Assembly (NCBI GenBank): GCA_027028505.1
Contig: JALVJE010000084.1
Coordinates: 1-37,632, forward strand
DNA from: Bacteroidales bacterium
Lineage (GTDB): Bacteria > Bacteroidota > Bacteroidia > Bacteroidales > VadinHA17
Direction of reading: 5' to 3'
DNA: 37,632 nt
Positions 1 to 37,632 of the stretch are shown one piece after another. The notes under the pieces are model-generated. The model did no database searches, was not told where the DNA came from, and saw nothing but the letters and a program-made list of their open reading frames with translations. The first letter of the stretch is position 1; the number at the start of each line of letters is the position of its first letter. Both the position numbers and the translations under genes were made by a program.

Positions 1-1173
1 CTCCACCTCCTCAGGTGTGGGAGCGCGTTGGGTGACGGTCTTCAGATCGCCGGCGTTCTCGGTTTTACTGTCGCGGTCCTGGAGCAGTACGCCGTTGAGG
101 GCCGTGCGCACCAGGCGGGGAGCGAAGTCCGTATTTTTCCGGATCAGGATGATCCTTTTCTTTTTTGTTTTGAGGATCTCCAGCGCCTCATCCGTATAGG
201 CGGGGGCCATGACCACCTCGAAAAAGAGCTTGTTCATCTCCGTGGCGGTAGCAGCGTCAATGGTGCGGTTGGTGGCGAGGATGCCTCCGAAAGCCGAGAC
301 GGGGTCGCCGGCCAGCGCATCTTTCCAGGCTTCTGCCACAGTGTTACGCAGGGCCGCCCCGCAGGCATTGTTGTGCTTGAAAACAGCAAAGGCCGTCTCT
401 TCGAATTCGGCGATAAGCCCTTCGGCAGCATCAATGTCGAGGAGGTTGTTGTAAGAGATCTCTTTGCCGTGGATCTGTTCGAACCAGTCGTCAAAACGGC
501 CGAAGAAGAAAGCCTCCTGGTGGGGGTTCTCACCATAGCGCAGAGAACGTCCTGCCGGGATGCTCAGGCGCAATTCGGGAAGATCCTCTTTCTCGTTGAA
601 CCAGTTGAAGATGGAGGTGTCGTAATGGGAGCTCACGGCAAAAGCTTCTGCAGCAAAACGCCTGCGTTCCTCCAGGGTGGTGGTACCGCCGTTCTTAAGG
701 ATGTCCAGCAGGGCAGCGTACTGTCCTTTGTGGGAGATGACCAGGACATCCCTGAAGTTCTTTCCTGCCGCCCGGATGAGGGATATCCCGCCGATGTCGA
801 TCTTCTCGATGATCTCCTCCTCCACGGCACCGCTGGCGACGGTCTCCTCAAAAGGATACAGGTCGACGACCACCAGGTCAAGGGCCGGGATCTCATAATG
901 CTGCATGTCGTGGATGTCCTCCTCGTGGTCGCGGCGTGCCAGAATGCCGCCGAAGACCTTGGGATGGAGCGTCTTGACACGTCCTCCCAGGATGGAGGGG
1001 TAAGAGGTGATATCTTCCACCGCTGTGACCTCCACGCCCAGGCCTGAGATGAATTTTTGTGTGCCGCCGGTGCTGTAAAGCGTGACGCCGAGAGCGGCCA
1101 GCTGCCGTACGATCTCGTCCAGACCTTCTTTGTGGTAGACGGAGATAAGTGCGCTTTTGATCTGTTTTGCCAT
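1..1173 (-). CDS. purH: PurH, bifunctional AICAR transformylase / IMP cyclohydrolase (C-terminus cut by window edge)
   Basis: This enzyme catalyses the last two steps of purine synthesis: formylation of AICAR with 10-formyl-THF and ring closure to IMP, in the cytoplasm. Reading leftwards from the ATG at 1173 gives 391 uninterrupted codons to the window edge. The family is about 505-510 residues, so the last fifth is missing. Residues 1-140 form the MGS-like cyclohydrolase domain (STGGT at 34-38, GGRVKTLHP at 63-71). The transformylase domain follows, with RYGENPHQ at 212-219 and the catalytic Lys-His pair at 266-267 in KHNNACG. The next gene is divergent, with 169 bp between them. I found no perfect Bacteroidetes promoter for purH in that gap. 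Assignment is secure. Confidence 0.96.
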   Translation of the reverse strand, partial: MAKQIKSALISVYHKEGLDEIVRQLAALGVTLYSTGGTQKFISGLGVEVTAVEDITSYPSILGGRVKTLHPKVFGGILARRDHEEDIHDMQHYEIPALDLVVVDLYPFEETVASGAVEEEIIEKIDIGGISLIRAAGKNFRDVLVISHKGQYAALLDILKNGGTTTLEERRRFAAEAFAVSSHYDTSIFNWFNEKEDLPELRLSIPAGRSLRYGENPHQEAFFFGRFDDWFEQIHGKEISYNNLLDIDAAEGLIAEFEETAFAVFKHNNACGAALRNTVAEAWKDALAGDPVSAFGGILATNRTIDAATATEMNKLFFEVVMAPAYTDEALEILKTKKKRIILIRKNTDFAPRLVRTALNGVLLQDRDSKTENAGDLKTVTQRAPTPEEVE

Positions 1174-1293
1174 TATCTGTTTAATTATCCAAGAAATAGC
1201 CGGAGAAGCCCCCGAAAAAATTTGAGCGTAAAATTAGATAAATTTATCCGAATAGCTTTTATCTAAATACAATATTTTCAACGCAAAAAGTGT

Positions 1294-1324
1294 TTTGCTG
1301 TTTCAGAGCGAATAACTACTTTTC
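1294..1324 (+). promoter_or_regulatory. Putative Bacteroidetes-type promoter for the ABC permease
   Basis: TTTG at 1294-1297 is followed by exactly 19 nt and then TACTTTTC at 1317-1324. This differs from the TAnnTTTG consensus only in the last base. The downstream ATG is at 1343, leaving a short leader. It is a pattern match only. Confidence 0.45.
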
Positions 1325-1342
1325 GAACCTAAACGACCGCTC

Positions 1343-2593
1343 ATGATCTTCTTCCGTTTATTGAAGGAAAGTTTTCTGTTCTCGATGCAGGCGATACGGG
1401 TGAACAAGCTGCGTACTTTTCTCACCCTGCTGGGGATCACGATCGGTATTTTTGCGATCATTTCGGTGTTCACGGTCCTCAACTGGATGGAGCGTTCGAT
1501 ACGTACCAGCATCTCTTCGCTGGGCAGCGATGTGATCTATGTGCAGAAATATCCCTGGGTATTCACTCCCGATCTGAAATGGTGGGAGATCGTCCGCTGG
1601 CCGGTGCCGACCCTGGAGGAGTACCGCAGTCTGAAGGCGCGTTCCCACCGTGCCGCCGCCATGAGCTTTGTGGTGTCCACTACGGTGAACGTGCAATATG
1701 ACGGCAATTCGGTGAGCGATGTTTCTTTCCTGAGCACTACCCGCGATTTTGCCGATGTGCGTTCTTTCGAGATCGAGCAGGGGCGTTATTTCTCGGATTT
1801 TGAGGCAAAAAGCGGCAAGAACAGGGCGATCCTGGGTGCTGATGTGGCAAAAGACCTGTTTGAGAACGAGAACCCGCTGGGCAAGAGGATCACCATACGG
1901 GGAAAAAAGATGACCGTGATCGGGGTTTTTAAGAAGGAGGGTGCCGGGGGCATAGGTGATCAGGGCCTCGATAAAGTTGTGCTGGTACCGGTGAGTTATG
2001 TGCGGAACCTCGTTAATCTGCGCAGCCAGTCGCTCAATCCCTTTATCATGATCAAGGCGAAGGCCGGTATTTCCGTCATGGCGCTCAAGGATGAGATCAC
2101 CGGGTTGCTGCGTAGTATACGCCGGCTGAAACCCTCTGCACCCAATAATTTCTCTGTCAACCAGATCAGCATGCTCTCGCAGGGGATGCAGTCGATCTTT
2201 GCGGCGATCAACCTGGGAGGCTGGATCATCGGGGGCTTTTCCATCCTGGTGGGGGGCTTCGGCATTGCCAATATCATGTTCGTGTCGGTCAAGGAACGTA
2301 CCCGCCAGATCGGCATCCAGAAAGCCCTGGGTGCCAAGAACAGCTTTATCCTGCAGCAGTTCCTGTATGAATCGGTGATCCTCTCCCTGATGGGAGGTCT
2401 GCTCGGTCTCCTGCTGGTGTATGCCGGTCTGCAGGTGGCCAATCACATGCTGGACATGCAGATCACCATGACCCTGAACAATGTATTGCGGGGGATCACC
2501 ATTTCGGCCGTGATCGGAGTGCTCTCAGGCTATACGCCGGCACGCAATGCATCGCGGCTCAATCCGGTGGAGGCAATGGCGGAAACGTTTTAG
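1343..2593 (+). CDS. MacB/FtsX-type ABC transporter permease
   Basis: A 416-residue inner-membrane protein of the MacB family, the permease half of type VII-like ABC systems that act mechanically on the periplasm (efflux, lipoprotein handling or signalling). The first transmembrane helix is at about residues 22-44, followed by a periplasmic MacB_PCD domain to about 285. Three FtsX-type helices lie near 291-312, 343-365 and 379-400. The cytoplasmic loop after the second helix carries the typical KERTRQIGIQKALGA segment, and the protein ends LNPVEAM like other family members. No ATPase gene is adjacent in the window, so its partner is encoded elsewhere or left of purH. The substrate cannot be told from sequence. 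It ends directly against a repeat island that starts within its stop codon region. Confidence 0.9.
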   Translation: MIFFRLLKESFLFSMQAIRVNKLRTFLTLLGITIGIFAIISVFTVLNWMERSIRTSISSLGSDVIYVQKYPWVFTPDLKWWEIVRWPVPTLEEYRSLKARSHRAAAMSFVVSTTVNVQYDGNSVSDVSFLSTTRDFADVRSFEIEQGRYFSDFEAKSGKNRAILGADVAKDLFENENPLGKRITIRGKKMTVIGVFKKEGAGGIGDQGLDKVVLVPVSYVRNLVNLRSQSLNPFIMIKAKAGISVMALKDEITGLLRSIRRLKPSAPNNFSVNQISMLSQGMQSIFAAINLGGWIIGGFSILVGGFGIANIMFVSVKERTRQIGIQKALGAKNSFILQQFLYESVILSLMGGLLGLLLVYAGLQVANHMLDMQITMTLNNVLRGITISAVIGVLSGYTPARNASRLNPVEAMAETF

Positions 2594-2750
2594 AAGCTTG
2601 AAGGGCGATGCTTGAAGTTCGAAGGAAGGGCGAAGGACGAAAGTGGGAAAAGTATGAAAAGTGGAAAAAGTCTGAAAAGTCTGAAAAGTCTGAAAAGTGG
2701 GAAAAGTGGTAAGAGAGTGAAGAGTAAGCTATGAGCGGTGAGAAATGAGT
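2593..2750. repeat. GAA-phased short repeat tract, left part of island 1
   Basis: GAA recurs at 2593, 2600, 2614 and 2621 (GAT at 2607), a 7-bp step. After a 4-bp slip it appears at 2632 and 2639. From 2656 the unit lengthens to mostly 9 bp (GAAAAGTCT), with GAA at 2656, 2664, 2674, 2683, 2692 and 2701. The tract begins on the last base of the permease stop codon. I see no gene here. Confidence 0.8.
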
Positions 2751-2759
2751 AATGAGAAA

Positions 2760-2920
2760 GACCCCGGAGGGGTCAAAGATAGTAGCCGCAGTTACGCCTG
2801 CGGTTAATGGTAGCCTCCTAGTGGCCAACCCCGAAGGGGTTGAAGAAGGATACTGGAGCGTTAGCGGAAGTCCCGGCAGCGCCGTCGGCAAGCCTCTGGC
2901 GGCCGATGGTTTACCGGGGA
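2760..2920. repeat. Cluster of GC-rich hairpins in island 1
   Basis: Four inverted repeats follow one another. GACCCC/GGGGTC (2760-2765, 2769-2774) encloses GGA. CCGCAG/CTGCGG lies at 2786-2791 and 2798-2803. AACCCC/GGGGTT (2827-2832, 2836-2841) encloses GAA. A longer imperfect hairpin spans about 2870-2920, pairing CCGTCGGC (2882-2889) with GGCCGATGG (2900-2908). The first and third are nearly the same element. CCCC-GAA-GGGG elements resemble intergenic repeats common in Bacteroidota. No U-run follows any of them, so I do not call terminators. Confidence 0.75.
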
Positions 2921-2960
2921 ATGACGAACAATAAATCCTATATTCCATACAATCAACTCT

Positions 2961-3033
2961 GAACTCGGAACTCTGAACTCTGAACTGTGAACTGTGAACT
3001 ATGAACTGTGAACTCTGAACTATGAACTGTGAA
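2961..3033. repeat. GAACTNN heptad tract, right part of island 1
   Basis: GAA occurs at 2961, 2968, 2975, 2982, 2989, 2996, 3003, 3010, 3017, 3024 and 3031, eleven steps of exactly 7 bp. The unit is GAACTNN (GAACTCT, GAACTGT, GAACTAT). The first three bases, and nearly always CT after them, are constant, while positions 6-7 vary. The tract overlaps the 3' end of rsmA and contains its stop codon. Confidence 0.92.
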
Positions 3034-3787
3034 CCTTCACACACAGGCTGATAAACTCTTCCGGTGAGAGCTGTTCTGCTCGGCGGCCCAGGGTCTTGTC
3101 CTTTTTCATCTCTTCCGGCAACATCTCCTTCAGCGCATTGCGCAGGGTCTTGCGCCGCTGGTTGAAGGCTTTTTTCACCAGGGCGATATAGCTTTCCGGG
3201 GGGCAGGGCAGGCTTTCTCTTTCGTTATGTACCAGCCGGATGACGGCGGATTTGACTTTGGGTTGCGGGTAAAAGACCTGTTCCGGCACGGTGAAGAGGT
3301 AATTTACCCGGAAGAAAGTTTGCAGAAGTACGCTCAACAGTCCATAGGTTTTGTTTCCCGGCCTGGCGACCAGCCGGTCGGCTACCTCTTTCTGGACCAT
3401 GGCTACCACCTCGTTGACCGTATCGTGGTTTTCCAGGATCCGGAAGAAGATGGGACTGGTGATGTGATAAGGGAAATTACCGATAACAGCTATTTTCTCA
3501 TTCTCTCCGACGGGCCACATCATGGTAAGAAAATCTTCCGCCAGGATGCGTCCCTGCAGCTCCGGGAACCTCTGCTGCAGCCACTCCACCGAATCGCGGT
3601 CTATTTCCACCAGAAAAAGCCTTTCCCCGAACTTTTCCACCAGAAATTCCGTCAGGATCCCGCGGCCGGGGCCGATCTCCAGGATCCTGTCCACCCCTTC
3701 TCCCGGCAGCATGGAAGTGATCTTACGGGCAATGTTGCGGTCCTGTAAATAATTCTGGCTCAGCGATCTTTTAGGGCGATGGAGCAT
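3020..3787 (-). CDS. rsmA: RsmA (KsgA), 16S rRNA A1518/A1519 dimethyltransferase
   Basis: This enzyme dimethylates two adjacent adenines in helix 45 of 16S rRNA during late 30S assembly, using S-adenosylmethionine. The protein has 255 residues, within the usual range. The SAM-binding motif I is LEIGPGRG (36-43), the acidic loop is VEIDRD (60-65), and the catalytic motif IV is NFPY (104-107), a variant of NLPY. The basic C-terminal domain contains KKAFNQRRKTLRNAL. The ATG at 3787 fits the start of the conserved SLSQNYLQD segment. The last residues (VKVHSS) and the stop are encoded by the GAACTNN repeat tract, so the native end of the gene may have been overwritten or extended. The MacB-type permease gene is convergent. 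Confidence 0.96.
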   Translation of the reverse strand: MLHRPKRSLSQNYLQDRNIARKITSMLPGEGVDRILEIGPGRGILTEFLVEKFGERLFLVEIDRDSVEWLQQRFPELQGRILAEDFLTMMWPVGENEKIAVIGNFPYHITSPIFFRILENHDTVNEVVAMVQKEVADRLVARPGNKTYGLLSVLLQTFFRVNYLFTVPEQVFYPQPKVKSAVIRLVHNERESLPCPPESYIALVKKAFNQRRKTLRNALKEMLPEEMKKDKTLGRRAEQLSPEEFISLCVKVHSS

Positions 3788-4002
3788 ATCGGGTCTTTTT
3801 TCAGGTTTCCGAAAGGTAATGATTTTTGCGCAGGGAAAGATCGTGGCAATTCTTTGTTCGTAAATAATAACAGGGTCTTAACCAAATTTGATTGACAATG
3901 ACCTTTTTTTTTCATAATATTGTTTTGCAACGTGGCGATACAAAGAACAACCATGATCTTTGAAAAAACAGAGTAACCTAACCCATCAAAAAAACATTGA
4001 AC

Positions 4003-5511
4003 ATGAATCACATTTACGCTCCTTTCAGATCCGGTGCTACCCGTTGGTCGCGCATTTTTCTGATGCTGGTTTTTTCATTGCTGACCTCTTCCCTTGTGCT
4101 TGCGCAGGTGCCTTTCAAGATGAATTATCAGGCGGTGGTTCGTGACCGGAACAATCAGCTGATCGCGGATACCCGTGTGGGGGTGCGGCTCAGCATCCTG
4201 CAGGGGTCGGAGGACGGGACGCCGGTATATGTAGAGACCCACGAAGTTTTCACCACTGCCAATGCTTTGTTCTCGCTGGTGATCGGAGACGGGGATGTGG
4301 TTTCCGGCGATCTGGCGTCGATCGACTGGATGAACGGCCCCTATTACCTGAAGGTTGAAGTAGATGTCAAAGGCGGTACCGACTATATGGAAGTGGGATC
4401 GTCCGAGCTGATCAGTGTCCCCTACGCGCTTTTTGCCGGCAAGACCGCTGACGCTTTCAGCGGCGATTACAATGACCTGATCAATACGCCGGACCTGTCG
4501 ATATTTTTGACCGAGGAGACGGATCCTGTTTTTTCTTCCAGTCCGGCCGTGAACATCACCGATGATGATCTCACCAAGCTGAACAACCTCTCGGGTGTAA
4601 ACACGGGGGACCAGGACCTCTCTCCGTATGTCCAGATCTCCACCCTGCCCATGGTGGTCCCGGCCAATGAGACCGATCCGGTGTTTACCGTGTCGGTGGC
4701 AGGGGGGATCACGGCGGAGGATACAGCAGCCTGGAACCATAAGCTGGACAGTTTTACTGAGACAGATCCTCTTTTCAGGGCTTCGGTGGCCGGAGGCATC
4801 ACGGAACAGGACACCAGCTACTGGAACCACAAGCTGGATGCCGAGGTGGACGGGTCGGTGACCAACGAGATACAGACCATTTCCCGCTACGGGCTGACCG
4901 TCACCCTTAGTAAGAACGGCGGCAGCTTTACGGACAGCGTGAATGTATATAATGCCGGTAAAGACATTGAGATCTCGGCAGACAATACCATCAGTGTCCG
5001 TTCCTACAAGGTGGGCGACATTGCTTTCGGAGGCATTGTTTTCTGGGTGGATGGCAGCGGCCGTCACGGGCTGGTCTGCACCAAAGAGGACCTGAGCACG
5101 GGGATACGCTGGTATGCCGGGACGTACGGGGATACACGTGCGCTGGGCGACGGGCCTTATGCCGGGTTCATGAACACTGCCATCATCATCTCCTCACAGG
5201 TGGCCATCGGCGATGACGGGGGGGATTATGCCGCTCTGCTTTGTTCGAAACTGATCGTGAAAGACGGGGACAAGAGCTACGGCGACTGGTACCTGCCCTC
5301 CAAAGAGGAGTTGATGCTCATGTACAAGAGCATTGAGGCCATCAATGCCGCTGCCGCTGCCAACAAAGGGGTGGCCTGTGAGAGTGAATATTACTGGAGC
5401 TCGACAGAATACAATAAAAAACAGGCTTGGAAGATGAACCTCACGACCGGGCAGGTGGCCCATTATTACAAGACTTATGCCGCCCGCGTCCGGGCTGTCC
5501 GGGCATTCTGA
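4003..5511 (+). CDS. Exported DUF1566 (Lcl C-terminal-like) surface protein with ETDP/WNHKLD stalk repeats
   Basis: A 502-residue exported protein of unknown role. I chose the ATG at 4003; a TTG two codons upstream is also in frame. Residues 13-33 are hydrophobic and end SLVLAQ, a standard signal peptide. Residues 34-145 resemble the N-terminal domain found in many Bacteroidota surface proteins (MNYQAVVRD start, SVPYALFA end). Residues 170-290 hold a stalk with repeated ETDPVF or ETDPLF (three times), SVAGGIT (twice) and WNHKLD (twice). The C-terminal part from about residue 330 is DUF1566, with WYLPSKEEL, YWSSTEY and a terminal RVRAVRAF, expected to adopt a C-type-lectin-like fold. No type IX secretion C-terminal domain or lipobox is visible. 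It has no close functional partner nearby. Confidence 0.85.
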   Translation: MNHIYAPFRSGATRWSRIFLMLVFSLLTSSLVLAQVPFKMNYQAVVRDRNNQLIADTRVGVRLSILQGSEDGTPVYVETHEVFTTANALFSLVIGDGDVVSGDLASIDWMNGPYYLKVEVDVKGGTDYMEVGSSELISVPYALFAGKTADAFSGDYNDLINTPDLSIFLTEETDPVFSSSPAVNITDDDLTKLNNLSGVNTGDQDLSPYVQISTLPMVVPANETDPVFTVSVAGGITAEDTAAWNHKLDSFTETDPLFRASVAGGITEQDTSYWNHKLDAEVDGSVTNEIQTISRYGLTVTLSKNGGSFTDSVNVYNAGKDIEISADNTISVRSYKVGDIAFGGIVFWVDGSGRHGLVCTKEDLSTGIRWYAGTYGDTRALGDGPYAGFMNTAIIISSQVAIGDDGGDYAALLCSKLIVKDGDKSYGDWYLPSKEELMLMYKSIEAINAAAAANKGVACESEYYWSSTEYNKKQAWKMNLTTGQVAHYYKTYAARVRAVRAF

Positions 5512-5655
5512 TAGTGCGGGCTTTACCGGCCGGACCGGCTCTGGAAAATCTTTGCCCGGCTGAGATTGATGAATTAAGGAGGCTGGTTGCATTCCGGTGA
5601 ATGGAAATAGGGAGTCGTGAATGGTTGAAAAGAGGGGATGAGTGACATATTTCTT

Positions 5656-5677
5656 TATCTTTGCTGCCGTAATTTTG
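5656..5677 (+). promoter_or_regulatory. Two putative -7 boxes upstream of the aminotransferase
   Basis: TATCTTTG (5656-5663) and TAATTTTG (5670-5677) both match TAnnTTTG perfectly. Neither has a clean TTTG at the expected distance upstream. The first would give a leader of roughly 20 nt before the ATG at 5688, the second only a few nt, so the first is more plausible. Confidence 0.35.
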
Positions 5678-5687
5678 ACAGCAGAGC

Positions 5688-6866
5688 ATGCAGCAATTTG
5701 ATTTTGACAGGATCATCGACCGGCGGGGCTCCCATTCCTATAAATATGACGGACTGAAAAAGATCTTCGGGCGGGAGGATGTACTGCCGATGTGGGTGGC
5801 GGACATGGATTTTGCCGTGCCACCGGCGGTGCAGGAGGCGATACGGCGGCGGGCGGAGCATCCCATTTACGGGTATACGTTCCGGCCTGACGAATATTAC
5901 AAGAGCATCGTCAACTGGATCGGCCGCCGTCACGGCTGGCGGGTGGAGCGGGAGTGGATCCGTTACAGTCCCGGCATCGTGCCGGCGATCAACATGGCCG
6001 TGCAGGGGTTCACGGAGCCCGGCGACGGGGTGATCCTGCAATCCCCGGTCTATCATCCTTTCTTTTATGCGATCAACCTGAACCACCGGAAGTTGCTTAA
6101 CAATCCTCTCCGGGAAGAGAACGGTTACTACACCATCGACATGGATGATCTTGCGGAGAAGGCCAAAGAGGCAAAACTGTTGTTGCTGAGCAATCCCCAC
6201 AATCCGGTGGGACGTTCGTGGGATGAGGACGAACTGCGCAATCTGGGAGAGATATGTGCGGAGAATGATGTGTTGATCGTCTCCGATGAGATCCATGCCG
6301 ATCTGACGCTGCCGGGGCATCGCCATGTGCCGCTGGCCTCACTGTCGGAGGAGATCGCGGCCCATACGATCACCTGCATGGCGCCGAGCAAGACCTTCAA
6401 CCTGGCAGGGCTGAGCACCTCGTCGGTGATCATCCCTGAGGAGAAGTTACGGGAACGCTTTGAAGAGGTGGTGGAGAGTCTCCATATCGGGGGGGGTAAC
6501 CTGTTCGGTATCGAGGCATCGATCGCGGCCTATAACCACGGGGATGCCTGGCTGGATGCCCTCCTGGAATATGTGCAGGGCAACGTGGACTATGCCCGTA
6601 CTTTCCTGGCCGGGAAGATGCCGGAGGTGACCCTCTCCCCCGTTGAGGCGACCTATTTGCTGTGGCTGGATTTCCGGAGAACGGGAATGGATGCAGAAAC
6701 ACTGAAACATTTTATGACAGAAGAGGCCAAGGTGGGAGGTAACGACGGCGCCATGTACGGTCCCGGAGGTGAGGGTTTTGTGCGGCTCAACGTGGCCTGC
6801 CCGCGGACAGTGGTGGAAGAGGCATTTGAACGTATTTATAACGCATGGATAAAACACAGATCATGA
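5688..6866 (+). CDS. PatB/MalY-type PLP aminotransferase (putative C-S lyase)
   Basis: A 392-residue fold-type I PLP enzyme. The start (DFDRIIDRRGSHSYKYDG) and the DVLPMWVADMDF segment at 31-42 are diagnostic of the PatB/MalY group, which often cleaves cystathionine or cysteine (C-S beta-lyase) as well as or instead of transaminating. The PLP-binding lysine is Lys235 in APSKTFNLAGL. Asp200 in SDEIHAD contacts the pyridine nitrogen, and SNPHNP at 168-173 supplies the conserved Asn. RLNVACPR near the C-terminus carries the carboxylate-binding Arg. Its stop overlaps the carA start as ATGA, implying co-translation. The exact substrate is not certain from sequence. Confidence 0.92.
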   Translation: MQQFDFDRIIDRRGSHSYKYDGLKKIFGREDVLPMWVADMDFAVPPAVQEAIRRRAEHPIYGYTFRPDEYYKSIVNWIGRRHGWRVEREWIRYSPGIVPAINMAVQGFTEPGDGVILQSPVYHPFFYAINLNHRKLLNNPLREENGYYTIDMDDLAEKAKEAKLLLLSNPHNPVGRSWDEDELRNLGEICAENDVLIVSDEIHADLTLPGHRHVPLASLSEEIAAHTITCMAPSKTFNLAGLSTSSVIIPEEKLRERFEEVVESLHIGGGNLFGIEASIAAYNHGDAWLDALLEYVQGNVDYARTFLAGKMPEVTLSPVEATYLLWLDFRRTGMDAETLKHFMTEEAKVGGNDGAMYGPGGEGFVRLNVACPRTVVEEAFERIYNAWIKHRS

Positions 6867-7954
6867 ACACGCTCAAGGCACGCAAAGTGCGACTGATCCT
6901 CGAAGACGGAACCACCCTGGAAGGGAAATCTTTTGGCTATGAGAAGTCGGTTTCCGGCGAGGTGGTCTTCAACACGGCCATGACCGGCTATCCTGAGAGC
7001 CTGACCGATCCTTCCTACAAAGGACAGATCCTGGTGCTCACCTATCCCCTCATCGGCAATTACGGAGCTCCCCGTGAGGAGGAGGAGAACGGCATGCTGA
7101 AATTTCACGAATCCGGCCGCATACACATCCAGGCGCTGGTGGTGTCGGATTACTCTTTCCAGTATAGCCACTGGAACGCCCAGGACAGTCTGGCCCGGTG
7201 GCTGAAGGATAACAAGGTCCCCGGCATCTTCGGCATCGACACACGGGCTCTGACCAAGAAACTGAGGGAAAAAGGAACGATGTTGGGGAAGATCGTCTTC
7301 GGAGAGGAAGATGTAGAGATGTACGATCCTTCAAAGGAGAATCTCGTGGCGCAGGTGAGCTGCACGGAAAAGCAGGTGTATGGCAACGGGAAATACAGGA
7401 TCCTCCTGGTGGACTGCGGCGTGAAGTACAACATCATCCGTTACCTGTTGCAGCGGGATACTACGGTGATCCGGGTACCGTGGGACCATTCCATTGAGGA
7501 GGAGGAGTATGACGGTTTGTTCATCTCCAACGGCCCGGGCGATCCCAAGCTGTGCGATGTGACCATTGGCAACCTGGAGCATGCGCTGCAGGAAGATACG
7601 CCCATTTTCGGCATCTGTCTGGGCAACCAGCTGCTCTCGCTGGCTGCCGGCGCCGACACCTACAAGCTGAAGTACGGTCATCGCAGTCACAACCAGCCGG
7701 TCTTGGAAGTAGGTACCGACAAGGCTTACATCACGGCGCAGAACCACGGCTATGCGGTGGACAACGATACGCTGCCCGGCGACTGGAAGCCGCTGTTCAT
7801 CAACATCAACGATGGCACCAACGAGGGGATGAAACACAAAAGCAAACCTTTCTTTTCCACCCAGTTCCATCCCGAAGCTTCCGGCGGACCGGTGGATACG
7901 GCTTTTCTCTTCGATGATTTTATCGATCTGGTGGCAAAATACAAAGAGGGATGA
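6863..7954 (+). CDS. carA: CarA, carbamoyl-phosphate synthase small (glutaminase) subunit
   Basis: CarA hydrolyses glutamine and channels ammonia to CarB for carbamoyl phosphate, feeding pyrimidine and arginine synthesis. I chose the ATG at 6863 (363 residues) because it overlaps the upstream TGA as ATGA and puts the conserved KVRLILEDGT a few residues from the start. An ATG at 6845 would add six residues. The N-terminal CPSase small-chain domain is followed by a class I glutamine amidotransferase domain with SNGPGDP, nucleophile Cys252 in GICLGNQL, and His336/Glu338 in FHPEASGGP. The Asn after GICLG replaces the His of enterobacterial CarA, a variant I believe is common in Bacteroidota. carB is not in the window. 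Confidence 0.96.
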   Translation: MNTLKARKVRLILEDGTTLEGKSFGYEKSVSGEVVFNTAMTGYPESLTDPSYKGQILVLTYPLIGNYGAPREEEENGMLKFHESGRIHIQALVVSDYSFQYSHWNAQDSLARWLKDNKVPGIFGIDTRALTKKLREKGTMLGKIVFGEEDVEMYDPSKENLVAQVSCTEKQVYGNGKYRILLVDCGVKYNIIRYLLQRDTTVIRVPWDHSIEEEEYDGLFISNGPGDPKLCDVTIGNLEHALQEDTPIFGICLGNQLLSLAAGADTYKLKYGHRSHNQPVLEVGTDKAYITAQNHGYAVDNDTLPGDWKPLFININDGTNEGMKHKSKPFFSTQFHPEASGGPVDTAFLFDDFIDLVAKYKEG

Positions 7955-8025
7955 TCTCCGGAAAAAACCTCCGGTTCATCCTGCAACGCATCTCACTCAG
8001 CAGGTCTGTCGCAGGATCCCCTGCC

Positions 8026-8048
8026 GTCGTATGTTTGCAACATACGAC
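8026..8048. promoter_or_regulatory. Perfect 10-bp inverted repeat, operator-like
   Basis: GTCGTATGTT (8026-8035) and AACATACGAC (8039-8048) are exact reverse complements around a 3-nt centre. No U-run follows, so it does not look like a terminator for carA. It lies about 130 bp upstream of the flavin reductase start, next to the tandem CTACGTAG palindromes, and could be a protein-binding site. Confidence 0.55.
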
Positions 8049-8056
8049 ATTTGAAA

Positions 8057-8093
8057 CTACGTAGATAACTACGTAGTTAGCTACGTAGTTAGG
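8057..8093. repeat. Three tandem 12-bp repeats built on the palindrome CTACGTAG
   Basis: CTACGTAG occurs at 8057-8064, 8069-8076 and 8081-8088, exactly 12 bp apart. The spacers are ATAA, TTAG and TTAG. The middle copy is part of a 12-bp perfect palindrome, AACTACGTAGTT (8067-8078). Together with the inverted repeat at 8026-8048, this fills the gap between carA and the flavin reductase gene. An operator array or a slippage-prone repeat are both possible. Confidence 0.8.
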
Positions 8094-8181
8094 TCTCTGT
8101 ATGTGTAAGTGAAACAGCAAGATAAAGAATAAAGTAATTTTTAACTGGATTTAAAGTAGTTGAATTTAATCTTCCCGGATC

Positions 8182-8778
8182 ATGTCAAAAGTATCGTGGA
8201 AACCCGGAAATATGCTGTATCCGTTGCCGGCGGTGCTGGTGACCTGTGGCACGGACCCTGCGAAATACAATATCATCACCCTGTCGTGGACGGGGACGAT
8301 CAACAGTGAGCCGCCGATGCTCTCCATCTCGGTACGCAGGGAGCGGCACTCTTATGCGATCATCCGTGAGGCGGGCGAGTTCGTGGTCAATCTCACTACT
8401 AAAGCGATGGCCCGGGCCGTCGACTGGTGCGGGGTGCGGTCGGGACGTGATTATGACAAGTTCCGCGAGACGGGCCTGACGCCTGAGCCTCCGGGGCTGC
8501 TGCACACACCGATGATCGCCGAGGCGCCGGTGAGCATTGAGTGCCGTACGAAGCAGGTGATCGAACTGGGCAGCCATGACATGTTCATAGCCGAGGTGGT
8601 GGCCGTGCATGTGGAGGAGCGGTACCTGGACAAAAAGAGCGGGGCTTTCGACCTGCGGCAGACCGATCCCATCGCTTATCTGCACGGCAGCTATTACGTG
8701 CTGGGCGAGCGGCTGGGCCGGTTCGGCTTTTCGGTAAGAAAGAAACGCAAAAAGGACGGAACAAAACCCGACCTCTGA
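8182..8778 (+). CDS. Flavin reductase family protein (FMN-binding split barrel)
   Basis: A 198-residue cytoplasmic protein of the flavin reductase-like (DIM6/NTAB) family, which binds FMN and usually passes electrons from NAD(P)H to flavin. The N-terminal KPGNMLYPLPAVLVTCG, the FMN-contact segment with ITLSWTGTINSEPP, and SISVRRERHSY are the family's typical strands. FVVNL and DKFRETGL follow as expected. The C-terminus is a lysine/arginine-rich tail (KKRKKDG). The start follows a 227-bp gap with palindromic repeats that could control it. No partner monooxygenase is nearby, so the electron acceptor is unknown. Confidence 0.88.
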   Translation: MSKVSWKPGNMLYPLPAVLVTCGTDPAKYNIITLSWTGTINSEPPMLSISVRRERHSYAIIREAGEFVVNLTTKAMARAVDWCGVRSGRDYDKFRETGLTPEPPGLLHTPMIAEAPVSIECRTKQVIELGSHDMFIAEVVAVHVEERYLDKKSGAFDLRQTDPIAYLHGSYYVLGERLGRFGFSVRKKRKKDGTKPDL

Positions 8779-8825
8779 TATCCGAAGAGAAAACCCCGGA
8801 AAATGAGGATACGGAATTTTATCAC

Positions 8826-8833
8826 TAAATTTG
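8826..8833 (+). promoter_or_regulatory. Putative -7 box upstream of the first TlpA-like gene
   Basis: TAAATTTG is a perfect TAnnTTTG match. No TTTG lies 19-21 nt upstream. The leader would be about 35 nt and includes an unusually good Shine-Dalgarno, AAGGAGA at 8864-8870, which favours the ATG at 8876 over an in-frame TTG at 8831. Confidence 0.4.
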
Positions 8834-8875
8834 CCGGACAAAAAAACTGAACATTATAATTATAAGGAGAAAAAG

Positions 8876-10039
8876 ATGAAGAAATTAATGTGGCTGGTAC
8901 TGGCGGGAGTGTTGCTGGTATCGTGTGGAAGCAAGAAGGGGTTTCATATTGAAGGAACGCTGGACGGAGGTGCCGGCAAGCAGATCCGTCTCGACCTGGT
9001 GATGGCCAACCATCTGAAAACAGTGGATTCGACGGTGCTGGATGACAAAGGACATTTTGAGCTGTCCGGCGATCTGGAGCAGCCCACCTTCGGCATTCTG
9101 CGGGAGCCCGGGAACAAGATGTTCATGGTGATCCTGCATCCCGGCGACCGTATCAAGGTGACCGGCAGCTATGACGATCTGGAAAAGGACCACAGCATCC
9201 AGGGATCGGAGGACACCCAGTTGTTCGAGGCGTTCAGGACCTATCTGCAGCAGAACATAGACAAGCTGGAAGCATTGAACAAGACCTATCAGGACAGTTT
9301 GCACAGTCCCAATATCGGTGCGATCACAAAGGATTTGCGGGACCGTTCGCTGGCGATCATCGATGATCAGAAGAAATACACGGAAAAGTTCATCTCGGAT
9401 CACAGCAGTTCGCTGGCTTCTTTACTGGCTCTGTATCAGCAGATCGCCCCGGGCATGTATATTATGGATCCCATGGAGGACTTTGCTGTGTATGAGAAGG
9501 TGGACTCTTCGCTCAATGCATTGTATCCTGAGTCCGATCCCGTGATGACCTTTCATTCGCAGGTGGCCGAGCTGCGCAGCCGCAAACGGCAGCAGGAGGT
9601 AGAGAACCAGCTGCTGGGCATCGGCAAGGTGCCTCCCGACATTGCCCTGCCCGATCCGCAGGGGGATACGCTGCGGCTCTCTTCCCTCCGTGGCAAGGTG
9701 GTACTGCTGGATTTCTGGGCCTCGTGGTGCAGCCCCTGCCGGCAGGAGAGCCCCAACCTGGTCAGGAACTATGAGAAGTACCACAAGAAAGGGTTTGAGA
9801 TCTTCCAGGTATCCCTCGACCGCACCAAAGATGCCTGGGTGAAAGGCATTGAGGCCGATCATCTGGGTCAGTGGTATCACGTGAGCGACCTGGGATACTG
9901 GCAGTCGTCCGTGGTGAAGCTCTATCACATCCAGGGGATCCCCGATAATTTCCTGCTGGACCGGGATGGCAGGATCATCGCCAAAAACCTGCGGGGACAG
10001 GCGCTGGGTGATAAGCTGGCAGAGATCTTCGGGGAGTAA
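8876..10039 (+). CDS. TlpA-like thioredoxin-fold lipoprotein with DUF4369 domain (copy 1)
   Basis: A 387-residue lipoprotein. The signal peptide ends in a lipobox, LLVSC, with Cys17 as the lipidation site. An N-terminal DUF4369 domain (about 22-115), common before thioredoxin domains in Bacteroidota, is followed by a helical linker. A TlpA/AhpC-TSA thioredoxin domain runs from about residue 255, with the redox pair Cys285-Cys288 in WASWCSPC. Such proteins reduce or exchange disulfides in the periplasm. A strong Shine-Dalgarno precedes the ATG at 8876. The next gene, 23 bp on, encodes a paralogue with the same layout, which indicates a tandem duplication. The client protein is unknown. Confidence 0.92.
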   Translation: MKKLMWLVLAGVLLVSCGSKKGFHIEGTLDGGAGKQIRLDLVMANHLKTVDSTVLDDKGHFELSGDLEQPTFGILREPGNKMFMVILHPGDRIKVTGSYDDLEKDHSIQGSEDTQLFEAFRTYLQQNIDKLEALNKTYQDSLHSPNIGAITKDLRDRSLAIIDDQKKYTEKFISDHSSSLASLLALYQQIAPGMYIMDPMEDFAVYEKVDSSLNALYPESDPVMTFHSQVAELRSRKRQQEVENQLLGIGKVPPDIALPDPQGDTLRLSSLRGKVVLLDFWASWCSPCRQESPNLVRNYEKYHKKGFEIFQVSLDRTKDAWVKGIEADHLGQWYHVSDLGYWQSSVVKLYHIQGIPDNFLLDRDGRIIAKNLRGQALGDKLAEIFGE

Positions 10040-10062
10040 CAAATCCGGTTAATGCATAAACT

Positions 10063-11250
10063 ATGATCCTGAAAAAAAATAATCTGTTGCAATATGCCGG
10101 GATCGTTTTGTTCCTGGTGACCGTGGGGGTGCTGGCCATGTCCTGTCACCGTCAGCCCACGGCCGTGATCAGCGGTAGCCTGACCGCTCACAAGGGGAAG
10201 ATGATCTATCTGGACAGGCTGGACATTGATCAGGCGGTACCGCAGGACTCGGTCAAAGCCGGCAGGAACGGGAGGTTCCGTTTCCGTGTGGCGGTGGATG
10301 AGCCCACTTTTTTCCTGCTGAAGGTATCTCCCAACAATTTCATTACGCTGCTCACACAACCCGGCGAGAAGGTGCATGTGGAGGCTGATTCGGTTTTTCT
10401 TCCTGACGGATATAGTGTTACGGGCTCGGAGGGTTCGCTGCTGGTGAAGCAACTGGATGATCATCTGCGGGAGACGGTACGCAAGACCGATTCCCTTGTC
10501 CGTATCTACCGGGAAAACATGAACAAGCCGGGCTTTGACACCCTTCAGGGAAAGCTGGACCGGGAGTACAACGATCTGGTGCAGGCACAGAAAAAGTACA
10601 ATATTGCTTTTATCCTTAAGCATATTCATTCTCCGGCTTGTATCAAAGCCCTGTACCAGAAGCTGGATGCCAACACGTATGTGCTGAACGGCATCAGGGA
10701 CCTGCAGTATATGAAGATCGTAGCGGATACCCTGAAGGTTTACTATCCCGACTCAAAGATGACGCGGGCCCTGGTGCAGGACCTGCAGAAGGAGATGTCC
10801 AAATACAACGAGCTGCGTTTGCAGAGCATGATCAGCCAGGCCGGGAAAGTGGACCTGGAGGTAGCCCTCCCTGATATGCAGGGGGATACGGTGACCCTAT
10901 CTTCGGTATGGAAAAAAGGCAACTATGTGCTGCTCACTTTCTGGGCTTCCTGGTGCAGGCAGTGCATCACCGAGAACCTGACGCTCAAGACATACTATAA
11001 AAAGTATCACAGGAAGGGTTTTGAGGTCTATGCGGTCTCCCTGGACCAGCAGAAAGATGCCTGGATCAAGGAGGTACGTTTTGACGAGCTCCCCTGGATC
11101 AATGTATGGGACCCCACCGGGAATACCGCCCGCCGGTTCAACGTGAAGATGCCGCCCGTCAATTTTCTGTACGGTCCTGACGGCACGGTGCTGGCCCGCG
11201 ACCTGCACGGAAGGGCGCTGCAGATCAAGCTGAGCCAGCTTTTTGACTGA
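10063..11250 (+). CDS. TlpA-like thioredoxin-fold lipoprotein with DUF4369 domain (copy 2)
   Basis: A 395-residue paralogue of the preceding gene. The lipobox is LAMSC with Cys28. A DUF4369-like domain (about 32-125) precedes a helical middle region and a thioredoxin domain with Cys298-Cys301 in WASWCRQC. The segment PDMQGDTVTLSS before the thioredoxin fold matches PDPQGDTLRLSS in copy 1. The active-site dipeptide differs (Arg-Gln here, Ser-Pro in copy 1), which usually changes redox potential, so the two are probably not redundant. It is 23 bp downstream of copy 1 and 11 bp upstream of lpxH, suggesting one transcript. Confidence 0.92.
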   Translation: MILKKNNLLQYAGIVLFLVTVGVLAMSCHRQPTAVISGSLTAHKGKMIYLDRLDIDQAVPQDSVKAGRNGRFRFRVAVDEPTFFLLKVSPNNFITLLTQPGEKVHVEADSVFLPDGYSVTGSEGSLLVKQLDDHLRETVRKTDSLVRIYRENMNKPGFDTLQGKLDREYNDLVQAQKKYNIAFILKHIHSPACIKALYQKLDANTYVLNGIRDLQYMKIVADTLKVYYPDSKMTRALVQDLQKEMSKYNELRLQSMISQAGKVDLEVALPDMQGDTVTLSSVWKKGNYVLLTFWASWCRQCITENLTLKTYYKKYHRKGFEVYAVSLDQQKDAWIKEVRFDELPWINVWDPTGNTARRFNVKMPPVNFLYGPDGTVLARDLHGRALQIKLSQLFD

Positions 11251-11261
11251 ACGAGCACAAA

Positions 11262-12038
11262 GTGGAGAGAGGCAGGAAAACATATTTTATCTCTGACATG
11301 CACCTGGGATTGCCCACAGGCATTCCTGCCCTGCAGCGGGAAAAATATGTCGTTCAGTGGATGGACCGGGTGAAAGGGACGACGGCAGAGCTGTTCGTGG
11401 TGGGAGATATTTTCGATTACTGGTTTGAGTACAAATATGTGATCCCGAAAGGGTTCACCCGTTTCCTGGGCAAGGTGGCCGAGTTCACGGATGCCGGTAT
11501 CCCTGTTCATTTCTTTACAGGCAATCATGATGTCTGGATGTTCGACTATTTCCCGGAGGAGCTGGGGGTGGAGGTACATACCGGCCCGCTGGTGAAAGAG
11601 ATCGCCGGCAAACGGTTCTACATTGCCCACGGCGACGGTCTGGGTCCCGGCGACAAAGGATACAAGTTCCTGAAGAAGGTTTTTACCAACAAAACGTTGC
11701 AATGGATATACAAGCGGCTACATCCCGATTTTGCCACGTGGCTGGCGCTCTCCTGGTCACGGTCGCGCCGTGATCCCGAAAGCGGGGAGAAAGAGGTGGA
11801 CGGTGATTTCATGGGCGAGGATCGGGAGAAGTTGATCCTGTATGCCAAAGAGCTGATAAAACAGGAGCATTATGACTTCATCGTCTTCGGGCACCGTCAC
11901 CTGCCGATCGATTTCCTGCTTCCGGGGAATACCCGTCTGATCATCCTGGGTGACTGGCTGGAGCATTTCTCCTATGCCGAATTTGACGGGGAGACGATCG
12001 AACTGAAGACCTTTGAACCGGCTGTAAAAGGCCAATAA
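11262..12038 (+). CDS. lpxH: LpxH-like UDP-2,3-diacylglucosamine diphosphatase
   Basis: A calcineurin-like metallophosphoesterase of 258 residues, starting with GTG 11 bp after the previous stop. LpxH hydrolyses UDP-2,3-diacylglucosamine to lipid X in lipid A synthesis at the inner membrane. Metal-binding motifs are in the LpxH order: SDMHLG (Asp12, His14), GDIFDYW (Asp49), GNHD (88-90), AHGD (His123) and GHRH (His211, His213). It differs from generic phosphoesterases by the FDYWFEY segment after the second motif, as in LpxH. It closes the operon, and its stop lies inside a strong bidirectional terminator. Other UDP-sugar or nucleotide pyrophosphatase activity is less likely but not excluded. 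Confidence 0.82.
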   Translation: MERGRKTYFISDMHLGLPTGIPALQREKYVVQWMDRVKGTTAELFVVGDIFDYWFEYKYVIPKGFTRFLGKVAEFTDAGIPVHFFTGNHDVWMFDYFPEELGVEVHTGPLVKEIAGKRFYIAHGDGLGPGDKGYKFLKKVFTNKTLQWIYKRLHPDFATWLALSWSRSRRDPESGEKEVDGDFMGEDREKLILYAKELIKQEHYDFIVFGHRHLPIDFLLPGNTRLIILGDWLEHFSYAEFDGETIELKTFEPAVKGQ

Positions 12039-12067
12039 AAAAGCCCCGGAGCCGGGGCTTTTTTATT
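12034..12067. terminator. Bidirectional intrinsic terminator between lpxH and hppA
   Basis: Arms 12034-12049 and 12052-12067 are exact complements (core GCCCCGG/CCGGGGC), flanked by an A-run on the left and a T-run on the right. It can therefore terminate both convergent transcripts. The lpxH stop codon lies in the left arm. Confidence 0.93.
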
Positions 12068-12084
12068 GGAATATCAGATCACAC

Positions 12085-14511
12085 TTATTCTTCCTCGTCT
12101 TTCTGGATGCGCATGCCGTAGAACGACTTGTAAACGAAGGCCAGTCCGAAAACGAGCAGGATAACGCCTATGGGGATGGTCCAGTCGAAAGAACCGCTGG
12201 CCTGGGCGTTCATGCGCATGTGTACAGCGATCTCAACGGCCAGCAGGCCGAAGAGGGTGGAGAACTTGATGATGGGGTTCATGGCCACCGAGGAAGTATC
12301 CTTGTAAGGGTCGCCCACGGTGTCACCCACCACGGTCGCTTCGTGCAGAGGAGTTCCTTTTTCCTTGAGGTCCACCTCAACGATCTTCTTGGCGTTGTCC
12401 CAGGAGCCGCCGGCATTGGCCATGTAGATGGCCTGGAAGAGCCCGAAAACGGCCAGTGAGATCAGGTAGGAGACGAAGTAGTTGGGGTCGAAGAAAGCAA
12501 AGGCCAGCGTCAGGGAAAAGATGACGGCGAAGACGTTCCACATGCCGTTCTGGGCATAGCGGGTACAGATCTTCACCACCGCCTTGGAGTCTTCGATGCT
12601 CGACTCTTCTAGGTCGAGGTTGATATTCTTCTTGATGAAGGCGGTGGCACGGTAAGCCCCTGTGGTGACGGCCTGCAGGGAGGCACCGGTGAACCAGTAG
12701 ATGACAATACCTCCGGTGATGAATCCCAGGATCACCTGTGGGTCGAGCAGTTGCAGCTGCAGAAGGCCCATTTTTTTCAGCATGAGGATGATGGCAAAGA
12801 TCATGGTGGTAGCCCCGATGACCGCCGTGCCGATAAGTACCGGTTTGGCAGTGGCCTTGAAGGTGTTGCCGGCCGAGTCGTTGGACTCGAGGTAGTATTT
12901 ACCCATTTCAAAATCGGGCTTGAAACCGAAATCTTCCTCGATCTCTTTTTCGATATTGTCCAGTTTCTCGATACGGGACAGTTCAAATACCGACTGGGCA
13001 TTGTCGGTGACGGGGCCGAAGCTGTCGACAGCGATGGTGACAGGGCCCATGCCCAGGAATCCGAAGGCGACGAGGCCGAAGGCAAAGACCGTCGGGAAGA
13101 TCATGATGCCGTCGAGGCCGAGGGTGCTGACGAAATAGGCCAGGGCCATGAGGATGACGATGGCGATGCCTTCCCAGAACGCCGAGAAGTTACCGGCCAC
13201 CAGTCCGGAGAGGATGGTCAGGGAGGCGCCTCCTTCGCGTGAGGCGGTGACGATCTCTTTCACATGGCGGGAGTTGGGGGAGGTGAATACCTTCGTCAGC
13301 TCCGGGATGATGGCAGCAGCCAGGGTGCCTACGCTGATAATGGTGGAGAGCTTCCACCAGAGGCCGGTGAGGACGGTGCCGTTCTCAAGACGGATATCGC
13401 CGCCCAGGAGGAAATAGCTGACCAGGTAGGTGCTGAGGATGGAGACGAAAGAGGTGATCCAGATCAGGGAGGTCAGCGGCGCCTCGAAGTTATAGTCTTT
13501 GAGCTTTCCGTATTTGGCCTTGCCGATCATGTCGTTGATCCAGTAGGAAAGGAGAGAGGTGATGACCATCATGATACGCATGACGAAGATCCAGACGATG
13601 AGGTTGGCCTGGAAATCGGTGCCCACGACGGCCAGGACGATGAAAGAGATGAGGGCCACGCCGGTGACACCGTATGTCTCGAAGCCGTCGGCGGTGGGTC
13701 CCACGCTGTCGCCGGCATTGTCACCGGTACAGTCGGCGATGACGCCCGGGTTGCGGGGGTCATCTTCGGGAAGGTTGAAGACGATCTTCATCAGGTCGGC
13801 GCCGATGTCTGCGATCTTGGTGAAGATGCCGCCGGCCACACGCAGGGCGCTGGCACCCAGCGACTCACCGATGGCGAAGCCGACGAAGCAGGCGCCGGCG
13901 CTGTCACGCGGGATGAAGAGCAGGATGAATATCATCATGAACAGTTCGACGGTCACCAGCAGGACACCCACGCTCATCCCCGAGCGCAGGGGGATGGAGG
14001 TCACCTCCCAGGGATGGTTTTTCAGCGAGGCGAAGGAGGTACGGCTGTTGGCCAGGGTGTTGATACGTATGCCGAACCAGGCCACCCCGTAAGATCCGGA
14101 GATGCCGATGACCGTCCAGAGCAGGACCATCAGCACCTTGGGAAGGGGCATGTGGCTGAGAGCAAAGAAATAATAGAAAATAGCTACGGCCACGATGCCG
14201 AGCAGGATCAGCAGAAAACGCCCCTGCTGGAGGAGGTAGGTCTTACAGGTCTCATAGATGATGCCGGAGATGTGTAGCATGGACTTGTGAGCCGGGATCT
14301 TTTTGATCTTGGCATAGGTCCAGATACCGAAGATCCATCCGAAGATCACGAAGATCAACCCGTAAAAAAGAAGATCCCAGCCATCCACGCCTCCCAGCAT
14401 GGGGAAGACGCTCTCCCGCATATCGGGAACGTTGAGATCTGCTTCACTGGCCAGTGATAACACAGGCAACATCAGAAATGTCAGAGAACCCAGAAACAGC
14501 TTTTTTTTCAT
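12085..14511 (-). CDS. hppA: HppA, membrane-bound proton-translocating pyrophosphatase, probably potassium-independent
   Basis: An 808-residue integral membrane protein that couples hydrolysis of pyrophosphate to ion export. It has about 16 transmembrane segments and an extra signal-like hydrophobic N-terminus. The substrate loop near residues 240-280 contains EDDPRNPGVIAD, GDNAGDSVGPTAD and GFETYG. The second acidic motif is near the C-terminus (NAGGSWDNAKK, HEATVVGDTVGDPYKDTS). In membrane pyrophosphatases the residue after GNTx tells the potassium class: Ala in K+-dependent and Lys in K+-independent enzymes. Here GNTF is followed by Lys552, so K+ independence is inferred. GPTADGF replaces the usual GMAADLF, placing it in a divergent branch. 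A good promoter lies upstream. Confidence 0.95.
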   Translation of the reverse strand: MKKKLFLGSLTFLMLPVLSLASEADLNVPDMRESVFPMLGGVDGWDLLFYGLIFVIFGWIFGIWTYAKIKKIPAHKSMLHISGIIYETCKTYLLQQGRFLLILLGIVAVAIFYYFFALSHMPLPKVLMVLLWTVIGISGSYGVAWFGIRINTLANSRTSFASLKNHPWEVTSIPLRSGMSVGVLLVTVELFMMIFILLFIPRDSAGACFVGFAIGESLGASALRVAGGIFTKIADIGADLMKIVFNLPEDDPRNPGVIADCTGDNAGDSVGPTADGFETYGVTGVALISFIVLAVVGTDFQANLIVWIFVMRIMMVITSLLSYWINDMIGKAKYGKLKDYNFEAPLTSLIWITSFVSILSTYLVSYFLLGGDIRLENGTVLTGLWWKLSTIISVGTLAAAIIPELTKVFTSPNSRHVKEIVTASREGGASLTILSGLVAGNFSAFWEGIAIVILMALAYFVSTLGLDGIMIFPTVFAFGLVAFGFLGMGPVTIAVDSFGPVTDNAQSVFELSRIEKLDNIEKEIEEDFGFKPDFEMGKYYLESNDSAGNTFKATAKPVLIGTAVIGATTMIFAIILMLKKMGLLQLQLLDPQVILGFITGGIVIYWFTGASLQAVTTGAYRATAFIKKNINLDLEESSIEDSKAVVKICTRYAQNGMWNVFAVIFSLTLAFAFFDPNYFVSYLISLAVFGLFQAIYMANAGGSWDNAKKIVEVDLKEKGTPLHEATVVGDTVGDPYKDTSSVAMNPIIKFSTLFGLLAVEIAVHMRMNAQASGSFDWTIPIGVILLVFGLAFVYKSFYGMRIQKDEEE

Positions 14512-14569
14512 TGCAGTAGGATTTTAATGAACATTCTTCTAAACATCACATCAAAAGGGAATCAGTCCA

Positions 14570-14599
14570 CAAATATATATTTTATCCGAAATGTACAAA
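14570..14599 (-). promoter_or_regulatory. Putative Bacteroidetes-type promoter for hppA
   Basis: On the minus strand TTTG (14599-14596) is followed by 18 nt and then TATATTTG (14577-14570), a perfect TAnnTTTG. The leader to the ATG at 14511 would be about 50 nt. Confidence 0.55.
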
Positions 14600-14807
14600 C
14601 TTATTTATGTCATATATGTCCATATATTTTGCAACATACTTTTCCCGGCCGGGGCATGACTTTTGTTATTTTATATTAGGGATAAAATTATTATCTTATC
14701 AAAAAAGAAAATGGAGCCGGGCATAAGGAGATCATTCAATATCCTGAAGGGTTTGGATATCTTCTTTTGGCACATTGTGTAAGAGTGTTGAATTAAATTA
14801 CAAAGAG

Positions 14808-16115
14808 ATGAAAGATCACAGAGGCATGAGGGCAGGAAGTGGAATGAGGTATGGTATTGTTGTTATGATCATAACCTTATTTTCCACATGGGGGGTGTAT
14901 GCCGGCGGAGAAGTACAGGTACAGGACACCTCCGGATATTTTATAGTGAAGGGCAAGATCGTGGATTCAGAAAAAGGCAGGCCGGTGGTCTTTGCCTCGG
15001 TTTTTATCATGGGCACCCATATAGGTACCGTCTCCAATTCGGAGGGTAAGTTCCTGTTAAAGGTGCCGGAGAGGTACAAGGGGCACAAGATCGGTTTCAG
15101 CAGTATGGGGTATAAGACGATGACCCTGTCGGGGAAAGATCTGGTGAAAGGGAAAGACAATGTGATCCGTCTGGTGCCGGATGTTATTCCGCTGGCACCG
15201 GTGGTGGTGGAACATTTGGATCCCTATGCGCTGTTGAGAGAATACCGAAGAAGGATCAAAGAGAATTACGGCAAACAGGCGGCCATGATGACGGCATTTT
15301 ACCGGGAGTCGGTGAAGAAAAGGAATAAATACCTTTCTGTGGGTGAGGCTGTCCTGGACATCTACAAGGCCCCTTATACCGGCATTGAATCGGATCGGGT
15401 GCGTATATACAAAGGCCGCAAAGCCGAATATGTTACGAAAGAGGATACTTTGATGATGAAGCTGCAGGGCGGGCCTGTGACGATGGTGATGCTGGATGTG
15501 GTGAAAAATCCGGGGGATCTCCTGAGCCCTATGGCATTGATGTATTATGACCTTGCTTTTGGAGGGGAGGTGATGATCGATGGGCGGCGCACTTACATGA
15601 TCCGCTTTGACCAGAAAGATTCGGTGACCGTCCCTCTGTTCAAAGGGACCATCTATCTGGATCAAAAGACCTACGCCCTGGCCGGCATGGAGTTCAGCAT
15701 CAGTCCGAAGAAACTGGATGAGGCCGCCAAATACATGATCATCCGTAAGCCTGCGGGGCTTAAAGTGGATGTCCTGAGTGCTTCTTATCTGGTGAAATAC
15801 AGGTATCAGGGAGGCCGGTGGGTGTTAAATTATGTGCGTATCGAGAACCGGTTCCGCTGTAAATGGGATAAAAAACTGTTCCGTTCCAATTACACCATCA
15901 CCTCGGAGGCTGCGATCACCGATGTGGATTACAACAATGTGACCAAGCCCCGTTTCAGGGAGACAGCGCGGGCAGGAGATATCTTTATTGAGGATATCAA
16001 AGCTTTCCAGGACCAGGAGTTCTGGGGCAGGAACAATGTGATTCGGCCCGAAGAGTCGATCCAGGCAGCCATCCGGAAGATCCGGAGGAAGCTGAAACGG
16101 AGAGGGAAAGAGTGA
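14808..16115 (+). CDS. Exported protein with carboxypeptidase-regulatory-like domain (CarboxypepD_reg-like)
   Basis: I chose the ATG at 14808 (435 residues), preceded by AAAGAG; a TTG 11 codons upstream is also in frame. A hydrophobic signal peptide (about 14-30, ending VYAGG) is followed by a beta-sandwich of the CarboxypepD_reg-like type (about 45-130: VKGKIVDSEKGRPVVFASV, GTVSNSEGKFLL, MGYKTMTL). The rest (about 140-420) is a beta-rich domain seen behind such modules in Bacteroidota envelope proteins, including DYNNVTKPRFRE near the end. There is no TonB box or beta-barrel of TonB-receptor length. It ends in a basic tail (KIRRKLKRRGK). Its stop directly abuts a GAA heptad tract. Function unknown, probably cell envelope. 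Confidence 0.8.
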   Translation: MKDHRGMRAGSGMRYGIVVMIITLFSTWGVYAGGEVQVQDTSGYFIVKGKIVDSEKGRPVVFASVFIMGTHIGTVSNSEGKFLLKVPERYKGHKIGFSSMGYKTMTLSGKDLVKGKDNVIRLVPDVIPLAPVVVEHLDPYALLREYRRRIKENYGKQAAMMTAFYRESVKKRNKYLSVGEAVLDIYKAPYTGIESDRVRIYKGRKAEYVTKEDTLMMKLQGGPVTMVMLDVVKNPGDLLSPMALMYYDLAFGGEVMIDGRRTYMIRFDQKDSVTVPLFKGTIYLDQKTYALAGMEFSISPKKLDEAAKYMIIRKPAGLKVDVLSASYLVKYRYQGGRWVLNYVRIENRFRCKWDKKLFRSNYTITSEAAITDVDYNNVTKPRFRETARAGDIFIEDIKAFQDQEFWGRNNVIRPEESIQAAIRKIRRKLKRRGKE

Positions 16116-16116
16116 G

Positions 16117-16185
16117 GAAGGATGAAGCTTGAAGCTCGAAGCTCGAAGGATGAACTACGAACTACGAACTATGAACTACGAATCC
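16117..16185. repeat. GAANNNN heptad tract, island 2
   Basis: GAA occurs at 16117, 16124, 16131, 16138, 16145, 16152, 16159, 16166, 16173 and 16180, ten steps of exactly 7 bp, beginning 2 nt after the upstream stop codon. The unit drifts from GAAGCTT/GAAGCTC to GAACTAC/GAACTAT without losing phase. Only the GAA is invariant. Part of the 336-bp gap before glnN. Confidence 0.92.
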
Positions 16186-16270
16186 CGAAAAACAGCAAAT
16201 CTTTGATTTGCGTAGTTTTTCGAGGATCCTCGCAGTTCCAGCGGGATCAAGATCCCGGGAACTGCGGGAC
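16182..16270. repeat. Twin bulged hairpins of island 2
   Basis: Hairpin 1 pairs CGAAAAAC-A-GCAAATC (16186-16201) with its partner at 16205-16222, which has three bases where the left arm has one. Hairpin 2 pairs CGCAGTTCC-AGC-GGGATC (16231-16248) with 16251-16266, where one base faces three. Each has a 2-3 nt apex and the same kind of off-centre 2-nt bulge. They lie back to back, and GAACTA resumes at 16274 on the far side, so the pair looks inserted into the heptad tract. No U-run is present. Confidence 0.75.
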
Positions 16271-16320
16271 TATGAACTAATAAGGGGTATTATTATGCAA
16301 AAGGTGTAAAATTTTCCTCA

Positions 16321-16381
16321 TAGGGGGTAAAAACAGTGGGTATGTTGAAAAAAAGTGTAAAAATTTAAAACTTACCCCCTA
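16321..16381. promoter_or_regulatory. Spaced 10-bp inverted repeat upstream of the glnN promoter
   Basis: TAGGGGGTAA (16321-16330) and TTACCCCCTA (16372-16381) are exact reverse complements 41 nt apart. The right half ends 4 nt before the putative -33 element. A related AAGGGGTA is at 16282-16289. GTGTAAAATTT (16304) and GTGTAAAAATTT (16355) form a second repeated motif. Regulator binding in response to nitrogen is an attractive but untested idea. Confidence 0.55.
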
Positions 16382-16385
16382 ATTT

Positions 16386-16418
16386 TTTGTACATCGTTTT
16401 GAATAATGCATATCTTTG
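16386..16418 (+). promoter_or_regulatory. Putative Bacteroidetes-type promoter for glnN
   Basis: TTTG (16386-16389), 21 nt, then a perfect TATCTTTG (16411-16418). Transcription would start near 16424, about 28 nt before the ATG. The upstream inverted repeat adjoins the -33 element. Confidence 0.6.
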
Positions 16419-16451
16419 TGCCGTTAATAAAAATCCAAAAAGTTTTAAAAA

Positions 16452-18641
16452 ATGGCACAATTCAGAACGATCGCATTTCAGGAAGTGTTGAAAAGGAAGC
16501 CTGTCAAGGTGGAGGCTCCTTCGAACGAGGTAACGGTTTATTTCGGGACCAAGGTCTTTGACCTGGTCAAAATGGAGAAATATCTGTCGAAGGAGGCCTA
16601 CCGGGCTGTGAGGAAGGCGATAGGCGAAGGGGGTCATATTGACCGGAAGATGGCGGACCAGGTAGCTGCCGGCATGCGGGACTGGGCCATTGATAATGGA
16701 GCGACGCATTACACCCACTGGTTCCATCCGCTGACCGACGGCACGGCCGAGAAGCACGACGGTTTCATCGAGTTCGGGGATTTCGGCGGGCCGGTGGAGA
16801 GTTTCTCCGGCGATCTGCTGGTGCAGCAGGAGCCGGATGCCTCGAGTTTCCCGAGCGGCGGCATCCGCAACACCTTTGAGGCGCGCGGTTATACGGCCTG
16901 GGATGTTTCCTCTCCTGCTTTTCTGGTAGGCACTACCCTCTGTATTCCGACGGTATTCGTTTCCTATACGGGCGAGGCGCTCGATTACAAGGCGCCCCTG
17001 TTGAAAGCCCTCAGCGAGCTGAACAAGGCGGCTGTGGATGTGTGTCATTATTTTGACAAAAATGTTTCGAAAGTCTTTGCCACCCTTGGCTGGGAGCAGG
17101 AGTATTTCCTGGTGGACGAGGCTTTTTACAATGCCCGTCCCGACCTGATCCTTACGGGACGCACCCTGGTAGGACATCAGTCGTCCAAAGACCAGCAGCT
17201 CGACGACCATTATTTCAGCTCGATCCCCGAGCGGGTCAAGTCGTTCATGGAGGATTTTGAGATCGAGGCTTACAAGCTGGGTATTCCCGTGAAGACGAGG
17301 CACAACGAGGTGGCGCCCAACCAGTTCGAGTGTGCGCCTATCTTCGAGGAGGTCAACCTGGCCAACGATCACAACCAGTTGATCATGGATGTGATGAAGC
17401 GTGTGGCCCGCCGGCATGGCTTCCAGGTGCTTTTCCATGAAAAACCTTTCGGCGGCATCAACGGTTCGGGTAAGCATAACAACTGGTCGCTGGCCACCGA
17501 TACGGGAGTGAACCTGTTGTCGCCGGGGAAGAATCCCAAGAGCAACCTGCAGTTCCTAACCTTCCTGGTGAATGTGGTCAAGATGGTCCATGACAACCAG
17601 GACCTCCTGCGTGCCAGCATCCTGACGGCCGGCAACTCACACCGTCTGGGGGCCAACGAAGCGCCGCCGGCCATCCTCTCCATCTTCCTGGGGAGCACGC
17701 TGAGCAAGGTGCTGGAGGATCTGGCAACGAACGTGCCGAAGAAAAAAATGTCGCCGGAGAAAAAGACCGAGCTGAAACTGGGTATCGGCAAGATCCCTGA
17801 GATCCTGCTGGACAATACCGACCGGAACCGCACCTCTCCCTTTGCTTTTACCGGGAACCGCTTTGAGTTCCGTGCCGTAGGATCGGCAGCCAACTGCGCT
17901 GCCCCGATGATCGCCCTCAACAGCGCCCTGGCCGTCCAGTTGAAAGAATTTAAAAAAGAGGTGGATGCTCTGATCGCCAAGGGTCTGAAAAAGGATGAGG
18001 CCATCTTCCAGATGTTGCGCAAGACCATCAATGAATCCCGGAATATACTCTTTGAAGGGGACAATTACAGCGATGACTGGAAGAAAGAGGCGGAAAAGAG
18101 AGGCCTGACCAATATCACCAGTGTGCCGGAATCGCTGGCCACCTATTTCAGCGAACAGTCGAAGAAGGTGCTGATCGGGGGAGGTATCTTCACGGAGCGT
18201 GAGCTGAAAGGAAGGGTAGAGGTGGAATATGAGAAGTTCACCAAAAAGATCCAGATCGAGGCACGTGTCCTGGGTGATCTGGTCATCAACCATGTGGTAC
18301 CTACGGCCGTACAGTACCAGAACAAGCTGATCGAGAACGTAAAGGGGCTGAAAGAGATCTTCTCCGAGAAAGAGTTCAAAGAGCAGGCCGGGGACCGGCT
18401 GGAGCTGATCCGGGAGATCTCGGATCATGTGTCGATGATCAAAGGCATGGTCTATGAGATGGTGGAGGCCCGCAAGGTGGCCAATAAGCTCGAAGATGAG
18501 GTGGAGAAAGCCTATGCCTACGACCGGGAGGTGCGGCCTTATCTGGACAAGATCCGCTACCATGTGGACAAGCTGGAGCGTGTGGTGGATGATGAGTTGT
18601 GGCCGCTGCCCAAATACCGCGAGATGCTCTTTACCCGGTAG
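16452..18641 (+). CDS. glnN: GlnN, type III glutamine synthetase
   Basis: GlnN makes glutamine from glutamate, ammonia and ATP. Type III enzymes are large dodecamers typical of Bacteroidota, and the 729-residue length matches them rather than the roughly 450-residue type I. Motifs seen include GWEQEYFLVD (metal site), KTRHNEVAPNQFE, the nucleotide/glutamate site FGGINGSGKHNNWS, and NRTSPFAFTGNRFEFRAVG. The C-terminal region (about 580-729) is the type III-specific helical extension, with KLEDEVEKAYAYDREVRPY. The ATG at 16452 follows a strong promoter-like element and an unusual inverted repeat. A terminator follows, so it is probably transcribed alone. Confidence 0.98.
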   Translation: MAQFRTIAFQEVLKRKPVKVEAPSNEVTVYFGTKVFDLVKMEKYLSKEAYRAVRKAIGEGGHIDRKMADQVAAGMRDWAIDNGATHYTHWFHPLTDGTAEKHDGFIEFGDFGGPVESFSGDLLVQQEPDASSFPSGGIRNTFEARGYTAWDVSSPAFLVGTTLCIPTVFVSYTGEALDYKAPLLKALSELNKAAVDVCHYFDKNVSKVFATLGWEQEYFLVDEAFYNARPDLILTGRTLVGHQSSKDQQLDDHYFSSIPERVKSFMEDFEIEAYKLGIPVKTRHNEVAPNQFECAPIFEEVNLANDHNQLIMDVMKRVARRHGFQVLFHEKPFGGINGSGKHNNWSLATDTGVNLLSPGKNPKSNLQFLTFLVNVVKMVHDNQDLLRASILTAGNSHRLGANEAPPAILSIFLGSTLSKVLEDLATNVPKKKMSPEKKTELKLGIGKIPEILLDNTDRNRTSPFAFTGNRFEFRAVGSAANCAAPMIALNSALAVQLKEFKKEVDALIAKGLKKDEAIFQMLRKTINESRNILFEGDNYSDDWKKEAEKRGLTNITSVPESLATYFSEQSKKVLIGGGIFTERELKGRVEVEYEKFTKKIQIEARVLGDLVINHVVPTAVQYQNKLIENVKGLKEIFSEKEFKEQAGDRLELIREISDHVSMIKGMVYEMVEARKVANKLEDEVEKAYAYDREVRPYLDKIRYHVDKLERVVDDELWPLPKYREMLFTR

Positions 18642-18703
18642 GGTACCAACGATAAACAGTTACGCTCACTGATCCGTATCTGTTGGTTTTATGGTTAATT
18701 AAG

Positions 18704-18740
18704 AAAGTTGTCCTGATGCTTATCGGGACAACTTTTTTTT
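18704..18740 (+). terminator. Intrinsic terminator of glnN
   Basis: A 14-bp stem with one G-U pair (18704-18717 with 18722-18735, core AAAGTTGTCC/GGACAACTTT), a GCTT loop and an 8-nt T-run. Confidence 0.92.
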
Positions 18741-18785
18741 GGGCTGAAAAAAATATTTACATTTATGACCTCGTTGTAAGGCTGT

Positions 18786-20771
18786 ATGATGAAAACCATT
18801 GTTACCATACTTTTTGTATTGATGATCCTCTCGCCGGCGGGCTACGGGCAGAAGAAGAAGATCATGCATGCCGATGAGGCTTTCCGTGCCGGGGAGTATT
18901 TTGATGCCATTGACCTTTATAAAGATGCTTACTCGACGGTGAAGAACAAGGAGTTGAAGACCTCCATTGTGTTCAAGATCGCCGAATGTTACCGCATTAT
19001 CAACGATCCCGTGCGGGCTGAGATGTGGTACCGGAAGGCCATCCAGAAAAATTATCCCGATCCGGTGGCGATCCTTTACTATGCGCAGCAGATGATGAAG
19101 AACGGCAAGTACAAGGAGGCGATCGAGGAGTTCAATAAATACCGTCAGCTGGTGCCCAACGATCCGCGCAGCGGTGAGGGCATCCAGGCGTGTGAGCAGG
19201 CGCTGGAATGGATGGACAATCCGGTGGGGTATGTGATCGAGAACGCGCGCCTCTTCAATACGAGTGATGATGATTATTCACCGGCGTATGCCCGCGATGA
19301 CTACAAGGTTGTCTATTTCACCTCATCGCGGGACGATGCTACCGGCAAACAGATCCACGGCGCCACCGGGCAGAATTTTGCAGATATCTTTGTGACCAAG
19401 ATGGACCACAAAGGAAGATGGAGTACGCCGGTGCCGCTGGACAAGCCTGTCAATACCGAAGCGGAGGAGGGTACGCCTTCCTTCACTTCCGATTACAATA
19501 CGATGTATTTCACCCGTTGTGAGATGGCCAAGCACCGCAAGCTGGGTTGCCGCATCATGGTGACGCAGAAAGAAGGAGAGGACTGGGGGGAGCCCAAAGC
19601 CCTCAACCTGGTGGCCGATAGTCTGGTGGAAGCCCATCCGGCCATCTCAGGTGATAACCTTACACTCTATTTTGTTTCGGACAAGGGGGGTGGCTACGGT
19701 GGAAAGGATATCTGGAGGGTGACGCGCGGCAGTGCCTCGGAGGACTGGAGTGAGCCTGAGAACCTGGGGCCTGATATCAACACCGAAGGTGATGAGATGT
19801 TCCCTTATCTTTACAATGATAAAACCCTTTATTTCTCTTCCGACGGCTGGGGGGGCATGGGTGGCCTGGATATCTACCGTGCCACCGAGACCGAGGGAGG
19901 ACGGTGGAATGTTGAGAATATGCGTTATCCCATCAACTCGCCGGCAGATGATTTCGGGATCGCTATCCAGAAGAAGGAGATGAAGGGCTTTTTCAGTTCT
20001 TCCCGCAAGATCAGGAGCAGGGACGATATTTTTACCTTTGTCCTTCCTCCGTTGCGTTTTTCGATCATCGGGCAGGTACGTGACCTGCAGAGCGATGACC
20101 TGATCCCCTCGGCACTGGTGAAGATGATCGGCAGCGACGGTACCATCATCCAGGACAGCACCAATAGCAAGGGCACCTTCCGTTTTATGCTGAAGCCCAA
20201 CACCGATTATATCTTTATTGCCTCAAAAGAGGGATACCTCAACGGCAAGAGCAAGGAGACCACCAAGGGGCTGGACAAAAGCACCGAGCTGAAAACAACG
20301 ATCCAGCTGGCCTCCATTGCCAAGCCCATCGAGATCCCCAATATTTACTATGATTTCGGCAAGTGGGACCTGCGGCCTGAATCGATGGTGGCCCTCGACC
20401 ATCTGGTGGAGATCCTCAATGACAACCCGAACATCACCATTGAGCTGCGGTCACATACCGACTCCCGCGCTTCCGAGCAGTATAACCTGGAACTTTCACA
20501 GAAACGTGCCCAGGCGGTGGTGGATTACCTCATCAGCAAGGGTATCGATCCGAAGCGTTTGATCGCCAAAGGTTACGGCGAGTCTGAACCCAAGGTGGTC
20601 GACAAAAAGCTGGCGGCGCAATATCCATTCCTGAAGGAGGGTACCGTACTTGACGACAACTTCATCAATTCGCTGCCCAACGAGCAGGAGAAAGAGATCT
20701 GTCACCAGATCAACCGTCGTACCGAGTTCCAGGTGATCCGTACCGATTTTCCGACCAACGAGAAGAAATAG
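18786..20771 (+). CDS. OmpA-family protein with TPR, PD40 propeller, CRD and OmpA domains (PorE-like)
   Basis: A 661-residue envelope protein with a signal peptide (residues 1-22, ending GYGQ). TPR-like helices span about 25-150. PD40/WD40-like blades follow (DDYSPAYARD, PSFTSDYNTMYF, LYFVSDKGGGYGGKDIW, LYFSSDGWGGMGGLDIY). A carboxypeptidase-regulatory-like domain is at about 420-510 (GQVRDLQSDDLIPSALVKM, NSKGTFRF). An OmpA C-terminal peptidoglycan-binding domain covers about 517-655 (IYYDFGKWDLRPES, HTDSRAS, NLELSQKRAQ). This four-part order matches PorE of the type IX secretion system, but Bacteroidota encode several such proteins and the Cys of a lipobox is absent, so I say PorE-like only. 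purM starts 4 nt after its stop. Confidence 0.88.
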   Translation: MMKTIVTILFVLMILSPAGYGQKKKIMHADEAFRAGEYFDAIDLYKDAYSTVKNKELKTSIVFKIAECYRIINDPVRAEMWYRKAIQKNYPDPVAILYYAQQMMKNGKYKEAIEEFNKYRQLVPNDPRSGEGIQACEQALEWMDNPVGYVIENARLFNTSDDDYSPAYARDDYKVVYFTSSRDDATGKQIHGATGQNFADIFVTKMDHKGRWSTPVPLDKPVNTEAEEGTPSFTSDYNTMYFTRCEMAKHRKLGCRIMVTQKEGEDWGEPKALNLVADSLVEAHPAISGDNLTLYFVSDKGGGYGGKDIWRVTRGSASEDWSEPENLGPDINTEGDEMFPYLYNDKTLYFSSDGWGGMGGLDIYRATETEGGRWNVENMRYPINSPADDFGIAIQKKEMKGFFSSSRKIRSRDDIFTFVLPPLRFSIIGQVRDLQSDDLIPSALVKMIGSDGTIIQDSTNSKGTFRFMLKPNTDYIFIASKEGYLNGKSKETTKGLDKSTELKTTIQLASIAKPIEIPNIYYDFGKWDLRPESMVALDHLVEILNDNPNITIELRSHTDSRASEQYNLELSQKRAQAVVDYLISKGIDPKRLIAKGYGESEPKVVDKKLAAQYPFLKEGTVLDDNFINSLPNEQEKEICHQINRRTEFQVIRTDFPTNEKK

Positions 20772-20775
20772 ATCT

Positions 20776-21954
20776 ATGGCTTCCGACGACTCACGCTATG
20801 CACGCCGGGGGGTCTCCTCGCAGAAAGAGGATGTGCATGCCGCTATCCGGGATGTGGACAAAGGTCTTTTCCCGAAAGCTTTCTGCAAGGTCATTCCCGA
20901 TCTTCTCGCCGGCGACCCGGCCTGGTGCAGCCTGATGCATGCCGACGGCGCCGGCACCAAGTCGGTGCTGGCCTATATGTACTGGCGGGAGACCGGGGAT
21001 CTGTCGGTATGGGAAGGTATTGCGCAGGATGCTCTGGTGATGAACATTGACGACCTGCTGTGTGTGGGGGCTGTGGACAACATCCTGGTCTCCTCGACGA
21101 TCGGCAGGAACAAACACCTCATCCCCGGCGAGGTGGTGGCTGCCGTCATACGCGGCACGGAGAAGTTTCTGGCTTTCCTGCGCAGTGTGGGGGTGCAGGC
21201 CTGGTCGACGGGTGGCGAGACAGCCGATGTAGGTGATCTGGTGCGTACCATCATTGTGGATTCTACGGTGACGGCCCGCATGCGTCGCGAGGAGGTGATC
21301 AGCAATGACCGGATCACTGCCGGGGATGTGATCGTGGGGCTTGCCTCGTACGGGCAGGCTACCTATGAGAAGAGTTACAACAGCGGTATCGGCAGCAATG
21401 GCCTCACCTCGGCACGGCACGATATCTTCCGGCATGAGCTGGCAGAGAAATTCCCCGAGGCGTGGGACCCGGCGACGCCGGAGGACCTGGTCTATACGGG
21501 ACGTTACGGTCTCACAGATCCGACGGAGATCGAAGGGGTCGATATGGGCCGTCTGGTGCTCTCCCCCACGCGCACCTATGCCCCGGTGATCCGGGAGGTG
21601 ATGCGACAGATGCGTGGGGAGATACACGGCATGATCCACTGCACCGGTGGCGGCCAGACCAAGGTGCTGCATTTCATTGAAGAGCTGCATATCATCAAGG
21701 ATAATCTTTTCCCTGTGCCTCCGGTGTTCCGGTACATACGCGAGAGCTCCGGCACGCCCTGGCCCGAGATGTACCAGGTGTTCAATATGGGTCACCGGAT
21801 GGAGATCTATCTGCCTGCATCCCAGGCGGCGGAGGTGATCGCCATAGCTGCTTCGTACGGGATCGAAGCCCGGGTGATCGGGCAGGTGAAAAGTGCTGCA
21901 TCGCCAAAACTCACGATCGTCGCTGAAGACGGTGTCTGGGAGTACGGCCGGTAA
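20776..21954 (+). CDS. purM: PurM-family phosphoribosylformylglycinamidine cyclo-ligase (AIR synthetase)
   Basis: PurM converts FGAM to AIR with ATP, step five of purine synthesis. The protein has 392 residues, slightly longer than the 345-residue E. coli enzyme and typical of the Bacteroidota form. Motifs include HADGAGTKSVLAY for substrate/ATP binding, ALVMNIDDLLCVGA, STGGETADVGDLVRT, and CTGGGQTKVLHF in the C-terminal domain. The ATG lies 4 nt after the stop of the PorE-like gene, so the two are probably co-transcribed, an unexpected pairing of envelope and purine genes. The prfA gene follows after a gap with its own -7 box. Confidence 0.93.
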   Translation: MASDDSRYARRGVSSQKEDVHAAIRDVDKGLFPKAFCKVIPDLLAGDPAWCSLMHADGAGTKSVLAYMYWRETGDLSVWEGIAQDALVMNIDDLLCVGAVDNILVSSTIGRNKHLIPGEVVAAVIRGTEKFLAFLRSVGVQAWSTGGETADVGDLVRTIIVDSTVTARMRREEVISNDRITAGDVIVGLASYGQATYEKSYNSGIGSNGLTSARHDIFRHELAEKFPEAWDPATPEDLVYTGRYGLTDPTEIEGVDMGRLVLSPTRTYAPVIREVMRQMRGEIHGMIHCTGGGQTKVLHFIEELHIIKDNLFPVPPVFRYIRESSGTPWPEMYQVFNMGHRMEIYLPASQAAEVIAIAASYGIEARVIGQVKSAASPKLTIVAEDGVWEYGR

Positions 21955-21997
21955 AGAAATGCGGGAAGTCTCCTTTTCTTTGGGGGGGATATTTTCT

Positions 21998-22005
21998 TAC
22001 CTTTG
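21998..22005 (+). promoter_or_regulatory. Putative -7 box for prfA
   Basis: TACCTTTG is a perfect TAnnTTTG match, about 28 nt before the prfA ATG. The nearest upstream TTTG (21979-21982) is 15 nt away, shorter than ideal. Confidence 0.42.
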
Positions 22006-22032
22006 TCTCCGGGAAATCAAACAGAACTATCC

Positions 22033-23118
22033 ATGAGCAAGAACATGATCCTTGAGAGGCTGGAGGGGGTAAAAAAACGCTTTGACGAGGTGGGTGAAGA
22101 GCTGAACAAGCCGGAGACCATGTCGGACATGAAGCGTTATATCCGCCTGAACAAGGAATACAAGGAACTGGAACAGGTGGTGAAGGCCTATGATGAGTAC
22201 AGGGAACTGCTGAGCAATATACAAACGGCCAAAGAGATGCTGGCCGAGGAGAAGGACGAGGAGATCCGGGAGATGGCCAAGCAGGAGCTGGAGGAGTGGC
22301 TGGCACAGAAAGAGCCGCAGGAGGAGAAGATCAAGCTGTTGCTGGTGCCGGCAGATCCGCAGGACCAGAAGAACGCTGTCGTGGAGATACGTGCCGGTAC
22401 GGGAGGAGATGAGGCCAGTATCTTTGCCGGCGATCTGTTCCGAATGTATTCCAAGTTCGCCGAGAGCAAAGGGTGGAAGATCGAGGTGAACCGCTTTACC
22501 GAGGGCACCGTCGGCGGGTACAAGGAGATCGTGTTTACCATCAAAGGCGACGGGGTGTACGGCATCATGAAATATGAATCGGGGGTGCATCGCGTGCAGC
22601 GGGTACCGCAGACCGAGACGCAGGGACGTGTACACACCTCGGCGGCCACGGTGGCTGTACTGCCGGAGGCCGAGGAGTTCGATGTGGAGGTGCGCCCCGA
22701 GGATATCCGGAAAGATACTTACTGCTCCTCCGGTCCCGGCGGCCAGTCGGTGAACACCACCTACTCGGCCATCCGGCTGACACATATCCCTACAGGCATC
22801 GTGGTCACCTGCCAGGATGAGAAATCACAGCTGAAGAACCTGGAGAAAGCCATGTCGGAGCTGCGTACCCGCCTGTACAACCTGGAATACCAGAAATATC
22901 TCGATGAGATCGCCTCAAAACGGCGCACGATGGTGTCCACCGGTGACCGCTCGGCCAAGATCCGTACTTACAATTATCCCCAGGGGAGGGTCACCGATCA
23001 CCGTATCAACCTGACGCTTTACAACCTCCAGTCGATCCTCAACGGCGAGATCCAGGAGCTGATCGACAAGCTGCAGATGGCCGAAAATGCAGAACGCCTG
23101 AAGGAAAGTGAAATCTGA
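22033..23118 (+). CDS. prfA: PrfA, peptide chain release factor 1
   Basis: RF1 recognises UAA and UAG in the ribosomal A site and triggers peptide release. I chose the ATG at 22033 (361 residues, the family norm). The N-terminal coiled-coil domain is followed by the codon-recognition region with [20 protein letters not shown], where PQT occupies the P-x-T tripeptide position specific to RF1 (RF2 has SPF). The catalytic GGQ is in [12 protein letters not shown]. It heads a tightly spaced run with an exported isomerase-like gene, pyrF, a DUF2851 gene and a potassium channel. Confidence 0.97.
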
Positions 23119-23188
23119 TCCGCAGGGAGAGAGCATAATGAAAAAATGATTACTTTTAAAGTTCAAAACCCATAAAAACCCATAAACC

Positions 23189-24031
23189 ATGAAAAAGTCT
23201 TTCCTTTTTACCCTGACGATGATCACTGTGATGACATTGTCGATGTGTTCGAATAACAAGCCTACGCCTGAAAAGCTTGGATGGAAGCTGGCCGTGCAGT
23301 GCTGGACCTTCAAGGAGTACACTTTTGCAGAAGCGCTGGAGAAGATCAAAGAGCTGGGCGTGAAATATGTGGAGGCCTATCCGGGTCAGAAGATCGGCGG
23401 GGGGTATGAAGGCACCACGCATTTTACGGCAGATGCCAAGGCCCGTCAGGCCATGAAAGATCTTCTGAAGAAAAACGGTCTTACCCTGGTCAATTACGGT
23501 GTGGTCACACCCAAGACGAAGGATGAATGGATCCAACTGTTCGAGTTTGCCAAAGATATGGGCATTGAGACGATCAACTCGGAGCCCAGGCCGCCGGAGA
23601 TGGACCTGGTGGACAGCCTGGCCAATGCTTACGGGATCAACATCGGGATCCACAACCATCCCAAGCCCTCCTTTTACTGGAGCCCTGACACCCTGCTGAA
23701 GTATATTGCAGGTCATTCGGACCGTATCGGATCCTGTTCCGATGTGGGCCACTGGGTACGTTCGGGACTGGATCCCGTGGAGTGCCTGAAAAAACTGGAT
23801 GGTCACATCAAGTCGATCCATTTCAAGGATCTCAACGAGAAAGCCAGAAAAGCCCATGATGTGCCGTGGGGCACGGGGATCTCCAATGTGCCGGCGATGC
23901 TGCAGGTGCTGAAAGATCAGGGATACAAAGGGGTCTTCAGTGTGGAATATGAATATCACTGGAAATCCTCTATGCCGGAGATCAAAGAATCGCTGCAGAA
24001 TTTCCGCAAGATCACAAGTGAGCTGAAATAA
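23189..24031 (+). CDS. Exported sugar phosphate isomerase/epimerase-like TIM-barrel protein
   Basis: A 280-residue protein of the xylose isomerase-like TIM-barrel superfamily. The N-terminus is an export signal with Cys20 in LSMC. The Met before the Cys is atypical for a lipobox, so lipidation is likely but not certain. Putative metal ligands on the barrel strands are the Glu in VEAYPGQ, Glu in NSEPRPP, His in IHNHPKP, Asp in CSDVGHW, His in IHFKDLN and Glu in VEYEYHW. Exported members in Bacteroidota are usually linked to sugar breakdown, including 3-keto-glycoside chemistry. Here it is alone between prfA and pyrF with no carbohydrate genes nearby. Substrate unknown. Confidence 0.85.
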   Translation: MKKSFLFTLTMITVMTLSMCSNNKPTPEKLGWKLAVQCWTFKEYTFAEALEKIKELGVKYVEAYPGQKIGGGYEGTTHFTADAKARQAMKDLLKKNGLTLVNYGVVTPKTKDEWIQLFEFAKDMGIETINSEPRPPEMDLVDSLANAYGINIGIHNHPKPSFYWSPDTLLKYIAGHSDRIGSCSDVGHWVRSGLDPVECLKKLDGHIKSIHFKDLNEKARKAHDVPWGTGISNVPAMLQVLKDQGYKGVFSVEYEYHWKSSMPEIKESLQNFRKITSELK

Positions 24032-24049
24032 GCCGGAAAGGAGTAGCCC

Positions 24050-24877
24050 ATGGATTCCGGTGAACTGCTGCAGAGGATCAGGGAGAAGAAAAGCTTTTTG
24101 TGTATCGGTCTGGATACGGACCTGCACAAGATCCCTGCTCATCTTCTGGAAGAAGAGGATCCTGTATTTGCTTTCAACCGCCGGATCATTGATGCCACAC
24201 ACCGTTATGCGGTGGCCTACAAGCCGAATACGGCTTTTTATGAGGTGAATGGGGCGGACGGCTGGCGTTCGCTGGAACGCACGGTAGCTTATATCCGGGA
24301 GCGGGACCCTTCGATCTTCATCATTGCCGACGCCAAACGGGGCGATATAGGCAATACTTCGCGGATGTATGCCCGTGCTTTTTTTGAGAGGATGGATGTG
24401 GATGCGCTCACCGTGGCTCCTTATATGGGGAGCGATTCGGTGGGGCCTTTCCTCGGCTATCCCGGCAAGTGGGTGATCCTGTTGGCGCTCACCTCCAATC
24501 CCGGTGCGGATGATTTTCAGTTTTTCTCCGATGGCCGGCGGCATCTGTATGAGCAGGTGCTGGCGACGGCCGGGGCGTGGGGTACGGAGGACAACATGAT
24601 GTTCGTGACCGGGGCCACGCGGGCTGAGAAGCTGGCCGATGTGCGCAGGATCATCCCCGGTCATTTTCTTTTGGTGCCGGGTGTGGGAGCGCAGGGCGGC
24701 AGTCTGGAAGAGGTGGCCCGTTACGGGATGAACGACCGTTGCGGATTGCTGGTCAACTCTTCGAGAGGTATTCTTTATGCCGGCGACGGCCCGGATTTTG
24801 CGGAAGCGGCAGCAGAAAAGGCCGGAGAGCTCCAGGCACAAATGGAAGAGCTGTTGCGGGAGAGGGGTCTCATCTGA
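24050..24877 (+). CDS. pyrF: PyrF, orotidine 5'-phosphate decarboxylase (type 2)
   Basis: PyrF decarboxylates OMP to UMP, the last step of UMP synthesis. The protein has 275 residues, the size of the longer type 2 subfamily (E. coli PyrF is about 245). CIGLDTD (18-24) binds the substrate, AYKPN (56-60) is the second strand, and the catalytic motif [10 protein letters not shown] has Asp94, Lys96 and Asp99. The phosphate-binding loop is VPGVGAQGG and the Arg is in NSSRGI. It follows the isomerase gene by 18 bp and is followed after 12 bp by the DUF2851 gene. Confidence 0.97.
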
Positions 24878-24889
24878 TACCTGCTGACG

Positions 24890-26167
24890 GTGAAAGAGGA
24901 ATTCTTACATTTTATCTGGCAACATCAGCTCTTTGCCGGGGGAGAGATGTTCACTCCGGGAGGGGAGCGTGTGGAGGTGCTGTCGCCCGGCCATCCCAAT
25001 CTGCATGACGGACCGGATTTTCTGGAGGCACAGGTGAAGATCGACGGTGTCCTGTGGGCAGGGCATGTGGAGATCCATCTGCGATCCTCCGACTGGTATG
25101 GCCACGGCCATTATCACGATCCCCGTTATGACCAGGTGGTATTGCATGTGGTGGCCGAACATGATGATGAGGTGCGGCGCAGCAATGGTGAGCGGGTGCC
25201 GGAGGTGGTATTGCAGTGGGATCCCTCGTTGTGGTTCAACTATGAGGCTTTGCAGCGGCGCCGCGCGTGGGTGGCCTGCAGCCGCGATCTGCACCGGCTG
25301 GATCCTTTCCATATAAAACACTGGCTGGGAAGGGTGGTGGTGGAGCGCCTGGAGCAGCATGCCACTGCCATCAGGACGGATCTGGAGGAGACCTCCAACG
25401 ACTGGGAGGAGGTCCTCTACCGGCATCTGGCCCGCGGCTTCGGACTGCATGCCAACGCACGTCCTTTTTATCTGACGGCCCGTTCCCTGCCGCTGCGTGT
25501 CATCGCCCACCACCGCGACAACCTGCTGCAGGTGGAGGCGTTGCTCTTCGGCCAGGCCGGTCTCCTGGATACGGAGATCTTCGGGGATGAGCATTATGAG
25601 ACCCTGAAGAAAGAATATCATTATCTGCAAAAGAAATTCTCGCTCCGTCCCATCGAGGGGCACCTGTGGCGTCAGATGCGCATGCGTCCTTCGGCTTTTC
25701 CGGCGGTGCGGCTGGCCGAGTTTGCCCGTTTCATCCATCAGCAGGAGAATGTTTTTTCGCGGATCCTGCATACTCCCGAACTGAAAGAGCTGGAGCCGCT
25801 CTTCCGGATCACGGCGGAAGGCTACTGGGAGGAGCATTATGTTTTCAACAAACTCTCGAAGAAACAAAAGAAAAGTTTCGGAAAACAGGCTTTTCATCTG
25901 CTTCTTATCAATATTGTGGTTCCTTTTTACTTTATTTACGGTGTGATCAACGGCCTGGAGGAGTATCGTGAGCGGGCCCTGGAGATCCTGGAGGCCCTGC
26001 TGCCGGAGCGGAACGCGATCATCCGCAAATGGGAGGAGGCCGGTATCCGGGCCGAGAGCGCTTTTTACTCGCAGGCGTTGATCCGTTTGAAGAATGATTA
26101 CTGTAACAAAGGCCGTTGCCTGGAGTGCGGGATCGGGAAGAGGATCATAACGGGAAAAAAAGGATAA
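24890..26167 (+). CDS. DUF2851 family protein
   Basis: A 425-residue protein of DUF2851, a family of unknown function widespread in Bacteroidota. It starts with GTG 12 nt after pyrF. The N-terminal half contains conserved acidic and histidine residues (NLHDGPDFLEAQVKI, GHVEIHLRSSDWYGHGH, QVVLHVVAEHDDE), which look like a metal-dependent active site. The C-terminal half is helical. It ends with three cysteines, Cys405, Cys410 and Cys413 (C-x4-C-x2-C), followed by GIGKRI, which could bind a metal or cluster. The D/E-x-K-like pattern of the first half invites comparison with nucleases, but this is only a guess. No signal peptide, so cytoplasmic. Confidence 0.85.
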   Translation: MKEEFLHFIWQHQLFAGGEMFTPGGERVEVLSPGHPNLHDGPDFLEAQVKIDGVLWAGHVEIHLRSSDWYGHGHYHDPRYDQVVLHVVAEHDDEVRRSNGERVPEVVLQWDPSLWFNYEALQRRRAWVACSRDLHRLDPFHIKHWLGRVVVERLEQHATAIRTDLEETSNDWEEVLYRHLARGFGLHANARPFYLTARSLPLRVIAHHRDNLLQVEALLFGQAGLLDTEIFGDEHYETLKKEYHYLQKKFSLRPIEGHLWRQMRMRPSAFPAVRLAEFARFIHQQENVFSRILHTPELKELEPLFRITAEGYWEEHYVFNKLSKKQKKSFGKQAFHLLLINIVVPFYFIYGVINGLEEYRERALEILEALLPERNAIIRKWEEAGIRAESAFYSQALIRLKNDYCNKGRCLECGIGKRIITGKKG

Positions 26168-26171
26168 GAAA

Positions 26172-27209
26172 ATGCAGCAGAACATTACGGCTGAGATGAA
26201 AGGGAGCATCCATTCACTGCGGTGGGCTGTGATCCTGCTGGTGGGTATTTTCATTACGGGGATCGCCGGTTTTATGGTGATGGAAGGGTACTCCTTCATT
26301 GATGCCGTATACATGACGGTGATCACCATTTCGACCGTGGGATACCGGGAGGTGCATCCGTTGAGCGATGCGGGGAAGATCTTCACAGTTCTGTTGATCA
26401 TCTCCAGTTTTGGTATCTTCGTATTTGCCATTTCGAACCTTACGCGATATCTCCTGGACGGGATCTTTCGAAATGCTTTTCTGGTAAGAAAAATCAAAAA
26501 AAAGATAGAGAAATTGGAAAAACATGTGATTTTATGCGGATATGGGCGTAACGGCCGGCAGGCAGCCCATGAGCTCAGGGATCATGGCAAGGAGTTCGTG
26601 ATCCTGGAGAGTGATCCTGCCAAACTGGAGGAGCTGGAGGAGGAAGGGGATTTCCTGGCCATCGAGGGGGATGCTACCAATGAAGAGCGTTTGATAGAGG
26701 CAGGTGTGGAAAAAGCCGAGGCGCTGATCACCACCCTGCCCAATGATGCGGACAATCTGCTGATCGTCATTTCGGCCCTGCAGTTCAATCCTAATCTGAA
26801 GATCATCAGCCGGGCTTCGGACGAAAAAACGGAAAAAAAGCTGAAACGGGCCGGCGCGACCAATGTGATCATGTCCGACCGCATTGGCGGGCAGCGCATG
26901 GCCAAGCTGGTGGTACAGCCTGATGTGGTGGAATTCCTGGAGAAGATCATGCTGCAGAGCGCCTCGGACGTGAACCTGGAGGAGATCTCCTGTGCTGCGA
27001 TGTGCGAAATGTTCGACGGGAAATCGATCCGCGAACTGGGCATACGTAACAAATCGGGCGCCAACATCATCGGTATGAAAAAGAAAGAGGACTATATCTT
27101 CAATCCTGATCCGGATGTACTGCTGGAAAGGGACGATAAGTTATTCGTCCTGGGGAGCCCCTCGCAGATCGCTCTGATGAAGAAGATCCTCCGGACCGGA
27201 AAAGCCTGA
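26172..27209 (+). CDS. TrkA/RCK-type two-helix potassium channel with an altered selectivity filter
   Basis: A 345-residue channel of the MthK type. The first transmembrane helix is at about 17-36 and the second at about 68-92, with a pore loop between. The filter reads TVGYRE (55-60), with Arg59 (codon CGG) where most potassium channels have Gly (TVGYG). The cytoplasmic RCK_N domain starts at about 117 with the nucleotide motif GYGRNGRQAAHEL and an acidic end of the second strand (ILESDPAKL). An RCK_C domain covers about 255-340. The ATG is 4 nt after the DUF2851 stop, so it is the last gene of the prfA operon. Ion selectivity is uncertain given the filter. Regulatory ligand binding is expected from the family. 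Confidence 0.9.
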   Translation: MQQNITAEMKGSIHSLRWAVILLVGIFITGIAGFMVMEGYSFIDAVYMTVITISTVGYREVHPLSDAGKIFTVLLIISSFGIFVFAISNLTRYLLDGIFRNAFLVRKIKKKIEKLEKHVILCGYGRNGRQAAHELRDHGKEFVILESDPAKLEELEEEGDFLAIEGDATNEERLIEAGVEKAEALITTLPNDADNLLIVISALQFNPNLKIISRASDEKTEKKLKRAGATNVIMSDRIGGQRMAKLVVQPDVVEFLEKIMLQSASDVNLEEISCAAMCEMFDGKSIRELGIRNKSGANIIGMKKKEDYIFNPDPDVLLERDDKLFVLGSPSQIALMKKILRTGKA

Positions 27210-27278
27210 AAAAAGAAAGTGTCTTTACCACTTCGTCCGGGCCTGTTAACGGGCCCCGGAATAAAATCCCTTATAATG

Positions 27279-27308
27279 TTGCTTTAATTAAAAAAAACTG
27301 TAATTTTG
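27279..27308 (+). promoter_or_regulatory. Bacteroidetes-type promoter for rpsO
   Basis: TTG (27279-27281), exactly 19 nt, then a perfect TAATTTTG (27301-27308). The leader is about 55 nt to the ATG at 27369, long enough to hold an S15 autoregulatory fold, though I see no clear one. A weak hairpin without a U-run (27237-27259) upstream may end the preceding operon. Confidence 0.65.
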
Positions 27309-27368
27309 CAAATCTTTTGATCAAAGTTCAATGGCTCAATAAAAAACGTTTAACGAATAGTAAAGGAA

Positions 27369-27638
27369 ATGTATTTAACGACGGAAAAGAAAAAGGAATT
27401 TTTTAAGAAGTATGGCAAGTCGGCCACGGACACCGGATCCGTTGAAGGACAGATCGCTCTGTTCACGTACAGGATCGCTCATCTGACGGAACATCTGAAA
27501 AAGAACCGGAAAGATTATTCTACGCAGCGTTCCCTGCTTAAGCTTGTGGGGAGGCGTCGCCGTCTGCTGGATTATCTGAAGCAGAAAGATATCGAAAGGT
27601 ACAGAAGCCTTATCAAAGACCTGAATATCAGGAAATAA
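27369..27638 (+). CDS. rpsO: 30S ribosomal protein S15
   Basis: S15 is a primary binder of the central domain of 16S rRNA. The 89 residues are the standard length. The sequence has the conserved TGSVEGQIALFTYRI, LTEHLKKNRKDY and LVGRRRRLLDYL segments that contact the three-way junction. pnp follows, the gene order common across bacteria, but here a terminator separates the two. Confidence 0.98.
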   Translation: MYLTTEKKKEFFKKYGKSATDTGSVEGQIALFTYRIAHLTEHLKKNRKDYSTQRSLLKLVGRRRRLLDYLKQKDIERYRSLIKDLNIRK

Positions 27639-27647
27639 AACAAAGGG

Positions 27648-27675
27648 AGGCAATTGTTACCGATTGCCTTTTTTT
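27648..27675 (+). terminator. Intrinsic terminator of rpsO
   Basis: AGGCAAT (27648-27654) pairs with ATTGCCT (27663-27669), followed by a run of T to 27675. The stem is only 7 bp, so read-through into pnp is possible. Confidence 0.8.
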
Positions 27676-27715
27676 GTAAAGTTCAAACAATAATTATTTT
27701 AATTCAAGTATTACA

Positions 27716-29923
27716 ATGTCAGATATTTATACAAAAACCATAACGCTGGATGATGGTCGTGAGATCGTGCTGGAGACAGGACGTCTGGCCCGTCAGGCTG
27801 ATGGTTCCGTTTTGCTACGCATGGGACGGACCATGTTGCTGGCTACGGTAGTGAGTGCCAAAGAGGCAAAGGAAGATGTAGATTTCATGCCTCTTTCGGT
27901 GGATTATAAAGAGAAATTTGCCAGTCTGGGACGTATCCCGGGAGGTTTTTTGAAAAGGGAGGCCCGTCCTTCCGATTACGAGATCCTGATCGCCCGGCTG
28001 GTCGACCGTGTTCTGCGTCCGCTGTTCCCGGAAGATTATCATGCGGATACTTTTGTGAACATCAACCTTATCTCAGCTGATAAGGATACGATGCCCGATG
28101 CTCTGGCCGGTCTGGCCGCCTCTGCTGCCCTGGCCGTTTCCGATGTGCCCATACAGGAGGTGATCTCGGAAGTGAGGGTAGGTCGTCTCAACGGAGAGTT
28201 TATCATCAACCCGGGGTTCTCTCAGGTGGAAGAGTGTGACATCGATATCATCGTGGGTGCTACCAAGGACAACATCATGATGGTGGAGGGTGAGATGAAA
28301 GAGGTCTCCGAGAAAGAGATGCTCGAGGCTATACAGTTTGCTCACGAGGCGATCAAAAAACAGTGTATCGCCCAGGAGGAGATGGCGAAAGACCTGGGTG
28401 TCGTGAAGCGAGAATATGCCAGGGAAGTGGAAGACGAAGAGCTGAAAGAAAAGGTCAGAAAAGAGACCTACGATAAGGTATACGAAATAGCCAGACAGGC
28501 CATCCCTGACAAGCACAAACGTTCGGAAGCCTTTGATGCTGTGCGGGATGCTTTCCTGGAGCAGTACAGTGAAGAAGAGCGTGCTGAGGTGGAGAAGCTG
28601 GTGAAACGCTACTTCCATGATGTACATAAAGAGGCGGTACGCCGTCTGATCCTCGACGAGGGGATCCGGCTGGACGGCCGCAAGCTGGATGAAATACGAC
28701 CTATCACCTGTCAGGCCGATTTCCTGCCGGCAGCTCACGGGTCTGCTCTCTTTACGAGGGGTGAGACGCAGTCGCTGACGACCGTGACCCTGGGTACCAA
28801 GCTGGATGAGAAGATCATCGATCAGGTGCTGGTGCAGGGGACCGAAAAATTTGTGCTGCACTATAATTTCCCGCCTTTCTCCACGGGCGATGCCCGCCCC
28901 AACCGGGGGGTAAGCCGTCGTGAGATTGGTCATGGTAACCTGGCGCACAGGGCCCTGAAGAACATGCTTCCGCCGGCGGAAGAGATCCCTTATGCCATCC
29001 GCGTGGTGTCCGACATCCTGGAATCGAACGGTTCCTCTTCGATGGCTACCGTATGTGCAGGCACCATGGCCCTGATGGATGCCGGTATACAGATCAAAAA
29101 ACCTGTGTCGGGTATCGCCATGGGCCTGATCAAGGACAGTGAGAGTGATAAATATGCCGTGCTCTCCGATATCCTCGGCGACGAGGATCATCTGGGGGAT
29201 ATGGATTTCAAGGTGGCCGGCACCCCCGATGGGATCACGGCCACCCAGATGGATATCAAGGTGGACGGTCTCTCTTATGAGATCCTGGAGAAAGCGCTGG
29301 AACAGGCCAGGGCCGGCCGGATGCATATCCTGGGCAAAATGAAAGAAGCCATTGCCGAGCCCCGTCCAGACCTGAAACCCCATGCTCCGCGTATTGTACA
29401 GATCACCATCCCGAAAGAGATGATTGGTCCGCTGATCGGCCCCGGTGGTAAGATCGTACAGGAGATACAGCGTGAGACCAATACGACAATCGTGATCGAG
29501 GAGATCAGCGAGGTGGGTGTTGTGGATATCTACGGTGAGAACAAAGAGGCCATCGATGCAGCGCTGGAACGTGTCAACGAGATCGTGGCCATGCCGGAGG
29601 TAGGCAAGACTTACAAAGGAGTGGTCAAGTCGATCGTGCCCTTCGGTGCTTTCGTGGAGATCATGCCCGGTAAAGAAGGACTGCTCCATATCTCGGAGGT
29701 AGCCTGGAAACGTCTGGAGAATCTGGATGGTATCCTGAAGGAGGGCGATGAGATAGAGGTGAAGCTGATCGGTCAGGATGAGAAGAACGGGAAGATGAAA
29801 CTTTCCAGGAAAGTGCTCCTGCCCAAGCCGGAAGGTTATGAGGAGCCACAGCGCCGGCACCGCGACCATCACGGTCCGCGTCGTCCGCATCGTCCCGACC
29901 AGGACAGAAGACACAACAGGTAA
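27716..29923 (+). CDS. pnp: PNPase, polyribonucleotide nucleotidyltransferase
   Basis: PNPase degrades RNA 3' to 5' phosphorolytically and can add tails. The 735-residue protein has the full layout: a first RNase PH-like domain (about 1-145), an all-helical linker (about 150-305), the catalytic second RNase PH domain (about 310-545; [27 protein letters not shown] core with GDARPNR and GSSSMAT), a KH domain (about 553-610, [12 protein letters not shown]) and an S1 domain (about 617-690, [15 protein letters not shown]). The tail is rich in His, Arg and Pro and probably binds RNA nonspecifically. The ATG at 27716 lies about 40 nt beyond the rpsO terminator. Confidence 0.98.
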
Positions 29924-29940
29924 TAACCTGTTTTCAAAGA

Positions 29941-29970
29941 AAAGGCCATGAGATCTCATGGCCTTTTTTT
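29941..29970 (+). terminator. Intrinsic terminator of pnp
   Basis: A 26-bp perfect palindrome (29941-29966, arms AAAGGCCATGAGA and its complement), with T-rich sequence to 29970. It lies only 18 bp before the next start codon. Confidence 0.92.
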
Positions 29971-29988
29971 GTATCTTTCCGTGCCGAT

Positions 29989-30537
29989 ATGACGACCATG
30001 GAAGAGCGGATACAAAGTATGAGAGAAAGGTTCCGGAAGATGGAACTTCCCGGGATGAAGCCCTGGTATCTGCGCCTCGACCGTTTCCTGCAGATGACCG
30101 AGAGCCTGCTGTTTGAACAGGGATGCCGGGAGTGTCAGACGCTGGCGCAGGAGGCTTTTGAATTGTCGGGAACAGAGGTGCATGACAAAAGAGAGGCTGA
30201 AAAATTTGAGGAGAGGTATATCTCGCTCTTCCGGAGGATCTCGGACCATCTGAAAGAGGTGCACGGCTACCGCCTCCCCAACCACTATATCTCGCGGTAT
30301 ACCCTGTTGTTCATGATCGTAGGAACCGTGGCGGGCTTACTGGTCGTATACCTGGGACGTGCCGTGGATGCCGGATCCTGGAGCTACCAGCTGGGAGGCA
30401 TGCTGGGCTTTGTCACAGGGCTGGTAGCCGGGAGGATCGCCGGCAACCGGAAAGACAAACAGATGAGCCGGGACGGGAAAGTGCTGTTTGGAAGGATGAA
30501 TTCCGCCTCCGCCGAGGCTTCGGCGGACGAAGGATGA
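29989..30537 (+). CDS. Small two-helix membrane protein of unknown function with a repeat-derived C-terminus
   Basis: A 182-residue protein I do not recognise. The N-terminal 100 residues are predicted helical and charged (MRERFRKMEL, KREAEKFEERYISLFRRI). Two transmembrane helices follow at about 104-122 and 131-151, with a short loop and a basic cytoplasmic stretch (NRKDKQM). The last dozen residues, NSASAEASADEG, are encoded by a GC-rich hairpin and the first heptads of repeat island 3, and the stop codon lies in that tract. The tail is therefore probably not ancestral. An ATG at 29998 is an alternative start. It sits alone between the pnp terminator and island 3. Confidence 0.7.
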   Translation: MTTMEERIQSMRERFRKMELPGMKPWYLRLDRFLQMTESLLFEQGCRECQTLAQEAFELSGTEVHDKREAEKFEERYISLFRRISDHLKEVHGYRLPNHYISRYTLLFMIVGTVAGLLVVYLGRAVDAGSWSYQLGGMLGFVTGLVAGRIAGNRKDKQMSRDGKVLFGRMNSASAEASADEG

Positions 30538-30655
30538 TCGACGAAGGATGATCGACGAACGATGATCGATGAACGACGATCCTTCGGTACGTCTTCGGCT
30601 ACTCAGGAACCAGGGAGTTCTGCCTCTGCAGGGGCTTTGAATGATGAATGATGAA
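30509..30655. repeat. Repeat island 3: hairpin plus GAA/GAT heptad tract
   Basis: CCGCCGA (30509-30515) pairs with TCGGCGG (30520-30526). A heptad tract then runs with GAA at 30529, 30543, 30557 and 30571 alternating with GAT at 30536, 30550, 30564 and 30578, eight exact 7-bp steps and so a 14-bp higher period. A second short tract has GAA at 30639, 30646 and 30653 (unit GAATGAT). Between them is a stretch without a recognisable element except CCTTCGG-type and CTGCAGG-type self-complementary bits. There is no gene between 30538 and 30679. Confidence 0.85.
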
Positions 30656-30679
30656 CAAAAATTGTAAAATAAAAAGATT

Positions 30680-32800
30680 ATGAAAAGTTTGAAGTTTCTT
30701 GTTGGAGCTGTGCTTGTGGTCACAGCTGTTTCCTGCGGTCATGAGCGGTTGCATTATCCTGAGGCACGCAGATGTGATCAGGTGGATGATTATTTTGGTG
30801 TGAAGGTGCCGGATCCGTACCGGTGGCTGGAAAATGACACCTCACAGGAGACCGAGGCCTGGGTGAAGGCGGAGAATAAGGTAACGTTCGCTTATCTGGA
30901 GAAGATCCCTTACCGCCAAAAGATCCGGGAAAGGCTGGAGGCGTTGTGGAACTACCCGAAGGTGTCAACGCCATGGAAAGAGGGGGGATATTATTTCTTT
31001 GCGAAGAACGACGGGTTGCAGAACCAGAGTGTATATTACATGATGAAGCATCTGGGAGAGGAGCCGAAGGTGATCCTCGATCCCAACAAGTTCTCGAAGG
31101 ACGGCACGGTGGCGCTGAGCAACTTCTCTGTCTCCCGCGACGGGAAATATCTGGGTTACGGGATCTCCCGTGCCGGCTCTGACTGGCAGGAGTTTTTTGT
31201 AAAGGATATTGCCACAGGCAAAGACCTGCCCGACCATCTGCAGTGGATCAAATTCTCCGGTCTTTCCTGGTATGGGGACGGTTTTTTCTACAGTCGTTTC
31301 CAGCGGCCTGCCAAAGGACAGGAGCTGGTGGCTGCCAACCGTTACAATAAGGTTTATTTCCATGTGGCCGGCACGCCGCAGGAGCAGGACAAGCTGATAT
31401 ATGAGGATCCTGCACATCCCGACTGGAGTTTTTATCCGTGGGTGACGCGCGATCAGCGTTTTCTGACCCTCACCGTGACCGAGTCGACCAGTGGGAATGC
31501 TTTATACATCAAAGATCTTCAAAAGAAGAATGCGCCTTTCGTCAGACTGGTGGAGAATTTTGATCATGATTACCGGGTGGTGGGGCATTATGGCGGGGGG
31601 ATCCTTATCCTCACCAATGACGGGGCTCCCCGTTACCGGCTGATCGTGGTACAGGACGATCATCCTTCGTTAAAGTATGCCACAGAGATCATCCCGGAAA
31701 ATGCAAAAGAGGTGTTGCAGGGTGTGACGCTGGGGGGTGGCAGGCTCATCGCACAATACATGAAAGACGCCCACTCGGTATTGCGGGTCTATGAGCCGGA
31801 CGGTACATTCCTGCATGAGGTGTCTCTGCCCGGGATCGGGAGTGTGGGAGGTTTCAGTGGCCGGCCCGAAGATACGACCGCTTTCTATTCCTTTACCTCC
31901 TTTACCTTTCCTTCGGTGGTTTATCAGTATGATATTGCTGCGAACAAGTCGAAGGTTTGGTTCAAGCCGGATATCGATTTCAATTTTGATGATTATGTGA
32001 CCCAACAGGTTTTCTATCCCAGCAAAGACAGTACGCTGATCCCGATGTTCATTGTGCATCGTAAGGATCTTGTCCTGAACGGAAAGAATCCGACGTTGTT
32101 GTACGGTTACGGAGGGTTCAACATCAGCCTTACGCCTTCTTTCAGTGTGTCGCGGCTGGTATGGCTGGAGAACGGAGGTGTTTATGCCATGGCCAACATG
32201 CGTGGCGGAGGTGAGTACGGAGAGGCATGGCATCAGGCAGGGACGAAGATGCACAAGCAGAACGTCTTTGATGATTTTATTGCGGCTGCGGAATATCTGA
32301 TAAAAAAGAAATACACATCTCCGCGGTATCTGGCTATTCAGGGAGGGTCGAACGGAGGATTACTGATCGGGGCGGTGGTCAACCAGCGGCCTGAGCTGTT
32401 CCGGGTGGCTATCCCTGCCGTGGGGGTGATGGACATGCTGCGCTACCACAAGTTCACCATCGGCAGATACTGGGCCTCCGACTATGGCACGAGTGAAGAC
32501 TCCAAAGAGATGTTTGAGTATCTGTATCACTATTCGCCGTTGCACAATATTCGGCCGGGGAAGGATTATCCCGCCATGCTGATCCTGACGGCCGACCATG
32601 ATGACCGTGTGGTGCCGGCACACAGTTTTAAATACGCTGCCACTCTGCAGTACACTTATAAAGGTAAGAACCCCGTTCTCATCCGGATCGAGACCAGGGC
32701 CGGTCATGGTGGCGGCAAGCCCGTGTCCATGCGGATAGAAGAGGCGGCGGACATCTATTCTTTCATCTTTTATAATATGGGGATCAAGCCGAAATACTGA
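30680..32800 (+). CDS. Prolyl oligopeptidase family serine peptidase (S9A), lipoprotein
   Basis: A 706-residue S9A peptidase that cleaves short peptides after proline. An export signal ends in TAVSC with Cys19 as a likely lipidation site, so it is exported to the envelope rather than cytoplasmic like animal POP. After an N-terminal segment (DPYRWLEND, typical of S9A) comes a seven-bladed propeller (about 75-425), then the alpha/beta hydrolase domain. The catalytic triad is Ser557 in GGSNGG, Asp641 in DHDDRVVP and His676 in RAGHGGG. NMRGGGEYG is the conserved pre-active-site strand. The deoxynucleoside kinase gene begins 7 nt after its stop. Confidence 0.95.
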   Translation: MKSLKFLVGAVLVVTAVSCGHERLHYPEARRCDQVDDYFGVKVPDPYRWLENDTSQETEAWVKAENKVTFAYLEKIPYRQKIRERLEALWNYPKVSTPWKEGGYYFFAKNDGLQNQSVYYMMKHLGEEPKVILDPNKFSKDGTVALSNFSVSRDGKYLGYGISRAGSDWQEFFVKDIATGKDLPDHLQWIKFSGLSWYGDGFFYSRFQRPAKGQELVAANRYNKVYFHVAGTPQEQDKLIYEDPAHPDWSFYPWVTRDQRFLTLTVTESTSGNALYIKDLQKKNAPFVRLVENFDHDYRVVGHYGGGILILTNDGAPRYRLIVVQDDHPSLKYATEIIPENAKEVLQGVTLGGGRLIAQYMKDAHSVLRVYEPDGTFLHEVSLPGIGSVGGFSGRPEDTTAFYSFTSFTFPSVVYQYDIAANKSKVWFKPDIDFNFDDYVTQQVFYPSKDSTLIPMFIVHRKDLVLNGKNPTLLYGYGGFNISLTPSFSVSRLVWLENGGVYAMANMRGGGEYGEAWHQAGTKMHKQNVFDDFIAAAEYLIKKKYTSPRYLAIQGGSNGGLLIGAVVNQRPELFRVAIPAVGVMDMLRYHKFTIGRYWASDYGTSEDSKEMFEYLYHYSPLHNIRPGKDYPAMLILTADHDDRVVPAHSFKYAATLQYTYKGKNPVLIRIETRAGHGGGKPVSMRIEEAADIYSFIFYNMGIKPKY

Positions 32801-32807
32801 TCTTTGA

Positions 32808-33443
32808 ATGAAGTACAACTACCTGGTCATAGAGGGGAACATAGGGGCGGGGAAGACCACCCTGGCCACCCGCATTGCGGAGGAGGAAGGAGCGCGCCTC
32901 ATCCTGGAGCAGTTTGAGGATAATCCTTTTCTGCCCCGGTTCTATGCTGATCCGGAGCGGTATGCTTTCCCGCTGGAGATGTCATTCCTGGCCGAGCGGT
33001 ACAACCAGCTCAAGCTGGAGCTGGCCCACCCGGACCTGTTCTCTTCTTTTACGATCGCGGATTATTATTTTTCCAAATCGTTGATCTTTGCGAAAAATAC
33101 GCTGGAAAAGGATGAATACAGGTTGTACCGCAATATTTTTACGATCATTTATCAGACCCTGCCGCGTCCCGATCTTTATGTTTACCTGCATGCCTCGGTG
33201 GACCGGTTATTACGCAACATTGCAATGAGGGGCCGGGAGTATGAGAAACATATCACACCGGAGTATCTGAAGAAGATACAGGACGGCTATTTCGAAAGCT
33301 TCCGGCAGGAAAAGGGGATGCGCATTGTGATCGTGGATATCAATGAGATTGATTTTGTAAAAAGTGAAACGGATTACCGGAAACTGAAGGAAATTATCTT
33401 TTCCGGCAGTTACGATCAGGGTATTGCCCGGGTAAAAGTCTAA
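32808..33443 (+). CDS. Deoxynucleoside kinase (deoxyguanosine/deoxyadenosine kinase-like)
   Basis: A 211-residue cytoplasmic kinase that phosphorylates deoxynucleosides for salvage. The P-loop is GNIGAGKTT (10-18). EQFEDNPFLPRFY is the substrate-binding segment after it. The Arg-rich lid contains RGREYEKHI. The pattern matches the dCK/dGK family rather than thymidine kinase. Which base it prefers cannot be told from sequence. It lies 7 nt after the prolyl oligopeptidase gene and is probably co-transcribed with it, although the functions are not obviously linked. Confidence 0.93.
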   Translation: MKYNYLVIEGNIGAGKTTLATRIAEEEGARLILEQFEDNPFLPRFYADPERYAFPLEMSFLAERYNQLKLELAHPDLFSSFTIADYYFSKSLIFAKNTLEKDEYRLYRNIFTIIYQTLPRPDLYVYLHASVDRLLRNIAMRGREYEKHITPEYLKKIQDGYFESFRQEKGMRIVIVDINEIDFVKSETDYRKLKEIIFSGSYDQGIARVKV

Positions 33444-33538
33444 GGGCAACAATAGGTGGAACATTATGTTAAGGGTCCGGTGAACATACTTTTTTTGGAA
33501 AAATTGCAGGTAATATTTTTTTTTTTTGTAAAACATAG

Positions 33539-33546
33539 TAGTTTTG
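33539..33546 (+). promoter_or_regulatory. Putative -7 box for the TPR lipoprotein
   Basis: TAGTTTTG matches TAnnTTTG. The expected -33 position lies in a long T-run (about 33516-33527), so the upstream element is poorly defined. The leader would be about 50 nt. Confidence 0.4.
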
Positions 33547-33601
33547 TAGATTACAAAAGGTAATAAAGTATTTAGAAGTGTAAACCAAATATTCACAGAT
33601 C

Positions 33602-35308
33602 ATGAAACGAATAATTTATGTATCTCTTTTTGTTTTGTCTGCAGTTGCGCTGAGCAGTTGCGGCGGTCTTAACAAAATGAAAAAAGAGGCTCCTAATGTG
33701 AGCTACAAGGTGACTCCCAGTCCTTTGGAAGAGCATGCCGGTCAGGTGGCTGTTACCATTACCGGGCAGTTCCCTGAGAAGTATTTCAACAAAAAGGCTG
33801 TTGTCACGGCCACTCCCGTCCTGGTGTATGAGGGTGGAGAGACTGCTTTTGACCCGGTGACACTGCAGGGAGAGAGTGTACAGGAAAACAATAAGGTGAT
33901 CAGCTATTCCGGAGGGAATTTCACCTACAATGGCAAGATCGACTATGCCGATGCCATGCGGATGTCCAAGCTGATGTTGCGTGCCACGGCTACGCTGAAG
34001 AGCAAGTCGCTGGATTTTGATCCGGTTAAACTGGCCGATGGTGTGATTGCTACTCCCACGCTGGTGAAGACCATGCCTCATCCCGTGATCATGCCGGATC
34101 ATTATCAGCGTATCGTTCCCGAAACCAAGGAAGCCGATATCAAGTTCGTGATCAACCGCTACAACCTGCGTAACTCGCAGCTCAAAAAAGAAGATGTAAC
34201 CAACCTGCTTAATTTTGTGAAGGATGTGGCCAAGGCTTCGAACCTCGAATTTACCGGCAGTGAGATCCACGGATATGCTTCTCCCGACGGTCCGTTGAGC
34301 TTCAATGACAAGCTGAGTAAGAAACGTGCCGGCGTGGTTGATAAATATGTGACCCGGAAATTCAAAAACGACAAGCTCACGGAAGATGCTACCAAGATCC
34401 AGGAGCACTCCACTGCCGAAGACTGGGCCGGTTTCAAACAGTTGGTACAGGCTTCCGATCTCAAAGACAAGGATCTTATCCTGCGCGTGCTCTCCATGTA
34501 TTCGGATCCCGAAGTAAGGGAGAAAGAGATCAAGAACATGGCAGAGGCTTATGAATCGTTGAAAACCGATATCCTGCCGCAGCTGCGTCGTTCGGTGATC
34601 CGCGTCAATGTGAACAAGATCGGTTTCTCGGATGAAGAGATCGTAAAGTACATGGATACCAATCCTGATACGCTGGGCATTGAAGCCATGCTCCATGCAG
34701 GTTCCCTGACAGATGATCCTGCCACCCAGCTGAAGTATTATAAGATTGCTTTTGAGAAATATCCCAAATGCATCCGTGCCATCAACAATATCGGTGCTGT
34801 TTATCTCAAGATGGGCAAAGTGAACGAAGCTGAGCAGGCACTGAAGCAGGCCGAGCAGATGAAAGCTATCGACCCTGTGAAAACAAACCTGGGTTATGTG
34901 GAGCTGATGAAAGGCAACAAAGACAAGGCCGAAGAGTATTTCACTTCTGTAGAGAAGCCTACCGACCAATCCAACTTCGGTCTGGGTACCATTGCCATCA
35001 TGAACGGCAAATATCAGGATGCTGTCAATTATTTCGGGACCCAGAAAGGTTTCAATCCTGCCCTGGCACAGCTGCTCAACGGGAATCCCCAGGGAGCCAA
35101 GAACGTGCTGGATGCCATCGACCATGAATGCAAATGGAAAAATTATCTGTATGCTGTCGTCGGTGCCCGTCTGGGAGACGAGAACATGGTGATGGAACAT
35201 CTTAAGAAAGCCGTGGCTGAAGATGCCAAGATGAAAGATATGGCCAAAACGGACATGGAGTTCGCCAAGTACTTCGAGAACGATCAGTTCAAAGCGATCG
35301 TTCAGTAA
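33602..35308 (+). CDS. Lipoprotein with OmpA-like and TPR segments
   Basis: A 568-residue lipoprotein with the signal ending ALSSC (Cys20). Residues about 30-170 form a beta-rich domain. Residues about 180-260 include GYASPDGP and NDKLSKKRAGVV, recalling the OmpA-like peptidoglycan-binding fold (compare NLELSQKRAQ in the PorE-like protein). The C-terminal half has TPR-type helices (KLMGKVNEAEQALKQAEQ-like units around 400-430, and YVELMKGNKDKAEEYF). It resembles envelope lipoproteins common in Bacteroidales whose role is not defined. It is preceded by a promoter-like -7 box and followed by a strong terminator, so it is monocistronic. Confidence 0.85.
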   Translation: MKRIIYVSLFVLSAVALSSCGGLNKMKKEAPNVSYKVTPSPLEEHAGQVAVTITGQFPEKYFNKKAVVTATPVLVYEGGETAFDPVTLQGESVQENNKVISYSGGNFTYNGKIDYADAMRMSKLMLRATATLKSKSLDFDPVKLADGVIATPTLVKTMPHPVIMPDHYQRIVPETKEADIKFVINRYNLRNSQLKKEDVTNLLNFVKDVAKASNLEFTGSEIHGYASPDGPLSFNDKLSKKRAGVVDKYVTRKFKNDKLTEDATKIQEHSTAEDWAGFKQLVQASDLKDKDLILRVLSMYSDPEVREKEIKNMAEAYESLKTDILPQLRRSVIRVNVNKIGFSDEEIVKYMDTNPDTLGIEAMLHAGSLTDDPATQLKYYKIAFEKYPKCIRAINNIGAVYLKMGKVNEAEQALKQAEQMKAIDPVKTNLGYVELMKGNKDKAEEYFTSVEKPTDQSNFGLGTIAIMNGKYQDAVNYFGTQKGFNPALAQLLNGNPQGAKNVLDAIDHECKWKNYLYAVVGARLGDENMVMEHLKKAVAEDAKMKDMAKTDMEFAKYFENDQFKAIVQ

Positions 35309-35327
35309 ATACGGAACACAGAAAAAG

Positions 35328-35357
35328 AAAAAGAGCGGCCGGAAGGTCGCTCTTTTT
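35328..35357 (+). terminator. Intrinsic terminator of the TPR lipoprotein gene
   Basis: A 13-bp stem with one mismatch (35328-35340 with 35345-35357, core AAAAAGAGCG/CGCTCTTTTT) and a GGAA loop. The A- and T-runs could act in both directions. Confidence 0.9.
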
Positions 35358-35359
35358 AC

Positions 35360-35490
35360 GCATTCGGAAGCAAAGAATTAGCTGAACTAATGCGTTTAGC
35401 CGGGATTTTGGGTTTATCCCAGATTGCGCATTAGGAAGCTAAAAAATAGCTGAACTAATGCGTTAGCTGGGGTTAACCCCGATCTAGGAG
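35360..35490. repeat. Two tandem 68-bp units, each with an AT-rich and a GC-rich hairpin
   Basis: Units begin at 35360 and 35428. Their first 34 bases agree at 30 positions. Each opens with a GCATT...AATGC hairpin (unit 2: GCATTAG at 35428-35434, complement CTAATGC). A second inverted repeat follows: GGGAT/ATCCC (35402-35406, 35416-35420) in unit 1 and the palindrome GGGGTTAACCCC (35469-35480) in unit 2. Only two copies are present, with no CRISPR-like constant repeat. Confidence 0.75.
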
Positions 35491-35494
35491 TTCA

Positions 35495-35573
35495 CGGTTT
35501 TGGTGTAAGCCAAAACCGATGAAATCCTTAATCGATCAGCAATGAAAAGCGCTTGCGATTTTCTATTGCTGAT
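35495..35573. repeat. Two further hairpins downstream of the trmH-like gene
   Basis: CGGTTTTGG (35495-35503) pairs with CCAAAACCG (35510-35518). ATCAGCAAT (35535-35543) pairs with ATTGCTGAT (35565-35573), with GAAAA/TTTTC inside. No U-run follows on either strand. The second lies 8 bp from the methyltransferase stop and may protect that mRNA end. Confidence 0.65.
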
Positions 35574-35580
35574 TCTGGGT

Positions 35581-36120
35581 TTATTTCATCATTGTGAAAA
35601 AGTGCCAGAGGACGATGCCCGCACTGACGGAGATGTTGAAGGAGTGTTTGGTACCGAACTGCGGGATCTCGATGCAGAGATCGCTCATGTTGACGATCTC
35701 CTGGCTCACTCCTTTGATCTCATGGCCAAAGACCAGCGCATAGTGCCTGTCTTTTTCCGGCCGGAACCGGTCGAGAGAGATACTGCCTTCGGCCTGTTCG
35801 ACGGAAATGATGATATGATCCTTTTCCCTGAGGTCCAGGATCGCATCCCGGGTATGTTCGAAATACTGCCAGGGCACCGACTCGGTAGCTCCCAAAGCCG
35901 TTTTCCGGATATCCCGGTGGGGAGGGGTGGCCGTGATACCACACAGGATCACCTCTTCAACCAGGAAACCGTCGGCAGTACGGAAGACAGAACCGATGTT
36001 GTTGAGACTGCGGACATTGTCCAGCACGACCGTTACCGGGAACTTCTTGGCGGTGCGGTATTCTTCGGCGCTTTTCCTGCCCAGTTCTTCATTCAGTAAT
36101 TTTCTGAAACGGTCGCTCAT
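35581..36120 (-). CDS. SpoU/TrmH-family RNA 2'-O-methyltransferase
   Basis: A 179-residue SPOUT-fold enzyme that methylates a ribose 2'-hydroxyl in tRNA or rRNA with SAM. I chose the ATG at 36120; an in-frame TTG at 36141 would add seven residues. The three family motifs are present: NNIGSVFRTADGF (motif 1, with the catalytic Arg), ALVFGHEIKGVS (motif 2) and IPQFGTKHSFNISVSAGI (motif 3, where SFNISVSAG replaces the usual SLNVSVA). There is no extra N-terminal substrate-binding domain beyond a short helix, as in TrmH rather than RlmB. The target nucleotide is not deducible. Confidence 0.92.
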   Translation of the reverse strand: MSDRFRKLLNEELGRKSAEEYRTAKKFPVTVVLDNVRSLNNIGSVFRTADGFLVEEVILCGITATPPHRDIRKTALGATESVPWQYFEHTRDAILDLREKDHIIISVEQAEGSISLDRFRPEKDRHYALVFGHEIKGVSQEIVNMSDLCIEIPQFGTKHSFNISVSAGIVLWHFFTMMK

Positions 36121-36138
36121 TTCTTCAGGGCTTTCAGG

Positions 36139-36146
36139 CAAAATTA
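36139..36146 (-). promoter_or_regulatory. Putative -7 box for the trmH-like gene
   Basis: On the minus strand 36146-36139 reads TAATTTTG, a perfect TAnnTTTG. The upstream element is only TCTG at about 20 nt. It falls within the longer TTG-start version, favouring the ATG at 36120. Confidence 0.4.
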
Positions 36147-36209
36147 CATATATTCCCTGACATGATCAGATCATGTTCTACGTAAACAGGAAGGAGGTTG
36201 AAAAACATC

Positions 36210-36240
36210 TTTGATATGTGTGGTAAAAAGCGTATTTTTG
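36210..36240 (+). promoter_or_regulatory. Bacteroidetes-type promoter for sucC
   Basis: TTTG (36210-36213), exactly 19 nt, then a perfect TATTTTTG (36233-36240). Transcription would begin near 36247, about 20 nt before the ATG. This is one of the two cleanest matches in the window. Confidence 0.65.
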
Positions 36241-36266
36241 GGCTTCATAATTAAAAAAAACGCGTA

Positions 36267-37457
36267 ATGAACATTCATGAATATCAGGGGAAAAACATTC
36301 TGAAAGGTTTCGGCGTAGCCATTCAGGAAGGTATTGTCGCATCCACACCCGAAGAAGCTGTGGATGCTGCCAAGGAGCTTACACGCCAGACAGGAACGAA
36401 GATGTGGGTCCTCAAGGCCCAGATCCATGCCGGCGGACGGGGTAAAGGCGGTGGTGTCAAGGTGGCCAAAAGCATTGATGAGGTAAAAGAGCTGGCGAAA
36501 AAGATGATCGGCATGACACTGGTCACACACCAGACAGGCCCTGAAGGAAAGGTCGTCCATAAAGTGCTCGTCGCCGAGGATGTATATTATCCCGGAGAAT
36601 CGGATATCAAGGAATATTACATGAGTGTTCTGCTGAACCGCGAGACGGGCAGGAATGTGATCATGTACTCCACCGAAGGAGGGATGGATATCGAATCGGT
36701 GGCAGAGAAAACGCCTCATCTTATCTTTCGTGAAGAGGTGGATCCTTCGGTAGGATTGCTGGGTTTCCAGGCCAGGCGCATCGCGTTCAACCTGGGATTG
36801 TCCGGCAAGGCTTTCAAGCAGATGGTGAAATTTGTCACAGCCCTTTACACTGCTTATGAAAAGACGGACAGCTCGCTGTTCGAGATCAACCCTGTGCTGA
36901 AGACCTCTGACGACCGGATCATCGCGGTGGACTGCAAGGTAAACCTGGATGACAATGCTTTGTTCCGGCACAAGGACTACATGGAGTTACGTGATCTTTC
37001 GGAGGAAGATCCCTCGGAAGTGGAAGCCGGTAAGTACGGGCTTAACTTCATCAAGCTGGATGGCAATGTAGGGTGTATGGTCAACGGTGCCGGCCTGGCC
37101 ATGGCCACGATGGATATCATCAAGCTTTCGGGGGGGCAGCCAGCCAATTTCCTGGATGTGGGGGGTACGGCCAATGCTGAGACCGTGGAAGCCGGCTTCC
37201 GTATCATCCTCAAGGAACCCAATGTGGAAGCGATCCTGATCAATATCTTCGGAGGTATTGTCCGGTGTGACCGCGTGGCACAGGGAGTGGTGGATGCCTA
37301 TCATAAGGTAGGGGATATCCCGGTGCCGGTGATCGTGCGTCTGCAGGGTACCAATGCCAGGGAAGGAAAAGAGCTGATCGACAAGTCGGGGTTGAAGGTC
37401 TACTCGGCTATCACCCTGCAGGAGGCTGCGGACAAGGTGAAAGAGCTGGTAGGATAG
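36267..37457 (+). CDS. sucC: SucC, succinate-CoA ligase beta subunit
   Basis: The beta subunit binds nucleotide and, with SucD, interconverts succinyl-CoA and succinate plus ATP in the citric acid cycle. The protein has 396 residues, close to the bacterial norm of 388. The start [12 protein letters not shown], the ATP-grasp segment [22 protein letters not shown] and [13 protein letters not shown] (metal site), and the C-terminal ligase domain with DVGGTANAE and [10 protein letters not shown] are all present. A clean promoter and a terminator flank it, so sucD is not part of this transcript. Confidence 0.97.
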
Positions 37458-37479
37458 AAGATCCTTTCCGGAAAAAAAT

Positions 37480-37507
37480 ATCCCGCCTGAAAAGGCGGGA
37501 TTTTTTT
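37480..37507 (+). terminator. Intrinsic terminator of sucC
   Basis: ATCCCGCCT (37480-37488) pairs with AGGCGGGAT (37493-37501) around GAAA, followed by seven T. An A-run on the left side could also serve minus-strand transcripts. Confidence 0.94.
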
Positions 37508-37539
37508 AGTGGTATGTCAACCTGATTATGATGCATCCA

Positions 37540-37632
37540 AGGTACCCTTAACCCCACGCGCCCCCTCGGTCCCCTAAAGGGGAAGTCCACCCACAAATCA
37601 ATAGATAGTGTGGTAAGGGTTCCCCCTTCAGG
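37540..37632. repeat. Intergenic repeat element at the right edge
   Basis: TCCCCT (37570-37575) pairs with AGGGGA (37578-37583). The flanks CCCTTAACCCCAC and GTGGTAAGGG form an imperfect outer inverted repeat around it. CCTCGGTCCCCTAAAGGGG-type elements are, to my knowledge, common between genes in Bacteroidota. The element continues past the edge. No gene is seen here. Confidence 0.5.

Follow-up and report, generated by a model that had tools for sequence, protein, structure and literature searches.

The window is a contig of 37,632 nucleotides from the genome of an uncultured Bacteroidales bacterium (G000; 3.38 Mb in 275 contigs). A degenerate heptamer array runs into the 3' end of rsmA, and further short tandem repeats lie elsewhere in the window. 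The features referred to below are as follows.
2594..2760, plus strand: further purine-rich repeats in the intergenic region of the rsmA array (TRF and sequence)
2955..3034, GAAC strand on plus: degenerate heptamer array, unit GAACTNT, 11 units (TRF, 11.4 copies)
3020..3034, minus strand: overlap of the array and rsmA, codons GTT CAC AGT TCA and stop TAG
3020..3787, minus strand: rsmA, 16S rRNA dimethyladenosine methyltransferase (TIGR00755, E 6.8e-75)
16114..16189, plus strand: second heptamer array, with units from GAAGCTC to GAACTAC; it overlaps the TGA stop with which a gene ends at 16115
30526..30581, plus strand: GACGAACGATGATC repeats, with TRF periods of 14 and 7, that extend over the gene end at 30537

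RsmA is a good member of its family, and its Pfam domain (PF00398, residues 4–247 of 255) stops ahead of the array-coded residues. The array reads AGTTCAN in the rsmA sense (minus strand), so that the gene ends GTT CAC AGT TCA TAG TTCAGAG TTCACAG, continuing likewise. A preliminary description had the tract supply the last residues of RsmA and its TAG stop. This is right for V252-H-S-S255 and for the TAG (3020–3022, minus strand); the V-K before them comes from elsewhere. The GAA phase was found as described, with GAA at 2961 and then at each 7 bp to 3031, 11 times with zero slips. In Markov shuffles of the window (60 each of orders 1, 2 and 3) the longest period-7 GAA runs were 4, 3 and 3, so that 11 steps stand against at most 4, and across all trinucleotides and all periods from 4 to 30 the longest phased run was 5 (20 order-2 shuffles). 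Positions 6 and 7 of the unit had been said to vary; position 6 is indeed free (C, G or A), but position 7 is other than T in the first unit only. The final listed unit, GAACCTT, already extends into rsmA codons. The array showed no RNA structure (z −1.1 and +1.4).

The second array of the window contains another 11-step GAA phase (16117–16193), and the sister species described below (G001) has an array of other length at that place. The GACGAACGATGATC repeats at 30526–30581 were under the threshold of the lag-7 scan used below. Within 2594–2760, GAAGCTT-like units lie directly behind the TAG stop of a MacB-like permease gene, a 9-bp array of AAAGTGGGA occupies 2640–2724 and TGAGAAA-like units occupy 2732–2760. 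Other dispersed sequences were recorded in the window. Intergenic positions 2758–2900 hold three small hairpin-forming inverted repeats (GACCCCGGAGGGGTC and two more), parts of the stretch being dispersed in G001, and at 8057–8092 a 12-bp unit, CTACGTAGTTAG, stands in three copies and has matches elsewhere in G001 on both strands. An intergenic element at 35413–35586 has nine near-full-length and further partial matches in G001; its part 35413–35560 folds strongly (single-strand DNA fold z −9.0). A dispersed element of ~125 bp at the contig end (37508–37632) occurs at more than 20 G001 sites, often beside the 35413–35586 element, and may be the cause of the contig ending there. No Rfam families or tRNAs were found in the window.

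The rsmA array is one of many, and such a tract is not special to rsmA. The G000 genome was searched with GAACTNT three times plus GAAC, with up to 3 mismatches and with overlapping units counted several times; 352 forward and 480 reverse matches were obtained (832), compared with 12 and 6 (18) for the reversed-pattern control. A scan that presupposed no motif and looked for sequence repeating itself after 7 bp (lag 7) was run on two separate G000 sets, one picked for the repeat and one by contig number. It gave 72 arrays in the first (323 kb; the window and 20 stretches) and 13 in the second (120 kb), with 0 in the single order-3 shuffled copy made of each set. Lag 8 gave 16 and 5 arrays in these sets, lag 12 gave 11 and 6, and the remaining lags, multiples of 7 aside, gave no more than 9 and 4. 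Where 322.8 kb were sampled irrespective of arrays, 0.73% of the bases belonged to arrays, of which there were 40. Several heptamer families stand side by side (TGAACYN, GAAGCTY, GATGAWC, TGGAACY, AGTGTGG, AAGGCAN, GAGATGA and others), and beside them stand 8-mers, for example GATGAAGC, and 9-mers, for example AAAGTGGGA.

Coding sequences were called with our own codon-score finder, which gives firm stops and less firm starts and misses genes truncated at contig ends; the first coding sequence that it placed in the window (28–1047, plus strand) is probably wrong, and purH presumably lies on the strand opposite to it. Only 372 of 4810 array bases fell in predicted coding sequence, in sampled stretches that are 87.1% coding. 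Arrays favour gene 3' ends over divergent gaps: 35 of 426 3' ends lay inside a lag-7 array compared with 8 of 426 5' starts (p = 2.7e-5), and among gaps of at least 60 bp an array was present in 19 of 40 convergent ones, compared with 45 of 155 tandem ones and 4 of 50 divergent ones (convergent versus divergent, p = 2.3e-5). In the 322.8 kb picked without regard to arrays, the corresponding values were 12 of 214 3' ends and 5 of 214 starts (p = 0.14), and the gaps gave a result in the same direction (convergent 7/21, tandem 20/78, divergent 2/23; p = 0.064); the excess at 3' ends does not reach significance in this set by itself. In a first sample of 296 gene ends, 30 had their stop in an array, compared with 13.1 when arrays were placed uniformly in the same gaps (22 in the highest of 2000 runs).

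Orientation was counted for arrays of three or more units (48 in G000). GAAC arrays no more than 30 bp from a 3' end were GTTC-sense in 15 cases and GAAC-sense in 4, and those no more than 30 bp from a start were GAAC-sense in 9 and GTTC-sense in 0; the G001 counts were 3 and 1 at 3' ends and, at starts, 1 GAAC-sense and 0 GTTC-sense. Replication strand was rejected as the cause of the orientation, as arrays change strand within about 2 kb in one stretch (L068; by eye). The same counts bear on the idea that the array is kept as a three-frame stop insulator, guaranteeing termination behind genes. TGAACTN units do offer TGA in all three frames per 21 bp, and the 30 of 296 gene ends would fit; however, the GAACTNT arrays at 3' ends are mostly GTTC-sense (15 against 4), where stops need the A variant, and a pure GAAGCTC array, also found at stops, contains no stop codon on either strand. 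We consider an insulator very improbable.

The register of the stops is strict. Where a stop met a GTTC-sense run, defined as three exact GTTCNNN units within 30 bp of the stop and drawn mostly from repeat-picked stretches, it was the array's own TAG in the register TA-GTTC in 13 of 14 cases; the remaining stop was TGA. TAG made up 16 of 35 stops in arrays compared with 81 of 426 overall, an excess that arises because stretches were chosen for the repeat; in the unselected set TAG accounted for 4 of 12 stops in arrays (p = 0.24). Outside arrays TTC hardly ever stands behind TAG (1 of 62 TAG stops), and arrays were therefore not simply seeded by existing TAGTTC. On the start side, where cases are less certain than stops, ATG or GTG lay in the array register in five of eight cases and ATG lay shortly behind the array in three. 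MiaA starts at an array GTG; the family model sets in at residue 4 of this reading frame, in which a TGA stands six bases upstream of the GTG.

Because the array is read in one frame, unrelated proteins end in a common V-H-[S/G]-S tail: RsmA (...KVHSS), ProB (...TVHSS; TIGR01027), a metallo-beta-lactamase-fold protein (...VVHSS; PF00753) and an Ldh_2 dehydrogenase (...EVHGS; PF02615). Pyruvate kinase, Lon, KdsB and MsrA reach the array TAG at once. Random insertion followed by selection would mostly keep the old stop and leave the array at any register, and the register seen in 13 of 14 cases differs from this. Such borders could be described as the work of a polar composite element of ordered heptamer modules set exactly at gene borders, with the genes' own stops and starts replaced by array TAG and ATG or GTG and the ends of unrelated proteins rewritten as V-H-S-S tails; we hold this description to be unlikely.

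Some modules do keep one order on one strand within 350 bp: GAAGCTY stood before GAACTNT in 5 of 5 pairs, the 9-mer before the 8-mer in 6 of 7 (one more pair being on opposite strands), GATGAWC before GAATGTC in 4 of 5 and AAGGCAN before GAATGTC in 9 of 11 over both G000 sets (6 of 7, with two more on opposite strands, and 3 of 4). Other pairs were in no fixed order: AAGGCAN and GATGAWC came out 1 to 1, and GAAGCTY and the 9-mer 1 to 2, each of these combinations having 2 further cases on opposite strands. Still others had their members mainly on different strands (AAGGCAN with TGGAACY, 4 of 4; TGGAACY with GAATGTC, 4 of 4). These pair counts are small, come from motifs picked after looking and cover pairs with at least four cases, of which G001 has none. 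A search for a GAATGTC/GAACACC family (15 matches) mixed chance gene matches with real copies and was left out of the counts.

An origin by mobile insertion would have an element of fixed polarity and composite build enter gene borders via TAG/ATG microhomology, with later slippage. The stop register and the ordered pairs would follow from it, and within the genus the family is frequent in G000 and G001 only: the genome pattern gave 317 matches in G001 and 39, 9, 3, 1 and 0 in the five other congeners, the 9 matches of G005 falling short of the 25 in its control. Of 33 other relatives searched, from outside the genus, 16 gave matches, in most cases 1 to 19; a distant genome, G035, gave 48 compared with 20 for its control. 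At pyk an array is present in G000 and G001 only, with different lengths; the protein end is kept in both and, bar a residue or two, in five congeners without the array, and two of these five (G002 and G003) stop with TAG at the same site, which speaks for insertion. Against an inserted element stand the unordered and opposite-strand pairs and also the plasmid records, which gave no match at E 1e-5 (low-complexity filtering may hide copies); three viral-contig stretches carry a stricter pattern. The proB end carries different repeats in three species of one genus, namely the GTTC array in G000, 8-bp TAATGGAA repeats in G003, which start at the stop codon (L245), and AAGGCAG units in G004, each giving tail and stop; G002 has no array behind the gene. 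Three different proB repeat units favour birth on the spot, and mobile insertion appears to us improbable.

The sister species allowed individual arrays to be compared. RsmA of G001 is 96% identical, and its rsmA array has the same place and flanks with 5 units compared with 11 in G000, and is 42 bp shorter; three of the 5 units are AGTTCTC instead of AGTTCAN. The preliminary description had suggested that the C-terminal residues might be lineage-specific, and alignment of orthologues bears this out: the VHSS tail is present in G000 and G001 and absent in G002–G006, the proteins of these congeners ending in other residues. In G002, G003, G004 and G006 RsmA is of about the same length and has no array; the G005 locus stops a few bases past the stop codon. 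The wider comparison covered the window and four more regions (L062, L068, L072 and L079) with 26 lag-7 arrays in all, of which 22 were spanned in G001; one array in L068 and three in L072 were unspanned. The gap lengths of G000 and G001 differed by a multiple of 7 in 7 of the 22 spanned gaps, about 3 being expected by chance, and some of the 22 spans share a gap. Other insertions lie in the remaining gaps, which is why the number is only 7; many are palindromic, and palindromic inserts interrupt heptamer arrays in orthologous gaps. The L068 array at 13008 differs by 49 bp between the species, and the simple pair at L072 4819 differs by 6. Of the spanned GAAC-type arrays, 7 of 8 are present in both species (by eye), and at L079 1588 G001 has other repeats.

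The variation within the unit was analysed in 35 G000 arrays found by lag alone and phased by consensus. This set replaced earlier column entropies, which were biased because GAAC had been required. The mean non-majority shares of the columns G-A-A-C-T/C-N-T were 0.154, 0.053, 0.080, 0.080, 0.222, 0.324 and 0.218. The contrast between columns was beyond all 5000 controls with randomly rotated columns; that of nine G001 arrays was reached by 9 of 5000. The commonest single differences between neighbour units were A/G in column 6 (35) and C/T in column 5 (19). It had been proposed that GAA and the phase are kept while the rest drifts, and beyond the rsmA array as well GAAC is kept and variation falls in columns 5–7. 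The further step, that spacing is what is maintained, received no support in the tests run, and some arrays slip phase where two repeat families adjoin (by eye; for example L075 15884–16057).

Neighbouring units are also alike. Adjacent units were identical in a proportion of 0.430 in G000, compared with 0.290 ± 0.021 when units were shuffled inside each array (maximum over 300 shuffles, 0.350); at lag 2 the value was 0.373 compared with a highest shuffle of 0.378, and lags 3 and 4 were at about the shuffled level. In G001 the lag 1 value was 0.342 compared with 0.199. This likeness of neighbours fits slippage. Together with the rsmA arrays, which differ by exactly six units, it leaves the earlier argument that slippage alone could not account for such a tract without support. 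Loops of 7 nt would be expected to evade MutS and mismatch repair. Loss of mismatch repair as the cause was rejected, mutS1 being intact and above the cut-off in G000 and G001 as it is in array-poor congeners (23 of 24 genomes over the cut-off).

The same column pattern could mean that the array is a functional repeat, to which a nucleic-acid-binding protein would bind with a period of 7, with core and spacing under selection; MacGregor (PMC4679880) proposed such a reading for TAACTGA repeats. Column-specific conservation, strict orientation at gene borders (15 against 4 at 3' ends, 9 against 0 at starts) and the presence of 7 of 8 GAAC-type arrays in both species are what it would predict. 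Yet four congeners lack the rsmA array and have a gene end of similar length, five lack the pyk array and have the same protein end, ordinary, unrelated genes adjoin the arrays (rsmA, proB, pyk, lon, kdsB and msrA), copy number differs freely and RNA structure is absent. On balance we doubt this function.

Intergenic heptanucleotide tandem repeats are already known, and what is unusual here is the tidy fit to gene borders. Among the titles listed in full-text literature searches, with subscription papers mostly outside their scope, none dealt with GAACTNT repeats or with repeats of this kind that supply protein tails. Short tandemly repeated repetitive (STRR) sequences are known from cyanobacteria. 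The arrays agree with intergenic heptanucleotide simple-sequence repeats (SSRs) in that 7-bp tandem units are above chance and lie mainly outside coding sequence, and in that copy number differs by whole units between relatives (rsmA, 42 bp; L068 13008, 49 bp). Long SSRs with 7-nt units are abundant in prokaryotes (Mrazek et al. 2007, as reported in PMC4679880 and PMC4692102); as summarized there they too are tandem heptamers far over chance and mainly intergenic, with slippage and a 7-nt polymerase contact as the proposed cause, whereas here several degenerate families adjoin and the stop-codon register is strict.

Three described families come close. TAACTGA repeats occur in Beggiatoaceae, Cyanobacteria and some Bacteroidetes and lie over upstream stop codons in 13 ORFs (MacGregor 2015, PMC4679880); they are likewise intergenic heptamer arrays, and most of the indels that separate two close Cyanothece strains come in 7-nt steps. 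They stand mostly before starts, many just before start codons, and the unit is treated as exact, whereas ours lie mostly at 3' ends and the unit is a degenerate GAACTNT, so that the window array is not a TAACTGA repeat. The GGGNATC and GGGGAYT heptamers of Xanthomonas and Nostoc (Rehm et al. 2015, PMC4692102) share a constant core with variable columns, genome-wide dispersal, sites that in two species mostly lie between the same genes but at altered length, and position near or over stop codons with few between divergent genes. They differ in their G-tracts and quadruplex formation; GGG is absent within 2955–3034, and the array does not belong with these quadruplex repeats. The TDNGATT and NNTGAGT heptanucleotide motifs of the Nostoc tRNA-Leu intron (PMC4476775) also have 7-nt units, free positions and copy-number change, but lie inside one intron stem, whereas GAACTNT arrays lie between genes.

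The tract is one array of a dispersed family of degenerate heptanucleotide simple-sequence repeats, probably driven by slippage and persisting at harmless gene-end sites. The family itself, the six-unit difference between the sister species at rsmA, the bias among columns, the preference for 3' ends and the stop register are observed; slippage as the motor is the probable part. Replication slippage would add or remove whole 7-bp units; the GAAC core would stay nearly constant while the following positions change, mostly by transitions. Arrays would last where indels are harmless, adjoining and just into gene 3' ends, and indels there would be tolerated while the array offers a stop. An array reaching a start would have to supply ATG or GTG, or stay just short of it. 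When an array touches a coding sequence, its own CATAG (TAG) would serve as the stop and its CTATG or CTGTG (ATG or GTG) as the start, and gene borders would therefore lock to one unit register. Slippage with tolerated gene-end indels would account for the whole-unit difference at rsmA, the likeness of neighbours, the scarcity in divergent gaps and the codon register. Slippage alone leaves unexplained the occurrence of one heptamer at many unrelated loci of G000 and G001, and the column bias with retention of GAAC. Arrays may have been copied between loci by recombination or template switching, and we take their persistence to be neutral.

In one genome pair, short tandem repeats supply stop and start codons and a common tail to unrelated proteins. 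The sister species and the many loci offer a test bed for why 7-nt units are common in long bacterial microsatellites and why part of the unit is kept.
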